From contig JAIPBM010000001.1 of assembly GCA_021739695.1 (NCBI GenBank), positions 1-64,000 on the forward strand: DNA of 64,000 nucleotides, read 5' to 3'. The DNA comes from Flavobacteriales bacterium (GTDB lineage Bacteria > Bacteroidota > Bacteroidia > UBA10329). Numbering within the stretch: position 1 is the first letter of the stretch; the number at the start of each line of letters is the position of its first letter. Positions 1 through 64,000 of this stretch are shown here, in pieces. The notes beneath the pieces were generated by a model. It ran no database searches, was not told where the DNA came from, and saw only the letters and a list, made by a program, of their open reading frames with translations. The position numbers were made by a program, and so were the translations under genes.

Positions 1-3000
1 ACAATACTTGCATTTCCGCTGGCATCCAACTGAACAGTGATGTTCTGGCAGATGGCCGTTGGGTCGACTGTGTCTTCGATGGTGACAGTGGCGGTGCATT
101 GGTCTGTATTGCCACTTGGATCAGTCGCGGTAAGTGTAATCGTGTTGGCTCCTGTGTTTGCACAGGTGAAGGTCAATGGCGTGGCACTCAGCGTTACCGA
201 ACAGTTGTCGTTGCTTCCATTATCAACATCTGCTGCTATGATACTTGCGTTGCCGCTGGCATCCAACTGAACAGTGATGTTCTGGCAGATAGCTGTTGGA
301 TCTACGGTGTCTTCGATGGTGACAGTGGCAGTGCACTGGTCTGTGTTGCCACTTGGATCGGTTGCAGTCAACGTGACCGTATTTGCGCCAGTGTTCGCAC
401 AGGTGAATGAAAGTGGTGTGGCACTCAGCGTTACCGAACAGTTGTCGTTGCTGCCGTTATCAACGTCTGCTGCTACGATGCTTGCGTTGCCGCTGGCATC
501 CAACTGAACAGTAATGTTCTGACAGACGGCCGTTGGATTCGTTACATCTTGTACCGTAATGGTGGCAGAGCAATTATCTGTGTTTCCACCTCCGTCTTCA
601 ACAGTCAAAGTCACAACATTAGCACCAAGATCAGAACAGCTAAAAGCGCTTGTTGAAAGTGTGTACGCAGCAATACCGCAATCATCCGAACTTCCATTGT
701 CCACATCGAGACCAGAAACGGTGATGTTTCCAGTAGCATCCAATTGAACAGTGATGTTCTGGCATGCAGCAACTGGTGCGGTATTGTCAGAAATTGTAAG
801 TGTTGCTTGGTCGCAATTTGTTGGGAAAGCTGCCTCACATATCTCATACGTAACGGTGTATGTTGCAGGTGGCGTATTCGGAGCTACATCCACGCTTCCA
901 TCTGCATTGATGGTTACATAGCCTGTTGGATCTGGAGTGATTATCGTGAGAACAACATCAGAGATGGATGGAGCACTGCCTCCAAGGTCATCGTTGGTTA
1001 GGACGTTTATCACGTTGGTTTCACCATTCTGACAGTCTATTGATGGCACCAAATCATCAACGGCATCAATCGGCTCACAAACACTGATCGTAATTGCAAC
1101 TCCACAGGCATCGTCCAAAATAGAAGGAACTGCATAGTAGGTGGTTGTGGTACCCGCAACAGCCGGGAAAGAGGTAGTGTACTCGATGGAGGAGACGGTT
1201 ACCGGAAACTCATTGAAATACCTTGTGCCAGCAGGAAAATGTTCATCAATTGAATCAACCGGAATGCTTACCGTGCTGTAGCAAAAAGGGAAATCCGTCT
1301 GAAGTTGTTCAGGAGTACAGTTTTCGGAAACGTAGTTGGCAGGAACCACAATATCTGCAGTAAGCGGTTCCGTCAATGGCTCACCTTGGCAAGTACCACC
1401 GCTCTCATAACCTGTAATCAATCCAGAGTTTTGAAGCGCAACACCTGTTACGGATCCAGTTCCTGTTAGGGTTCCAGTTGTTGTAATTGCACTAGCGCAA
1501 GCTGCATCATTCAGTAAAATACAATTGTCTACAACCTGAATGGTAAAAGACAAGGTTGCCAACAGATCTTGCGGATCAGCTGGCAGCGGCAATGTTCCAA
1601 AATCCCAAATGATTGAACCTGTTGGACCGGCACTTGGGTCAAAGTAAAGGTTATTAGGAGTCGGAGTTGGTGTAAAGAAAATGCTTCCAACCATACTACC
1701 CGGAACCAAGGTTCCAGTTGATGGCATTGGAATGGTGATCACGTGATTCAAGACTTCTTCGTTACCGATATTTCTCACATCGATATTAAAGGTCATCAGA
1801 TCGCCTGGACCTACGACCAATGGGTCTGGCACAACTGGAGAACCATTCAACTGGCTTACCGAAATTAGACCTTCCACTTCTGGCACATACGAGTCGGACG
1901 ACATCGTGATGTTGTAAATGATATAAGTGTCTTGCGTAGAGCCGTAACGGAAAGTGGTTGATGTTTGGTTATTTGCCATAACCGTGTTACCCGGATTGGG
2001 CACGGTAAAGGCGCTGATATCAAGCCCTGAGTTGTTAAGAATGGTCGGGTTTCGTGGATTGCCGCCTGTAAAAATGGACGAGTTAAAGAAGTTTCCGGTT
2101 GTGTTTCCACCATGACTGAGTCCGACCCAAGCATTATTGGCAGCATTCCTGATCTGAAAATAATCACCAGAATAGGGTGCATCACCTTCTCCGGCCATAA
2201 CTCCAACACGAAGATTTACAGGGCCTGCAGGAGTAGTTTGAAATCCAGTAACCGGAATCTGATACGAAGTGGTACTTGAAGGAACGTATGCGTGTCCGTC
2301 AAATACGGTGATATCTCTCCAGGTCATCAGGTAATTTTCGTACACCACTACCATTCCCCAACCTCCGTAGAGTCCAATACTTCCGATGGCACCTTCCTTA
2401 AGGGCTACATCAGCAACAAAATATTCTCCTGGGCCATGTGTCTGCACATATGTTGTAATGTCCTTGTATGCAGCAAACATTCCATAGGCACTATCTGCTG
2501 TATTGGATGAAAGCGGAAAATAGATCTCAGTCGTTGATTGTGTTGAATAATACGTTGCCCCAGGCCCTTTCAATTTAACCTCGCCCTTATCTACCGTTTG
2601 GGTATAATTCGAATAAACGGGTGCGATTCCTGATACGTTGACATTAGCATCGGCACCGTTTTGAGTGTCGGTGGTATTAAGGTTTGTGCCCGTATCTCTC
2701 ACGAGGCTAATAATTGTCAGATCCACACCGCCAATGGTAATGACATAAGGAGTAGTCAATGTGGCTGTTCCATTAGCACCTGCAGTCGTGTAAGTAACAG
2801 GAACGTTAACTGGCGTTCCTCCGTTAACAGAAAGAGTTACTCGATTTGCCCCAGTATTATTCGTGAAGCTAAATACGTAGGTATTCGTTCCATCGCTGAA
2901 GGTGTAGATCGGATATCTGTTTCCACTTGAACCTCCTCTGCTTACTTGAAGATCATATCCTGTGTCTGGAATATCATCGTTGTGATTAACAGTATAATTC

Positions 3001-3452
3001 TGGTTGACAGGGGTAGTTCCAGTCTGAATCTGATTAGTTACGTTGAACGTTAGAGGTGAACTCGCATTCTCCTCTGTTCTTCCAGTCCAATAGAGGCCTG
3101 CAAAGAGCACATTCGTGCACTCATCCGCAGCTCCATTCTCGGTTGAGTATTCTAATGTGGCAGATGATGAGTTGAACGTGCTGTCAAGCCCATCAATATC
3201 CACATAGATCATCTGATTCTGATTCCCAGTGTTGTCTCCATAGTTTTGCAGCGTCAGGTTTGTGTTCCCGATCATCGCAAAATCACCCTTGATCTTATAT
3301 GTTGCAGGAACCGTTCGCGTGGTAAACGGAACAAATACCTGACCTAAGGTCAATAACGGAGACGTAAGAAAAAGCAACACAAGTAAAGTACATAGACTTG
3401 TTCTACGTGTTTCCCGTAAAGAGAAAATGCTGCTTATTAAAGGTCTGTCCAT
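1..3452 (-). CDS. Large secreted repeat protein, HYR-like repeats (3' end cut by window)
   Basis: About 1150 codons are visible and the frame is still open at the left edge. The N-terminus has a basic stretch (RRTSLC), a hydrophobic core and a plausible cleavage after TLGQ, so it should be exported. About 700 residues follow with no repeats, including FAGLYWTGR, typical of long Bacteroidota extracellular proteins; a DUF11-like or Ig-like segment lies near 1.5-1.9 kb. The last visible part is an array of 79-residue HYR-like units with the signature DPTAICQNITVQLDASG and conserved Cys (CQN, DNC, FTC, DQC). The frame is the same at 3452, near 1049 and at position 5, so no frameshift is seen. The start at 3452 is an ATG; in-frame ATGs at 3494 and 3491 would add 13-14 residues. 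Function is probably surface adhesion or matrix; whether it ends in a T9SS domain lies outside the window. Confidence 0.85.
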   Translation of the reverse strand, partial: MDRPLISSIFSLRETRRTSLCTLLVLLFLTSPLLTLGQVFVPFTTRTVPATYKIKGDFAMIGNTNLTLQNYGDNTGNQNQMIYVDIDGLDSTFNSSSATLEYSTENGAADECTNVLFAGLYWTGRTEENASSPLTFNVTNQIQTGTTPVNQNYTVNHNDDIPDTGYDLQVSRGGSSGNRYPIYTFSDGTNTYVFSFTNNTGANRVTLSVNGGTPVNVPVTYTTAGANGTATLTTPYVITIGGVDLTIISLVRDTGTNLNTTDTQNGADANVNVSGIAPVYSNYTQTVDKGEVKLKGPGATYYSTQSTTEIYFPLSSNTADSAYGMFAAYKDITTYVQTHGPGEYFVADVALKEGAIGSIGLYGGWGMVVVYENYLMTWRDITVFDGHAYVPSSTTSYQIPVTGFQTTPAGPVNLRVGVMAGEGDAPYSGDYFQIRNAANNAWVGLSHGGNTTGNFFNSSIFTGGNPRNPTILNNSGLDISAFTVPNPGNTVMANNQTSTTFRYGSTQDTYIIYNITMSSDSYVPEVEGLISVSQLNGSPVVPDPLVVGPGDLMTFNIDVRNIGNEEVLNHVITIPMPSTGTLVPGSMVGSIFFTPTPTPNNLYFDPSAGPTGSIIWDFGTLPLPADPQDLLATLSFTIQVVDNCILLNDAACASAITTTGTLTGTGSVTGVALQNSGLITGYESGGTCQGEPLTEPLTADIVVPANYVSENCTPEQLQTDFPFCYSTVSIPVDSIDEHFPAGTRYFNEFPVTVSSIEYTTSFPAVAGTTTTYYAVPSILDDACGVAITISVCEPIDAVDDLVPSIDCQNGETNVINVLTNDDLGGSAPSISDVVLTIITPDPTGYVTINADGSVDVAPNTPPATYTVTYEICEAAFPTNCDQATLTISDNTAPVAACQNITVQLDATGNITVSGLDVDNGSSDDCGIAAYTLSTSAFSCSDLGANVVTLTVEDGGGNTDNCSATITVQDVTNPTAVCQNITVQLDASGNASIVAADVDNGSNDNCSVTLSATPLSFTCANTGANTVTLTATDPSGNTDQCTATVTIEDTVDPTAICQNITVQLDASGNASIIAADVDNGSNDNCSVTLSATPLTFTCANTGANTITLTATDPSGNTDQCTATVTIEDTVDPTAICQNITVQLDASGNASI
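41..514 (-). repeat. Two tandem 237-bp coding repeats of high identity
   Basis: Units at about 41-277 and 278-514 match over their whole length with long identical blocks, such as the stretch around GTGGCACTCAGCGTTACCGA in both. Each encodes one 79-residue HYR-like unit. A third, more diverged unit lies at about 515-760, and another unit continues off the left edge. Confidence 0.85.
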
Positions 3453-3546
3453 TTGCCTTTCTGTTCGGAAGCTTAAATTATCAGCTGCCATCATGAAGAG
3501 CGTTCTACGACAGCTTATCCAAAAGGTTATGGCTTAGTTTGGCCCG

Positions 3547-3557
3547 TTTCGACCAAC
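3547..3557 (-). promoter_or_regulatory. Shared upstream element GTTGGTCGAAA (adhesin 1)
   Basis: The minus-strand 11-mer GTTGGTCGAAA lies 95 bp upstream of the start at 3452. The same 11-mer lies upstream of the neighbouring giant adhesin gene at 11249-11259. Its role (activator site, promoter part or 5' leader) is inferred only from this double occurrence. Confidence 0.35.
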
Positions 3558-3636
3558 TAGTTGTTTCGGCTTACTAGTACCGTGTAAAAATTAAATATTC
3601 AGGGTCGATGGTCGATGAAATCGTGTCGTTGGTCAA

Positions 3637-6600
3637 TCAATAAAGGACCGTTACTGAACCAACAATTTTGGGTTTTCCATTTGGTTGTTCCATTCCATCC
3701 CAATAAATACCGTTCTTGAAAATGGCATTTATCTTCCAAACATAAGCTCCCTGTGGAACGAGTTTTCCTTTGTAACGCCCGTCCCAACCTTCGGAAGGGC
3801 TTCCATTGAACAGCTCCGTAGATTCCCATAGCATGTTGCCCCATTTGTCGTAAACCCACGCATGATACTCGCCAATTCCTTCGCCTTTAGGCAAGAAAAC
3901 GCCAGCATCTCCAGGATTATCGATCACCATCGCATTAGGCACAAATAAGCCGTAAGTCAATTCAATATAAATAGAGGTTTGGGCGGTATCAACACAGCCA
4001 TACTCATTGTACACGTGTAGGACGATATCATAGGGACCGAACTCAGGATATGTGTATGTGGGTTCAAAAAGCTGCGAACCGTCTCCATTTCCGAATGTCC
4101 AATTGTATTCGTTTCCACCTGTAGAACTATTGATCAACGTGTACTGATTTCCTGGTTCTGGAAAAGACAAAAGAACCGGTGTGAAGTTGGCTATTGGCCT
4201 CGGAAAAGCGAATACGGCAGAATCAACAGTCAAAGTGTCCATACAACCATTTTCGTTGGTGACAATTAACGTCACATCATAACTTCCGGGGTTTTCGTAA
4301 AGGTGATATGGATTCGGTTCATCGCTGGTCTGACCATCGCCAAAATCCCAAAGAATAGAAGACATTGGTCCACTTTGATTGAACAGTCCAACCAGAATTG
4401 GGAAGCATCCGTCCGGATTTGGAATAGCAAAATTCGCTTCTGGTAATGGGTCAATTGTCAACCATTTGTGGGTAGAATCCACACATCCGTCCGCAGAAGT
4501 GGCCACCAAAGAAATCCTGTATGCTTGCGCTGTATCGTAAACTGCTGTGGGGAGAAACTGCGTTGAAGAATCTCCGTTACCAAAGGACCAACTGAAGCTG
4601 TTGGCATTGGTGCTATTGTTCGCAAAATCAACTACAACAGGGAAGGTACATGCATCAACAATGGTCTCGGTAAATGCGGCTACAACTGGCGCAAAAGTGG
4701 TAACGACAACCGAGTTTGGCACAGACGTACAGCCGTTCTGATCAACAGCAGTCACCGGAATATTATGTGTTTGCGTGATGTACGTTTCATAGCTATTGCC
4801 AAAGCCTTGTCCGTTGTCCCAAGTGATGAGATACGTTCCTCCACCTCCACTCGCTTCCACACTTAAGGAAACAACCGTTCCCGGACAGACCGTTGTATCA
4901 TTTGATGTGATAAGAATGATCTGATCCGGCTCTGACACCTGAACTGTGTCTGCGGACACGCAACCATTGGCATCGGTTACTTCATAGAGATAATCGCCCG
5001 CTTCAAGACCCGAAGCAGTCTGGGTATTTTGGCCAATTGCAATCCAATTGTAATCGTATGGGCCAACTCCACCACTTGCCAAAATTGTTGCGCTTCCATC
5101 ATCAAAACCGAAACACGTGGCATCGGTTACTTGAAGGACGCTCACATCAATTGCAGATGGGCTGGTCATTTCCAGCTCCAGCGAATCCTGGCAACCATTC
5201 AGGTCGGTAACGAGCACTTCGTAAACTCCAACACCAACGGCATTCAAAATGGGGTCAACATCTCCATTTGACCATAAGTATGAATATGTTGGAACGCCAC
5301 CAGTAGCTTGAACCACAAACTGGCCATTTTGAGTTCCAAAACAAGTTACGGAAGTCGTATCTGTCGGATTTACAGTGAGGTCGGTAGGTTCAGAAAGCGT
5401 GATGCTTTGCGCAAGCTGACAACCGTTGGTATCAGTTACGATCACATCATACGTACCTGCCGAAAGCGAATCTATATCCTGCGTTGTTTCGCCCGTATTC
5501 CATTGATAGGAATAAGGAGCTGTTCCGGCAGAAACCTCCACATTGATGAGTCCGTTTGAAAGACCAAAACAAGAAACATTGAATCCGTTATAGGTCGTTG
5601 GAAATGACTGAACATCAATTGGTTCTGGTTCTGATAGTGTAATGCTATCCAAATGAGAGCAACCATTCGCATCTGTCACGGTAACCACATACGTTCCGGC
5701 CACAACGTCAGAAATGTCTTTCTCGATGGCCGTGTATCCATTCTCGCCCGTCCAGAAAAAATCGTAGTCCAAACAATCGGCTCCGCCAAGTATGCCTAGG
5801 TTGATGGACCCATCAGCCAAGCCTGCGCACGAGATGTTTGTACCGCCAATAACCGTTGGACTTGTAATACTTTCGGTTACCAACGGTTCTGGTTCAGTAA
5901 GCAAAATTGTTTCTGTTACCTGTGTTCCATTGGCATCAGTTACCACAACGTTGTACGAACCTGCAGCCAATCCTACCGCAGTCTCAGTTGTCTGACCATT
6001 CGACCATTGGAATTGATAGGGTGAACATCCCCCAGAAACGTTGGCAGTTGCCTCACCATCATCGGCACCATTACAACTGATATTGTAACCGCAGGCAAGT
6101 GTTGGCGATGAAACCTCCACAACAACTGCCGATGGCTGAATGGTAATGGTAAATGAGCACGCAGCTGTGTTGCCTGACTGATCCTCAGCATCGTATGTTA
6201 CCGTTGTGGTTCCAACTGGGAAATTATCTCCCGATTGGAAATTGCTCGTCATGGTAACGGTGCAATTATCACTTTCGGTCGGTTCTGTCCAAGTAACGGA
6301 TGGCGTACAATCTGAACTATCCGGTGTAAACTGAATGTCAGCTGGACAATTAGCTATTACTGGCGAAATCGTATCCAAAACAGTAATGACTGCAACACAA
6401 TTGTCTGTGTTTCCACTTTGATCCGAAACGGTTAGCGTGATGATTTCCTGACCAAGATCGGCACAGAAGAAATCGGCCTGAGAAAGCGACAACGAGTTAA
6501 TGGCGCAATTATCTGTTGAGCCATTATCTACATCGGCTGGATCAGCCGCAACGCTGCCTGCTGCATCTAAATAAACAGTCAGGTTTTGGCAGATTGCGTT

Positions 6601-9600
6601 CGGATCAACATTATCCAAAATGGTTACCGTAGCCGAACACGTTGAAGCGTTGCCGCTGTTATCCACCACACTCAGTTCAACCGTATTCTGTCCCAAATTG
6701 GAACAATCGAACGAAGTGATATCTAAACTAATAGTGGCAATTCCGCAAAGATCAGACGACCCATTATCTATCTGCGATGGAACGATGGTTGCATTTCCAC
6801 TCGCATCTAACTGGACATTGATATCCTGACAAATAGCCGTTGGCGGAACGTTATCCTCCACGGTAACATTGGCCGAGCAGGTAGAAGAATTCCCAGTGGC
6901 ATCCATAGCGGTGAGTGTCACGGTTGCGGTTCCAAGATTTGAACAATCGAACGTGTTTGGAGTAACGGTTAGATCCGTGACAGCACAATTGTCTGTACTT
7001 CCAGCGTCTACATCAGCGGCCACGATGGAAATGCTTCCGCTGGCATCTAACTGAACTACGATATCTTGACAAACGGCAGCTGGATCGATGTTGTCTTGGA
7101 CCGTTACGATGGCAACACATGAGGCTGAATTCCCATTGGCATCCGTGGCAGTAAGTGTCACGTTATTCGCACCTAGACTCGAACAATTGAAGGTTGTTGG
7201 ATCGGCAGCGAGAGTTGGAACTCCACAATTGTCTGAGGAACCTCCATCCACATCGGAAGCCACAATACTTGCGTTTCCTGAGGCATCCAACTGAATAGTA
7301 ATATTCTGACAAATGGCTGTTGGAGGCATGTTATCTTCCACCGTGATCGTAGTCGTGCAGGTAGAAGAATTTCCGTTCACATCGGTTACCGTCAGCACTG
7401 CTTGAGTTACTCCAATTGTCGAGCAATCGAAGGTGTTTGGCGTTAATGAAACGCTTGCAATGGCGCAATTATCGGTTGAACCATTATCGACCTGCGAAGC
7501 ATTGACACTTGCATTTCCGCTCGCATCCAACTGCACCAAAACATCTTGGCAAAGCGCGGTTGGAGCCGTTACATCAGCCACAGTAACGGTGGAAACACAA
7601 CTGGAGCTGTTTCCGTTAAGATCGGTTGCTGTGAGTGTAACCGAATTCGGCCCAACATTGGAACAATCGAACGAATTCTGGTCAATAGCGAGATTGACGA
7701 TGCCGCAATTATCTGAACTACCTGCATCCACGTCTCCGGTAGTAACGCTGATGGCGCCCGAAGCATCCAATTCCACAGTAATGTCTAGGCATAAGGCAAC
7801 TGGCGGCACATTTTCCTGAACAGTTACCGTTGCGGTACATGTAGAGCTGTTTCCGTTTGCATCGCTCGCGGTGAGTGTAACGGTATTTGCTCCGATGTTG
7901 CTGCAATCGAATGTCGAAGGATCAACCGAAAGATCGGCCACACCGCAATTATCGAACGAACCTCCGTCCACATCGGCACCAACAATACTTGCATTTCCAG
8001 TTGCATCCAATTGAATGACAATATCCTGACAAACTGCGGTTGGAGCAGTATTCTCCACAAGTATCACGGTTGCAGAGCACGTAGAAGAATTTCCTGCAAC
8101 ATCAGTAACCGTAAGTTCTACCTGAGCGGGCGCACTCACAGTACAATCGAACGAATTAGGCGTAACAGCAAGCGTCACAGAACCGCTGCAATTATCTGTT
8201 GAACCATTATCGATCTGCGCAGCTACGATGGTTGCCATTCCATTGGCATCCAACGCAACCGTAATGTCTTGACAAACGGCCGTTGGGCCAAGATCGTCCT
8301 CAACGGTTACTGTGGCGTTGCACGAAGAAACAAGTCCATTCACATCCGTTACGGTAAGCACTACCGCATTGGACCCAATTTCTGCGCACGTGAATGTATT
8401 CGGAGATACGGTCATGTTGTCAATTCCGCAATTATCAGTACTTCCTCCGTCCACATCAACTGTGCTGATGCTCGCGTTTCCAGCAGCATCCAACGAAACG
8501 GTAGTATTCTGGCAAATAGCGTTCGGAGCGAGGTTGTCAGCCACTGAAACGATTGCCGAACATGATGCCGAATTTCCACTCGCATCCACAACTGTTACGC
8601 TTACCGAGTTATCGCCAATATCAGCACAGGTAAAATCGGCTGGCGCAACGGTTATATCGACAACGCCACAGTTATCCGTAGAACCTGAACCGAGCTGACT
8701 TCCCGTAACTGAAACGTTGCCCGTAGCATCCAGATCAACAGAAATATTCTGGCAAACAGCTACTGGATCTGCCACATCATTCACCGTTACTGTTGCATTG
8801 CAAGTAGATGTGTTTCCGCTTGCGTCTGTAACGGTAAGCGTTACCGTAGTCGAAGGAACATCAGCACAACTAAACGTATTTTGATTGAGCGAAATGCTCT
8901 GGATCGCACAATTATCCGTGGAGCCATTATCAACCTGCGCTGCGGTGATGGAAGCATTTCCCGATGCATCCAAGGTCACGGAAACATCTTGACAAACCGC
9001 CACAGGCGGAATCTGGTCTTGAACCGTTACGGTAGCATTACAAGTGCTCACATTTCCGTTCACATCCGTAACGGTAAGCACAACAGGATTCGGTCCAAGT
9101 TGGGCACACGTGAAAGCATTTGGAGAAACCACTAACGAAGCAATTCCGCAGTTGTCCGTACTTCCATTATCTACAACCGTGGCCGAAATGGTTGCGCTTC
9201 CGCTTGCGTTCAACTGTACGGTAGCATTTTGGCAAATGGCATTCGGCAATTCAGAATCATCCTGAATAATGGACGCTGTGACCATGTCTGTACAACCGTT
9301 GGCATCCGTCACGTTTACGGTATAGTTGCCAACCGTAAGGTTGGAAATGGAAGCAGTTGTCTCATTATTCGGAAGCCACGTGTAGTTGAAAGGAGCCGTT
9401 CCGCCAGATACGAACGTACTCAACGCTCCATCCGAACCTCCAACACAAGAAACATTCTGATCAACAATAGCGAGAATTGCTGGTTCGTCAAAAACCATGA
9501 TGGACGCATCGGCAGAAGCCGTGCAGCCTTGAGCAATGTAAATGACGTAATGCGTTACAGTATAATTTCCGCTAGATGCGTAGCTGTAACTAGGATTTTC

Positions 9601-11106
9601 GAAGGAGGAACTGTTGCCATCACCAAAATCCCAGAGATGAGAAACCGTTCCTCCCGTGGCACCGGTGTTGGTAAAATTGAACACGTTCCCGTTGAAACAT
9701 TGCTGATCATCGGCCACCGTGAAATCTGGAGAAACCACCGTAACCGTTTCGGAACTGCTTAGGCTCTGTCCGGCACAAGCATCGGTAACTGAATAGGTAT
9801 ATGTGGTTGTAGCAGTTGGCGATACTGTAACATTATTGCCAGCAGGCGCGCCATTGTTCCATCCGCTGGCATACGGAGAAATACTTCCAGCAGGATTGGC
9901 CGTCAGATTGGCGGATTGACCCAAACAGATGGTAGTGGTTCCAGATGTCGAAAGTGAAAGTTGCGTGTCGTTATCAAGAATATCCATGGAAACAGTTGGC
10001 GGGGACGCGCAGGTGCAGCCACCACCAACTAGACCCAACACTACTGTTTCTGTTCCTTCCGTCACGAAATCCAAAACACCTTGAATATTGAGAATCACTG
10101 AATCTTGCCCAGCTGGAATGGTGATCGTTCCAGGCAAAGCCGTGTAATCTGCGCCTGGAGTAGCTGTTCCTGAAACATTGTAAGCAACAGTAAGCGGAGC
10201 TGCGTTGCTTGCTCCAGACAAGCGTTTGAAAACAAAACTTCCGATATCGCAACCTTCATACACTCCAGACACGCTCGTAATGGCATTCAGTTCTGCACCT
10301 TCTCCTCCGCCTGCAGAGAAACTACCTGCTTCTAAGAAAACACCCGAATCCAAAGCCCCGTCTCCTGCATCAGCAACCGCTATTTTAATATGGTACGTTA
10401 AACATGGAGTTACCACAGCAACTGCTGTCAGCACGGTTGTGTAAGCATCGTACTGAACCGCTGGACCATTTGAATTATCCACGTAATAAGCACAATTGGT
10501 GCACGGACCGTTCAGAGCTGGTTCAGAACCGCTATAGCCGTTGTTCACGTTATCGATTGCCACAGGCGTACTTGTTCCGGGAATCAAGGCAATATTCATT
10601 GCTCCTCCAGAAAACGGACCCGCAATTCCAGGGCCTGAAATGAAGAACCCGAAAACATCGTTGTAACCCGAACTCACATATTCTGGATATTCTTCTGAGC
10701 CGAAAATGTAATTGAATCTAAGCGTGTCGCTTTGCGGGATGAAATCAAACTCCAAAATAGACGCGTCATAGGTTTGAAAACCCGATGCTAAAACCGTCAG
10801 GTCAGGATCGCCACCTAATCCATTACCCGCACCGATGGAATTTGCGTTATCAGGCCCTAATGCAACAATGGCTTGTCCAGTGGTTAATAATACTCCACTA
10901 TTAAGCCCTAGAATGGTGCCATTTCCATTGAACGTTCCTGCTGCAACAGCCGCTCCGTTATACGTGATATTTGAAGCCGTTACGCACGAACCCAACAGCA
11001 CATTCTCCACGTAATTCTGGACATCTGCAGCGGTTGTAGCTGGAGATACAGCAATTGATTGCGCCATAGCTGAACGGGCAGAAACAAGACTAAACGAAAC
11101 GGCCAA
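3637..11106 (-). CDS. Giant multidomain surface adhesin, T9SS type B cargo
   Basis: At least 2489 residues. Order of domains: signal sequence ending near SAMAQ; choice-of-anchor-L-like domain (about 20-270, with GSEEYPEYV near 137 and FGFFISGPG); Calx-beta-like domain (about 285-375); Ig/PKD-like domain; PKD with WDFGDG (about 460-540); one SprB-like unit; 12 HYR-like units of about 79 residues (about 620-1580, each with a CQD/CQN-x-LDASG signature); one true HYR domain; five SprB repeats (about 1660-2060); an Ig-like segment; three PKD-like domains; and a C-terminal gliding-motility/T9SS type B sorting domain (FVPNAM, YDKWGN, GWDGRYKGK, GAYVWKI). By family it should cross the outer membrane by T9SS and sit on the surface, in adhesion or gliding. 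TTG at 11106 is the first ordinary start codon, but a full signal peptide reads in frame from ATT 11151, so the true start is probably upstream. Confidence 0.93.
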   Translation of the reverse strand: MAVSFSLVSARSAMAQSIAVSPATTAADVQNYVENVLLGSCVTASNITYNGAAVAAGTFNGNGTILGLNSGVLLTTGQAIVALGPDNANSIGAGNGLGGDPDLTVLASGFQTYDASILEFDFIPQSDTLRFNYIFGSEEYPEYVSSGYNDVFGFFISGPGIAGPFSGGAMNIALIPGTSTPVAIDNVNNGYSGSEPALNGPCTNCAYYVDNSNGPAVQYDAYTTVLTAVAVVTPCLTYHIKIAVADAGDGALDSGVFLEAGSFSAGGGEGAELNAITSVSGVYEGCDIGSFVFKRLSGASNAAPLTVAYNVSGTATPGADYTALPGTITIPAGQDSVILNIQGVLDFVTEGTETVVLGLVGGGCTCASPPTVSMDILDNDTQLSLSTSGTTTICLGQSANLTANPAGSISPYASGWNNGAPAGNNVTVSPTATTTYTYSVTDACAGQSLSSSETVTVVSPDFTVADDQQCFNGNVFNFTNTGATGGTVSHLWDFGDGNSSSFENPSYSYASSGNYTVTHYVIYIAQGCTASADASIMVFDEPAILAIVDQNVSCVGGSDGALSTFVSGGTAPFNYTWLPNNETTASISNLTVGNYTVNVTDANGCTDMVTASIIQDDSELPNAICQNATVQLNASGSATISATVVDNGSTDNCGIASLVVSPNAFTCAQLGPNPVVLTVTDVNGNVSTCNATVTVQDQIPPVAVCQDVSVTLDASGNASITAAQVDNGSTDNCAIQSISLNQNTFSCADVPSTTVTLTVTDASGNTSTCNATVTVNDVADPVAVCQNISVDLDATGNVSVTGSQLGSGSTDNCGVVDITVAPADFTCADIGDNSVSVTVVDASGNSASCSAIVSVADNLAPNAICQNTTVSLDAAGNASISTVDVDGGSTDNCGIDNMTVSPNTFTCAEIGSNAVVLTVTDVNGLVSSCNATVTVEDDLGPTAVCQDITVALDANGMATIVAAQIDNGSTDNCSGSVTLAVTPNSFDCTVSAPAQVELTVTDVAGNSSTCSATVILVENTAPTAVCQDIVIQLDATGNASIVGADVDGGSFDNCGVADLSVDPSTFDCSNIGANTVTLTASDANGNSSTCTATVTVQENVPPVALCLDITVELDASGAISVTTGDVDAGSSDNCGIVNLAIDQNSFDCSNVGPNSVTLTATDLNGNSSSCVSTVTVADVTAPTALCQDVLVQLDASGNASVNASQVDNGSTDNCAIASVSLTPNTFDCSTIGVTQAVLTVTDVNGNSSTCTTTITVEDNMPPTAICQNITIQLDASGNASIVASDVDGGSSDNCGVPTLAADPTTFNCSSLGANNVTLTATDANGNSASCVAIVTVQDNIDPAAVCQDIVVQLDASGSISIVAADVDAGSTDNCAVTDLTVTPNTFDCSNLGTATVTLTAMDATGNSSTCSANVTVEDNVPPTAICQDINVQLDASGNATIVPSQIDNGSSDLCGIATISLDITSFDCSNLGQNTVELSVVDNSGNASTCSATVTILDNVDPNAICQNLTVYLDAAGSVAADPADVDNGSTDNCAINSLSLSQADFFCADLGQEIITLTVSDQSGNTDNCVAVITVLDTISPVIANCPADIQFTPDSSDCTPSVTWTEPTESDNCTVTMTSNFQSGDNFPVGTTTVTYDAEDQSGNTAACSFTITIQPSAVVVEVSSPTLACGYNISCNGADDGEATANVSGGCSPYQFQWSNGQTTETAVGLAAGSYNVVVTDANGTQVTETILLTEPEPLVTESITSPTVIGGTNISCAGLADGSINLGILGGADCLDYDFFWTGENGYTAIEKDISDVVAGTYVVTVTDANGCSHLDSITLSEPEPIDVQSFPTTYNGFNVSCFGLSNGLINVEVSAGTAPYSYQWNTGETTQDIDSLSAGTYDVIVTDTNGCQLAQSITLSEPTDLTVNPTDTTSVTCFGTQNGQFVVQATGGVPTYSYLWSNGDVDPILNAVGVGVYEVLVTDLNGCQDSLELEMTSPSAIDVSVLQVTDATCFGFDDGSATILASGGVGPYDYNWIAIGQNTQTASGLEAGDYLYEVTDANGCVSADTVQVSEPDQIILITSNDTTVCPGTVVSLSVEASGGGGTYLITWDNGQGFGNSYETYITQTHNIPVTAVDQNGCTSVPNSVVVTTFAPVVAAFTETIVDACTFPVVVDFANNSTNANSFSWSFGNGDSSTQFLPTAVYDTAQAYRISLVATSADGCVDSTHKWLTIDPLPEANFAIPNPDGCFPILVGLFNQSGPMSSILWDFGDGQTSDEPNPYHLYENPGSYDVTLIVTNENGCMDTLTVDSAVFAFPRPIANFTPVLLSFPEPGNQYTLINSSTGGNEYNWTFGNGDGSQLFEPTYTYPEFGPYDIVLHVYNEYGCVDTAQTSIYIELTYGLFVPNAMVIDNPGDAGVFLPKGEGIGEYHAWVYDKWGNMLWESTELFNGSPSEGWDGRYKGKLVPQGAYVWKINAIFKNGIYWDGMEQPNGKPKIVGSVTVLY
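4925..6120 (-). repeat. Array of five SprB-type repeats
   Basis: Five coding units of about 239 bp inside the giant adhesin, each encoding a sequence like N(V/I)SCxGxxDG...SGGxxPYxYxW...GxYxVxVTDxNGC...LSEP. The units are diverged at DNA level. SprB-type repeats are known from the gliding adhesin SprB of Flavobacterium johnsoniae. Confidence 0.8.
6375..9250 (-). repeat. Array of twelve HYR-like repeats, ~237-240 bp each
   Basis: Twelve coding units counted from the recurring (T/V/N)A(I/V)CQ(N/D)...LDASG signature. Period is 79-80 codons. Units are much more diverged at DNA level than those in the neighbouring adhesin. Because the array is so regular, long open frames appear on the opposite strand; none of them looks like a gene. 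Confidence 0.88.
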
Positions 11107-11248
11107 CGCAAGCCAAACGCTTGTTATATGTGAGCGGAGTTGTTTGATAATTATCCTGGTTTTATGGTACAGTCAACGTAAATGCTGAGTTGTACTTAAA
11201 GAATCGTTGTACGCCAATTTGCTCAGAAGGTTTACAAATACTGTGGTT

Positions 11249-11259
11249 TTTCGACCAAC
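11249..11259 (-). promoter_or_regulatory. Shared upstream element GTTGGTCGAAA (adhesin 2)
   Basis: Second copy of the minus-strand 11-mer also found at 3547-3557. It lies 98 bp upstream of the putative ATT start at 11151, almost the same spacing as the 95 bp in front of the other adhesin, and 143 bp from TTG 11106. The rest of 11160-11342 shows no clear TAnnTTTG match on the minus strand. Confidence 0.35.
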
Positions 11260-11342
11260 CTGAGTCTGAGTCCATCGAGTGTTAACATTGGCGTAATAAA
11301 CGCGGTAGCTGTTATTCATACTTTTAGCGAAATTCTTAACGC

Positions 11343-13070
11343 ATGGATTTCGGTTTTGTAGATCTTCTTCAATTGATCGGTGCCCTCGGGTTCTTCATTT
11401 ATGGAATGAAGGTGATGAGCGATGGCATTCAGAAAGTGGCCGGTTCAAAAATGCGCGAGATCCTAAGCGCCATGACCTCGAACCGTTTCTTGGGAGTGCT
11501 TACTGGATTTTTAGTCACGGCACTGGTTCAATCATCTTCGGCCACAACGGTGATGATCGTAAGCTTTGTGAACGCAGGGCTCTTGAGTCTGGTTCAGTCC
11601 ATTGGTGTGATCATGGGCGCAAACATCGGCACCACCATCACAGCTTGGCTCATTTCTATTTTGGGCTTCAAGGTCAAGATATCTGCTGTAGCGCTTCCCA
11701 TAATTGCCGTTGCGTTCCCAATGCTCTTTTCGTCACGAACATCCATCAATTCGTGGGCGCATGTACTTATTGGTTTTGCCATTCTATTCATGGGATTGGA
11801 TGAGTTGAAGAATTCCGTGCCCGACCTCAAATCAAATCCACAGATACTCAGTTTCCTTCAGCATTATGCCCACATGGGTTATCTGTCGACCTTCATTTTC
11901 ATCATTGTCGGTACAGTAATAACGTTGGTGGTGCAATCATCCAGCGCTGCCATGGCGCTTACACTGGTGATGTGCAATGAAGGTTGGATACCATTTGAGC
12001 TTGCGGCCGCTATGGTGTTGGGCGAAAATATCGGAACAACCGTTACGGCAAATTTGGCTGCGCTTGTTGGAAACGTGCATGCAAAGCGAGCTGCGGCAGC
12101 TCACTTTATTTTCAATGTTTTTGGAGTTGCCTGGATGTTCTTGTTGTTCCCGTTCTTCCTACGTGGAATTTCGTGGTATATGGCCAAATACATGAATATG
12201 TTCCCGTCATCGGCAAGCGAAAATTTCAATCCTGAACACATTCCGATTGCCCTTTCTATTTTCCATACAAGCTTCAATATTCTCAATGTGATTCTTCTTG
12301 TTGGCACGGTTCCGCTCATCGCTAAAGCAGTGATCAAACTCATTCCTTCAAAAGGAGATGATGCTGATTTCAGTCTCGAATTCATCGGAAGAGGGCTGGT
12401 TCAAACTCCAGAAATATCGTTGGTGGAAGTGGAGAACGAGATCATCAAATTCGGCAAACTGAACATCAAAGGCGTTGAGAAGATCAGCAACCTGATTGAA
12501 GAAACTGAATACCGTAAGCAACAGAAGTTGCTTACTCAGATCAAGGAATATGAAGAACACACCGACCTGATTGAACTGAAAGTGGCCGAATTCCTGATGG
12601 AATTGGCTAAGGCACCATTATCAAACGAGGGCTCAAGAAGGGTTCAATCGTTTCTTTCTGTGGTCAATCATATGGAATCGATTGGTGATATCTACTATCA
12701 AATGTCCCGCTCTGTAGAGCAAAAGATCGAGAAGAAGATCTGGTTTGAAGAAAACCACCGAATTGATCTTCGAGAGATGAAAACGAACGTCATCAAAGCC
12801 ATGCAATTGATGATGAAAAACATCTCTAAAGACCCCGAAAAAATTGTTTTGGATGAAGCCGTTGCCGTTGAAACCAAGCTCAACGAACTGAGAGATGCAT
12901 TCAGAGCAAAGAATTTCAAACGTATTGAGAAGAGGAAAGTGAGCTTAGAAGCTGGACTGATCTATATGGATCTGGTAAGTGGATATGAGAAGATCGGTGA
13001 CAATGTGATCCATGTGTCTCAAGCCTTGCGTGGAGATCATTTGGATCTGGAAGATGAAATCGCCAAATAG
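11343..13070 (+). CDS. Na/Pi cotransporter family protein with PhoU-like domain
   Basis: 575 residues, inner membrane. The N-terminal half (about 1-340) carries the two inverted Na/Pi-cotransporter repeats with the signature QSSSATT near residue 62 and QSSSAAM near residue 200, among about eight hydrophobic helices. The C-terminal part (about 350-575) is soluble, rich in charged helices and resembles PhoU. Bacterial members (NptA/YjbB type) move phosphate with sodium; substrate and direction here are inferred. It stands alone between the giant adhesin (divergent) and a small lipoprotein gene (convergent, 12 bp away), with no pst/pho genes in sight. Confidence 0.9.
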   Translation: MDFGFVDLLQLIGALGFFIYGMKVMSDGIQKVAGSKMREILSAMTSNRFLGVLTGFLVTALVQSSSATTVMIVSFVNAGLLSLVQSIGVIMGANIGTTITAWLISILGFKVKISAVALPIIAVAFPMLFSSRTSINSWAHVLIGFAILFMGLDELKNSVPDLKSNPQILSFLQHYAHMGYLSTFIFIIVGTVITLVVQSSSAAMALTLVMCNEGWIPFELAAAMVLGENIGTTVTANLAALVGNVHAKRAAAAHFIFNVFGVAWMFLLFPFFLRGISWYMAKYMNMFPSSASENFNPEHIPIALSIFHTSFNILNVILLVGTVPLIAKAVIKLIPSKGDDADFSLEFIGRGLVQTPEISLVEVENEIIKFGKLNIKGVEKISNLIEETEYRKQQKLLTQIKEYEEHTDLIELKVAEFLMELAKAPLSNEGSRRVQSFLSVVNHMESIGDIYYQMSRSVEQKIEKKIWFEENHRIDLREMKTNVIKAMQLMMKNISKDPEKIVLDEAVAVETKLNELRDAFRAKNFKRIEKRKVSLEAGLIYMDLVSGYEKIGDNVIHVSQALRGDHLDLEDEIAK

Positions 13071-13082
13071 CCGTTCCCGAAC

Positions 13083-13577
13083 TCAGAAAGGAAGAATGAT
13101 ATCAGGCGTGACGATCGTATCGCTGTGCTGTAGCGAACGGTCTACAATGTAGATCTCATAGCGAATGGTGTCATAAGGCGTGCTTGGTCGGGCTGTGATG
13201 CCAACTTCCATTTCTCCTGCAAGCTCTCCGTTTCCTCCGTCAGAACTCAATCGCTTAAACCTTACGTGAAAAGGAATTGCGGGAACAACATTCACGTATT
13301 CGCCATTCTGTTTTTCAAAATAATTGACGAACAGATTGTAGAAATAAGGTTGTCCTGGTCCAAAAACTCCCAAGGTATCTCCTTGGTTGAGACCAAGATC
13401 ACCATCTCCATCTGTAAAACTGAACTTCACTGCGCCCAATGAATCACCAGCGTTTGTGGCAGCCGGATTAGGATAGAATCCAAGGTATTCAATATAGGGT
13501 CTATTGGGGTAATCCACTCGTTTCAGACATGAACTCAGCGCAACAACAACCAACACGAACAGCAAGCCCTTTCTCAT
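13083..13577 (-). CDS. Small lipoprotein of unknown function
   Basis: 164 residues from the second of two adjacent Met codons. The N-terminus MRKGLLFVLVVVALSSC is a lipoprotein signal with LSSC as lipobox, so the mature protein starts at Cys and is membrane-anchored. The body contains FTDGDGDLGLNQGD, an acidic Gly/Asp loop that could bind calcium, and is otherwise not recognised; short lipoproteins with this DGDGDLG motif are common in Bacteroidota. The -7 element TAATTTTG (13589-13582) leaves 4 nt before ATG 13577 but only 1 nt before ATG 13580, which favours the second Met. Confidence 0.75.
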   Translation of the reverse strand: MRKGLLFVLVVVALSSCLKRVDYPNRPYIEYLGFYPNPAATNAGDSLGAVKFSFTDGDGDLGLNQGDTLGVFGPGQPYFYNLFVNYFEKQNGEYVNVVPAIPFHVRFKRLSSDGGNGELAGEMEVGITARPSTPYDTIRYEIYIVDRSLQHSDTIVTPDIILPF

Positions 13578-13581
13578 CATT

Positions 13582-13589
13582 CAAAATTA
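13582..13589 (-). promoter_or_regulatory. Promoter -7 element TAATTTTG
   Basis: Exact match to the Bacteroidota -7 consensus TAnnTTTG, ending 4 nt before ATG 13577 of the lipoprotein gene. Such close spacing implies a leaderless or nearly leaderless mRNA. Confidence 0.55.
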
Positions 13590-13661
13590 GCCTAAACGGC
13601 ATAACTACGCAACGCTCTCTAAATTGGTTTAGTATGTTCATTTGAGCAACTTTGCCGCGTC

Positions 13662-15110
13662 ATGTCAAAGCCAAATTGGAGCAATTCCTTCTCAACTCTT
13701 TTCCGAAACGAATGGTTCTCGGTTGGTTTTCTATTTGCAATATCTCTTGCAATTAGGTTTTGGCATTATTGTGCTGTGCCAATAGGAATGGACGAACCGT
13801 TCACGATTTTCCATTCTCAGCAATCTCTTTCTGAGTTGATGGAGCTTTTCCGAAATGAAAACAATCCGCCTCTTTTCTTTCTTATAATGCATTTTTGGAT
13901 TGGCCTATTCGGTATAGAAGCCGAAGCCATACGTGTAGTTCCGGTTGTAATTAGCGCACTAACGGCACCCGTGATTCTGGTGGTGGTAAGACGGCATTTT
14001 GATGAATTCACGGCTTGGTCTGTGGCAATCATGTTTCTGCTTTCTGATCTTCATCAATACCAAGCACATGATGCACGTGCTTACCCTCTTTTCATATTGC
14101 TCACGGTTTGGAGCTTACATCACTTTCTTTCGCTAGTTGAAAAACCATCGAAATTGCATGTGATTGGATTAGGTGTTTCTGGTGCCCTTCTTATTTATAA
14201 TCACTTTTTGGGTTCAGTTGTGCTGATGTCTTATGCCATTGTGACGCTAGCTTCCAAGCAGTTAAGGGTAAGAATCCTGCTTTACATGATAGGAGCTGGA
14301 GCTGTTGTTGTACTTGCTTTCTTGCCTTACGCGCCAATCCTATTTCATAGACTGAGCGTTACTGCTGAAAATGGCGGTACTTGGGTTCCTAAACCTGGTT
14401 TTGAAGGACTGTACAACCTACTTTGGGCATTCTGCAATCAACCGGTAGTTGTTGTAAGTGTTCTGACCGTAATGGCATTTGGAATCATATTCAGTTTTAA
14501 AAATCGCCAATTTCCGAGCACAAAAGAAGGAGTTATCTACGCCTTATTCCTGATTCCATACCTAGGTTTGTTTGTCAGTTCGCAATGGTTTCCTGTGTAT
14601 ATGAGCAGATATCTTTCGTTCATCTCCATTGCTTTTTTCCTTACCGTTATTCGATTATCACTTAAAATCATACCGAACAAATGGATGGTAGTTCCAGCAT
14701 TTCTGCTGGTAATCGGCTTTGTAGCTTCGTTCCAACCGAAACAAGGCCATCAAACAGATGAAAGAGTGATGATTGAGCATCTAATGTCTGTTCGAAATCC
14801 CAACGAGGCCATACTCGTTAACCCAGAGTGGACCAAACTGAGTTTCGCCTATCATTTCAGCCGGAGTATTTTCAAAGATCATACTCACCTAAACGAAAGA
14901 CTGAATAGAGAAAACATTTTTCCTGTGTATTCCATCAAAGACCTTCCTGAAGGGTTTAAGGATAAATTTTCGGTTGCATATCAGATCACACCGGTCAATA
15001 ATAATTCGGACTGGATTCAGAACTTCAAAAGCGATATTCAAGTCAATTATCCGAACGTTAGAACCGACACCGCCATTTCAGAAAACATGCTTTTGGTTTA
15101 CAGGAAATGA
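13662..15110 (+). CDS. GT-C type glycosyltransferase (GT39/ArnT-like)
   Basis: 482 residues, about ten hydrophobic segments. A first-loop acidic motif MDEPFT lies about 47 residues in, followed by NENNPPLFFLIMHFW, the pattern of PMT/ArnT-family enzymes that use a polyprenyl-phosphate sugar on the periplasmic side. The C-terminal 100 residues are soluble. The substrate cannot be told. Its stop overlaps the start of the LuxE-like gene by 4 bp (ATGA), so the two are translationally coupled and may act on the same product. A weak -7 match (CAACTTTG) lies just before the start. Confidence 0.82.
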   Translation: MSKPNWSNSFSTLFRNEWFSVGFLFAISLAIRFWHYCAVPIGMDEPFTIFHSQQSLSELMELFRNENNPPLFFLIMHFWIGLFGIEAEAIRVVPVVISALTAPVILVVVRRHFDEFTAWSVAIMFLLSDLHQYQAHDARAYPLFILLTVWSLHHFLSLVEKPSKLHVIGLGVSGALLIYNHFLGSVVLMSYAIVTLASKQLRVRILLYMIGAGAVVVLAFLPYAPILFHRLSVTAENGGTWVPKPGFEGLYNLLWAFCNQPVVVVSVLTVMAFGIIFSFKNRQFPSTKEGVIYALFLIPYLGLFVSSQWFPVYMSRYLSFISIAFFLTVIRLSLKIIPNKWMVVPAFLLVIGFVASFQPKQGHQTDERVMIEHLMSVRNPNEAILVNPEWTKLSFAYHFSRSIFKDHTHLNERLNRENIFPVYSIKDLPEGFKDKFSVAYQITPVNNNSDWIQNFKSDIQVNYPNVRTDTAISENMLLVYRK

Positions 15111-16108
15111 AGATTTCGATAGAAAATATCGCAAAAACAATCTTCTCAATGAACGAACACAACGATGTGTTGTTCGAGAAAATTGCATTGGAGCTGTTCC
15201 GTTTGCATGCCAAGAAGAATGAAACTTATCGCGATTTTATTGGGCATCTTAACGTTGACCCGAACAAAATATCGAAGTTGGGCGATATACCGTTTCTTCC
15301 CATTTCCATGTTCAAACGGCATCAGGTAGGCATTTTCAATGCTCCGCCCGAAGCGATTTTTCTAAGCAGCGGAACTACTGGAATGGAACGGAGTCATCAC
15401 TTCGTAGCTGATCTGTCGGTTTACGACCAAAGCCTGTTTCAATGCTTTGACCAGTTCTTCGGAAAAGCCAAAGATCTGTGCATTCTTGCGTTGCTTCCCT
15501 CCTATTTAGAGCGCTCGAATTCATCATTGGTTTACATGACCCAGAAGTTGATGAAGAAGAGCGGCCATGCCGATAATGGTTTCTATTTGGATAGGCTGAC
15601 AACACTTTCGAAAGTGCTGAAGAAGAACTCCAAAAACGGGGTAAAAACATTGCTGATTGGAGTCACTTTCGCTTTGCTCGACCTTGCTGAAAAACATCCA
15701 CAGGAACTGAAAGATTGCATCATTCTGGAAACAGGCGGCATGAAAGGAAGGCGCAGGGAAATGCCGCGTGAAGAAGTTCATGAAATCCTAAAATCGGCTT
15801 TCGGTTTGGAAAATATTGCCAGCGAATACGGCATGACCGAACTCTTGAGCCAAGCGTATTCTTTGGGTGATGGCATTTTCCGAACACCGCCTTGGATGCG
15901 CGTTTATGTGCGCGAAGCCACCGATCCACTAGCGGTTTCGCTAAGAGGAAAAGGCGCGTTAAACGTGATTGATCTGGCCAACATGCACAGTTGCCCATTC
16001 ATTGCCACACAAGACTTGGCTCACATTCATCAAGACCACTCGTTTGAGGTGCTCGGAAGAATGGATGATGCGGAAGTGAGAGGGTGTAATTTGATGGTTT
16101 CGAGCTAA
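15107..16108 (+). CDS. LuxE/PaaK-like acyl-protein synthetase
   Basis: 333 residues of the LuxE acyl-protein synthetase / adenylate-forming superfamily. The P-loop-like AMP-binding signature SSGTTGMER is at about residue 87, and the ASEYGMTELLSQAY block near 240 matches the YGMTE motif of the ANL fold. Family members activate a carboxylic acid as an adenylate and hand it to a Cys or thiol. The expected fatty-acid reductase partners (LuxC/LuxD) are absent, so the substrate is not known. It overlaps the upstream glycosyltransferase by 4 bp, which suggests a role in acyl or amino-acid decoration of a glycan or lipid (inference). Confidence 0.8.
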   Translation: MKISIENIAKTIFSMNEHNDVLFEKIALELFRLHAKKNETYRDFIGHLNVDPNKISKLGDIPFLPISMFKRHQVGIFNAPPEAIFLSSGTTGMERSHHFVADLSVYDQSLFQCFDQFFGKAKDLCILALLPSYLERSNSSLVYMTQKLMKKSGHADNGFYLDRLTTLSKVLKKNSKNGVKTLLIGVTFALLDLAEKHPQELKDCIILETGGMKGRRREMPREEVHEILKSAFGLENIASEYGMTELLSQAYSLGDGIFRTPPWMRVYVREATDPLAVSLRGKGALNVIDLANMHSCPFIATQDLAHIHQDHSFEVLGRMDDAEVRGCNLMVSS

Positions 16109-16124
16109 CCGAGGAGACGCGGAG

Positions 16125-16212
16125 TTCTCGATACTCGCTCGTTCCTCGCGAACTCGAACTGACCAGCGCGTCACTTCGAGTGATTTTGAGGAACGAAAAA
16201 TCGTATCGAGAA
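16125..16212. repeat. Imperfect long hairpin element, 88 bp
   Basis: Outer arms TTCTCGATAC (16125-16134) and GTATCGAGAA (16203-16212) are perfect inverted copies. Inside them CGTTCCTC pairs with GAGGAACG, and CTCGAACTGAC pairs with GTCACTTCGAG apart from one bulge. It fills the space between the convergent LuxE-like and tyrS genes and may end transcription on both sides. It looks like a REP-type dispersed element of Bacteroidota genomes; only one copy was noticed in this window. Confidence 0.75.
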
Positions 16213-16219
16213 GTCCTTC

Positions 16220-17515
16220 CTAAACCACCTTTATCAGGAAGTAATTCTTCTTGCCACGCTGCGCTAAAATGTACTTTCCAGCGATCAGAAACGATGCGTC
16301 AACATTCAGGTCAATACTCGAAACCTTGTTCTGATTGATGGAAACGCCATTGCCTTGAATCATCTTTCTGGCTTCTCCCTTTGATGGGAAAACGGCAGCT
16401 TTTTCACTTAAAAAATCAATGACAGGAATTCCCGCGTCAATGTCTGATTTGGCAATTTCGAACTGAGGAACGCCATCAAAAACTGAAAGCAGATCACTCT
16501 CAGAAAGTTTACGCAATGATTCCTCCGTTCCCTTTCCGAACAGAATCTCAGAAGCAGCAACTGCTGCATTGTAATCTTCTTCAGAATGCACCCGAATGGT
16601 CACATCTTTTGCCAATGCTTTTTGCAACACGCGGTTGTGTGGCGCAGGTTCATGTTCTGCCTCAATCGCCTCGATTTCTTCCTTCGGGAGAAGTGAGAAA
16701 ATGCGGATGTATTTCTTCGCATCCTCGTCAGAAGCATTCAACCAAAACTGGTAGAATTGGTATGGAGAAGTCCGATTTGGATCGAGCCAAACGTTGCCGC
16801 TTTCGGTCTTGCCGAATTTGCCGCCATCCGCTTTGGTGATCAACGGAGCAACCAATGCTTTGGCCTCGCCCAATCCCATTCTGCGGATGAGTTCTGTTCC
16901 AGTGACGATGTTCCCCCACTGATCAGAACCGCCCATTTGCAGCTTTACGCCTTTGGTTTTCAGCAAGTGAGCAAAGTCGTATCCTTGAACCAATTGGTAG
17001 CTGAATTCCGTGAAAGAAAGTCCTGTTTCCAAGCGATTCTGAACCGAATCTTTAGACATCATATAGCTTACCGTGATGTGCTTTCCAATATCGCGCATGA
17101 ACTGGAGGAAGCTCATTCCTTTGAACCAATCGTAGTTGTTGGCCAATTCCGCATGGTTTTCTCCGTTCTCAAAATCGAGGAATTTGAGCAATTGATTCCG
17201 AACGCCTTCCTGATTTTTTCGCAGCGTTTCTTCATCCAACAAATTCCGTTCGGCTGATTTTCCTGAAGGGTCACCGATCATTCCTGTGGCACCACCAACC
17301 AGCGCAATCGGTTTGTGACCCGCCAATTGCAGATGCTTCAACAGCATGATCGGAACGAGATTTCCAATATGCAACGAATCCGAAGTTGGGTCAAAGCCCA
17401 CATAACCCGTCACCATTTCCCGGTTCAACATTTCTTGCGTCTCAGGCATGCTATCGTGCAGCAGCCCGCGCCATTTCAATTCTTCTACTAGGTCGTGGTT
17501 GGGTTTAAAAGCCAT
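16220..17515 (-). CDS. tyrS: Tyrosyl-tRNA synthetase
   Basis: 431 residues; charges tRNA-Tyr with tyrosine in the cytoplasm. Class I motifs: HIGH-like LHIGN near residue 47 and KMSKS-like KFGKT near residue 234, where the second K and T fit the bacterial TyrRS pattern. Binding-site sequences QGYDFAHL and GGSDQWGNI are present, and the C-terminal 80 residues form the S4-like RNA-binding domain. The ATG at 17515 (MAFKPNHD) is chosen; an in-frame TTG at 17521 would add two residues. It is convergent with the LuxE-like gene. Confidence 0.97.
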
Positions 17516-17648
17516 TCTCAATTATTTGGGCGGCAAAGGTAAGTGTAAGTTGAAAGAGATAAAGTTTACAGAGTTGATAAGTCGCTAGCTGAAATTTATC
17601 TGTGCTCCTTTCTGTGAAAACCTGCGTTTCTAGGGCTAACAAACGTTT

Positions 17649-18881
17649 TCAGAGAAAGTCTTGAATGAATCCACGAACGCCAACTCCTCCCATAAAAAGT
17701 GAAAAAAGAAAAATGGCGAAAAGAATGAGGTTGTCCATTTTAGAGTTTACATGTTCGCCCATTATCTGCTTTCGCGAAGTGAGATAGAAAATCCCTCCCA
17801 CCGTTACGGGAAGTACCAAAGCCGCAAAAGCTTGGCTTGCTACCATCACAAAAACAGGTCGTGCGTGGAAGATCGGAACAACAAGTCCGAGCAGCGACAT
17901 CACGAGAACCACAATCCGAAAATCGGTCCGTTTCATGTCTGGTTTGATGCTGAAATAATCGCAGATCAACCACGGCAAAAGCAAGGTGTTCGGGAATTGA
18001 GATGACAACCCTGCAGCGGTAATTCCTACTACGAAAATCGCCACGGCATATTTACCCGCCACGGGTTCGAGCAGCGTGATCATTTCCTTGGCATCGTTCA
18101 GCGAATAACCAGCGAGATACAGCGTTCCGGCCGCAGCAGCCATGATGGAAGCCGAGATCAGGAACATCATCGTGGCGCTCACCAGCGCATCGCGGTTCTG
18201 GATCTTCATGTCCTGAATTCCCCAACCGGCTTCTTTCACCAAGGTGGTTCTGACGATAAAGATCATGGACGAAACCGTGGTTCCGACCATACCTGCAATC
18301 ACCAGATACGAACTCGAATTGGAAGCTGCATTCGTTTCTGGAACCTGCGGAATGAGTCCATTCAACATATCAGCAACTGGCGGCATCATCAGCACAAAAT
18401 TGATAAAGAAGCACAGTCCCATAAAAGCAACCATTCCCGCCAGGGCCTTCTCAAAGGTGGAAGTCGTTCCGATAAGAAAAATGCCGTAGATCAGCGCAAT
18501 GGAACCGCTGGCCCAAATGAGGGGCGAAATGCCGCCATCGATCCATGTAAGCGACCAATGATGAAGTACATCGGCCACAATGCCCATCACGCCCATAATT
18601 CCGCCCGAAACATTGACCGTAAGTGCCACCAACAGGAACATCCCAAAGGCTGGATGAATGTGTTTTCGGAATGCTGCCAAAGCCGTTTCGCCTGTCACAA
18701 TGGTGTATTTCCCGAACAGGCGGATGAGATAATACGTCACCAAGCACGAAAGCAGAATGGTCCAAAGCAAGGCCATACCGTAGTTGGCGCCAGCTTTTGC
18801 CATGGCCGTTACGCTACCCGTTCCAATGTTGAAACCAATGAGAAACAGCCCGGGAAGAATGGATTGGATGAATTTTTTCAC
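17649..18881 (-). CDS. Nramp-family transporter lacking canonical metal motifs
   Basis: 410 residues with about eleven membrane helices and the Nramp/SLC11 layout. The first helix reads GFNIGTGSVTAMAKAGANYG, so the usual DPGN metal-binding motif is replaced by GTGS. The sixth-helix region reads GMVGTTVSSMIFIVRTTLVK, lacking the usual MPH. Relatives with a GPGT-type first helix are common in Bacteroidota and are annotated as divalent metal transporters; the real substrate is open. The start follows only 9 bp after the DUF255 gene stop on the same strand, so the two are probably cotranscribed. Confidence 0.85.
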   Translation of the reverse strand: MKKFIQSILPGLFLIGFNIGTGSVTAMAKAGANYGMALLWTILLSCLVTYYLIRLFGKYTIVTGETALAAFRKHIHPAFGMFLLVALTVNVSGGIMGVMGIVADVLHHWSLTWIDGGISPLIWASGSIALIYGIFLIGTTSTFEKALAGMVAFMGLCFFINFVLMMPPVADMLNGLIPQVPETNAASNSSSYLVIAGMVGTTVSSMIFIVRTTLVKEAGWGIQDMKIQNRDALVSATMMFLISASIMAAAAGTLYLAGYSLNDAKEMITLLEPVAGKYAVAIFVVGITAAGLSSQFPNTLLLPWLICDYFSIKPDMKRTDFRIVVLVMSLLGLVVPIFHARPVFVMVASQAFAALVLPVTVGGIFYLTSRKQIMGEHVNSKMDNLILFAIFLFSLFMGGVGVRGFIQDFL

Positions 18882-18890
18882 GAAGGAAAA

Positions 18891-20987
18891 TTACTCGATC
18901 TGCTTAAGCGCTTCAGCAACTTCACTTGTCGGCATCTGGCAGGCCTTGTCCACACACACATAAATGCGTGTTTCACCTTCCACCAATCGATTTTCGAGCA
19001 GTGGAAGACCGTTCTCCCGTTCGGCTCCTACCAGCAATTTGTTTGGCTTGTAGTATTGCTCCAATGCTGCGCGTTTCTGTTCCACTTTTGGGCCAACTAT
19101 TGCCACTTCGTAGAACGAATTTGTGTGATGCAGCATCAATTCCAACCAATTGGAATACCAACTCGCGCCTTGCGAAATACTTGGTTTAACGTTGTGCAGC
19201 ATCTGCTCAGAGATGTCTAAATATTCCTTCTTATCGAGGTAATGTCCGAGATAGAAAAGTCCCTTCGCCATGCTGGAGTTTGATGATGGAATGACATTAT
19301 CTGTCAGCTCCATTTTGCGCGCAATGAGCTGCGCATCGTTGTTGGAATTAAAAAAGAACATTCCAGATTCCGGATCGTGGAAATGCTCGATCGTGTACTT
19401 CACCAAGGCATCCGCTTCATCCAACCATTTTCGGTCAAACGTTGCCTGATAAAGCGAAATCAAAGCTTCGATGGTGAAACAGTAATCTTCCAAAAACCCG
19501 TTAATGGTGGAGCGCTTTCCTTTGTGGTTGTGCCACAGTCCGCCATCTTCTTTACGCTGCGTTTTTAGAATAAAATCGGCACTTTTCAAAGCTGCGTCCA
19601 AATGTGGTTTCTCTCCGAAAACGCGATACGCATCTGCATATCCTTTCAGCATCAGCGCGTTCCACGAAGTGAGTTGTTTATCATCCAATCCTGGACGAAT
19701 ACGTTTGCTTCTTTCAGCCAGCAATCGACTTTTGACACTAACGATTTTCGATTTCAGTTCATCAACCGACCAACCTTGTTTCTTTGCAAAATCCTCATCC
19801 GTCTTATCGCGAAGCAAAATGTAATTTCCGTGCTCCCAAAAACCTTTTGAGTTGATGTTGTAGTAGGCTTTTACCCAGTCGAAATCATCTCTCAAAGTGG
19901 CTTTCAATTCGTCCTCTTTCCACACATAAAACTTGCCTTCTTCGCCTTCACTATCCGCATCCAAAGCAGAATAGAATGCGCCTTCTTCCGAAGTCATTTC
20001 TCGTTGGATGAATGCCAAGGTTTCATCCACAATTTCCTTGTAAAGTGGGTTTTTAGTGGCTTGATAAGCTTCTGAATAGAGTGAAACCAACTGCGCGTTA
20101 TCGTACAGCATTTTCTCAAAGTGAGGAACTTTCCAAAGTCCGTCCACAGAATAGCGCGCAAAACCTCCTCCTATCTGGTCGTAAATGCCTCCGAAGGCCA
20201 TTTTTTCCAGCGTCAAGTCAACGTGATTCTTGACTTCTTGATCTTCATTTAAGTATGCGTATCGCAACAGGAATTCGTAGTTATTCGGCAATGGAAATTT
20301 AGGTGCGCGGTTTGGACCGCCTTCACGGTTATCGAAATCCAATTTCCACTTTTGGACGTAGCCTTTTACATCCTCTGAAGTGAGTTCCGCAGCACCGGTA
20401 TTTCTTTGAATGAGCTCACTTTCCTTGATTCCTCTGGTGAGATTAGTGGCATATTCCAGGGCCTTTTCGCGGTCGTTTTCCCAAATACCAGCCACTTTTC
20501 CCATCACATCCATCCATTGCTCTTTGGGGAAATAGGTTCCTCCGTAAAGCGGCCTGCCATCGGGCAAGGCGAAACAGTTGAGCGGCCAACCTCCGCGGCC
20601 GGTCATCAATTGCACGGCATTCATGTAAACCTGATCCACGTCTGGCCGTTCTTCCCGATCGACTTTGATACAGATGAAATGCGCATTCATGTAAGCGGCA
20701 ACGGTGCTGTCCTCAAAACTCTCGTGCTCCATTACATGGCACCAATGACAAGCACTGTAGCCAATACTCACCAAAATCGGTTTCTGTTCTGCCTTTGCCT
20801 TGGCCAGGCTTTCATCATTCCAAGCCAACCAATTGACCGGATTGTGCGCGTGCTGAAGCAGGTACGGACTCGTTTCGTTGATAAGTGCGTTGGTGTGTTT
20901 ATGGTCTGTCATAGGTGAATTTTGTTGTCCGCAAGATTGAAACATTGCAATGATGAAAACGAACGGAACAGATAAAACGGTCTTCAT
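18891..20987 (-). CDS. DUF255 thioredoxin-fold lipoprotein (YyaL/SPATA20 family)
   Basis: 698 residues. It begins with a lipoprotein-type signal (AMFQSCG), unlike most cytoplasmic family members, so it should be anchored outside the cytoplasm. The family core starts at [17 protein letters not shown]; the thioredoxin-like active site [12 protein letters not shown] is near residue 80, followed by an (alpha/alpha) barrel resembling N-acylglucosamine 2-epimerases ([29 protein letters not shown]). The biochemical role of the family is not established. It is upstream of and probably cotranscribed with the Nramp-like gene. A near-consensus -7 element TACATTTA (21001-20994) ends 6 nt before the ATG. 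Confidence 0.9.
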
Positions 20988-21016
20988 GTTCGGTAAATGT
21001 AGAAATGAATCAGCGC

Positions 21017-21024
21017 TACCTTTG
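21017..21024 (+). promoter_or_regulatory. Promoter -7 element TACCTTTG
   Basis: Exact TAnnTTTG match, 4 nt before ATG 21029. It favours that ATG over the in-frame upstream start at 21005, which would place the promoter inside the gene. It would drive the DUF4271-hemD genes, divergent to the DUF255 gene. Confidence 0.6.
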
Positions 21025-21028
21025 CACT

Positions 21029-21838
21029 ATGCAAGAGGCTGCTGTTGATACTGTTCAATTCTTGGTAAGCGATTCCGTTGGATTCGTTTCCGAGCTTGAT
21101 TCAATCATGCCTGTTGAAATTGAGCCGCCTGTGGTGAGCTTGTTTGAAGGTCATATTCTGCAAGATCAACACCATTACGCTTATGAGAACAAGGTTGATC
21201 AAGGCAACACGTTCATGTTCGGCATCTTGTTCATTTGCGCTGCCATCATTGTTTATCTACAGCGGAGTTCAGAAGGTGTTTTCACCGATGTTTTGAAGGC
21301 AAGTTTCGATATGAATTTGGCCAATCAGGATGCACGGATTGAAAATGCACAACGTAGCAGAAACATGCTGCTCATACAGGTCATTTCCGCTATCTCCATA
21401 GCCGTTTTCATTACTGGTGTTTTACTGAAAATGGTTGGTGGCAGTCCGTCCGTGAGTAGCGTTTTCTTCAAGGTGTTCGGGTCATTGGTTGTTTTTGTTC
21501 TACTCAAACGAATTGTTCTTTGGTTTCTGGCATTACTGTTCGATCTGCACAGCGAGCTGCGTTTGCATCGTTTCAACCTCAGTATTCTGTTTGGAATTTC
21601 TGGTTTGATTTTACTTCCGCTTTCACTGCTTCTATTTTACAGTCCACAGATTCCTTTCAATGCGATCATTTACGTGGGTTCGGGCATTGGTCTTCTGTTC
21701 TATATCAAAGGTCTTCAGCGTGGTTTTTCAATTGCCTTGAGTTCTGTCGGAATATCAGCGCTTCATTTGTTTTATTACCTTTGCGCGCTCGAAATACTGC
21801 CTGCTTTTGTGCTGATTCGTTTAGCACAGAACATGTAG
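21029..21838 (+). CDS. DUF4271 integral membrane protein
   Basis: 269 residues from the chosen ATG (MQEAAVDTVQFL). After an acidic N-terminal stretch there are six to seven hydrophobic helices (FGILFICAAIIVYL, LLIQVISAISIAVFITGVLL, VFGSLVVFVLLKRIVLW and others). The family is confined to Bacteroidota and has no known function; members commonly sit just before the uroporphyrinogen-III synthase gene, as here (21 bp gap). It may have a role at the inner membrane linked to envelope or haem synthesis, but that is guesswork. Confidence 0.85.
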   Translation: MQEAAVDTVQFLVSDSVGFVSELDSIMPVEIEPPVVSLFEGHILQDQHHYAYENKVDQGNTFMFGILFICAAIIVYLQRSSEGVFTDVLKASFDMNLANQDARIENAQRSRNMLLIQVISAISIAVFITGVLLKMVGGSPSVSSVFFKVFGSLVVFVLLKRIVLWFLALLFDLHSELRLHRFNLSILFGISGLILLPLSLLLFYSPQIPFNAIIYVGSGIGLLFYIKGLQRGFSIALSSVGISALHLFYYLCALEILPAFVLIRLAQNM

Positions 21839-21859
21839 CGAAAAACCTTCCTCCGACCA

Positions 21860-22612
21860 ATGGAAAAAGTAAAAAGTATCCTTGTTTCGCAACCGCAACC
21901 TGAAGGAGACAAAAACCCCTATTTCGACCTAGCTGAAAAACACAATCTGAAGATCGATTTCCGATCTTTTATCCACGTGGAAGGCGTAGAAGCCAAAGAT
22001 TTTCGAACTCAAAAGATCAACATCCTCGATCATTCTGCTATCATTCTGACAAGTAAGAATGCGGCTGATCACTTCTTTCGCATCTGCGAAGAAACTAGAG
22101 TTACCGTGCCTGAGGGAATGAAGTATTTCTGCGTTTCGGAAGCCATTGCTTATTATCTTCAGAAATATGTGGTTTACCGCAAGCGCAAGATCTTTTTCGG
22201 AGGAAACACATTTCACGAACTGATTGAGGTGTTGAAAAAGCATAAAGGGGAAAATTTCCTTTTGCCTTGTATTGACGACCTGAAGCCTTCAATTCCAGAA
22301 TCGTTGGACAACCATGGCATACAATACACCAAGGCCGTGATATACAAGACAGTATGCAGCGATCTTTCTGATCTTGCCGAAGTGAATTACGATGTCCTCG
22401 TGTTCTATAGCCCGACCGGAATCAAGTCGTTGTTTGAAAATTTCCCTGATTTCAAGCAGAATAAGACCCGAATTGCCGCCTTCGGGCCAACCACTATGCA
22501 TGCCGTGAAAGAAAGACACTTGAAATTGGACATTGGCGCGCCAGTGCCGAATGCACCATCCATGACCATGGCCTTAGATCAATACATTACACAGGCGAAC
22601 AAGAAAAAATAA
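21860..22612 (+). CDS. hemD: Uroporphyrinogen-III synthase
   Basis: 250 residues; closes and isomerises hydroxymethylbilane to uroporphyrinogen III in tetrapyrrole synthesis. The family has low sequence conservation; the call rests on the two-domain Rossmann-like pattern, with DHSAIILTSKNAADHFF near 55-70, LPCIDDLKP, YKTVCSDLSDL and the C-terminal VLVFYSPTGIKSLFENFP ... FGPTTMHAVKERHLK, and on the DUF4271 neighbour. A terminator follows, so it probably ends the DUF4271-hemD unit. No other hem gene is in the window. Confidence 0.88.
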   Translation: MEKVKSILVSQPQPEGDKNPYFDLAEKHNLKIDFRSFIHVEGVEAKDFRTQKINILDHSAIILTSKNAADHFFRICEETRVTVPEGMKYFCVSEAIAYYLQKYVVYRKRKIFFGGNTFHELIEVLKKHKGENFLLPCIDDLKPSIPESLDNHGIQYTKAVIYKTVCSDLSDLAEVNYDVLVFYSPTGIKSLFENFPDFKQNKTRIAAFGPTTMHAVKERHLKLDIGAPVPNAPSMTMALDQYITQANKKK

Positions 22613-22637
22613 GCCGCTTGTTAAAAATCTATAAGTG

Positions 22638-22665
22638 AAAGGGGCTTTGAATTCATCGCCCCTTT
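22638..22665 (+). terminator. Rho-independent terminator after hemD
   Basis: Stem AAAGGGGC / GCCCCTTT with a 12-nt loop, followed by a T-rich tract (TTTTTCTTTTC) just before rnpA. Confidence 0.8.
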
Positions 22666-22688
22666 TTCTTTTCTAACTTCAACCAACC

Positions 22689-23069
22689 ATGAGCAGATAT
22701 ACTTTCGGGAAGAAGGAAAAACTCTGTTCGAAATTGGTGATTGATGAGTTGTTCAAAACAGGAAAATCGTTCAAGGAATACCCGATACGCGTGATGTACT
22801 TGCCGCTTGCAACAAGCGACACGGCAGCCAAATTGCTGATATCAGTTCCGAAGAAACGCTTCAAAAAAGCCGTATCCAGAAACCACATAAAACGGTTGAT
22901 ACGGGAAACATATAGATTGAACAAACCAGATTTAATTGAAAAATGGCAGGACGAAGCAAAATATTTTGCCTTGGCATTTGTTTACATTGGCAACGAAATA
23001 CCCGAATATGATGCCCTTAATAAGGTGATGAAGCGGGTTTTGGACAAATTGAAATCGATATCGAAATGA
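22689..23069 (+). CDS. rnpA: Ribonuclease P protein component
   Basis: 126 residues; basic protein that binds the RNase P RNA and helps mature tRNA 5' ends. The RNR signature is AVSRNHIKRLIRETYR near 60-75, preceded by VPKKRFKK. The N-terminal TFGKKEKLCSK start is typical. Unusually for bacteria at large, it is not next to rpmH or dnaA, but this hemD-side location is normal in Flavobacteriia. Its stop overlaps the start of the S41 protease gene (ATGA). Confidence 0.95.
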   Translation: MSRYTFGKKEKLCSKLVIDELFKTGKSFKEYPIRVMYLPLATSDTAAKLLISVPKKRFKKAVSRNHIKRLIRETYRLNKPDLIEKWQDEAKYFALAFVYIGNEIPEYDALNKVMKRVLDKLKSISK

Positions 23070-24742
23070 ACATTCGAACAGTACTTAAGAAATTCCGAGC
23101 AGTTTTGATCATCATTCCTGTGGTGATGTTATCGCTTCTTACAAGCAGCTACGTTGATTCTTTCTTCGAGATCAGCAAGAACCTCGACATTTTCATTACG
23201 CTCTTTAAAGAGTTGAACCTTTATTATGTTGATGAGACCCAACCGGGAAACCTGATGGAAAAAGGCATTGACGGTATGTTGGAATCGCTCGATCCTTACA
23301 CCACCTACATTCCCGAAACAGACATCGAAGATTATCGGTTTATGACCACAGGCCAATATGGTGGCATCGGGGCTTTGATCCGAAAAAAAGACAGCTTAGT
23401 AGTGGTTGCTGAACCATACGAGGATTTTCCAGCAATGAAAGCGGGCCTTTTGGCCGGAGATGTGATATTGGAAGTGAATGGAAAAACGACCGAAGGAAAA
23501 TCAACTGGAGACATCAGTTCGGTTCTTAAGGGCCAACCTCAAACTGAAGTAAAGGTCAAAATCAAACGATTTGGTGTAGACAAACCGTTTGATGTGACCG
23601 TGGTCCGCGAAGAGATCAAGATCAAAAGTGTTCCTTATTCCAATATGCTTACCGAAGATATCGGCTACGTGAACCTTTCGAGTTTTACGGATAACTGCAC
23701 AAAGGAAGTAAGTGATGCGATTCAGGAATTGCAAGGTCGAGGCATGAAAAAATTGGTGCTCGATCTTCGCGGTAATCCTGGAGGATTGCTGAATGAAGCA
23801 GTTGCGCTAAGCAACCTGTTTGTGCCAAAAGGCGAATTGATCGTAAGCACGAAAGGGAAAGTAAAAGAGTGGAACAAAGATTATAAGGCCACTCAAACTC
23901 CTCTTGATAAGGACATGCCTTTGGCGGTTCTGGTAAACAGCGGTTCCGCTTCCGCTTCTGAAATCGTTTCAGGAGTTATCCAAGATCTAGACCGCGGTGT
24001 GGTCATCGGACAACGGACTTTTGGTAAAGGATTGGTGCAAACCACTCGGCCACTCAGTTACAATTCTCAGCTAAAAGTGACCACGGCCAAATATTACATT
24101 CCGAGTGGACGATGTATTCAGGCTTTGGATTATTCGAATAGAAATGAAGACGGAAGTGTGGGAAAAGTGCCCGATTCCTTGATCACACTTTATCATACAA
24201 AAGCAGGACGTTTGGTATACGATGGCGGAGGAATAAACCCTGATATAGAAGTTGAACCATTAAAGCTTTCAGAGATCGCTTTCAGCCTTGGACTAAAAAT
24301 GCTCTATTTCGATTTTGCCACCGAATATCGCTTTGCACACAAGGAAATTGCCCCGGTTCGTGAATTTGTGGTGGATGATGCGCTCTTGAAAGAATTTCAG
24401 GATTGGCTGGAAGCGAAGGAATTTGATTACACCACTGACAGCGAAATCGTGCTGAATAAGCTGAAAGAAGTGGCAGAAGAAGAGAAATATTTCAAACGTA
24501 TTGAAGAAGAATATGCAGCCTTGGAAGCCAAAGTGAAGCACAACAAGACCAAGGATATGGAAGAATTTAAAGAGGAAGTGAAAGACCTGCTTCGCGGAGA
24601 GATCGTGTCTCGCTACTACCATCAGAAAGGAAGGATTGAAGCGATGCTTGAGGATGATGTGGATGTGATGAAGGCCAAAGAAATCCTGAACGACTCCGAA
24701 CAATATCAGCGTATCCTTTCGGATGTGAGCGCTTCTAAATAA
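23066..24742 (+). CDS. S41 family C-terminal processing protease
   Basis: 558 residues. An N-terminal hydrophobic anchor (about 10-30) is followed by a PDZ domain (GGIGALIRKKD ... GDVILEVNGKTTEG) and the S41 catalytic domain. The nucleophile Ser lies in SGSASASEIVSG near residue 295 and the general-base Lys in QRTFGKGLVQT near residue 320. The last 140 residues are a charged helical extension (KELVEE-type coiled coil), longer than in short bacterial CTPs. By family it cleaves periplasmic proteins from the C-terminal side. It is translationally coupled to rnpA. A second S41 protease gene lies at 54268. Confidence 0.93.
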   Translation: MNIRTVLKKFRAVLIIIPVVMLSLLTSSYVDSFFEISKNLDIFITLFKELNLYYVDETQPGNLMEKGIDGMLESLDPYTTYIPETDIEDYRFMTTGQYGGIGALIRKKDSLVVVAEPYEDFPAMKAGLLAGDVILEVNGKTTEGKSTGDISSVLKGQPQTEVKVKIKRFGVDKPFDVTVVREEIKIKSVPYSNMLTEDIGYVNLSSFTDNCTKEVSDAIQELQGRGMKKLVLDLRGNPGGLLNEAVALSNLFVPKGELIVSTKGKVKEWNKDYKATQTPLDKDMPLAVLVNSGSASASEIVSGVIQDLDRGVVIGQRTFGKGLVQTTRPLSYNSQLKVTTAKYYIPSGRCIQALDYSNRNEDGSVGKVPDSLITLYHTKAGRLVYDGGGINPDIEVEPLKLSEIAFSLGLKMLYFDFATEYRFAHKEIAPVREFVVDDALLKEFQDWLEAKEFDYTTDSEIVLNKLKEVAEEEKYFKRIEEEYAALEAKVKHNKTKDMEEFKEEVKDLLRGEIVSRYYHQKGRIEAMLEDDVDVMKAKEILNDSEQYQRILSDVSASK

Positions 24743-24764
24743 TGGCTACTGATCAATAGTCTTA

Positions 24765-26336
24765 ATGCTCAGGCTAACCGACATGCAACATCGGAACATC
24801 GCGTTCTGGGGCATGGCAATGATCGCGTTCGGATTGCCTGTTTCGGTCTTTCTGGTTAGCGTAGGAACTTTTGTTCTTGCCGGAAACTGGTTGCTCGAAG
24901 GACAATTTCAGAAACGACTTAAGCAATTCTTCTCCGATCCGCTTTCTCTCATACTGATTTCCATTTTCCTTATCCACCTAGTTGGAATGGCGTGGACAGA
25001 GAATTTTCAGATGGGACTTAAAGATCTGCGCATCAAGCTTCCGATTCTGCTCATGCCGCTACTGCTATTCACAACCAAACTTCCCGATAAACAGCGCCAG
25101 TATCAATTGCTACTGCTTTTCGTGGTTGGCTGCATCATCGGTTCTTTATTCGGAATGTTGCGGTATTTTCAATTGGGCGATAACGAAGTTCTGAACCATC
25201 GGAATCTTTCTGTTTTCATCTCGCACATCAGGTTTGGGTTGATGCTCACTCTAGCGTTTTTTATCCTAGCGTATTTCCTTTTTTCGAAATGGAGCGAATG
25301 GTCTGTTGCGGAGAAAATGATCTGTGCGGCTTCCATGATCTGGATTCTCGGATTTATGATTCTCTTGGAAGCGTTTACCGCATACTTCGCTTTCGCAGCC
25401 GTCTTGCTCTTTTCATCCATACGATTGCTCAGCAAACAATCGGGTCGATTACTTAAAATGGGGATTTGGGGCACCATCTTTCTTTTGATGATCGCATGCA
25501 GCGCTTACTTCCAATTTGTTTCGGACAATCACTTTCAAGAGATTCCATTCGACTATAGAACGCTGACCGTAAAAACAGCTAATGGAAATTACTACGCGCA
25601 CCAAAAGGATGTGCTTTATCGCGAAAACGGCCATCGAGTTTGGAATTTCGTTTGCTTGGAAGAATTGAAGCAAGAATGGCCAACGAGAAGTAGCGTTGAT
25701 TTTGAAGGAAACGACAAAAAAGGCCAACCCATCAAATTCACCGCCATCCGTTACCTAACATCTAAAGGATTGATGAAAGATTCCGTTGGAATCCATCAAC
25801 TGAATTCCGAAGACATTGCGCTGATTGAACAGGGATATACCAACTGCAGATATGCCGATGGAATTGGCATAGCCGAACGCGTTGACCAACTACTCTGGGC
25901 ATTTGAAGAATACTCATGGCATCAGAATGCAAATAACTCTTCCACATTGCAGCGATGGGTTTACCTCGAGGTCGGTTGGTCCATTTTTAAAGAACATGTC
26001 CTTTTCGGAGTAGGAACAGGAGATGTTATCAATGCTTACAGAGAATCTTACTCGATAGACGACCACGGATTAGAAGTACAATTTCAAGGCATTTCGCACA
26101 ACCAGTTCCTTACGATAGCCATAGCACTTGGTGTTGTTGGATTTGGGTTTTTCCTCTTCGCGCTTATCTACCCGCTTTACCTTTATCGGCACGATTATCT
26201 GTACGTGGCATTCTTTATTCTAGTAATCGTTTCATTTCTAACTGATAACACATTTGACCGCCAGTCTGGCGTTACGCTCTTCGCATTCTTCAACTCATTC
26301 TTGATACTGAGGCGAGAGTTTGCGGAAACGAATTAG
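24765..26336 (+). CDS. O-antigen ligase/polymerase-like membrane protein
   Basis: 523 residues with about eleven hydrophobic helices and one large loop of about 150 residues (about 255-400), the layout of Wzy/WaaL (O-antigen ligase) proteins. The end of that loop contains VYLEVGWSIFKEHVLFGVGTGDV, matching the conserved G-x-G-x-GD segment and the SHNQFL motif (GISHNQFLTIAIALG) of WaaL-type proteins, where the His is functionally important in studied ligases. It probably joins or polymerises a surface glycan. It is followed by an SGNH hydrolase gene. Confidence 0.85.
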   Translation: MLRLTDMQHRNIAFWGMAMIAFGLPVSVFLVSVGTFVLAGNWLLEGQFQKRLKQFFSDPLSLILISIFLIHLVGMAWTENFQMGLKDLRIKLPILLMPLLLFTTKLPDKQRQYQLLLLFVVGCIIGSLFGMLRYFQLGDNEVLNHRNLSVFISHIRFGLMLTLAFFILAYFLFSKWSEWSVAEKMICAASMIWILGFMILLEAFTAYFAFAAVLLFSSIRLLSKQSGRLLKMGIWGTIFLLMIACSAYFQFVSDNHFQEIPFDYRTLTVKTANGNYYAHQKDVLYRENGHRVWNFVCLEELKQEWPTRSSVDFEGNDKKGQPIKFTAIRYLTSKGLMKDSVGIHQLNSEDIALIEQGYTNCRYADGIGIAERVDQLLWAFEEYSWHQNANNSSTLQRWVYLEVGWSIFKEHVLFGVGTGDVINAYRESYSIDDHGLEVQFQGISHNQFLTIAIALGVVGFGFFLFALIYPLYLYRHDYLYVAFFILVIVSFLTDNTFDRQSGVTLFAFFNSFLILRREFAETN

Positions 26337-26617
26337 CGGAAAATTACGGTGCGTCCAAAAACAGCCCTGATATGGTTAGTTGAACTAGATTATTCGTTCC
26401 AGAATTCTGAACACGTTAGTTCCGCTGCCATTCTAATATGGATGGAAACGTCCATTTCGCCAATCACAACATGATTGTTTCAGACAAGCTCATACAAGAC
26501 CCAAAACCAGTAGCTACTACCAAAAGGGAAATGGAAGCGGAGTTGGCGAGTTTGAATTAGAGTTTCAACAAAACGCCATTCTTTCTATAGATTTGGCGTG
26601 AATGTGATCAGGCAGCG
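26337..26617 (+). other. Intergenic region with a possible 40-codon ORF
   Basis: 281 bp between the O-antigen-ligase-like and SGNH genes. A small frame at 26438-26560 (ATG to TAG) encodes 40 mostly charged residues ending TTKREMEAELASLN; it is not recognised and could be a remnant or chance. The right end holds the promoter element at 26588-26595. No hairpin terminator was seen. Confidence 0.35.
26588..26595 (+). promoter_or_regulatory. Promoter -7 element TAGATTTG
   Basis: Exact TAnnTTTG match 22 nt before the GTG start of the SGNH hydrolase gene, with TTTC at 26563-26566 at about the right distance for a -33 element. It supports GTG 26618 as the start. Confidence 0.55.
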
Positions 26618-27802
26618 GTGCGTAAGAATCTAAGTGCTTTGTTTCTAGGATTGATAGTTTCCTTCCTGTGCATTTCAATGGTAGAAATTGGATTGAGAAG
26701 CCTTCACCCATTGACCGCAGGAACGAATCACAACAAATTGTTCTGCCAATACGATTCGGCCTTAGGATGGAGTAAGATTCCAAACTTCCTTGGAGTGCAT
26801 ATAGGTGCAGAATACTCCGTTGAAGAACAGATCAATTCTCAAGGAATACGTGGGCCAGAATATTCCATCGAAAAGAAGCGTGACGAATATCGAATACTGA
26901 TTCTTGGGGATTCATTTGCCGAAGGCTACATGGTTGAATTCAATGAGCTATTTTCTCAACAACTTAAGAACAGGTTGAGCAAGGAATATCCTGATAGGAT
27001 AATTGAGGTGATCAATGCTGGCACTGGAGGCTATTCAACAGACCAGGAACTACTATGGCTTGAACAACAAGGAATCAATTACGCTCCTGACCTTGTCGTT
27101 CTGATGTTCTACCAGAATGATATTTGGTTCAATAGCCAAGGTTGGTACTACCGCGGGTATAAGCCATTCTTCAACTTGAAGAATGACACGTTAACCCTTC
27201 AAAATGTAACTGTGCCAAAACCCGACCTGAGCAATGAAAATGGGCAGAGTTTGTTGAAAGAACTCGAAATTTTCAAGCGTGGACAAATCGTTGCTTCCAA
27301 GTTGAAGTATCACTTGACAAAATCTCAATTTCCCAATCCGCTGAAAAATGCCATTCAAACGAAAAACATACCAAGCGAGTATTCGGTCTATAGAAAGGTC
27401 GGCAATTCGGAAGTGCAGAATGCTTGGGAAACGACTCGCCATCTGTTAGCAAAAATGAAACAGCTTACAGATAGCATCGGTTCTGAACTTCTCGTGTTCT
27501 ACGTCAACCCACGAGAGGAACTTTATCCAGTTGTTTGGGAAAACATGCAAGCCACCTATGCACTTGCTGACACCACTTTTTCCGTGTCAACCCCTCGTGC
27601 CAAATTGGATCAGGTCTGTTCTCATGAGGGTTTACTACTCTACGATGCAACAACAGATCTTAAACACGCAAGAGATTCGATAAAAGAGCTGAATGAAATG
27701 CTTTTCTACACATTGGATGGCCATTGGAACCCGATTGGTAACGCCATTGTTGGAGAACTGCTACAGAAAAAAATAAGTGCCGAATACATCGCTATTCCTT
27801 GA
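26618..27802 (+). CDS. SGNH/GDSL-type hydrolase, membrane-anchored
   Basis: 394 residues from a GTG start. The N-terminus (LSALFLGLIVSFLCISMVEIGL) is one transmembrane anchor or uncleaved signal. Block I GDSFAEGY with the catalytic Ser is near residue 97, block II Gly lies in INAGTGGYSTDQE, block III Asn in FYQNDIW, and the C-terminal Asp/His pair in LDGHWNPIGN near 366. These proteins are often esterases or acetyltransferases for extracellular glycans. Placed next to an O-antigen-ligase-like gene, a role in surface polysaccharide modification is likely but not shown. Confidence 0.87.
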   Translation: MRKNLSALFLGLIVSFLCISMVEIGLRSLHPLTAGTNHNKLFCQYDSALGWSKIPNFLGVHIGAEYSVEEQINSQGIRGPEYSIEKKRDEYRILILGDSFAEGYMVEFNELFSQQLKNRLSKEYPDRIIEVINAGTGGYSTDQELLWLEQQGINYAPDLVVLMFYQNDIWFNSQGWYYRGYKPFFNLKNDTLTLQNVTVPKPDLSNENGQSLLKELEIFKRGQIVASKLKYHLTKSQFPNPLKNAIQTKNIPSEYSVYRKVGNSEVQNAWETTRHLLAKMKQLTDSIGSELLVFYVNPREELYPVVWENMQATYALADTTFSVSTPRAKLDQVCSHEGLLLYDATTDLKHARDSIKELNEMLFYTLDGHWNPIGNAIVGELLQKKISAEYIAIP

Positions 27803-27913
27803 TAAGGTCTATTTCGAGTACCCGGATCTTCCGTTTCGAGCGCCCATTAGACAGTAATCAAAAAGATGGCGAACACTTTATCTTCGTGCGTTGTTTAAGG
27901 TTTAGAGAATAAA

Positions 27914-28726
27914 ATGCGGTTTCCTTGGCTTATTTCATTGGTAACGTTGGGAATGAGTTTTGTGCTTGTTTCAAATGTCATTGCACAGGAAGGCGAAACC
28001 AAAAATCAAGACACTAAAATGAAAGTTGAAGTTTGGAGTGATGTGGTCTGTCCGTTCTGCTATATCGGCAAAACGCACTTTGACGAGGCCTTAGCACAGT
28101 TTGCAGACAAGGAAAATATTGAGTTCGTATGGAAGAGCTTTCAACTCAACCCGACCTTAAAAACCGATCTTGACCAAACGCTTTACGAGCACCTGTCGCA
28201 AAGCAAGGGGATTTCTGTGGAGCAGGCCAAAGGAATGGGTAATCATGCGGCACAAATGGGCGCGAGCGCAGGGCTACAACTCAACTTCGACCAGGCGGTT
28301 GTCGCCAATTCGTTCAACGCACATCGCCTCATTCATTTTGCCAAAGCAAATGGCCTGCAGCAAGAAATGAAGACGCGCTTGTTCAAGGCTTATTTCAGCG
28401 AAGGAAAGAACATTGACGACAACGAAACGCTTGTCAGTCTGGCAACAGAAATTGGCTTAGATGGCGCAGAAACAAAATCGGTTTTGGGAAGTGAAAAGTA
28501 TGCTGAAGCTGTGAAGGCAGACATTCAAGAGTCGCAGCAATTGGGCGTTCGTGGCGTGCCGTTTTTCGTTTTCGATGGAAAGTATGCTGTTTCGGGCGCT
28601 CAAGATTCCAAAGCATTTTTAGAAACGCTGGAGAAATCGTTTTCTGAATGGAGACAGGCCAATCCACAAGTGGAATTGCAAGTGAGCGAAGGGCAAAATT
28701 GCACACCCGATAAGGTCTGCGACTAA
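27914..28726 (+). CDS. DsbA-family oxidoreductase, FrnE-like, with signal peptide
   Basis: 270 residues. The core from about residue 36 (MKVEVWSDVVCPFCYIGK) is a DsbA-like thioredoxin fold of the FrnE/2-hydroxychromene isomerase type, with active-site CPFC at about 46-49, cis-Pro region GVRGVPFFVFDGKYAVSGAQ near 215, and a helical insert. FrnE proteins are usually cytoplasmic, but here a hydrophobic signal (WLISLVTLGMSFVLVSNVIAQ) precedes the core, so export is likely. A C-terminal tail with CTPDKVCD adds a second Cys pair. A TATCTTCG element at 27879-27886 may be the promoter. Confidence 0.9.
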   Translation: MRFPWLISLVTLGMSFVLVSNVIAQEGETKNQDTKMKVEVWSDVVCPFCYIGKTHFDEALAQFADKENIEFVWKSFQLNPTLKTDLDQTLYEHLSQSKGISVEQAKGMGNHAAQMGASAGLQLNFDQAVVANSFNAHRLIHFAKANGLQQEMKTRLFKAYFSEGKNIDDNETLVSLATEIGLDGAETKSVLGSEKYAEAVKADIQESQQLGVRGVPFFVFDGKYAVSGAQDSKAFLETLEKSFSEWRQANPQVELQVSEGQNCTPDKVCD

Positions 28727-28751
28727 TCATCAGAGCTAAAATCACTCTCTC

Positions 28752-29441
28752 ATGAAAACGATTGCTACCATTCTAGTTTTGCTCTTGGTACAGGCATTAA
28801 GTTTTGGACAATGCTCTTCGGTTGGTATACAGATATCATCTTCAGACACAAATCAAATTCAGCTATACCATGCAGGATTCTTTAACATGGATTCTGGTTA
28901 CGCCAATATTTGCGAATGGGAAGTAACAACTTTTCAAGAAACAGTAGTTCATCAAGCCACAACATCTGGACAATGGGCAGATCAGTCTTTCAGTTTATTC
29001 AATCATTCTGTTCCAATAACCGACTCTATGCGAGTGACTTTGTTCATCACAAATCCAATTATTGGAATCACGTGCTCAGTTACGGATACGCTCTTTTGGG
29101 AAGAGACAGAAGTGTTGCCAGGTTCGTTCATCGGTAATTGGAGTGTTCTAGGCGATTATGTTGGAGAAGAAAATGAACTAATTACTTCTATCCTTTCCCT
29201 TCAAACAGGAAAAGAAATACAGATCGTACCTTCTTTGGTCACCGATTGGTTTACCATCAGAAATATTGATGGAAACCATTCAGTGGTCATATTCGACTCT
29301 ATGGGCAAAAGGATATTGCATAGCTCCGCTTGCAGGCAACAAGCCATCAACGTGTCGTTCTTAAAAACTGGCATGTATTACATCCACGTTTACAATGGAA
29401 ACGGTGATGTGATTGAAGTCCAGAAGATGATGAAAATGTAG
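28752..29441 (+). CDS. Small secreted protein with T9SS type A-like tail
   Basis: 229 residues. Signal peptide MKTIATILVLLLVQALSFGQ, a middle region of about 120 residues that I do not recognise (beta-rich, few Cys), and a C-terminal 75 residues that fit a T9SS type A sorting domain: IQIVPSLVTDWFTI, VVIFDSMGKRI, NVSFLKTGMYYIHV and a final basic stretch. It begins 25 bp after the FrnE-like gene and is probably cotranscribed. By family it is secreted through the outer membrane and attached to the surface or released. Confidence 0.78.
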   Translation: MKTIATILVLLLVQALSFGQCSSVGIQISSSDTNQIQLYHAGFFNMDSGYANICEWEVTTFQETVVHQATTSGQWADQSFSLFNHSVPITDSMRVTLFITNPIIGITCSVTDTLFWEETEVLPGSFIGNWSVLGDYVGEENELITSILSLQTGKEIQIVPSLVTDWFTIRNIDGNHSVVIFDSMGKRILHSSACRQQAINVSFLKTGMYYIHVYNGNGDVIEVQKMMKM

Positions 29442-29449
29442 GGTTCAGG

Positions 29450-30889
29450 CTACTTCGGCAAGTAATACGTATAGCCCACAATGACACTCAATCCGTGAAC
29501 CACTGGGCTAAAATTCCTTTGTGTTGTGCCAACTAACGATTGTGCACTGATTGGTGCAGAAAAACTGATAGGCTGATTTTGCACTGCTGATTCGCCAAGC
29601 GTGTAGTTAAAGCCAAGTGCCATTTTGCTGTTGGTCCGTTTCCAGGTTATGCCGGTAGAAAAATGATATGAATTCCAAAAAGTTGTGTTGATGGATGCGG
29701 CAACATTTCTCTGCGAATCGAAATCAGTTGAATTAAAATCTGTTCTAAATGAAGCTAGAAAGTTGAACTTTTCGTTGATGGGTTGCTCTAGACCGATGGC
29801 CGCATTGACCACCATTCTAAGTTGATTGGTCTTTAAAAGCACGCTATCCACCGTTGCCCCACCGAAGGCTTGGGACGGGCGAACGGCAACCTCCTTGGTG
29901 TCGACAAAAACCGTGTACTGTTTAATGGGCAGGAACAACTCGGAGGTAAACATCAATCGCGTTCCCGATTTGAATTGATACTCATAGCCCAAGGCAAATG
30001 ACCACGGCAAGCGATAATAGGCGTCTAATTTTCGATTCTGCCCTTCAACAATTACAGATGAATTGTTGATGACCGAGCCACCTGGCATGCGGTTCATGTT
30101 GTAAGCTAGGTCAGATGCGCTGGCGTTGGCTCTTCCCCACAGGCGGATACTGGTTGATGTTACCGTGAGACCCAACTTGTGACCGTTGTTCTGATAGGAA
30201 AATCCGAGTTTATACAACAGTCCAATGTGATTGATAACGCTGTTGTTCTCCAAAACGCGCTGGGCGGTGAAGCTGGCAGAATCTGCCGCCACATCCACAC
30301 TTCGGTCTATGGACAAACGCGAATCGTTGTTCAAATAGGATATGAACTGGCTGATCCCGACAGCAAATTTGTCGTTGATCTTGTAGCCCAAACTCAGCGC
30401 ACCCCATTGCTCAATATTGGAAAGCTCATATACGAAATTGGTCTTGTAATACTCAGTACCATCTCCCAGGTCGGTAATCTCAATCTGTTGTTCGGTAAGC
30501 AGGCTGATCTTCATCCGATTGCTGAAACGCGTCAGAATTCCGTAGCCTAACTTGAATTTCGGTGCCTTTTTCAAATTGATCATGCCAGAAATAATCTGCG
30601 GATAGATCAAGGTTTGAAAGGAAGTAAGGTCTTGTCCCGTTCCAGCTCCATTCTTCAGCTTCGCGAATTCGAAACCGTAAGCATTGGCGCTCACAGAAAG
30701 GTGTCCGTTCTCAATTCGTGCTAGCAATGCAGGATTATAATACAACGCACTATTGTCTGATGCACCGGCAACTACAGCACCTCCAAGCAAGGCAGATTGC
30801 GCTCCATATTGCTGCGCCCAATATTGATTCTGAGCTGTGATTGTACTAGCACCAAAAAACAAAACAAGGATGGTAAAAACGTTTTTCAT
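29450..30889 (-). CDS. FadL/OmpP1-like outer membrane protein
   Basis: 479 residues. Signal peptide [20 protein letters not shown], then an N-terminal segment [21 protein letters not shown] that matches the hatch-like conserved region of FadL/OmpP1-type channels (proteins of this family share a xxD-x-SAxxxNPAxL motif), followed by many amphipathic beta strands and a C-terminal strand [11 protein letters not shown]. It probably lets hydrophobic compounds through the outer membrane; the ligand is unknown. The ATG overlaps the queG stop by 4 bp, so it is translationally coupled to queG although the functions are unrelated. Confidence 0.82.
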
Positions 30890-31800
30890 GGTTTTAGAAA
30901 TTCGATATTCCGTTTCAGCCCTTCAAACTTGGTTCGTTTTATAGCCGATTTCTGGAATACCTTTTTAAACACATCTTCGGTCAGTTCTTCCCAATCGCGT
31001 TTTGTCATGTCTAACATATCAGGATGCGGATTGAACTGAGGTTCTGAATGTGGTTTCGAGAAACGGTTCCACGGACAAACATCCTGACATACATCGCAGC
31101 CGAAGGCCCAATCGTCAAACTGGCCTTTCATCGCGTTTGGAATGGCTTCCTTTAATTCTATGGTGAAATAGGAAATACACTTGGAGCCATCAACCACATA
31201 AGGCGCCACGATGGCTTCGGTCGGACAGGCATCGATGCAGGCGGTGCAGGTGCCGCAATGGTCGCGGATGGGCTGATCTGGTTCTAATTCTATATCAAGA
31301 ATCAACTCTCCAATGAAGAAGAACGAACCATTTTTCGGGTGAATGAGATTGGTATTCTTGCCAATCCAACCGAGACCAGATTTTGCTGCCCAGGCTTTGT
31401 CCATCACAGGCGCGCTATCCACAAACGCCCGGCCGTCTACTTCACCAATCGCTTGATTGATAAATTCAACCAACTCCTTGAGTTTGCCTTTGATCACATG
31501 ATGATAATCTGCGCCATAGGCATACTTCGATATCTTCGGAGCAGTTGGGTCTTTCTGAGTTTGTTCCGGAAAATAATTGAGCAGAACGGTGATTATGCTC
31601 TTGGCACCATCCACCAATTTGGTGGGGTCCAAGCGCTTATCGAAATGATTGGCCATATAGCCCATTTCGCCATGCATCTTGGCATTGAGCCACTTTTCCA
31701 AACGAGGAGCCTCTTCCTCCAAAAAACCAGCTTTGGAGATGCCGCATTGCAGAAAGCCCAATCGTTGGGCTTCTTGTTTTATGAGCACTTCAGGTCTCAT
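30886..31800 (-). CDS. queG: Epoxyqueuosine reductase
   Basis: 304 residues; reduces epoxyqueuosine to queuosine in tRNA, using cobalamin and two [4Fe-4S] clusters. Cluster motifs [12 protein letters not shown] (near 183) and [11 protein letters not shown] (near 238) are intact. The B12-binding region includes [16 protein letters not shown] and [22 protein letters not shown], whose Asp is the expected catalytic residue. ATG 31800 ([12 protein letters not shown]) is chosen: an in-frame TTG at 31821 lies inside the repeat arm of the neighbouring cassette and would add only foreign-looking residues. The 3' end couples to the FadL-like gene. Confidence 0.95.
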
Positions 31801-31869
31801 GCACGCGAAAAATTCATGCAAAGACGCAAAGACGCAAAGGGTCGGATTCTTAGAATAATAAAGATGCCG

Positions 31870-32247
31870 CTAAAGACCATTGACGATTCGCTGAATTCCG
31901 TCTTTTATGAGTCGCTCGTTAAAATTGATGAGCAAGCCCAATTTCAATCCTGTTAGCTTCAAGTAGGTTTGAAGTTGCTTCTGATGGACTGGTTGGATCT
32001 TATCAACCGATTTCAACTCAAGGATCACTTTACCATTGACAACAATATCAGCTTTAAACCCCGCTCCGAGTTTGATGCCATCCCATTCAATATCAATCGT
32101 TTTCTGACGTTCCACCTCTAGACCTTGGTTTACCAGCTCATATGCCAAAACCTCCTCATAAACGGATTCAAAAAGACCAGGCCCCATGCCCCGATGGATC
32201 GTATAGGAACAATCGACCACAATTCGAGCAATTTCATTCTCCGTCAT
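31870..32247 (-). CDS. GxxExxY family protein
   Basis: 125 residues. The naming motif is GPGLFESVYEEVLAYEL (near 23-39), followed by a PD-(D/E)xK-like core: GFKADIVVNGKVILELKSVDKI, with D, E and K spaced as in nuclease-fold proteins, then HQKQLQTYLKLTG. A nuclease relationship is therefore plausible but no activity is established for the family. The gene lies inside the inverted-repeat cassette and has a -7 element TATTTTTG (32259-32252) 4 nt before its ATG, so it carries its own, apparently leaderless, promoter. Confidence 0.9.
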   Translation of the reverse strand: MTENEIARIVVDCSYTIHRGMGPGLFESVYEEVLAYELVNQGLEVERQKTIDIEWDGIKLGAGFKADIVVNGKVILELKSVDKIQPVHQKQLQTYLKLTGLKLGLLINFNERLIKDGIQRIVNGL

Positions 32248-32251
32248 CCTT

Positions 32252-32259
32252 CAAAAATA
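32252..32259 (-). promoter_or_regulatory. Promoter -7 element TATTTTTG of the cassette gene
   Basis: Exact TAnnTTTG match inside the right end of the cassette, 4 nt before ATG 32247 of the GxxExxY gene. Confidence 0.5.
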
Positions 32260-32314
32260 ATCCTTCGCGTCTTTGCGCCTTTGCGAGAGCTGATCTTCGA
32301 GCTTGGCGAGAAAC

Positions 32315-33340
32315 TCATTCGAATAATGTTCCTGATTTTCCAGGATTTACTTTGCCCAAATGCTCATACGCTCGTTCTGTTGCCTGCCTTCCTCTTGGTG
32401 TTCGGCTGAGATAGCCTTCCATAATGAGGAATGGTTCGTATACCTCCTCAATGGTTCCTGCTTCTTCACCAACTGCTGTGGCAATCGTAGTCAATCCAAC
32501 AGGTCCACCTTTGAACTTTTCGATGATGGTTCGTAGAATGCGGTTATCCATTTCATCCAATCCGTGCTTGTCTACATTCAAAGCGTCTAGCGCAAACTGC
32601 GTAATGTCCTTATCGATTGTTCCATTGCCTTTGATCTGCGCAAAATCGCGCACACGCCTCAAAAGCGCATTGGTAATCCGTGGTGTACCTCGGCTTCTAC
32701 GTGCAATCTCGTAAGCTGCATTTTCCTGAATTGGAACATCCAGAATGCCAGCAGAGCGCTTCACAATTCCGGCCAGCACATTGGCATCATAATATTCCAA
32801 CCGAGCTGTAATTCCAAAACGGGCGCGGAGTGGAGATGTCAACAATCCGGAACGGGTGGTAGCGCCCACCAAGGTAAAAGGGTTAAGATTGATCTGCACC
32901 GAGCGTGCATTCGGCCCCGTTTCAATCATGATATCAATGCGGTAATCTTCCATAGCGGAGTAGAGATATTCTTCCACCACAGGACTCAATCGGTGTATCT
33001 CATCAATGAACAGGACATCGTTGGGCTCAAGGCTGGTGAGCAGTCCGGCCAGATCGCCTGGTTTATCAAGCACAGGTCCTGATGTCAATTTCAAACTTAC
33101 TCCAAGATCATTGGCAATGATGTTGGCCAAAGTGGTCTTTCCCAATCCCGGAGGCCCGTGAAGAAGCACGTGATCCAACGCCTCATCGCGTTGCTTAGCT
33201 GCCTTCACAAAGATCTTCAGGTTCTCTACCACCTTATCCTGTCCGCTGAATTCACTGAAGCCCACAGGACGGAGTGCTCTTTCCGTCTCACGGTCAACGG
33301 GTAATTGTCCTTCTTGGCTTGGGTCGAGATTCTGATTCAT
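32315..33340 (-). CDS. ruvB: Holliday junction branch-migration helicase RuvB
   Basis: 341 residues; the AAA+ motor that drives branch migration with RuvA. Walker [10 protein letters not shown] is near residue 64, Walker B VLFIDEIH near 110, sensor 1 VGATTRSG and arginine finger region SPLRARFG near 165-175, and the C-terminal winged-helix domain ends with [21 protein letters not shown]. Full length for the family. ruvA and ruvC are not adjacent. The -7 element TACATTTG ends 4 nt before the ATG. Confidence 0.98.
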
Positions 33341-33344
33341 GTTC

Positions 33345-33352
33345 CAAATGTA
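33345..33352 (-). promoter_or_regulatory. Promoter -7 element TACATTTG of ruvB
   Basis: Exact TAnnTTTG match ending 4 nt before the ruvB ATG, which predicts a leaderless transcript. Confidence 0.55.
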
Positions 33353-33423
33353 GAGATTGAAGCCTTGACAAGCTTAGGAAAGAATACGAAGATTTACATA
33401 GTTTCAGCAACGAGTGTTGGTGC

Positions 33424-33431
33424 TATATTTG
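33424..33431 (+). promoter_or_regulatory. Promoter -7 element TATATTTG
   Basis: Exact TAnnTTTG match 32 nt before ATG 33464 of the exported 207-residue protein. Confidence 0.6.
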
Positions 33432-33463
33432 TCGCAATAGCCACATAACCAAAATTTAAAAAA

Positions 33464-34087
33464 ATGAAAATGAAATCGATTTTATCCCTGTCACTTGCAA
33501 TTTGCTTTGCAGTTGGCGCTTCTGCTCAGAAATTGTCGTTGAAGAAAGGTTCTTTCAAAGCTCTTTCTGGAGAGAAAAACGTGAATGTTGTTTACGTGTA
33601 TGACGACATGAATGTTGGAACTGGAAAACGTGAAATGAAAGAAACAGACTACGTTGCCAAGAAAGTTGCTGAATACAACGAGAAAGAGGCTGGACGTGGA
33701 GATAGTTGGGCAAAGGCCTGGGTTGCTGACCGCGAAGGACGCTTTCAAGGAAAATTTGAGCAATTGTTCAATAAAGGAATGAGCAAGTTAGGATTGACCA
33801 TTGGTACTGGACGTTCTGATGCTAAATACACGCTAATTGTTCACACAACCATGACAGAACCAGGTTTCAGCGTTCCTATGGTGATGACCATTCCTTCTGA
33901 CATCAACCTAAAAATTTCTTTGGTCGAAACCGGTTCTGAAACAGCTCTTGGAGAAATGGAGCTTATCGGTTCACCAGGTAATGCATTTAACGGAGCTGCG
34001 TGGGATACCGGAATGCGAATTCAAGAGTCTTATGCAAAAGCTGGAAAAGAGTTTGCAAAATGGCTTCCTGGAAAAGGAATGAAATAA
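33464..34087 (+). CDS. Exported protein of unknown function
   Basis: 207 residues. Signal peptide MKMKSILSLSLAICFAVGASAQ; the mature part is mixed alpha/beta, without Cys, and includes VNVVYVYDDMNVGTGKREMKE, YTLIVHTTMTEPGFSVPM and a C-terminal helix ESYAKAGKEFAKWLPGKGMK. No domain is recognised; similar 200-residue exported proteins are common in Bacteroidota. It is a single-gene unit with a clear promoter and a strong terminator. Confidence 0.8.
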   Translation: MKMKSILSLSLAICFAVGASAQKLSLKKGSFKALSGEKNVNVVYVYDDMNVGTGKREMKETDYVAKKVAEYNEKEAGRGDSWAKAWVADREGRFQGKFEQLFNKGMSKLGLTIGTGRSDAKYTLIVHTTMTEPGFSVPMVMTIPSDINLKISLVETGSETALGEMELIGSPGNAFNGAAWDTGMRIQESYAKAGKEFAKWLPGKGMK

Positions 34088-34112
34088 AATTGACTAAAAA
34101 TTAATCGTTCGT

Positions 34113-34138
34113 AACGGGCGGCCATGTGGCCGCCCGTT
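34113..34138 (+). terminator. Strong hairpin terminator
   Basis: Perfect 11-bp stem AACGGGCGGCC / GGCCGCCCGTT with a 4-nt loop ATGT, followed by TCTTATTT. It separates the exported-protein gene from the M16 protease gene. Confidence 0.85.
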
Positions 34139-34190
34139 CTTATTTAACACTATTTACAACGCCTTTAAAAATCCCCATTGTTGGGTTTTC

Positions 34191-34198
34191 TATATTTG
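34191..34198 (+). promoter_or_regulatory. Promoter -7 element TATATTTG of the M16 gene
   Basis: Exact TAnnTTTG match 24 nt before ATG 34223. It lies downstream of an in-frame TTG at 34178 and so rules that start out. Confidence 0.6.
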
Positions 34199-34222
34199 AC
34201 CTCCTTAAAAAATCATAAACGA

Positions 34223-37084
34223 ATGAAGCGTATTTATCTAGTAGCAGTTGCCGGACTCCTTTTTTCAGCTTGCGGCCCTGCAAATCAGACCAAACTTCCA
34301 GAAGGCGTTAAGCTTGTGGAAAAGGTCGAAAAGTCCGAATCGGGTCTATCTGTTCCGTACGAAAAGTATGTTTTGGACAATGGTCTACAGGTAATTATTC
34401 ACGAAGATCACTCTGACCCTATCGTTCATGTGGACGTGACCTACCACGTAGGTTCTGCCCGCGAAGAGCCAGGACGCTCAGGCTTTGCCCACTTCTTTGA
34501 GCATATGATGTTCCAAGGATCGGACAATGTGGCTGACGAAGAGCATTTCAAAACGGTTTCCGAATCGGGAGGAACCTTGAACGGAACAACCAATAAAGAC
34601 AGAACCAACTATTTCGAGACCCTTCCAAGCAATCAGTTGGAAAGAGCGCTTTGGTTGGAGGCAGACAGGATGGGATTCCTTTTGGATGCCGTTACACAGG
34701 AAAAATTCGAAGTGCAACGTGCCACGGTTAAGAACGAGCGTGGACAGAGCTACGATAACCGTCCGTACGGATTGGTTGGCGAAAAGGTAATGCAAGCGCA
34801 ATATCCGCAAACACATCCTTACAACTGGCCAACCATCGGCTACTTGGAAGATCTGGACAATGCTGATGTGGATGACCTCAAACGTTTCTTTATGAGATGG
34901 TACGGACCGAACAATGCTGCACTTACAGTAGCCGGAGACGTCAATCCATCGGAAGTACTTGAGTTGGTTAAGAAATACTACGGAACCATACCTCGCGGAA
35001 CAGAAGTAGTGGCCGATAAACAGGAGCGCGTTGTTCTAACTGAAGACAGATACATTTCCTACGGAGACAACATCCGTTTCCCATTGATCCAATTCTCATA
35101 TTCTACCGTGCCGAACTACCATGCTGATGAAGCTCCGTTGGATGTGCTTTCTGATATTCTTGGTGGAAGCGAAAACTCCCTTTTCTACAAGAATTTCCAG
35201 AAAAGCCAAGTGGCCATTCAGGCCTCTGTGCAGCATCCTTGCCAAGAATTGGCAGGGCAATTTCAGCTATCTGTTCTTCCTTACCCTGGAAAAACCTTGG
35301 CTGAAATGGAAGAGGGCATTCGCTCCACATTGAAAGAGTTTGAAGAAAGAGGCGTGAACGAGGATGACCTGAAACGCTTCAAATCGAGCATGGAAAGCCA
35401 AATGATAAGCCGTTTGGAGACCGTTTCTGGAAAAGCCTCCACCTTGGCCGGCTATCAGTATGTAATGAACAATCCAAACTATGTGGGCACCGACCTACAG
35501 CGCTATATGGATGTAACGGCTGAAGATATCATGCGCGTTTACAACACCTACATCAAAGATCAGCATCCGGTTATTCTGAGCGTCTATCCGAACGGACAGC
35601 CAGAACTGGTTGCCAAGCCAGATAATTTCGTTTATGTGAGAGATACCACCTTGGAGGCCAACATGGCCCAATACGAAGGTTTGGCATATCACAAACCAAG
35701 CAAAGAAGAGGACGGATTTGACCGAAGCGTGAAGCCAGCATCTGGCCCAAGCCCTGTGATCAACGTTCCTGATTATTGGAAAGAGGATTTCGACAACGGA
35801 TTGAAAGTGATCGGGGCCAAAAACGATGAGATCCCTAAGGTTTACCTTAGAATTGGTGTGAAAGCAGGACACCGATACGAAGACCCAGCAAAAGCCGGTA
35901 TTGCCAGTCTTTTCGGATCCATGATGGCCGGAACAACAGAAAGCTATACAACAGAAGAACTATCGGGCGAACTGGAAAAACTAGGTAGTTCCATTGATGT
36001 GTATGCCGGAGACGAAGAGATTGTGGTGAACGTGAGCTCATTGACAAAAAACCTGGATGCAACCTTGAAATTGCTTGAAGAGGTGATGATGAAGCCAAAA
36101 TTCACTGAAGACGATTTTAACCGCGAGAAATTCTCTCAAATGGAATCCATCGCCAATCAGGTAAACGAACCTACATCCTTGGCCGAAAATGAATTCTCAG
36201 AGGTCTTGTATGGCAAAGGTCACATTATGGCCATCTCTTCCATGGGAACTGAAAACAGCCTTGGTGGTGTTACGCTTACCGATGTGCAGGATTATTACAC
36301 TTCGCACTTTGCGCCTAATATTTCCAATCTGGTGATCGTGGGCGATCTTGAGAAAGAAGCCATACTGGGCAAACTGGCATTCCTCAAGGCGTGGGAGAAG
36401 AAAGATGTGGTGTTTCCTACCGAACCGGCCACCCCGGAAGCAGGCGCTACCAAGATCTATCTGGTAGATAAGCCTGATGCTGCGCAATCAGAGATCCGAA
36501 TGGGATACCTATCCATGCCATACGATGCAACTGGAGATTACTACAAGGCCAAGTTGATGAACTTTAACCTTGGTGGCAATTTCAATAGCCGTCTTACACA
36601 GAAACTTCGTGAAGAGAAAGGCTGGACCTATGGTTCTTACACATACTTCAGCGGAAGCGAACACAAAGGCCCTTTTACGGCCGGTGGCGCGTTTAAACGT
36701 GAGGCTACAGACAGTGCCGTGGCTGAGTTCATTGATCAGTTCAAAAACTTTGCAGAGAACGGAGTAACGGAAGAGGAACTCACATTCCTCAAAAGCTCCA
36801 TTGGGCAGCAAGATGCATTGAAGTATGAAGCAGGATACCAGAAAACCGGATTCTTGAACACCATCCTGCGTTTTGGGCTGGATGCCAACTACACCGATAA
36901 GCAGAACGAGATCCTTAAAAACCTAAGCAAGGAAGATGTTGATGCACTTGCTGCTAAATACATCGACCCAAGCAAAATGGCCATAGTGGTTGTGGGCGAT
37001 AAGAAGACCATTTACGAAGGGCTGAGCAAATTGCCTTACGAAATAGAGGTGGTTAACCTAAGCGTAGATGTAGCGAAGGATTAA
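34223..37084 (+). CDS. M16 family zinc metalloprotease, double-domain lipoprotein
   Basis: 953 residues. Lipoprotein signal MKRIYLVAVAGLLFSACG puts it in the envelope. Two M16 (pitrilysin/insulinase) units are fused: the first has the inverted zinc motif HFFEH near residue 90 with the downstream Glu in VKNERGQSYDN; the second (from about 520, PKVYLRIGVKAGHRYEDPAKAG) lacks HxxEH, as in the usual inactive partner domain, but keeps the RxxxxY-type segment (QKLREEKGWTYGSY). It likely degrades peptides or processes proteins in the periplasm. Start ATG 34223 is supported by the promoter position. Confidence 0.93.
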   Translation: MKRIYLVAVAGLLFSACGPANQTKLPEGVKLVEKVEKSESGLSVPYEKYVLDNGLQVIIHEDHSDPIVHVDVTYHVGSAREEPGRSGFAHFFEHMMFQGSDNVADEEHFKTVSESGGTLNGTTNKDRTNYFETLPSNQLERALWLEADRMGFLLDAVTQEKFEVQRATVKNERGQSYDNRPYGLVGEKVMQAQYPQTHPYNWPTIGYLEDLDNADVDDLKRFFMRWYGPNNAALTVAGDVNPSEVLELVKKYYGTIPRGTEVVADKQERVVLTEDRYISYGDNIRFPLIQFSYSTVPNYHADEAPLDVLSDILGGSENSLFYKNFQKSQVAIQASVQHPCQELAGQFQLSVLPYPGKTLAEMEEGIRSTLKEFEERGVNEDDLKRFKSSMESQMISRLETVSGKASTLAGYQYVMNNPNYVGTDLQRYMDVTAEDIMRVYNTYIKDQHPVILSVYPNGQPELVAKPDNFVYVRDTTLEANMAQYEGLAYHKPSKEEDGFDRSVKPASGPSPVINVPDYWKEDFDNGLKVIGAKNDEIPKVYLRIGVKAGHRYEDPAKAGIASLFGSMMAGTTESYTTEELSGELEKLGSSIDVYAGDEEIVVNVSSLTKNLDATLKLLEEVMMKPKFTEDDFNREKFSQMESIANQVNEPTSLAENEFSEVLYGKGHIMAISSMGTENSLGGVTLTDVQDYYTSHFAPNISNLVIVGDLEKEAILGKLAFLKAWEKKDVVFPTEPATPEAGATKIYLVDKPDAAQSEIRMGYLSMPYDATGDYYKAKLMNFNLGGNFNSRLTQKLREEKGWTYGSYTYFSGSEHKGPFTAGGAFKREATDSAVAEFIDQFKNFAENGVTEEELTFLKSSIGQQDALKYEAGYQKTGFLNTILRFGLDANYTDKQNEILKNLSKEDVDALAAKYIDPSKMAIVVVGDKKTIYEGLSKLPYEIEVVNLSVDVAKD

Positions 37085-37104
37085 GTTCCACTAGATTGTA
37101 TCTT

Positions 37105-37140
37105 AGAAAGCCGCTCCGAAGTGTCTCAGGGCGGCTTTCT
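37105..37140 (+). terminator. Terminator after the M16 gene
   Basis: Stem AGAAAGCCGC / GCGGCTTTCT with a 16-nt loop, followed by TTG TTT; 20 bp after the stop codon. Confidence 0.8.
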
Positions 37141-37341
37141 TTGTTTACGCAGGGCCGAGAAAACAGACAGATTTCCTGACTGCTTAGGTTCTGCTCTGGT
37201 ATAAATTAGATTTCACCCTTTTCATGCCTGATACGTCTACCCTGAGGCAATATTGTAACAATCATTGCTTGATTCGTCTCCGCAGTAATCACGTCCAAAG
37301 TTACATAGACCGATCTGTCTCCTGTCGGAAAGTAAATACAT

Positions 37342-37369
37342 AAAAAAGGCCCCGAATCGGGGCCTTTTT
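37342..37369. terminator. Bidirectional hairpin terminator
   Basis: AAAAAAGGCCCCG / CGGGGCCTTTTT with a 3-nt loop. On the minus strand it ends the coiled-coil gene (stop at 37394). The 200 bp between it and the previous terminator (37142-37341) hold nothing I recognise. Confidence 0.82.
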
Positions 37370-37393
37370 CACTAATTCTCAAATCTGTGAATT

Positions 37394-38293
37394 CTATCTG
37401 AATAGTACAGACGCAGTTCCTATCAAAGCATTATCAACATATATCTCCACGGTGTGTTTTCCAGCTTCAAATCCTGAAGAAGGTGCAACGTAGTACATAC
37501 AGATATCCGGAACTTGTTTATTTGCATACTCCACGTCTTTAGATTGACTGTAAGTCATCATTCCGCCTTCGAATTCAAACTCTTCGCCTCGGCCTGAAGT
37601 CAAAACCTTACCGTCTGGACCAACAATTCTAACGTAGATTGTCTTGGTTCCAGGTTTAGTGATAGGGTTTTCGCTTAGCGTGAAACAAGTTCTAAGCTTC
37701 TCAACTTTGTCGCCTTTATTATTCACTTTATCCTTCTTGCCTCGAACTCCTTCTACAGTGATCTGATACGCAGTAAGAACAGAACCCATCGCCACTTTAT
37801 TAGCCAAATTCATGTTCTCATTTGTGAGTTCCTTATTCAGTCCAGTCTGTTTTGTGAATTCGCCTTCTAAGTTTCCATATTGGCCTTGAAGAGAGTCGTG
37901 CGCTGCATAAAGACTGTCATACTTGGCTTCCATGCTCTCGTATTTTTCATTCATGGCTTTTAGCTGACTTCTATACCATGCCAATTTTCCAGCATCGCCC
38001 TTATATTTCTCCACGTCAGCTTTCAACGCAAGAATCTGTTGACGCTGTTGCTCCAACTCTTCTGATAACTGGCCATTTTCTTCTTCTAGACCAGAGTATT
38101 TCCCAAGAAGTTCGTCCAACTCAGCGGTAAGCTCATCTCGCTCCACCGTCAACTGTTGTTTTTCAACCGTAAGTTGGTCATTAGCAGCTTTTTGTTCAAA
38201 CAGTTGCCAGCCGAGAACACCGGACAACAATAGTAGAATAACTGCCAAGATGAGAAATACGCGATTGCTTTGGGTTTTTTCCTTGTCTTCCAT
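37394..38293 (-). CDS. Single-pass membrane protein with long coiled coil
   Basis: 299 residues. A cytoplasmic N-terminus of 11 residues is followed by one transmembrane helix (VFLILAVILLLLSGVLGW). Next comes a coiled coil of about 120 residues rich in Glu, Gln and Leu (QLTVEKQQLTVERDELTAEL ...). The C-terminal domain (about 180-299) is beta-rich, with TIYVRIVGPDGKVLTSG and GKHTVEIYVDNALIGTASVLF, resembling an Ig-like fold. Function unknown. It is transcribed alone, divergent from comF and followed by a strong terminator. Confidence 0.82.
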   Translation of the reverse strand: MEDKEKTQSNRVFLILAVILLLLSGVLGWQLFEQKAANDQLTVEKQQLTVERDELTAELDELLGKYSGLEEENGQLSEELEQQRQQILALKADVEKYKGDAGKLAWYRSQLKAMNEKYESMEAKYDSLYAAHDSLQGQYGNLEGEFTKQTGLNKELTNENMNLANKVAMGSVLTAYQITVEGVRGKKDKVNNKGDKVEKLRTCFTLSENPITKPGTKTIYVRIVGPDGKVLTSGRGEEFEFEGGMMTYSQSKDVEYANKQVPDICMYYVAPSSGFEAGKHTVEIYVDNALIGTASVLFR

Positions 38294-38385
38294 TATCGGT
38301 CGAAGTGGTTAGTGCTAATAGGTTTGTGCGCTAAAGTATAAAATTCAAGTAACTTGAAACCCTTTAGTAACAACGGTTTCAGGCT

Positions 38386-39093
38386 TTGCAACATTTATTC
38401 GACAGGGTGATTTCAATCGTAAACGATGTGATAGAATTGTTCTATCCGCGAATTTGCGGTGGCTGCAATTCCCATCTCATGAAACACGAACAAAACCTCT
38501 GTTTACCATGCTTGACCAAGCTTCCAAAAACATATTATTGGGACTATGATGTAAACCCGGTTGAAAAATTGTTTTGGGGACGGATAAAGGTCAATTCGGC
38601 ATGTTCATTTCTTCATTTCATTAAACTTTCGCCTACCCAAAAGATGTTGCATCGGCTGAAATACGAGAATAAGACAGGGATCGGAGTAGAGTTAGGAAGG
38701 AGCTTTGCGGTTATTCTGAAAGAAAAGAAATGGTTTAGCGATGCCGATCTAATCGTACCTGTTCCACTCCATCCAAGCAAGGAAATGCGTAGAGGATACA
38801 ATCAGAGTGCGCACATCGCAAACGGAATGGGTGATGTGCTAGGTTTAAAAGTGCAGAGCCGAGCATTAACGCGAACAGTGGCTTCAAAAAGCCAAACCAA
38901 AAAAGCAAGATTTGAACGCGTTGAAAATGTGAAACAAGTGTTTAAGATTAGCAAGCGCTACGATCTCAAAGGCAAAAATGTGCTGCTGGTAGATGATGTG
39001 GTAACCACTGGCGCTACACTGGAGGCAGCAGGGAAATGCCTGTTGGAAGCTGGCGTGGCGCGCCTTTACATAGCAACTGTAGCCTGTGCTTGA
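38386..39093 (+). CDS. ComF family phosphoribosyltransferase-like protein
   Basis: 235 residues. The N-terminus has a zinc-ribbon-like Cys set (CGGCNSHL ... CLPCLTKL), and the C-terminus a type I PRTase fold with the PRPP-binding motif VLLVDDVVTTGATLE near residue 200. Related to ComF of natural transformation and to GntX. Start is uncertain: TTG 38386 is the longest, GTG 38407 is an alternative, and there is no ATG. dprA in this window is another transformation-linked gene, but it is 17 kb away. Confidence 0.88.
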   Translation: MQHLFDRVISIVNDVIELFYPRICGGCNSHLMKHEQNLCLPCLTKLPKTYYWDYDVNPVEKLFWGRIKVNSACSFLHFIKLSPTQKMLHRLKYENKTGIGVELGRSFAVILKEKKWFSDADLIVPVPLHPSKEMRRGYNQSAHIANGMGDVLGLKVQSRALTRTVASKSQTKKARFERVENVKQVFKISKRYDLKGKNVLLVDDVVTTGATLEAAGKCLLEAGVARLYIATVACA

Positions 39094-39166
39094 GTGTCTT
39101 TCGCCCAATTTGCATTCGTTGGCAATTGTTACAGAAAGTTCTCAAATCCAGCTTTTTCTAATTGGC

Positions 39167-39174
39167 TATCTTTG
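39167..39174 (+). promoter_or_regulatory. Promoter -7 element TATCTTTG of dxs
   Basis: Exact TAnnTTTG match 23 nt before ATG 39198. A longer in-frame start at 39162 would put the promoter inside the coding region. Confidence 0.6.
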
Positions 39175-39197
39175 CCGCTTATCTTTTAACCACTTCA

Positions 39198-41132
39198 ATG
39201 GAGGATAAGAAGTATGTTCCTGGAGAATTGTTATCCAAAGTAAACGTTCCGGCCGACCTTAGAAAACTAAAGGAAGACCAGTTGGAACAGTTTTGTGCTG
39301 AACTCCGACAGTACATTATAGATGTGGTGTCTGTAAATGGCGGTCATTTTGGTGCCAGCCTTGGCGTTGTTGAAATGACCACTGCTATTCATTATGTATT
39401 CAATACACCGAGCGATCAATTGGTGTGGGACGTTGGCCATCAAGCTTATGGCCACAAGATCATTACGGGAAGGAGAGATAATTTTCACACAAACAGAAAG
39501 TATAATGGCATAAGCGGTTTCCCTAAAAGGAAAGAAAGCGAATACGATACTTTTGGCGTTGGTCACTCTAGCACATCCATCTCAGCCGCGCTCGGAATGG
39601 CTGTCGGTTCAAGACACAATGGAGATGCCCGGAAGCAACACATAGCTGTAATTGGCGATGGTGCTATGACTGGCGGGATGGCATTTGAAGCCTTGAACCA
39701 TGCTGGCGTAGAGAATGCCAATCTTTTGGTCATTCTGAACGACAACTGCATGAGCATCGACCCAAACGTTGGTGCACTGAAAGAATATCTCACCGATATT
39801 ACTACTTCGCCTACCTACAATAAGGTGAGAGATGAGGTTTGGAATTTGCTTGGTATGATCAGCAAATTCGGTCCGAATGCACAGGAAATCGCTTCCAAGA
39901 TTGAGAATGGAATTAAGAGTACACTTCTCAAGCAAAGCAATCTTTTTGAGTCGCTCAATTTCAGGTATTTCGGCCCAATTGATGGGCATGATGTGAACCA
40001 TATGGTTCGTGTGATGAAGGATCTGAAAGACATTCCTGGTCCTAAGATTCTACACTGCCTTACCGTTAAAGGCAAGGGTTATGAGTTGGCGGAACAAGAT
40101 CAGACCAAATGGCATGCACCAGGTCTTTTTAATAAGGACACTGGAGAAATAAAGAAGGTAAAACCAGAACAACCAGAACCTGCCAGATATCAGGATGTTT
40201 TTGGGAACACTATGGTTGAGTTGGCCAAAATGAACGAAAAGATCGTAGGTGTCACTCCGGCCATGCCTTCTGGCTGCTCGCTGAATATCATGATGAAAGC
40301 AATGCCTGACCGTGCTTTCGATGTAGGAATTGCAGAGCAGCATGCTGTCACGTTCTCAGCAGGAATGGCCACGCAAGGTTTGGTGCCATTCTGCAATATT
40401 TACTCAACATTCATGCAACGAGCCTATGATCAGGTTATTCATGATGTAGCCCTGCAGAACCTGAATGTCGTTTTCTGCCTTGATAGAGGCGGACTTGTTG
40501 GCGCTGACGGTGCTACTCATCATGGTGCTTTTGATATTGCCTACATGCGTTGCATACCAAACATCAAGGTCGCATCACCTATGAATGAAGAGGAATTGCG
40601 CAATATGATGTACTCCTCTCAATTGGAAGATGCAGGTGTTTGGTCAATTCGTTATCCTCGCGGTAATGGTGTGTTGGAAGAATGGGAAACTCCATTCCAA
40701 CAGATTGAAGTTGGGAAAGGAAGAAAAATAGCAGACGGCACAGACTTGGCCGTGCTCAGTTTCGGTCATGTAGGGAATTATGTGATTGATGCAAACAGGG
40801 AATTGATCGCGCGAGGAATTTCTATTGCGCATTATGACATGCGTTTCGCCAAACCATTGGATGAGGAGATGTTGCATGATGTGTTTCAAAAATTCAATAA
40901 GGTTATTACGATTGAAGATGGTTGCCTAACAGGCGGTTTCGGTAGTGCCATCATTGAATTCATGGCAGATAACGGCTATGCATCGCAAGTGCAACGTTTG
41001 GGTATTCCTGACCGTTTTATCGATCATGGTTCGCAAAAAGAACTTCACGTTGAGTGTGGTTATTACCATAACGATATCGTTGAAGCAGCTACTAAACTTG
41101 TCGGACTCAATGAAAAAGCAGCTGCTAGCTAA
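39198..41132 (+). CDS. dxs: 1-deoxy-D-xylulose-5-phosphate synthase
   Basis: 644 residues; condenses pyruvate and glyceraldehyde 3-phosphate with thiamine diphosphate, the first step of the MEP isoprenoid route. TPP motif GDGAMTGGMAFEALNHAG lies near residue 152 and NDNCMSI near 178; GHQAYGHKI and the transketolase pyrimidine domain (VGIAEQHAVTFSAGMA) are intact, and the C-terminal domain has GCLTGGFGSAI. ATG 39198 (MEDKKYVPG) is chosen from the promoter position. Its last 23 bp overlap the next gene. Confidence 0.96.
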   Translation: MEDKKYVPGELLSKVNVPADLRKLKEDQLEQFCAELRQYIIDVVSVNGGHFGASLGVVEMTTAIHYVFNTPSDQLVWDVGHQAYGHKIITGRRDNFHTNRKYNGISGFPKRKESEYDTFGVGHSSTSISAALGMAVGSRHNGDARKQHIAVIGDGAMTGGMAFEALNHAGVENANLLVILNDNCMSIDPNVGALKEYLTDITTSPTYNKVRDEVWNLLGMISKFGPNAQEIASKIENGIKSTLLKQSNLFESLNFRYFGPIDGHDVNHMVRVMKDLKDIPGPKILHCLTVKGKGYELAEQDQTKWHAPGLFNKDTGEIKKVKPEQPEPARYQDVFGNTMVELAKMNEKIVGVTPAMPSGCSLNIMMKAMPDRAFDVGIAEQHAVTFSAGMATQGLVPFCNIYSTFMQRAYDQVIHDVALQNLNVVFCLDRGGLVGADGATHHGAFDIAYMRCIPNIKVASPMNEEELRNMMYSSQLEDAGVWSIRYPRGNGVLEEWETPFQQIEVGKGRKIADGTDLAVLSFGHVGNYVIDANRELIARGISIAHYDMRFAKPLDEEMLHDVFQKFNKVITIEDGCLTGGFGSAIIEFMADNGYASQVQRLGIPDRFIDHGSQKELHVECGYYHNDIVEAATKLVGLNEKAAAS

Positions 41133-41709
41133 GTTGCTTAGAGCTTCACTGATCCTGTTGGTTGCATGCCTTGGCACCACAAGATCGTTTTCGCAGAGAT
41201 TGGCCGTTGGTGCCGACAAGGGAACGAACAACCACGTATTGTATGTTGAGTTTGGCGGTGCTGGGTATTACTACACGGTAAATTATGAACGGCTTCTATT
41301 AAGCAAGAACAAATTGGCGCTGTTCGCTAGAGTTGGTCTCGAATATATTCCATTTGGCAGAGCAGATAAACTCATTCATTTCCCTGTTGGAGGTAATCTG
41401 ACATTTGGCAATAAAAAACACCGCTTAGAAGCAGGAATGGCTGCTCTATTCAGAATAGATTTTGACCCAGGAGTTGGTTTTGGAGAAGGTTTTTACCTGA
41501 CGAATCCGCCAACAAGAATCTTTCTTTGTCCTTCAGTTGGCTATCGGTTTCATGCTAAACCGAATGAATGGGGCGAAACGTTCTTTCTCCGAGCCACGTT
41601 CACGCCAATTATTGGTATGGACGTGTTTCAAGACAAGCCGTACTTCTTACCACACGCAGGTATAAGCATAGGCCGCACGTGGAATAATCCTAATCGGAAA
41701 GGCCGTTAA
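41110..41709 (+). CDS. Small outer-membrane-like protein overlapping dxs
   Basis: 199 residues. Signal peptide MKKQLLAKLLRASLILLVACLGTTRSFSQ begins inside the dxs coding region, in another frame, 23 bp before the dxs stop. The mature part has alternating strands with aromatic residues (YYYTVNYERLLLS, KLALFARVGLEYIPF, RIFLCPSVGYRFHA) and ends HAGISIGRTWN, like short beta-barrel proteins. Function unknown. The overlap implies coupling to dxs and its stop overlaps the convergent small gene at 41706. Confidence 0.78.
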   Translation: MKKQLLAKLLRASLILLVACLGTTRSFSQRLAVGADKGTNNHVLYVEFGGAGYYYTVNYERLLLSKNKLALFARVGLEYIPFGRADKLIHFPVGGNLTFGNKKHRLEAGMAALFRIDFDPGVGFGEGFYLTNPPTRIFLCPSVGYRFHAKPNEWGETFFLRATFTPIIGMDVFQDKPYFLPHAGISIGRTWNNPNRKGR

Positions 41710-41984
41710 TTTTCGGCACCTGATTTAAGCCGTTCAAGAAATTGCTGACGCTCTTGTAACGGGAGCGAATTCAGTTCTTGTTGCAATTTATTCTGCTTAG
41801 TAGCGACCGATTTCGTTTTTACTTTTCGTTCCTTAGGAGAGTCGCTTCTTACCAATGAATTGCTCAACTTCCTTAACTGAGCTTCAAGCGTCCGTACGGC
41901 TGAAACATTCTTCTTCAACGAAAGACGAATCTCTTTTAACGATTCCTCCAGTTGCTCAATTTGGTCCACATTTTTTTGTTCCAT
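41706..41984 (-). CDS. Small coiled-coil protein
   Basis: 92 residues, charged and almost wholly helical (MEQKNVDQIEQLEESLKEIR ... LPLQERQQFLERLKSGAEN), with a basic middle (KERKVKTKSVATK). No signal peptide or domain recognised. Its stop shares bases with the convergent stop of the preceding gene. Coding status rests on the coherent amphipathic pattern; it could be a Flavobacteriia-specific DNA- or RNA-associated protein, but that is not shown. Confidence 0.6.
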   Translation of the reverse strand: MEQKNVDQIEQLEESLKEIRLSLKKNVSAVRTLEAQLRKLSNSLVRSDSPKERKVKTKSVATKQNKLQQELNSLPLQERQQFLERLKSGAEN

Positions 41985-42104
41985 AGTGTCCTTCTTTCGA
42001 ATCTTTCTACAAATGTAATAATGCAGAAGGAAGTATAATATCGGTAAAGATCATAGACGATTCTCAACCAGACCGAATAAAACGAATCCCCTTTCAAACA
42101 AAAA

Positions 42105-42135
42105 AAGCCCCTGTCATTCGACAAGGGCCTTAACT
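42105..42135 (-). terminator. Terminator after nrdA
   Basis: On the minus strand GCCCTTGTC pairs with GACAGGGGC (one mismatch, loop GAAT) and is followed by TTTTTTTG; it starts 22 bp after the nrdA stop. Confidence 0.75.
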
Positions 42136-42156
42136 AGAAGCGTTATTCTTGGCAGA

Positions 42157-44646
42157 TCAGCTTCCACACATTTCACATCCTTCCGGATTATCTAAAGAAC
42201 AAGTTATCTGAGCCTGAGCTTCTACCATATTCGTTGGTTGAACATTAGAAGAAGCACTAGGTCGTGTTATCATCACAGGCGTTGCCAACTCTGCAGGTTT
42301 CGCTGCAACCGGACTAGCTGGTGCTTTACTCATTTCCTCTGTTGATCTATTTTCTGTGGTGTTGGCAGTTGGCTCGGTCTTAGCCTCTTTGCTGACCGTG
42401 AACTGAATTGCAGATGCCGCGGCTTGAGTTCTCAAATAGTACATTCCGGTTTTCAGACCTGCTTTCCAAGCATAAAAGTGCATGGACGTAAGCTTTCCGA
42501 AATTCGGGTTCTGCATAAAGAGGTTCAAGCTTTGACTTTGATCGATGAAGGCACCGCGGTCTGCAGCCATATCGATAATGTCTTTCATACTTAGCTCCCA
42601 GATGGTTCTGTAAAGCTGACGGATGTTTGCTGGAATCTCTTCAATGTTCTGAACAGAGCCGTTGGCAGCAATCAGTTTATTCTTCATGTCATCATTCCAC
42701 AGACCCAATTTCACAAGATCTTTAAGAAGATGCTTGTTCACAACCACGAACTCTCCAGAAAGAACTCGTCTTGTGTAGATGTTTGAGTGGTAAGGCTCAA
42801 AACATTCGTTGTTCCCAAGAATCTGCGAAGTGGAAGCCGTTGGCATTGGAGCTACGAGCAACGAGTTGCGTACACCGTATTTCTTCACTTCTTCTTTCAA
42901 AACATCCCATTCCCAACGATTGGTTGGAGTAACGCCCCACATATCATATTGGAAAATACCTTGAGAAACAGGTGATCCAGGATAGCTTTCATAATGTCCG
43001 AATTCCTTTGCTTGATCTTTCGAACAGGTCATCGCTGCGTAATAGATCGTTTCGAAGATGTCCTTGTTAAGTTGTTTGGCCTCTTCAGAATCGAATGGCA
43101 AACGCAATTTGATGAAGGCATCAGCCAAACCTTGAACGCCAAGACCGATTGGACGATGACGCATGTTTGAATTGCGTGCTTCGATTACCGGATAGTAGTT
43201 GCGATCAATGATCTTATTTAGATTCCGAGTAGCCACGTAAGTGATGTCGAACAATTTCTGATGGTCGAATTCACCTTCTGAAGTAACAAATTTCGGAAGC
43301 GCGATAGAAGCGAGATTACAAACCGCAACTTCGTCTGGTGCGGTGTATTCAATGATCTCCGTACACAGATTCGAAGACTTGATCGTACCTAAGTTCTGCT
43401 GGTTCGATTTTCTGTTAGCAGCATCTTTGTAGAGCATGTAAGGTGTTCCGGTCTCAATTTGAGATTCCATGATGTGGAACCACAGATCTTGAGCTTTCAC
43501 CACTTTACGTGCCTTACCTTCTCTTTCATATTCTTCGTAAAGCGCTTCGAATTTCGGTCCCCAGCAATCTCCTAATCCCGGAGCTTCGTTCGGGCAGAAA
43601 AGTGACCAATCACCACCAGTTTCAACTCGCTTCATGAACAGATCTGGAATCCACATGGCATAGAAAAGGTCTCTTGCTCTGTTCTCTTCTTTTCCGTGGT
43701 TTTTCTTCAGATCCAAGAAATCGTACACATCAGCATGCCATGGCTCTAAGTAAATAGCGAACGAACCTTTACGTTTGCCGCCACCTTGATCTACATATCG
43801 AGCTGTATCGTTGAACACTCGCAACATCGGAACGATTCCGTTTGATGTTCCATTGGTGCCTTTGATGTAAGAACCTGTTGCACGGATATTGTGCATGCTA
43901 AGGCCGATTCCTCCGGCAGATTGCGAAATCTTAGCGCACTGCTTTAGTGTGTCGTAAATACCATCGATACTGTCGTCCTGCATTTGCAACAGGAAGCAAC
44001 TGCTCATTTGCGGCTTAGGTGTTCCAGCGTTGAAAAGTGTTGGAGTAGCGTGCGTAAACCATCTTTCTGAAAGCAGATTGTAGGTTTCGATGGCCGACTT
44101 CACATCTTCTTTATGAATACCAACGGCCACACGCATCAACATATGCTGAGGACGCTCTGTGATCTGATCGTTGGTTTTGAGCAGGTAACTTCTTTCCAAG
44201 GTTTTGAAACCGAAGAAATCATATCCGAAATCGCGGTCATAAATGATGGTTGAATCAAGAAGTGCAGCGTTTTCTTCGATGATCTTGTACACGTCATCAG
44301 CAATCAGCGAAGCCTTTTCCCCTGTCTTCGGATCGATGTATTCGTACAATTTCTTCATCGTTCTGGAGAACGATTTAAGGGTTGATTTGTGGAGATTGGA
44401 AACCGCAATTCGGCTTGCAAGCAACGCATAATCAGGATGTCTTACTGTGAAAGAAGCAGCTGTTTCAGCAGCCAATTCATCCAACTGTTGGGTTGTAACG
44501 CCTTCGTAAATTCCTTCAATGACACGCATTGCAACAGGAATCGGGTCAACGATCGGATCCAAACCGTAACACAGTTTTTGAATACGGGCAGTAACCTTAT
44601 CAAACTTGATGGTTTCTTTTCTACCGTCTCTTTTTACAACAAACAT
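42157..44646 (-). CDS. nrdA: Class Ia ribonucleotide reductase, large subunit
   Basis: 829 residues; reduces ribonucleoside diphosphates to deoxyribonucleotides. An N-terminal ATP cone is present ([21 protein letters not shown]). Catalytic N-x-C-x-E occurs as NLCTEI near 427, with partner Cys in [12 protein letters not shown] near 218; [19 protein letters not shown] near 605 is the conserved loop. The last CxxC lies in GCEMCGS, the swinging arm reduced by thioredoxin. Before it is a Pro/Ala/Thr-rich linker of about 60 residues (about 755-815). It is 46 bp downstream of nrdB in one operon. Confidence 0.98.
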
Positions 44647-44692
44647 GGGGAATAGGGTTTTGGCGGGTTAATTAATTCTGTATTCAGTACTA

Positions 44693-45727
44693 TTAAAAAT
44701 CTGCATCGGTGGTGAAGGAATGCTGTGCTGGGTCATTATTACCCATCACACCTGCCTTCTGATATTCTGAAACGCGTTTTTCAAAGAAGTTTGTTTTTCC
44801 TTGAAGTGAGATCATTTCCATGAAGTCGAACGGATTTGCTGAGTTGTATATTTTAGGACAACCCAATTCTCCCAATAAACGATCGGCCACAAACTCAATG
44901 TACTCGCACATCAGTTTGGCATTCATTCCGATCAATGCAACGGGGATAGCATCTGTCACAAATTCTTTTTCGTACTCAACGGCTTCTGAAATAATGGCCG
45001 TTACCTCTGCAACCGAAAGCTTGTTCTGAAGCTGGTTGTACAACATACAGGCAAAATCGCAATGCAAGCCTTCATCTCTAGAGATCAACTCGTTCGAGAA
45101 CGCCAATCCTGGCATAAGACCTCGTTTTTTCAACCAGAAAATAGAGCAGAAACTACCTGAGAAGAAAATGCCTTCTACTGCTGCAAAAGCCACCAATCTC
45201 TGAGCGAAATTTCCGTTCTCGATCCATTTCATGGCCCAATCGGCCTTTTTGGCAACGCATGGTAGGTTTTCAATTGCGTTGAAAAGGAAATCCTTCTCCT
45301 TGTTGTCTTTGATGTACGTATCAATCAGCAGTGAGTAAGTCTCTGCGTGAATGTTTTCAATCGCAATTTGGAAACCGTAGAAACATCTTGCTTCTGGATA
45401 TTGAACTTCATTGAGGAAGTTGATGGCTAAGTTTTCATTCACAATACCATCGCTGGCCGCGAAGAATGCCAACACATGTTTAATGAAGTGACGTTCGTCC
45501 TTGGTCAGTTTGTTTTCCCAATCGGTCATGTCTTGCTGAAGGTCGATTTCCTCAGCAGTCCAAAAGCTAGCTTCTGCTTGCTTGTACATGGCCCACATCT
45601 CCTTATGTCGGATAGGGAAAATGACAAACCGGTCGTTTGTTGATTCTAAAATTGGCTCAACTGGCAGCGAGGTTTTTTCTGGCAGAATTTCGGACAGATT
45701 GGTTGTTTGCTGAGTTGGTTGATCCAT
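44693..45727 (-). CDS. nrdB: Class Ia ribonucleotide reductase, small subunit
   Basis: 344 residues; holds the diiron centre and tyrosyl radical. Ligands are in [37 protein letters not shown] (the radical Tyr is the one in FYGFQ), EGIFFSGSF and [13 protein letters not shown]. The sequence is strikingly like the animal R2 protein over most of its length, including [21 protein letters not shown] and the C-terminal TDADF, the tail that binds the large subunit. First gene of nrdB-nrdA. Confidence 0.98.
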
Positions 45728-46123
45728 TTTTTTGTGTTTTTATTAGTTATTATCTACAGTTGGAAGAGGCCATTTTTAGGGGAAAAGATTCCCTTATAGG
45801 TCCTCGACCTAATTTTTTCAAATTGTCAAATCTCTTAAAACGTTGGTTGTAAGGGGGTTGAACTAACCTATGCCCTGACGACTTCCACTCCCCAAATTTT
45901 CAGAAAAAAGACCGCGGAGACAACCTTTAGTAATTAACAATCGGAGCTAGTTTTTAACATCGGTCTTATTAACCTAACGTTAATAAAAACTAATAACGCC
46001 TGTATCCCTTGCTATCACTGAATTGCTTGTTTGAAGGTGCTAAGTGTAACGCAAAATTGGTTGCGAAACTTAGCTTAAATGTTACGCGAATTTTACCCGA
46101 AAAGAGCTACGTGAAATGCGTAA
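45728..46123. other. 396-bp region upstream of nrdB with palindromes
   Basis: No credible gene. It holds an inverted repeat TAGGTC-ctc-GACCTA (45797-45811), a perfect palindrome TTATTAAC-ctaac-GTTAATAA (45966-45986) and two direct copies of TGTwACGCrAAwTT (46045-46058 and 46080-46093). No NrdR-box pair (ACACwATATmTwGTGT) or known riboswitch was recognised. It probably carries the nrdBA promoter and regulation. Confidence 0.5.
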
Positions 46124-46705
46124 TTATCTTTTGTCTTCCGAATTCCGCAACTGGTCGATCATTTCCAGTTCTTCATACCAAGCAGTTCCGTACTTCCTTA
46201 CCAAGGCCTCTTTTAAGAAACGAAAAAGCGGAACATTCAATTTAGACCCGCAGTCGCACGCAGGTTTGCAAATACTCCACTTGTTGTAATTAACCGCATC
46301 GTACTCTTTATACTCCGTGATCCTTACGGGATAGAGATGGCAGGAAATCGGTTTTTTAAAACTGATGGCACCTGCTTTTTCAGCCTTTTCAATGCCGCAG
46401 CTTACTAACCCATTTTCATCCGTAAGCGCAAATGCGCAGCGACCATTCTCCAATAGTGCAGTTCCTTTGTCTCCATCAACATCAATCTCAAAAACACCTT
46501 TCTTGGCAATCATCTGTTTGCCTTCTTCATCTAAGAACGGAAGAATGTCATCAGTGATGTTTTCCAGAAGATCGATCTCCTCGTCAGTCAGAGGTGCTCC
46601 GGCATCGCCCTTTACACAACACGCACCTTTACAAGCGTTAAGGTCGCACACAAAATATTGCTCTAAAAGGTCTAACGAGACCAAGGTGTTCTGAATTGCT
46701 AGCAT
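46124..46705 (-). CDS. DUF3109 Cys-rich protein
   Basis: 193 residues from the chosen ATG ([21 protein letters not shown]). It contains many Cys, grouped as [40 protein letters not shown] and [10 protein letters not shown], suggestive of bound iron-sulfur cluster or zinc; it belongs to a family with YkgJ-like Cys spacing. Function unknown. ATG 46705 is chosen because the -7 element TACATTTG (46718-46711) ends 5 nt before it; the in-frame start at 46741 would place the promoter inside the gene. Confidence 0.88.
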
Positions 46706-46710
46706 GGCTG

Positions 46711-46718
46711 CAAATGTA
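46711..46718 (-). promoter_or_regulatory. Promoter -7 element TACATTTG (DUF3109 gene)
   Basis: Exact TAnnTTTG match, 5 nt before ATG 46705, divergent from the element at 46761. Confidence 0.55.
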
Positions 46719-46760
46719 TTGCTTGCATAATAATGCAGCACGCTTGTAAACCGAATAGAA

Positions 46761-46768
46761 TATATTCG
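46761..46768 (+). promoter_or_regulatory. Promoter -7 element TATATTCG
   Basis: TAnnTTCG variant of the -7 element, 6 nt before ATG 46775 of the RimB-like gene. It rules out the longer in-frame start at 46733. Confidence 0.45.
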
Positions 46769-46774
46769 CCACGG

Positions 46775-47227
46775 ATGAAAAAGAAGTTGACCGTTATCGG
46801 CACGCAGGATATGATCGATCTGCCCGAGTTCGATATCTATGAACTCGAATGCAAGATCGACACAGGAGCTTTTACCTCAACGATCCATTGCAGCAAAGTG
46901 GAAGTTGTGGATGCTGATGGCGTTCCGACACTGAATTTCTGTGTGCTTGATAGATTCCATCCGCAGTTCAACAATACGGTTCATTCGGTTACGGAGTTCA
47001 AAGAGAAGACGGTTCGGAGTTCAAACGGAGTTGCGGAAACGCGTTACGTTGTAAAAACGAAAGCCATTCTGTTCGGGAAAACGTATCCGATCACATTCAC
47101 GCTCAGTAATCGGAAAAAGATGCGATTTCCTGTTTTGATCGGAAAGAAGTTCTTAAAGAACAGATTTGTGGTTGATGTTGCTCAGAAAGACCTTTCGTTT
47201 ACCAAAAAGCAACACGATCTAAACTGA
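46775..47227 (+). CDS. RimB-like retropepsin-type aspartic protease
   Basis: 150 residues of the family once called ATP-dependent zinc protease (RimK-linked). The aspartic motif is [14 protein letters not shown] (Asp near residue 28), with the hydrophobic ILIGKK-type second block as [12 protein letters not shown] near 125. Family members often sit next to rimK; here rimK is absent and the neighbours are DUF3109 (divergent) and a DUF389 gene (convergent, end to end). ATG 46775 (MKKKLTVIG) is set by the promoter position. Confidence 0.85.
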
Positions 47228-48673
47228 TCAGAATTCCACAACTCGAAGCGTATCAAGGTCGAGCCGTTGCTTTAACCAAGCTTGCATCACCAGCTTATTC
47301 TTTTCTATATCGAGTTTGGATTCACCTGTTTTCCATCGCAACAAAAAGGTTGGAATGGTGTCCAGCTTCTTTCCATTCATCTCAATACTAACTGCATAGG
47401 CCATACGGTCTACTGCTGGATAGAGCGTTGAAATCTCCTTGTTCACCCCTTCAAACGGAATGGAGCTTTTCTGATATTGAACAACTTCACTTTCCAGCTC
47501 AGCGATCCGCGCATCCTTTGCATTGATCTGGTCTTCGTTTCTTTTGAAGAGATCTTCCAAAATTCCAACGCGCACCTCTTTCGAAAGTTTCCCCGCGATG
47601 TCTGTACTGATGTCTTTCGGTTGATGGATTGCAAGAATCGTGTTCTTGAGCCCTTTTTCGAGCATGATCGTTTCCAACTGCTGTTGTGTTTGATCGGCAA
47701 TTGGCTCGCCCATTACAAATACGTCAATACGCGAAATGGTGTCGGTATAGGTTATCTTCTTGCTGAGGATCTCGGTTCCTTCGAAGCTAAGATTCTGAGC
47801 AATGAAGTTTTCTGCCTTACCTAGAAAAAGGGTCTCTTTTACTACTCCGTAGAAAATCCAAGCGCTTGGTAGAATTACCACGATCACAAATACGATCATG
47901 TAACGTTTTACCTTCTTTTCGATGTCGACATTCACAAAACTGACGAGTGGAAATTTGAGATACCGTACAATAATGAACGTAGAAAGCGCAATGAAAATGG
48001 AGTTGAGTGTGAAGAGATAAAAGGCTCCGAAAAAGAACGACCATTCGCCATTTGCAAGTCCATAACCAGCTGTGCAAAGCGGTGGCATCAGCGCAGTTGC
48101 AATTGCCACTCCAGGAATTACGTTTCCTCGCGTCCTTCGTGAAATGCCGATTATTCCCGCAAGTCCACCGAAAATAGCAATCAGCGCATCCAGAAATGTA
48201 GGACTTGTTCTGGCAAGTAATTCGGGTTGAGCTTCTCGCAATGGAGTGACAAGAAAATAAATGGTTGAGGTCATTAAAGCCACCACCACCATTACTCCAA
48301 AGTTTTTCAAGGCCCGTTTAAGTGTCTCCCAATCGTTGGTTCCTACAGAAAGACCAATGGCCAAAATCGGAGCCATCAATGGAGAGATAAGCATTGCTCC
48401 GATGATAACGGCCGTACTATTAAGGTTGAGTCCGATGCTGGCAATGAAAATGGAACAGATCAGAATCCAAACCACATATCCACGGAAAACCATGTCCTTT
48501 TTAATGGTTTCGATGGTTCCTTCTTGATCCATGTCGTCTCCAAGAAACATGGTGCTTCTTGCAAAATCGCGGAGCCCAACAAGCATTCTCAGAAACTTCA
48601 CATTCACTCCAAGTTTGGGTTCTTCGGCAGAACTTGTGTTATCCTGTTTCCCTGAATCGGTTTTCTCTTCCAT
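47228..48673 (-). CDS. DUF389 membrane protein
   Basis: 481 residues from ATG 48673 (MEEKTDSGKQDN). DUF389/TIGR00341 region about 60-300, with several helices: VVWILICSIFIASIGLNLNSTAVIIGAMLISPLMAPILAIGL is the conserved block, then FGVMVVVALMTSTIYFLV and FLDALIAIFGGLAGIIGISRR. The C-terminal 190 residues are mostly soluble, with a short coiled coil (DARIAELESEVVQYQ). Function not established. A TTG at 48745 opens the frame further but lacks support. Confidence 0.87.
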   Translation of the reverse strand: MEEKTDSGKQDNTSSAEEPKLGVNVKFLRMLVGLRDFARSTMFLGDDMDQEGTIETIKKDMVFRGYVVWILICSIFIASIGLNLNSTAVIIGAMLISPLMAPILAIGLSVGTNDWETLKRALKNFGVMVVVALMTSTIYFLVTPLREAQPELLARTSPTFLDALIAIFGGLAGIIGISRRTRGNVIPGVAIATALMPPLCTAGYGLANGEWSFFFGAFYLFTLNSIFIALSTFIIVRYLKFPLVSFVNVDIEKKVKRYMIVFVIVVILPSAWIFYGVVKETLFLGKAENFIAQNLSFEGTEILSKKITYTDTISRIDVFVMGEPIADQTQQQLETIMLEKGLKNTILAIHQPKDISTDIAGKLSKEVRVGILEDLFKRNEDQINAKDARIAELESEVVQYQKSSIPFEGVNKEISTLYPAVDRMAYAVSIEMNGKKLDTIPTFLLRWKTGESKLDIEKNKLVMQAWLKQRLDLDTLRVVEF

Positions 48674-48762
48674 TTCGTGCTGAATTTCGCCTTGCTCGCC
48701 CTTCAATTTTTCTAGCTTTGCGGCCGTAAAATTACGCCATTCCAATTCAGCAAGTTAGATAG

Positions 48763-50304
48763 ATGAACAACGAGGATCTTTTCAAGAATATAATCGGACA
48801 CAGTAAAGAATACGGTTTCATTTTTCAGAGCAGCGAAATTTACGATGGTCTGAGCGCAGCTTACGATTACGCGCAAATGGGCGTTGAGTTGAAGAAGAAC
48901 ATCCGCGATTATTGGTGGAAAGCGATGGTTCAGCTGAACGAGAATATCGTTGGTTTGGATGCTGCCATTTTCATGCATCCAACTACTTGGAAAGCATCTG
49001 GCCACGTTGATGCGTTCAACGATCCATTGATTGATAATAAGGATAGCAAGAAACGCTACCGAGCCGATGTGTTGATTGAGGATTACATGGCCAAGATCGA
49101 CCAGAAAATCCTGAAAGAGGTTGTGAAAGCTGCTAAGCGTTTCGGTGAATCGTTTGATGAAGATCAATTCATGGCTACAAACCCGAACGTGCTTCGAGAT
49201 GTGGCTAAAAAGGAAGAGATCCGAAAACGTTTTGTAGAAGCGTTGGAAAACGATGATCTAGCAGATGTTCGTCAGATTATTATTGACCTTGAAATTGCTT
49301 GTCCTGTCTCAGGTTCGAAGAATTGGACCGAAGTGCGTCAGTTCAACCTGATGTTCGCTACCGAAATGGGCGCTATGGCTGAAGGAGCAAGCACCATTTA
49401 TCTGCGACCAGAGACCGCGCAAGGAATTTTTGTCAATTACTTGAACGTGCAGAAAACCGGAAGGATGAAGATCCCCTTCGGAATTGCGCAGACAGGAAAG
49501 GCATTCAGAAACGAGATTGTTGCCCGTCAGTTCATTTTCAGAATGCGCGAGTTTGAACAAATGGAAATGCAATTCTTCGTGAAGCCAGGAACTGAGTTGG
49601 ATTGGTTTGAACAGTGGAAAACCAAACGACTAGCATGGCATGAAGCAATGGGCTTGGGAAATGAGAAATACCGTTTCCATGCACACGATAAATTGGCGCA
49701 TTATGCCAATGCCGCTTTCGATATTGAGTTCGATTTCCCATTCGGTTTCAAAGAATTGGAAGGAATTCACTCTCGTACTGATTTCGACCTTACTCAGCAC
49801 GAAAAATTCTCAGGCAAGAAACTACAGTACTTCGACCCTGAAGAAAACAAGAGCTACGTTCCGTATGTGGTAGAAACCTCTATCGGATTGGATAGAACCG
49901 TTCTGGCTGTTCTTTCAGCGTCTTATCAAGAAGAAGAATTGGAAGGCGGAACATCTCGTGTTGTGTTGAAAATCCCACCATTCCTGGCTCCAGTTAAACT
50001 GGCCATTCTTCCTCTGGTGAAAAAAGACGGATTGCCAGAAAAGGCAATGGAGATCTTCAATCAGCTACGCTTCGACCACAACATTATTTACGAAGAGAAA
50101 GACAGTATCGGAAAACGATACCGCAGACAAGATGCCATTGGTACGCCATTCTGCATCACCATCGACCACGATACGCTGAACGACAATTCAGTCACGCTCC
50201 GCGACCGTGATACCATGCTTCAAGAGCGAGTTCCAATTGAAAAACTATCTCAGATAGTGGAAGAGAAGGTTGGAATGAAGAAGGTGCTGGAAAGCATAGG
50301 TTAG
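48763..50304 (+). CDS. glyS: Glycyl-tRNA synthetase, homodimeric class II type
   Basis: 513 residues; charges tRNA-Gly. It is the alpha2 (eukaryote/archaea-like) form, with class II motif 2 in GKAFRNEIVARQFIFRMREFEQME and motif 3 in ETSIGLDRTVLAV, plus RPETAQGIFVNY, and a C-terminal anticodon-binding domain (PVKLAILPLVKKDGLPEKA ... YRRQDAIGTPFCITID). The start follows the divergent DUF389 gene. The SH3 protein gene begins 27 bp after its stop. Confidence 0.97.
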   Translation: MNNEDLFKNIIGHSKEYGFIFQSSEIYDGLSAAYDYAQMGVELKKNIRDYWWKAMVQLNENIVGLDAAIFMHPTTWKASGHVDAFNDPLIDNKDSKKRYRADVLIEDYMAKIDQKILKEVVKAAKRFGESFDEDQFMATNPNVLRDVAKKEEIRKRFVEALENDDLADVRQIIIDLEIACPVSGSKNWTEVRQFNLMFATEMGAMAEGASTIYLRPETAQGIFVNYLNVQKTGRMKIPFGIAQTGKAFRNEIVARQFIFRMREFEQMEMQFFVKPGTELDWFEQWKTKRLAWHEAMGLGNEKYRFHAHDKLAHYANAAFDIEFDFPFGFKELEGIHSRTDFDLTQHEKFSGKKLQYFDPEENKSYVPYVVETSIGLDRTVLAVLSASYQEEELEGGTSRVVLKIPPFLAPVKLAILPLVKKDGLPEKAMEIFNQLRFDHNIIYEEKDSIGKRYRRQDAIGTPFCITIDHDTLNDNSVTLRDRDTMLQERVPIEKLSQIVEEKVGMKKVLESIG

Positions 50305-50331
50305 AGCAATGACATCAGTACTTTAGTTCTG

Positions 50332-51309
50332 ATGAAACTGATCCGTATTTTTCTTCTTCTATTCGTTTCCGCTTCTACGTTCGGTCAAGATTTTGTCTGC
50401 TTCGAGTTCAATGAGCAAGCTCGAATCAGTTCAAATACTGGATTAAACTTAAGAGCCGAACCAAACAGTAGTTCTGAGGTCCTAGCGAAAATCCCTTTTT
50501 GGCAATTGGTTGACCTGTGTGGGCTTGCGTACGTGGCGGATACGATAAACGGGCTTATTGGAAATTGGACCAAGGTCAGGTATGGAGAAGTAAAGGGATA
50601 TGTGTTTGATGCCTATCTGGTTCCGATAGACTCCTCTCATGTCAAGGATAAGGATTTCAGAATAATGCAAGAACAAGCATCCTGTTCTGCAATCAATTAT
50701 GATCCATCCCTGTTCTGGTATGGTTTATACCGGTTTGCTAAGTACGATACAATTATCCCAGTTGAAATTGAGTTTGAACGGAATCATGTTGATTCTGACC
50801 CAAGAGAAGAAATAGGAGGAGTAAGGACCCAATATTCGGATTCTTTGTTTTCATATCTGCTGATTGGGTTTCGTGATTCTATTGAGGTAAATAGTGTGTT
50901 CAATGGCGGGATTTCACAGAAGACCCTGTATCCAGGACAAAGAATTTCTGTTTGGGCGCACACAGACAAATGTGAGGTTACAGACAAAACATCGGTGGAT
51001 CTTATTGCTATCGGGGATGTTGAGGATGTTCAATATTGTCCGATAATAACTGGATATGATTTAAGACTTCGGAATCGTTGGGGTGAACCGCTTATTCAAG
51101 GGTTGGTAAAGTCGGTCAGCTATGCAGGAGAGTGTGGTATGCCAGCGATCTATTGGTTTGGAGACTTGGATGGGGATAAGCGACCAGATTTAGTACTTAT
51201 GGGCGCAACGAATTCTAGGTACGATTTGCATTTGTTTTTAAGTACTCAAGCTAAGGGAAACGAGTTGGTAGGACTTGTCGATAAGTGGACAGCGTGTAAC
51301 TGTCATTAG
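50332..51309 (+). CDS. Exported protein with bacterial SH3 domain
   Basis: 325 residues. Signal peptide MKLIRIFLLLFVSASTFGQ; an SH3b domain follows (about 28-100: GLNLRAEPNSSSEVLAKIPF ... GNWTKVRYGEVKGYVFDAYL). The rest is not recognised; it has Cys at several places and GDLDGDKRPDLVLMGA near the end, an FG-GAP-like calcium loop pattern. Its place 27 bp behind glyS suggests shared transcription but not shared function. Confidence 0.82.
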   Translation: MKLIRIFLLLFVSASTFGQDFVCFEFNEQARISSNTGLNLRAEPNSSSEVLAKIPFWQLVDLCGLAYVADTINGLIGNWTKVRYGEVKGYVFDAYLVPIDSSHVKDKDFRIMQEQASCSAINYDPSLFWYGLYRFAKYDTIIPVEIEFERNHVDSDPREEIGGVRTQYSDSLFSYLLIGFRDSIEVNSVFNGGISQKTLYPGQRISVWAHTDKCEVTDKTSVDLIAIGDVEDVQYCPIITGYDLRLRNRWGEPLIQGLVKSVSYAGECGMPAIYWFGDLDGDKRPDLVLMGATNSRYDLHLFLSTQAKGNELVGLVDKWTACNCH

Positions 51310-51318
51310 AGACAAACC

Positions 51319-51879
51319 TTAACCATTAAACTGGCTCATCACAAAGCCAAGTTCCATGGTGCCGAAAGCCTTGATGGCTTCAACGGCTTTTTCAATTTTC
51401 GGGTTGATGATGTCGAGGTCTTCCTTGGTCCATTCGCCAAGCACGTAATCCACTTGTTGGCCTTTACCGAAATCGTTTCCTACTCCAAAACGCAAACGCG
51501 GATAATCCTGTCGTCCAAGAACTTGGTTGATGCTTTTTAGTCCGTTATGACCACCATCGCTTCCTTTTGACCGAATGCGGATCATGCCTGTTTCCAAGGC
51601 AATATCATCTGTAATTATCAGAACCTTATCGATAGGAACCTTTGTTTCTGCCATCCAATACTGGACAGCTTTTCCGCTCAGATTCATGTAAGTGCTCGGT
51701 TTTACGAGTACAAAAGTTCGGCCTTTGTGTTTCACTTCGCACATATCGCCCAAACGGCTGGGCTTAAAACTAGAAGTGGACGCCTTAGCCAAGGCGTCCA
51801 CTATCTTAAATCCTATGTTGTGACGGGTTTCGGCATACTCGCTGCCCATGTTCCCCAATCCAACAATGAGGTACTTCAT
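51319..51879 (-). CDS. pth: Peptidyl-tRNA hydrolase
   Basis: 186 residues; frees tRNA from stalled peptidyl-tRNA. Conserved blocks: GLGNMGSEYAETRHNIGF with the catalytic His near residue 21, KPSTYMNLSGKAV, ITDDIAL and SKGSDGGHNGLKSI. Full length. It starts 3 bp after the rplY stop, in the run prs-rplY-pth, an order common in Bacteroidota. Confidence 0.97.
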   Translation of the reverse strand: MKYLIVGLGNMGSEYAETRHNIGFKIVDALAKASTSSFKPSRLGDMCEVKHKGRTFVLVKPSTYMNLSGKAVQYWMAETKVPIDKVLIITDDIALETGMIRIRSKGSDGGHNGLKSINQVLGRQDYPRLRFGVGNDFGKGQQVDYVLGEWTKEDLDIINPKIEKAVEAIKAFGTMELGFVMSQFNG

Positions 51880-51881
51880 AT

Positions 51882-52517
51882 TTATTCAGCTGCTTCTGCT
51901 GGAGCTTCTCCACCTTCGGCAGGTGCCTCAGCACCATCAGTGCCAGCCTCTTCCTCATCGTTGTCTTCCACCATCGCACCACGTTTCATTCGAACCGCAA
52001 CAATGATTTGACCTGGATCTGCAAGGAAAGTGACTCCTGGAATAGAAAGATCACCGATTTTGATTGCTTTTCCGATTCGTAGACCTGATATGTCAAGTTC
52101 AATTACGCTAGGCATTGCATCTGGCAAACCTTGAACTTTTACGTTTTTTCTTACTACTCGCAAACGACCACCTGAAAGAACACCACGTGCTTGTCCTTTA
52201 GTTAGGATAGGCAAGGTTGTTTTGATAGGACGTCCGGCCAATTCCTGAAAATCCACATGAATTATCCGGTCGCTAACTGGATGATATTGAATCGCCTTCA
52301 TTATTACTGAATACACATCACCATCTACATCTAGATTGACGATATATTGGTCTGGTGTGTAAACCAATTTATTGAATGCACGCTCATCAATTTGAACGTG
52401 AACTTCTTCTTTACCTCCGTAGACGATGCATGGAACCAAGCCTGCGTTTCTAGCGGCTTTTGCATCGGCTTTCCCGAGGGACTTCCTTTTTGATCCTGAT
52501 ATTGAGATCGATTCCAT
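51882..52517 (-). CDS. rplY: Ribosomal protein bL25, CTC form
   Basis: 211 residues; binds 5S rRNA in the large subunit. N-terminal L25 domain (SISGSKRKSLGKADAKAAR...IVYGGKEE) and the C-terminal TL5/CTC beta domain (AGRPIKTTLPILTKGQARGVLSGGRL). The final 25 residues are Glu/Ala-rich (EEEAGTDGAEAPAEGGEAPA), a low-complexity acidic tail. In the prs-rplY-pth operon. Confidence 0.96.
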   Translation of the reverse strand: MESISISGSKRKSLGKADAKAARNAGLVPCIVYGGKEEVHVQIDERAFNKLVYTPDQYIVNLDVDGDVYSVIMKAIQYHPVSDRIIHVDFQELAGRPIKTTLPILTKGQARGVLSGGRLRVVRKNVKVQGLPDAMPSVIELDISGLRIGKAIKIGDLSIPGVTFLADPGQIIVAVRMKRGAMVEDNDEEEAGTDGAEAPAEGGEAPAEAAE

Positions 52518-52548
52518 TGTTAATTGTTTTTGTTGATTATTGATTTGA

Positions 52549-53484
52549 TTAAAAAATGAATTTGGTGCTGATGGACTCGTAATTGTGAGCCTTTTTGATC
52601 ACATCAGCAAAAAGTGGCGCTACGGATAGCACCGTTATCTTATTGTTTTCCTGTCTGAGAGGAATGGTATCTGTCGTAACCAACTCAGTCAATTTAGAAT
52701 TGGTAATGTTATCGTGTGCATTTCCAGAAAGCAATGGATGAGTGATGCAAGCCCGAACAGTTCTTGCTCCGTGCTCCAACATCATTTCGGCAGCTTTACA
52801 AAGCGTGCCTCCTGTATCAATAATGTCATCGACAAGGACAACATCTTTTCCTTCCACATCACCGATAACGGTCATGTCTGCCACTTGGTTGGCCACTTTT
52901 CGTTGCTTGTAGCAGATGGCAAGGTCAACATTCAACGCCTTAGCGTAAGCATTTGCTCTTCTGGTACCACCAACATCGGGTGTTGCCATCACCAAGTTTT
53001 CAAGATCCATGGTGTTCTTAAGGTGATCTAAGAACAAGTATGACCCAAAAAGGTGATCTACTGGAACATCAAAAAATCCCTGGATCTGATCGGCATGCAG
53101 ATCCATCGTCATCACACGAGTCACACCAGCAGCTTCCAAAAGATCGGCCATCAACTTGGCGCCAATTGGCACGCGGGGCTTCACTTTTCTGTCCTGACGA
53201 GCCCATCCGAAATAAGGGATAACCGCAACAATTCTTTTGGCTGATGCGCGCTTTGCAGCATCGATCATCAAAAGCAATTCAAGCAAATTATCGCCTGGAG
53301 GAAACGTGGATTGAATGATAAAAACATCATCTCCACGAATAGATTCTTCAAAACAAGGCTCAAATTCACCATCCTTGAAACGCAATGTGGTCTGATTGCT
53401 CAGCGGCTGCCCATAACTCTCGGCAATCTTCTCCGAAAGATACTGGGTGGCTTCACCAGTAAACAGCTTGACGTTAAAAGGCAT
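52549..53484 (-). CDS. prs: Ribose-phosphate pyrophosphokinase
   Basis: 311 residues; makes PRPP from ribose 5-phosphate and ATP for nucleotide, His and Trp synthesis. It has the metal-binding DLHADQIQGFFDVPVDHLFG near 130 and the PRPP loop VVLVDDIIDTGGTLCKAA near 215. The ATG (MPFNVKLFTGE) follows a possible -7 element at 53510-53517. First gene of prs-rplY-pth, close to a tRNA gene on the other strand. Confidence 0.97.
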   Translation of the reverse strand: MPFNVKLFTGEATQYLSEKIAESYGQPLSNQTTLRFKDGEFEPCFEESIRGDDVFIIQSTFPPGDNLLELLLMIDAAKRASAKRIVAVIPYFGWARQDRKVKPRVPIGAKLMADLLEAAGVTRVMTMDLHADQIQGFFDVPVDHLFGSYLFLDHLKNTMDLENLVMATPDVGGTRRANAYAKALNVDLAICYKQRKVANQVADMTVIGDVEGKDVVLVDDIIDTGGTLCKAAEMMLEHGARTVRACITHPLLSGNAHDNITNSKLTELVTTDTIPLRQENNKITVLSVAPLFADVIKKAHNYESISTKFIF

Positions 53485-53509
53485 GGCTTCTGCTCGTTTT
53501 TTGGGGGTG

Positions 53510-53517
53510 CGAAAGTA
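53510..53517 (-). promoter_or_regulatory. Promoter -7 element TACTTTCG of prs
   Basis: TAnnTTCG-type variant of the -7 element, about 25 nt before the prs ATG. Confidence 0.4.
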
Positions 53518-53591
53518 AGGAATTTGTATGCTATTTCAGCAGTAAATCGAAAGCATCTTTCAAAAGTGCTTTTTAGTAAGCGAAAAACGTA

Positions 53592-53599
53592 TAAATTTG
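53592..53599 (+). promoter_or_regulatory. Promoter -7 element TAAATTTG of tRNA-Leu
   Basis: Exact TAnnTTTG match, 16 nt upstream of the tRNA 5' end. Confidence 0.6.
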
Positions 53600-53615
53600 C
53601 CGCCCCAATTCACTT

Positions 53616-53696
53616 GCCGAAGTGGCGGAACTGGTAGACGCGCACGACTCAAACTCGTGTTCCTTTGGAGTGCCGGTTCGATCCCGGCCTTCGGTA
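53616..53696 (+). tRNA. tRNA-Leu (anticodon CAA)
   Basis: Acceptor stem GCCGAAG / CTTCGGT (first pair G-U), D arm with GGTAGAC, anticodon stem CACGA / TCGTG with loop CTCAAAC and anticodon CAA (53650-53652), an extended class II variable arm, and T arm GCCGGTTCGATCCCGGC. Discriminator A; CCA is not encoded (ACA follows). Reads UUG codons. Confidence 0.95.
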
Positions 53697-53700
53697 CAGA

Positions 53701-53734
53701 AAGCCTGATCAACGAAAGTTGTTCGGGCTTTTTT
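53701..53734 (+). terminator. Terminator after tRNA-Leu
   Basis: AAGCCTGATCAAC / GTTGTTCGGGCTT hairpin with a GAAA loop (two wobble or mismatched positions), followed by TTTTGTTTTTG. Confidence 0.85.
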
Positions 53735-53812
53735 GTTTTTGGGATTCTTTAACGGTACGTTTTCCTTTTCGCTTCTCCGTATATCTTTTTCATCATTAGC
53801 TTCGCAAACCTT

Positions 53813-54271
53813 ATGGAAGAAGGATTCATTAAGTACGATAACCCCGAAAAACAAGAGCGTTACGACCGTGCATATTTGCGGATGGCGCTGGAATGGGCAA
53901 GACTTTCGCATTGCCAACGAAGACAAGTTGGGGCAATCATTGTAAAAGAAGGGCAGATCATTGCCGATGGTTACAATGGCACTCCGTCTGGTTTTGACAA
54001 TTGCTGCGAAACCGAAACGGGCGAAACACACTGGTATGTGCTGCATGCTGAGGCTAACGCCATTATGAAAGTGGCAAGATCAATGAACAGCGCACGCGAT
54101 TCTACGTTGTATTTAACGCTTTCTCCTTGCAAGGATTGTAGCAAGTTGGTGCATCAGGCCGGAATAAAGCGCTTGGTTTTCATAAATGGTTATAAGGATA
54201 TGAGTGGCGTGGAATTTTTGAAAGAAGCAGGCGTTGAAGTGGTTCAATTACCTGATGTGATGATTCAATGA
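53813..54271 (+). CDS. dCMP deaminase-family protein
   Basis: 152 residues of the cytidine/deoxycytidylate deaminase family (ComEB-like). Zinc ligands: HAEANA near residue 77 and PCKDC near 104. The N-terminal LEWARLSHCQRRQVGAIIVK and GYNGTPSGFDNCCE are typical of dCMP deaminase, which makes dUMP for dTTP synthesis. Its stop overlaps the following S41 protease start by 4 bp. A TAGCTTCG element at 53797-53804 may be the promoter. Confidence 0.9.
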   Translation: MEEGFIKYDNPEKQERYDRAYLRMALEWARLSHCQRRQVGAIIVKEGQIIADGYNGTPSGFDNCCETETGETHWYVLHAEANAIMKVARSMNSARDSTLYLTLSPCKDCSKLVHQAGIKRLVFINGYKDMSGVEFLKEAGVEVVQLPDVMIQ

Positions 54272-55866
54272 GCGACAGTCGGTTCAAACTCTTCATCTAT
54301 TATCCGATCGTGCTGGCCTTGGTGCTGGCCGCAGGAATTTATCTAGGTTCTATCCTAAATGTGGGGCAGTTGTCTCATGTTGGTATCGAATCTTCTTCAG
54401 CCAACTCAAAGAAGATCACCAATTTGTTGAACTACGTTCAAGAGGAATATGTCGATTCCGTTAACCTTGATGGATTGACCGAGTCTACAATCATCAAAAT
54501 GCTGGATCAGCTCGACCCTCATTCGTCTTATATACCTGCTCGTGAATTGGAGTCTTCCAATGAGCCTTTGAACGGGAATTTCGATGGAATCGGTGTTGAA
54601 TTCAATATTATCAGCGACACTATTGTTGTGGTTGCTCCGATAAATGGCGGCCCGTCTGAAAAATTGGGAATCCGTTCTGGAGACAGGATCGTTTCTATTG
54701 AAGATACTGTGGTTGCTGGCACGGGTATTAAGAATGAAGATGTGATCTCTAAACTTCGTGGTGAACGCGGCACGAATGTGAAAGTGGAAATTGCAAGACG
54801 AGGAGTGAAAAAACTGATGGTATTCAATATCGAACGCGACAAGATTCCGATCTATAGTGTCGATGCAGGATACATGGTAAACGACAAGGTCGGTTACATC
54901 AAGGTCAGTCGGTTTGGCGCAACCACGTATGATGAGTTTTCGGAGAAATTAGTCGAATTGCAACAAAACGGTCTGCAATCACTCATCGTAGACCTTCGCG
55001 GAAATCCAGGCGGTTATCTGAATGCAGCCATCAATATCTGCGATGAATTTCTTCCAACAGGAAAACTGATCGTTTATACGGAGGGAAGAGCACGACCAAA
55101 AGACAATGCATTCGCCACTTCTCACGGAGATTTTGAAAAAGGAAAATTGGTGATATTGGTTGATGAAGGTTCTGCGTCAGCTTCAGAAATCGTATCTGGC
55201 GCAGTACAAGACAACGATAGAGGAACTATTGTGGGAAGAAGAACATTTGGAAAAGGTTTGGTACAAGAACAAGTTGAATTGGCTGATGGTTCGGCAGTAA
55301 GATTGACGATTGCTAGATATTACACGCCAACCGGAAGATGTATTCAGCGGCCTTACGGAGAAGGTGACGACTATTATGGCGATCTCTACAATCGGTTGGA
55401 ACATGGAGAATTGTATGAGGCAGACAGTATTTCTGTTGATAAGAAAGAACGTTTTGTAACCCCAGGCGGAAAGGTGGTTTATGGCGGAGGCGGAATTGTT
55501 CCCGATGTTTTTGTTCCATTGGACACGACCAATTACTCAGAATTCCATCGTGAATTGCTGGGCTCAGGAGCGCTGCGGGAGTTTGCGCTGAACTATGCAT
55601 CGAAGAACAGAAAGGAACTCGAAAAATTCGAAACGCCAGATGCGTTCAGAAAGCGATTTGAATTTGCCGCAAGCATTTATCCGCAACTCATCGACTTTGC
55701 AAAAACGAAGAATGTGAAAGCCACCGATTTCGCAAAAGCAAAACCAGAGGTCTTGAACAATCTGAAAGCATTGATTGCGCGTAGCAAATGGAACGGCAAC
55801 GGGTTTTATCCGATCATTAATGAGAACGATAAGATGATAAACGCTGCGCTAGAGGTATTGGACTAA
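54268..55866 (+). CDS. S41 family C-terminal processing protease (second copy)
   Basis: 532 residues. N-terminal membrane anchor (YYPIVLALVLAAGIYLGSIL), PDZ domain (GIGVEFNIISDTIVVVAPI ... GDRIVSIEDT), catalytic Ser in EGSASASEIVSG near 300 and Lys in RRTFGKGLVQEQ near 326. It differs from the copy at 23066 in its C-terminal region, which is shorter and less charged. Coupled to the dCMP deaminase gene by ATGA overlap and convergent, with 4-bp overlap, with dprA. Confidence 0.94.
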   Translation: MSDSRFKLFIYYPIVLALVLAAGIYLGSILNVGQLSHVGIESSSANSKKITNLLNYVQEEYVDSVNLDGLTESTIIKMLDQLDPHSSYIPARELESSNEPLNGNFDGIGVEFNIISDTIVVVAPINGGPSEKLGIRSGDRIVSIEDTVVAGTGIKNEDVISKLRGERGTNVKVEIARRGVKKLMVFNIERDKIPIYSVDAGYMVNDKVGYIKVSRFGATTYDEFSEKLVELQQNGLQSLIVDLRGNPGGYLNAAINICDEFLPTGKLIVYTEGRARPKDNAFATSHGDFEKGKLVILVDEGSASASEIVSGAVQDNDRGTIVGRRTFGKGLVQEQVELADGSAVRLTIARYYTPTGRCIQRPYGEGDDYYGDLYNRLEHGELYEADSISVDKKERFVTPGGKVVYGGGGIVPDVFVPLDTTNYSEFHRELLGSGALREFALNYASKNRKELEKFETPDAFRKRFEFAASIYPQLIDFAKTKNVKATDFAKAKPEVLNNLKALIARSKWNGNGFYPIINENDKMINAALEVLD

Positions 55867-56969
55867 TTAAGTCTGTAAACCTTTCCAGGAAGAGTGCTAA
55901 CAATTCCTTCGAATTCCAATTCAAGCAGAATAGAAGCCACTTTACTCATCGGAAATCCGGAAAGCACGGCCAATCGGTCAATGGTGTGGTCTTTTTCGCG
56001 CAATACTGCAACCACCGTCTCCTGCTCTTCGCTTAGGTCGACCAGCAATTTCGTCTGTGCTTGAGGCTTCTTTTTTGATTCGTCTTGTTGCCATCCTAAA
56101 GCTTTTAAAATATCGTTACCGGAAGTAACGAGCGCTGCTTTGTGGTTCATGATCAGATAATGACATCCGGCAGAATATTCATCACTCAATCTTCCTGGCA
56201 CTGCAAACACATCTCTATCGTATCCATTTGCCAGCTCGGCAGTTATCAGCGCACCACCTTTTATGCCTGCTTCCACCACTATGGTTGCATCACTCATTCC
56301 AGCAACAATTCTATTCCGCTTAGGAAAATTCTCCCTGTCTGGATTAGTGCCGATCGGAAAATCAGTGATCAACGCACCATTTTCGAGCATTTCTATGGCT
56401 GTATTCGTATGCAGTTTCGGGTACACCCTATCGAGTCCATGCGCCAAACAACCGATGGTTGGTATGTTAAATTTCAGTGAAGCTTTATGTGCAGCTATGT
56501 CAATTCCGTAGGCCAACCCACTTACGATGGTCACTTGCGCTTTGGCCAATTGTTCAACGATTGATTCTGTGATTTCTTTTCCTTGCCTTGTAGCATTTCG
56601 AGTTCCCACAATACTTAGTGCTCTTGACGGATTTATGCTCCCATTGCCCTTGGCATAGAGAACCACGGGCGAATCATCGCAATGCTTCAATCTTTGAGGA
56701 TAATCACTGTCTAGAAAGGAAATGGCACGCACGCTATTTTTCAGCGCAAACTGTAGTTCGTCTTCGGCCTGCTTCAGCACCACGCTTGATGACACCACAT
56801 TTGCAATGGCCGCTCCGATAGAGGGAATCTTCAATAAAAACGATTTCGGTTGCCTGAAAACCTGCTTCGGGCCGCCACAATACGCAACGAGTTTTTTGAT
56901 TCGCGCATCGCCAATTCCAACCACCTTGCTGAGTGCGATCAGATATAGTGTCTGTTCCTGTCTATCCAA
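55863..56969 (-). CDS. dprA: DNA-processing protein DprA
   Basis: 368 residues; loads RecA on incoming single-stranded DNA during transformation. N-terminal helix-hairpin-helix region (GIGDARIKKLVAYCGGP), Rossmann-type DprA core with SGLAYGIDIAAHKASL, GCLAHGLDRVYP and FPKRNRIVAGMSDATIVVEAGIKGG near 225-245, and the C-terminal winged helix (LAVLSGFPMSKVASILLELE). The only start found is TTG 56969; an AATATTTG element (56982-56975) ends 5 nt before it. Confidence 0.93.
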   Translation of the reverse strand: MDRQEQTLYLIALSKVVGIGDARIKKLVAYCGGPKQVFRQPKSFLLKIPSIGAAIANVVSSSVVLKQAEDELQFALKNSVRAISFLDSDYPQRLKHCDDSPVVLYAKGNGSINPSRALSIVGTRNATRQGKEITESIVEQLAKAQVTIVSGLAYGIDIAAHKASLKFNIPTIGCLAHGLDRVYPKLHTNTAIEMLENGALITDFPIGTNPDRENFPKRNRIVAGMSDATIVVEAGIKGGALITAELANGYDRDVFAVPGRLSDEYSAGCHYLIMNHKAALVTSGNDILKALGWQQDESKKKPQAQTKLLVDLSEEQETVVAVLREKDHTIDRLAVLSGFPMSKVASILLELEFEGIVSTLPGKVYRLN

Positions 56970-57034
56970 CTATACAAATATTGATATATTCGCCCCGTTC
57001 AAAATCTGGCCTTTAAACCGCTGAAATCTAACAT

Positions 57035-59554
57035 ATGAAAAGAATATTTACTACTGCAATTCTATCATTTTTGGTTCTGTTTGCCTTTGCACAAGATACA
57101 GGAACTGTAAAAGGTACAGTAAAAGATAAGGATTCTGGAGAGACCATTATTGGCGCCAGTGTCGTTTGGGAAGCTGATAAAGGCCGTGGTGCTGCAACTG
57201 ATTTCGATGGGAATTTCTCGCTCACTCTGCCAGAAGGGGCACAAAAAGTTATTATCACTTCTATCGGTTATGATTCGCAGACAATTGCGGTAACGGTAAA
57301 AAAAGGAGAGACATCAACCGTTAACGTTAGTATGGGCGTTGGGTCTATCCAAAAAGAGATGGTAATCGTATCTGCTGGTAAGTTTGAGCAGAAACGAGAA
57401 GACCTAACCGTTTCGGTTTCGGTTATTGAACCTGAGCTACTTGAGAGTAGAGGTTCTACAAGTGCAGAAGATGCACTTGAGCAAACTCCTGGTCTTACTA
57501 TCGTTGATTCAGAACCTCAAATGCGTGGTGGTAGTGGCTATAGCTTTGGCGCTGGTGCAAGGGTTATGATGTTGGTGGATGACCTGCCTATTATGACGGG
57601 TGATGCAGGTAGAGCAAGTTTTGGATTCGTGCCAATTGAGAATTTGGAGCAGATTGAGGTGATCAAAGGCGCATCGTCTGTACTCTACGGTTCTTCGGCA
57701 CTTAATGGTATCATTAACATTAGAACAGCATATCCAAAGGACAAGCCTAAGACGAAAATCAATATCTATACAGGTCTATACAGTGCTCCTCAACAAGAGA
57801 GTGCTATTTGGTGGGATAAGAATGATGTGCCTATTTATAGCGGAATGAACTTCTTCCACTCTCGAAAAATCAAGAAAACATGGGACCTTGTAATAGGAGG
57901 TAACTTCCTTATTGATAACGGCTTCATCGGACCAGAACCTTCTGATACTCTGATCAATTCCGTGGGGTACGTTACCAATGTGAATAAAGATACGGACGGC
58001 AACATCGTTGACACCACTTATACACAACCACGTAAAGGTTTTGAGAACAGGTTTAGAATGAATTTCAATTTGCGCAAGCGCTCTGAGAAGATTCCGGGCC
58101 TCGCGTTCGGGATCAATGGTAACGCCATGTATTCTAAAAGTGCAGGAAGCCTTTTGTGGCTAAATAAGGATGATGGTCTTTTCCGACCTTTCGGTGGTAG
58201 CATCACGCTTACTAAGCAGACATCTTACAACATTGACCCTTTCATCACCTATTCTGGTCCTGCAGGATCCAAGCATACTTTGCGTGGACGTGTATTTCAT
58301 CAGAACAACGATAACAACAACAATCAAGGAAACTTGAATTACGTAGGGTTTTTGGAGTATCAGTTTGCTCACAAATTTGCCAATATCAACGATTTCACCA
58401 TCACCATTGGGGCTATGGGACAATATGTTTACAGTAAGGCACAGCTGTATGCCGGTAATGGAAAAGGAAACGGAATCAATAATGCGATAAATGCTGCTGC
58501 GTACGTTCAATTAGACAAGAAATTCTGGAAACGTGTGAACGTGAATGGTGGAGCTCGTTTCGAGTACTTCGCAGTGAACGGAAATGACACGATCATCCGA
58601 CCTGTTTTCAGAATCGGAGCTAATACTAAGCTTTGGAAAGAAGGTTATTTGAGAGCGTCTTTCGGAGAGGGTTTCCGATTCCCTACCATTGCAGAACGCT
58701 ACATTTTCACGGTAGTTGGAGGTTTACCAATTGTGCCAAACACCAACATTAAACCAGAGCGAAGCTATGCCGCAGAGGTGGCTTTAATGCAAGGAATCAA
58801 GATCGGCAAGTTCATGGGCTATTTGGACATTGCGGGTTTCTACCAATACTACAAGAATTTTGTTGAGTTCAATGGAGGTAACTTCGGTCCAGTAACCGGT
58901 CCATTTGGACGCTATGCATTCAGATCATTAAATACTGGAGATGCCCGTGTTTATGGAGCGGACGTTTCGTTGATGGGTAAAGGCGAATTCAATTCTTGGT
59001 TCGGCATGAATGTCCTTTTGGGATACACCTATGCTCGTCCAGAAACAATGGACCCGAACTACGTGTATGGAACGGATAGTACTGGCCAGCAACTTACCCA
59101 ATTGAATACAAGTTCAACGATTCCAAACGCAACAGTTTTCGATACTCCAGAACAAACTGCAGCTCGTGAAAAGGCTATTGCAGATTTCATAAAATATCCT
59201 GTGCTTAAATACCGATTTGAGCATTTGGTGAATGCGGATGTGGAATTCCTTTTTACCATTAAGAAGAACCAAAAATTGTCTGTTGGTCTGACTTACCGTT
59301 ATTACAGCTACATGAAGAGTGTGGATAAGGTATTCTATACCTTGGACGCACTTGTTGGTTGGGGCGCTGTGGATTTCCGCAATAGCCACAACAAAGGCGA
59401 CCATGTATTTGATTTAAGGGCAGCTTACGATTTTTCGGAAAACATCAAACTTGGAGTTTCGGTCAAGAACCTAACTAATCGTTTGTATGCACTTCGCCCT
59501 TTGAAGGTAAATCCACCTAGAACCATACAGCTTCAGCTTACGGTAACTTTCTAA
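57035..59554 (+). CDS. TonB-dependent receptor with carboxypeptidase-like N-domain
   Basis: 839 residues. Signal peptide MKRIFTTAILSFLVLFAFAQ, a CarboxypepD-regulatory-like domain (about 22-105: GTVKGTVKDKDSGETIIGAS), a plug (about 120-235: EQTPGLTIVDSEPQMRGGSGYSF, LYGSSALNGIINI) and a beta barrel ending in TIQLQLTVTF. It lacks an adjacent SusD gene, so it is not a Sus-type polysaccharide pair; the plug resembles receptors for siderophores, haem, cobalamin or peptides. A TATATTCG element (56985-56992) is a possible promoter, back to back with that of dprA. Confidence 0.94.
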   Translation: MKRIFTTAILSFLVLFAFAQDTGTVKGTVKDKDSGETIIGASVVWEADKGRGAATDFDGNFSLTLPEGAQKVIITSIGYDSQTIAVTVKKGETSTVNVSMGVGSIQKEMVIVSAGKFEQKREDLTVSVSVIEPELLESRGSTSAEDALEQTPGLTIVDSEPQMRGGSGYSFGAGARVMMLVDDLPIMTGDAGRASFGFVPIENLEQIEVIKGASSVLYGSSALNGIINIRTAYPKDKPKTKINIYTGLYSAPQQESAIWWDKNDVPIYSGMNFFHSRKIKKTWDLVIGGNFLIDNGFIGPEPSDTLINSVGYVTNVNKDTDGNIVDTTYTQPRKGFENRFRMNFNLRKRSEKIPGLAFGINGNAMYSKSAGSLLWLNKDDGLFRPFGGSITLTKQTSYNIDPFITYSGPAGSKHTLRGRVFHQNNDNNNNQGNLNYVGFLEYQFAHKFANINDFTITIGAMGQYVYSKAQLYAGNGKGNGINNAINAAAYVQLDKKFWKRVNVNGGARFEYFAVNGNDTIIRPVFRIGANTKLWKEGYLRASFGEGFRFPTIAERYIFTVVGGLPIVPNTNIKPERSYAAEVALMQGIKIGKFMGYLDIAGFYQYYKNFVEFNGGNFGPVTGPFGRYAFRSLNTGDARVYGADVSLMGKGEFNSWFGMNVLLGYTYARPETMDPNYVYGTDSTGQQLTQLNTSSTIPNATVFDTPEQTAAREKAIADFIKYPVLKYRFEHLVNADVEFLFTIKKNQKLSVGLTYRYYSYMKSVDKVFYTLDALVGWGAVDFRNSHNKGDHVFDLRAAYDFSENIKLGVSVKNLTNRLYALRPLKVNPPRTIQLQLTVTF

Positions 59555-59632
59555 GTTACGTCTGAAAAACGTCAGTTTCTGTTTGGATAAAATTTTCACC
59601 TTTGAGCCCTTACAAACAAACAAAGGGATCAA

Positions 59633-61078
59633 ATGGCTAAAAGGAAAATTGAACCGCTAACCGAGAAACGGGAACACAGTTTCTTTGGTGATGTATTGAA
59701 GTATTTTGATCATGCCGCCCAGTTTTTGGAGCATGACAGTTCGTTGCTTGAGCAGATTAAATACTGCAATAGCGTTTATCGCATGCGCTTTCCTGTGAAG
59801 AACGATGAAGGCAAGATTGAAACCATTGAGGCTTACCGTGTAGAGCACAGTCACCACAGACAGCCGACCAAAGGTGGAATCCGTTTTAGTTTCCACGTGA
59901 ATCAGGACGAGGTAATGGCATTGGCTGCGCTGATGACCTACAAATGTGCCTTGGTAGATGTGCCTTTTGGAGGAGCAAAAGGAGGCATCAAAGTAAGTCC
60001 ACGAACATGCAGTGTAGGCATGCTTGAGCGTATCACCAGACGCTACACCACAGAGCTGGTTAAGAAGAATTTCATCGGTCCCGGAATCGATGTTCCTGCA
60101 CCTGATTATGGTAGTGGTGAGCGTGAAATGGCATGGATGGCTGACACTTATTCGACTTTCTATCCAACAGACCTCAACGCAATTGCCTGTGTAACTGGAA
60201 AACCGATTTCACATGGCGGTATTGCTGGTAGAAGAGAAGCAACAGGATTGGGCGTTTTCTATGGTGTGCGACATGCTTGCAGCTACAAGGAAGACATGGA
60301 TAAGTTGGGAATGACCACAGGCTTGGAAGGAAAACGAATTGCCATTCAAGGTATGGGCAACGTGGGTTACTGGGCAGCTAAATTCTTTCACGATGGAGGA
60401 GCAAAGATTATTGCTGTTGCCGAGTGGGATGGATCTGTTTATAATGAGAATGGAATCGATCCAGACGATTTGCTTGCATACAAAAACAAGAACAATGGTA
60501 TTCTAGGATTCCCAGGAGCCAAAGACCTTGGTGGTCCTGGAGCTGCGTTGGAAGTTGAGTGCGACATTCTCATTCCTGCCGCTTTGGAAAATCAGGTGAA
60601 TAGCGAAAATGCCGCCAATGTCAAGTGTAAGATCTTGGCCGAAGCAGCTAACGGACCTGTAACGCCAGAAGCAGAAGAAGTGCTTCTTAAAAAAGGTGTT
60701 CTACTTATTCCAGATATTTACATCAATGCTGGTGGTGTTAGCGTATCGTACTTCGAATGGTTGAAAAACCTTTCTCACGTTCGTTTTGGGCGAATGGAGA
60801 AACGCTATCGTGCAACTATGAATCACAACATCATTGATGCAATTGAAGGTGCCAGTGGAACGAAAGTTTCTGATGATTCCGTGAAATTGATAGAACGCGG
60901 AGCTGATGAGCGCGATCTTGTTTATTCTGGTTTAGAGGAAACGATGATCACTGCTTACGACAACATCCGTAACCGAATGGTAAGCACTGACGGAATCAAC
61001 GACCTGCGTACTGCAGCATTTGTGGAAGCCATTGATAAAGTTGCGGTTAGTTACCACAACCTTGGAATCTGGCCATAA
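59633..61078 (+). CDS. Glu/Leu/Phe/Val family dehydrogenase, probably glutamate
   Basis: 481 residues; NAD(P)-linked oxidative deamination of an amino acid. The catalytic block LVDVPFGGAKGGIKVSP near 105-118 holds the Lys; HHRQPTKGGIRFS is the substrate pocket and GKRIAIQGMGNVGYWAAKFF near 235 is the dinucleotide fold. PAPDYGSGEREMAWMADTY is typical of GDH. The specific substrate (glutamate versus leucine or valine) is from overall resemblance only. A clear terminator follows the stop. Confidence 0.92.
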   Translation: MAKRKIEPLTEKREHSFFGDVLKYFDHAAQFLEHDSSLLEQIKYCNSVYRMRFPVKNDEGKIETIEAYRVEHSHHRQPTKGGIRFSFHVNQDEVMALAALMTYKCALVDVPFGGAKGGIKVSPRTCSVGMLERITRRYTTELVKKNFIGPGIDVPAPDYGSGEREMAWMADTYSTFYPTDLNAIACVTGKPISHGGIAGRREATGLGVFYGVRHACSYKEDMDKLGMTTGLEGKRIAIQGMGNVGYWAAKFFHDGGAKIIAVAEWDGSVYNENGIDPDDLLAYKNKNNGILGFPGAKDLGGPGAALEVECDILIPAALENQVNSENAANVKCKILAEAANGPVTPEAEEVLLKKGVLLIPDIYINAGGVSVSYFEWLKNLSHVRFGRMEKRYRATMNHNIIDAIEGASGTKVSDDSVKLIERGADERDLVYSGLEETMITAYDNIRNRMVSTDGINDLRTAAFVEAIDKVAVSYHNLGIWP

Positions 61079-61098
61079 TTCGTGAGATTGAAATATTT

Positions 61099-61134
61099 AA
61101 AAAGCCCGATCGCTTCCAACGGTCGGGCTTTTTT
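61099..61134 (+). terminator. Terminator after the Glu-type dehydrogenase gene
   Basis: AAAAAGCCCGA / TCGGGCTTTTTT hairpin with about 11 nt between the arms, ending in T residues then GTG. Confidence 0.85.
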
Positions 61135-61246
61135 GTGTTCTTCACACACGATTGATCAGCATCAGCGCTCAAAACGGTGTTGAGAGCGAGGGCCAAAAAA
61201 ATGATCAAGGTTCACTATTTTCATCACATCATTAATTTCTGCTACC

Positions 61247-62143
61247 ATGGCAAAAACACCCAATTATAAAGTTGACCCTAAGGAAAATATCTATTTCGCT
61301 ATCTGTCTTGTCTTCAGTCTGCTTATCTACACAAGCATCATTGTAGGCATTATGGCGGGCATGGATTTTGGCAAAGGTCCATTGATTGCAGCTTTCGGTT
61401 TCTATGCTCTGATGATCATTGTGGCATTACACATAATGCGAGGAGTAATGATCGGTTACATCCGTGGTAATGCTGTGAAACTTGGCCCTAAACAGTTTCC
61501 GGACATCTACCAAGTAGTCATGAGCCAATCGCAAGCTTTAGGGCTGAATCGCATTCCTGAGGTTTTCCTATTACAGCAAGGCGGTTTGCTCAATGCTTTT
61601 GCCACGAGATTCATGGGCTCGGACTACGTTGTACTTTATTCCGACCTGATGGAAGAAGCCTACAAGAAAAATCAGGAAACGGTTGATTTTGTCATTGCCC
61701 ATGAATTAGGACACATAAAACGCAATCATATCTTGAAGCGCCTGATCGTACTTCCAAGTCTGATGATTCCATTTTTAGGAAACGCTTATTCGCGTGCCTG
61801 CGAATACACTTGTGATAGTATTGGTGCATCATTGAGTCCTGAAGGCGCACATTCAGGTTTGCTCGTTTTGGCTGCTGGAAAGCAGCTATATCGCAAGGTT
61901 GATGCACATTTTTTCATAGAGCAACGACAAACCGAATCAGGCTTTTGGACATGGTTTGCTGAGAAAATATCGACACATCCGCACCTCACAAATCGCTTGG
62001 CCCGTTTTACACACAACATTGGGTTTGCGGAAAAACCTCAAGTTTCAAAAAGTAATAGCTGGGATATGCCTCCTACGCAGGCTCCAAAAGAAGAGGTGAC
62101 AAAAGAATCAGTATCTGACGCAAGCAAGTACATGCCGAAGTAA
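61247..62143 (+). CDS. M48 family metalloprotease
   Basis: 298 residues. Two membrane helices near the N-terminus (YFAICLVFSLLIYTSIIVGIMAG, LIAAFGFYALMIIVALHIM), then the zinc site VIAHELGHIKRNH (HExxH near 151), followed by RACEYTCDSIGASLSPEGA with the third ligand Glu. The last 40 residues are polar. Related to HtpX-type membrane proteases that handle damaged membrane proteins; the substrate is unknown. Confidence 0.9.
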   Translation: MAKTPNYKVDPKENIYFAICLVFSLLIYTSIIVGIMAGMDFGKGPLIAAFGFYALMIIVALHIMRGVMIGYIRGNAVKLGPKQFPDIYQVVMSQSQALGLNRIPEVFLLQQGGLLNAFATRFMGSDYVVLYSDLMEEAYKKNQETVDFVIAHELGHIKRNHILKRLIVLPSLMIPFLGNAYSRACEYTCDSIGASLSPEGAHSGLLVLAAGKQLYRKVDAHFFIEQRQTESGFWTWFAEKISTHPHLTNRLARFTHNIGFAEKPQVSKSNSWDMPPTQAPKEEVTKESVSDASKYMPK

Positions 62144-62177
62144 TCAGAACTGTTCTTTCTCCTAACTCTTTCTTATT

Positions 62178-64000
62178 TCAGAAAAATGCTCGCACTTGCA
62201 CGGTTCCTGTGTGCACCGCATTGTTCTTCTCGCTTTTCCGGCCACTGTATTGAATATTCACCTGCATGTTTTTGCCTACGCGTAGTTGTGCAAACGTGCT
62301 CCAAGTATAGTTGAGCCCCGCCTTCAAGCCTTCAAGCAACTCGAATTCTACCGTGTTGCCAGTAGAGCCATCATATGAAATGCTGATGAAATTGAATGTG
62401 GCATTGATGCTACCTCGCTGAAGAATATTGTACTTGCCATCAATCCCAGCATCGCGCAGAATGGCCTGTTCCGTTCCCACATTTTCAGGTTTGAAATTCA
62501 ACTTATCTGCATAACGGAACTTGCCTCGTACGCGCCATTTTGTTCCTGGCTGAAATACCAACTGTGGTTCAATTTCGTAATACTGCACGTCCAATTTATT
62601 GTTGGCAAAAAATGAATCAGTGATTTTCCAGCCGAATTCGCCACTGGCATTCAGCGTAAAGATCTTAGCGAGATTCCAACGGATTTTCAGCGTATGGGAA
62701 GTGTTCGAGCGTGTTTCGAAACCATTGGCTAGGTAAACTTTACTCCGCGTATCTGAATACGTGTAATCAGCACCCACTTTAGAACTGCTTCGATTGAAGA
62801 AGAAGGTATTTCTGAGGGATGATGCGAGCGTGACGAGCGTACTGTCTGAAACCGTGCTGAAAAATGGATCGAAGGCAGCTAGTAGATTATTACGCTGCGT
62901 CTTTCTATCAATACGATAAACCAATTGGTCGGAGAATCGTGAAACAAATTTTCGAATTCCTGTCTTGCCTGCCCACACTACTTGCGGGCTCAGGTTGATG
63001 ACTTCGTTGAATTGCGTTGTGTAAACTTTTGTGAAATTATTGGTGGGCGTGAATACGCGAATATAGCGTGCCGTATCCTGATACACGGCCTGCACATATT
63101 CGTTCAATTCCTTAATTCCATTCTCGTTTTGATCTAGCCAACTGTAAGCGCCCTGCCCCGCAGGTACTTCCACATACGTGTATTCCTTCTTGCTTTCTAA
63201 TCCTGAACCAACTTCGTAAAATGTGGAAGAAGTGATGGCGCCTTTCAGCACTTTCAAATTATACTCCAAACGATTAACCAAAGTGTTGTCGGGACGATTG
63301 GTGCTCAATAAGGTGTCTTTCACAGAAAGTCTTCGGTAGGTCACCGTCAATTTCAAGATACTGTTCGGATTCTTGGCCAGTTCGCCTGTCAATCCTGCAC
63401 TTTCTCCAACACTCGAATACTTGAGTTGAGCATTTCCAGGCAACCAATCGTCCCGTCTTTGATAAAAAAGCGAGAAGCGATTTTTCCAGCTATCGGGACT
63501 TTTGATGTAAACCTTCGAGTCGTTCCATCGGTAACTCGTGCTCGATAGCGAATCGGCTGTGGAGATGAAGAAGCGGTTGTCTTCGAAAATATCGGTACCA
63601 CCCAAAACAAACCATTTGAATTTCTGCTGAACGCCTGCCTGAAATCGCCCAAAACGGTTGTTGGTCTCGGTTCCATTGGAAAAAATATGACTTCCGTTCA
63701 GGTCAAAACTGAATCCTTTATGGGCAATTTTGGCCGTAATGGCATTTTGGTACGCATTGAAAATGTTCTCATTCAGAAATGAACGGAATGAATATTCCAC
63801 ATCGACAATGTCTTTTCGGATAAAGCCAACACGTGCCGTGGATATGTACTGCGTGGTGTAAGCAGTTTGGCTTCGAAGATTCCAATCGCGGTCAAACTCT
63901 ACCGAACGGAAACGTTCAATTGGTCTAAACCGATCGTTGATATTCTCAAACTCAAGCCCAGATTTAATGGCCCATTTGGCCGAATCATCTAAAGGAATTA
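62178..64000 (-). CDS. Large outer-membrane-like protein (5' end cut by window)
   Basis: About 607 codons from the stop at 62178; the frame is still open at the right edge, where codons such as those for DSAKWAIKSGLEFENI continue, so the true start lies outside. The visible part is a string of amphipathic beta strands with aromatic ends (FYQRRDDWLP, QLVYRIDRKTQRNN, VGADYTYSDTRSKVYL) and ends TVQVRAFF, with the final Phe typical of outer membrane barrels. The family is not recognised. It is convergent with the M48 protease gene (35-bp gap). Confidence 0.75.
   Translation of the reverse strand, partial: IPLDDSAKWAIKSGLEFENINDRFRPIERFRSVEFDRDWNLRSQTAYTTQYISTARVGFIRKDIVDVEYSFRSFLNENIFNAYQNAITAKIAHKGFSFDLNGSHIFSNGTETNNRFGRFQAGVQQKFKWFVLGGTDIFEDNRFFISTADSLSSTSYRWNDSKVYIKSPDSWKNRFSLFYQRRDDWLPGNAQLKYSSVGESAGLTGELAKNPNSILKLTVTYRRLSVKDTLLSTNRPDNTLVNRLEYNLKVLKGAITSSTFYEVGSGLESKKEYTYVEVPAGQGAYSWLDQNENGIKELNEYVQAVYQDTARYIRVFTPTNNFTKVYTTQFNEVINLSPQVVWAGKTGIRKFVSRFSDQLVYRIDRKTQRNNLLAAFDPFFSTVSDSTLVTLASSLRNTFFFNRSSSKVGADYTYSDTRSKVYLANGFETRSNTSHTLKIRWNLAKIFTLNASGEFGWKITDSFFANNKLDVQYYEIEPQLVFQPGTKWRVRGKFRYADKLNFKPENVGTEQAILRDAGIDGKYNILQRGSINATFNFISISYDGSTGNTVEFELLEGLKAGLNYTWSTFAQLRVGKNMQVNIQYSGRKSEKNNAVHTGTVQVRAFF

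Follow-up and report, generated by a model that had tools for sequence, protein, structure and literature searches.

A candidate composite ECF-type promoter shared by a tandem pair of giant adhesin genes in a Flavobacteriales genus

INTRODUCTION

Promoters recognized by ECF sigma factors usually have a two-box layout, AAC-N16-CGTA, as in the promoters of B. subtilis SigW. Several promoters that act on the T9SS or on its surface substrates have been described. The promoters mapped in F. psychrophilum include some whose −10 box is of the CGT type (SM6); these are attributed to ECF sigma factors and drive T9SS components (PMC9723704). The remFG-sprCDBF operon (SprB operon) of the same species has a sigma-54 promoter (SM4) and a TAnnTTGY promoter (SM5), both supported by mutagenesis (PMC9723704). 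In the PorXY-SigP system of P. gingivalis, SigP regulates T9SS genes, and the motif C(T)AAA(G/C/T)A(T)A(C)T(A/G)A has been proposed for it (PMC4800418).

Here, we describe a conserved element found before two giant adhesin genes, A and B, in a stretch of 64,000 nucleotides from a Flavobacteriales bacterium (contig JAIPBM010000001.1), which we refer to as the window. The element has the layout of a SigW-type promoter, but it occurs in another phylum and carries an additional block further upstream. SM6 promoters likewise have a CGT-type −10 box and are linked to the T9SS, but they drive genes of the T9SS machinery, whereas the present element stands before two adhesin genes only and includes the extra block (PMC9723704). 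The promoters of remFG-sprCDBF also drive a giant SprB-type adhesin of the T9SS, but they are of the SM4 and SM5 types (PMC9723704), which we did not encounter before genes A and B. PorXY-SigP places T9SS-linked surface genes under an ECF sigma factor, as is proposed here, but the SigP motif is unlike AACCTT/CGTA and the SigP targets differ from the adhesin pair (PMC4800418). In a literature search of partial coverage, we found no pair of choice-of-anchor-L adhesins for which an ECF promoter had been described.

RESULTS

The product of gene A includes HYR and PKD domains, five SprB-repeat stretches and a choice-of-anchor L domain, which matches NF038133 with 258.9 bits (Table 1). Between positions 11026 and 11151, no ATG, GTG or TTG leaves a full signal peptide, and the best start codons are ATT 11151 or ATC 11148 (IIKQLRSH...); among the orthologs of gene A, that of G004 (L016/L044) has only ATC at the matching place, that of G001 has GTG, that of G008 has TTG, and that of G003 has TTG or GTG further upstream. 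These codons make a weak or non-AUG start possible for gene A. Gene B is complete in none of the genomes examined. In three relatives, A and B are 49–56% identical over the N-terminal 330 aa, and by this identity the two genes are tandem paralogs. The B gene of the source genome shares the candidate promoter, the leader and a signal-peptide-like start with its orthologs, but from the signal-peptide start to about residue 850 it has no match in A or in the B proteins of the relatives, and similarity in the repeat stalk returns only from about residue 853–866. This pattern suggests that an N-terminal module has been exchanged behind a fixed expression site.

Table 1. Coordinates of the adhesin locus and its candidate promoter elements in the window
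Feature	Position	Strand	Remark
Gene B, giant adhesin with HYR-type repeats, from ATG 3452, running off the contig end	1..3452	-	Start supported by relatives
Putative ECF-type −10 box CGTA, gene B	3506..3509	-	Same genus alignment as gene A boxes, and AACCTTTT-N11-CGTAGAA matches
Putative ECF-type −35 box AACCTT, gene B	3523..3528	-	AACCTTTT-N11-CGTAGAA once per genome in six genus genomes, always here
Upstream block GTTGGTCGAAA, candidate gene B promoter	3547..3557	-	Leave-one-genome-out p 0.0001
Gene A, giant adhesin, 2504 aa from ATT 11151	3637..11151	-	Start codon uncertain
Putative ECF-type −10 box CGTA, gene A	11210..11213	-	Invariant in 10/10 aligned genus sites
Putative ECF-type −35 box AACCTT, gene A	11227..11232	-	Invariant in 10/10 aligned genus sites; 13 nt to CGTA
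Upstream block GTTGGTCGAAA, candidate gene A promoter	11249..11259	-	Leave-one-genome-out p 0.00045
Divergent gene	11343..13070	+	Neighbour of gene A in 5/5 genomes; outside the element

The initial annotation had drawn attention to the 11-mer GTTGGTCGAAA, placed before both adhesin genes at nearly equal distances, and had considered a chance repeat unlikely. The window indeed holds only two exact copies, at the positions that had been given, and the distances of 95 bp (gene B) and 98 bp (gene A) are correct if translation starts at ATG 3452 and ATT 11151, respectively. In shuffled versions of the window the word has a mean of 0.06 copies, and none of 100 shuffles had two. Nevertheless, the argument from the word by itself was overstated, given that 2039 distinct 11-mers are present at least twice in the window and that some 11-mer is common to 5 of the 703 pairs of 150-bp upstream regions, the GTTGGTCGAAA pair being one of the five. 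Similarly, the 4.24-Mb genome has five copies of GTTGGTCGAAA, the same number as of the reversed control word, and the remaining three lie inside ORFs of 341, 507 and 437 aa. We therefore rejected GTTGGTCGAAA as a genome-wide motif and consider it, taken alone, to be poor evidence; a general role before secreted or T9SS genes is likewise unsupported, as none of the other genomic copies precedes a gene and the composite element described below is limited to the adhesin locus. The shared element is nevertheless real, because the match extends downstream of the 11-mer and is conserved in relatives. A chance repeat, to which the unremarkable frequency of shared 11-mers and the genomic count equal to control would point, is hardly credible in view of conservation at 11 sites in seven genomes and a match outside the sample from which the element was defined.

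Alignment of the upstream regions of A and B in the source genome gave GTTGGTCGAAA, then 16 or 18 bp, then AACCTT-N13-CGTA-N-AACG. Orthologs of gene A are found in relatives of the same genus, and comparison of orthologous regions, as the initial annotation had proposed, showed the composite upstream both of these orthologs and of the next downstream gene (B). It stands before all five first genes (source genome, G001, G003, G004 and G008) and all six second genes (source genome, G002, G003, G004, G006 and G008) for which upstream sequence is available, that is, in seven of the nine genomes of the genus, with several sites near contig ends; the G002 site is counted as B because it is preceded by an adhesin C-terminus. 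G005 and G007 lack the site, and neither has a close ortholog of gene A, with identities of 52% and 60% for the best matches.

The invariant columns of ten aligned genus sites are AACCTT, CGTA, the A that follows and GTCG.A in the upstream block. The distance from AACCTT to CGTA is 13 nt in 11/11 sites, whereas that from the upstream block to AACCTT varies from 14 to 17; this combination is consistent with a sigma factor that makes a rigid contact and with a second contact, further upstream, that is flexible. Because core sites were collected by a pattern allowing at most one mismatch, the invariance of the core is partly selected, and a fair judgement depends on three other tests: the presence counts, the upstream-block scores in left-out genomes and the match in G006. 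For the second of these, the upstream block of each left-out genome was scored with a matrix built from the remaining genomes, and random places in the window served as the background: p was ≤0.0033 for 10/11 sites and 0.047 for the A site of G003, whose upstream block is weak; as a set, the five A-type sites show lower conservation than the B-type sites. For the third, a sequence-only model trained on ten sites and run over the nine genomes, with the first 150 candidates per genome scored, recovered all ten and one site that it had not seen (G006:C36:3732-3795, E 6.9e-5), which is also matched by the exact pattern and immediately follows the C-terminus of an A-like adhesin, at the place expected for the start of gene B. 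The next-best place among the candidates scored had an E of 0.02.

The composite is restricted to the adhesin-pair locus and is found almost nowhere else in the group. In the source genome, AACCTT-N13-CGTA has five exact matches versus 30 for the reversed pattern, and with a trailing NA added just the two adhesin sites match. In the nine genomes, AACCTT-N13-CGTANA has 15 exact matches, 11 of them the adhesin sites, versus 47 for the reversed control. A broad regulon of the AACCTT/CGTA core was rejected because matches are rarer than those of the control genus-wide. The four non-adhesin matches (L142, L143, L146 and L150) are outside ORFs of at least 100 aa, and three of them are 60–86 nt before an ORF, two such ORFs beginning like secreted proteins. 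The longer pattern AACCTTTT-N11-CGTAGAA has exactly six exact matches in the genus, the six B sites, and with two mismatches allowed is rarer than its control.

Since A and B are paralogs, their upstream DNA was once identical, and the element might be functionless homology left over from a tandem duplication of A to give B. We consider this improbable: across A and B of several species the blocks alone are invariant and the other columns are randomised, and the B gene of the source genome retains the element in spite of its unrelated N-terminal module. Still more improbable, by a little, is an RNA leader, the alternative raised in the initial annotation; the 11-mer would then lie in the 5′ UTR and act as an RNA structure or a small-RNA target. 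The word would be transcribed if TAATTTTT, upstream of gene B, is a promoter, but RNAalifold predicts no base pair on the ten-sequence alignment, there is no Rfam match at the site, and the blocks fit a promoter layout in which the transcription start would fall downstream of the 11-mer.

Taken together, these results make it probable that the tandem adhesin paralogs have in common a composite ECF-type promoter, of which the 11-mer forms the distal part and which would co-express both genes. The proposal that the word is a binding site co-ordinating adhesin expression thus stands with respect to a cis-element before both genes, but the word itself would be merely the upstream part of this larger, ECF-like promoter. 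All 11 sites read AAC-N16-CGTA, within the 15–17 nt typical of ECF promoters, a count that is partly circular as the sites were gathered with such a pattern. On this assignment the upstream block of gene A would be at about −47 to −57 from the transcription start, and the 5′ UTR of gene B would be about 46 nt, the B ATG being 74–76 nt after AAC in 5/5 B-type sites that cover the region.

A different division of labour would make the 55-bp block an operator joined to another promoter, with a response regulator or transcription factor on GGTCGAA and AACCTT..CGTA and a sigma-A-type polymerase. We give this account a small but real share of our confidence. A regulon of two genes would be no less expected under a dedicated transcription factor than under a sigma factor, and B-type sites have, some 64 nt upstream of AAC, a near-match to the sigma-A box (TAATTTTT or similar). 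Yet this near-match is missing the G and has no counterpart at A-type sites, and no housekeeping (sigma-A) −7 box TAnnTTTG recurs at a common position downstream of the 11-mer, where the rigid AAC-N16-CGTA follows the standard ECF layout. In contrast to the adhesin side, such a TAnnTTTG box can be read on the strand of the divergent gene, which appears Na/phosphate cotransporter-like by reading of its sequence and which starts 107–112 nt from AAC in five genomes: TACTTTTG is present in 4/5 sequences, and the source genome has TACTTTTA, with one mismatch.

The operator account also draws on the distribution of sigma factors in the genus. We clustered a genus-wide inventory of ECF sigma factors, from draft genomes 70–98% complete, into nine ortholog groups and two single proteins. 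No group among the nine follows the element in its distribution, with members in all seven genomes that bear the site and in neither of those that lack it; co-occurrence therefore does not link a sigma factor to the element. Members of one group, g6 (G000:C33:11187 in the source genome; L218, L226, L233 and L241), have upstream boxes of their own, AACC...TTCGTy, with AAC-N16-CGT 33 nt before the start in 4/6, so that the layout is represented elsewhere in the genus; g6 probably has a self-regulated, nearly leaderless ECF promoter, judging from these boxes. By co-occurrence, g6 does not fit the element, as it has no member in G008, which bears both adhesin sites. A second group, g1, was rejected as self-regulated because its "promoter" falls inside its own ORF.

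Of 79 choice-of-anchor-L loci from outside and inside the genus, two (L089 and L131) were dropped for short upstream DNA, and of the 77 scored, three belong to the genus. None of the 74 loci outside the genus scored above the best reversed control. Upstream regions from outside the genus, 89 after de-duplication, had three matches at the N13 spacing versus 0–3 at other spacings. A wider Bacteroidia motif before choice-of-anchor-L genes was thus not found in the scored loci.

Other arrangements were observed at some adhesin loci. Three loci of another lineage (L067, L071 and L090) have AACCTTTAATCGA...TTCGTTCGACA, an AAC-N16-CGT, in the same place, 218 nt before the choice-of-anchor-L match; this is possibly an ECF promoter of other adhesins, and L067/L071, as well as L069, are leads only. 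A further choice-of-anchor-L adhesin of the source genome, L050 (G000:C22, ~1780–1860), and its relative L049 (G006:C337, ~2190–2260) share a different conserved upstream sequence, AAATGTATAGAyGAAGACGTA, without AACCTT.

The T9SS is present in the genus, with PorU and GldN in 9/9 genomes. Upstream of porU, the T9SS sortase gene, there is no conserved AAC-N16-CGT, and AAC-N15-17-CGT occurs in just one of seven loci. By this comparison at porU, the element does not appear to belong to an ECF regulon of the T9SS machinery of the SM6 or SigP type. Five porU loci (L282, L283, L286, L287 and L292) have a similar upstream stretch around AACCCTTATCGTTATGCGGCTGTTTCCTGA.

DISCUSSION

If the element is indeed a composite ECF-type promoter, an ECF-type sigma factor would read AACCTT as the −35 box and CGTA as the −10 box at their fixed 13-nt spacing, and a second protein, either a DNA-binding activator or the RNA polymerase alpha C-terminal domain, would contact GGTCGAA at roughly −50, some 15 bp upstream of these boxes. 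Genes A and B would then be switched on jointly by one envelope or surface signal. The element may have been copied with the tandem duplication of the adhesin gene, after which selection would have kept it while the remaining upstream DNA diverged.

A more elaborate version of this proposal, which we regard as speculative and rather doubtful, combines the composite promoter with the organization of the two genes. A fixed unit, made up of a dedicated ECF promoter with its activator site, the leader and the signal-peptide start, would precede an exchangeable displayed N-terminal module, as in the B gene of the source genome, and gene A would be throttled by a non-AUG start (AUU or AUC), such that the two adhesins would be made in a set proportion per signal.

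A short word repeated in one genome says little until relatives are compared. Little is known about the timing of very large surface-protein production in gliding and adhesive Bacteroidota, and an element with two copies, unique in the genome to this locus, would be a clean and testable handle on this question: one promoter, one gene pair, one sigma factor and one activator.
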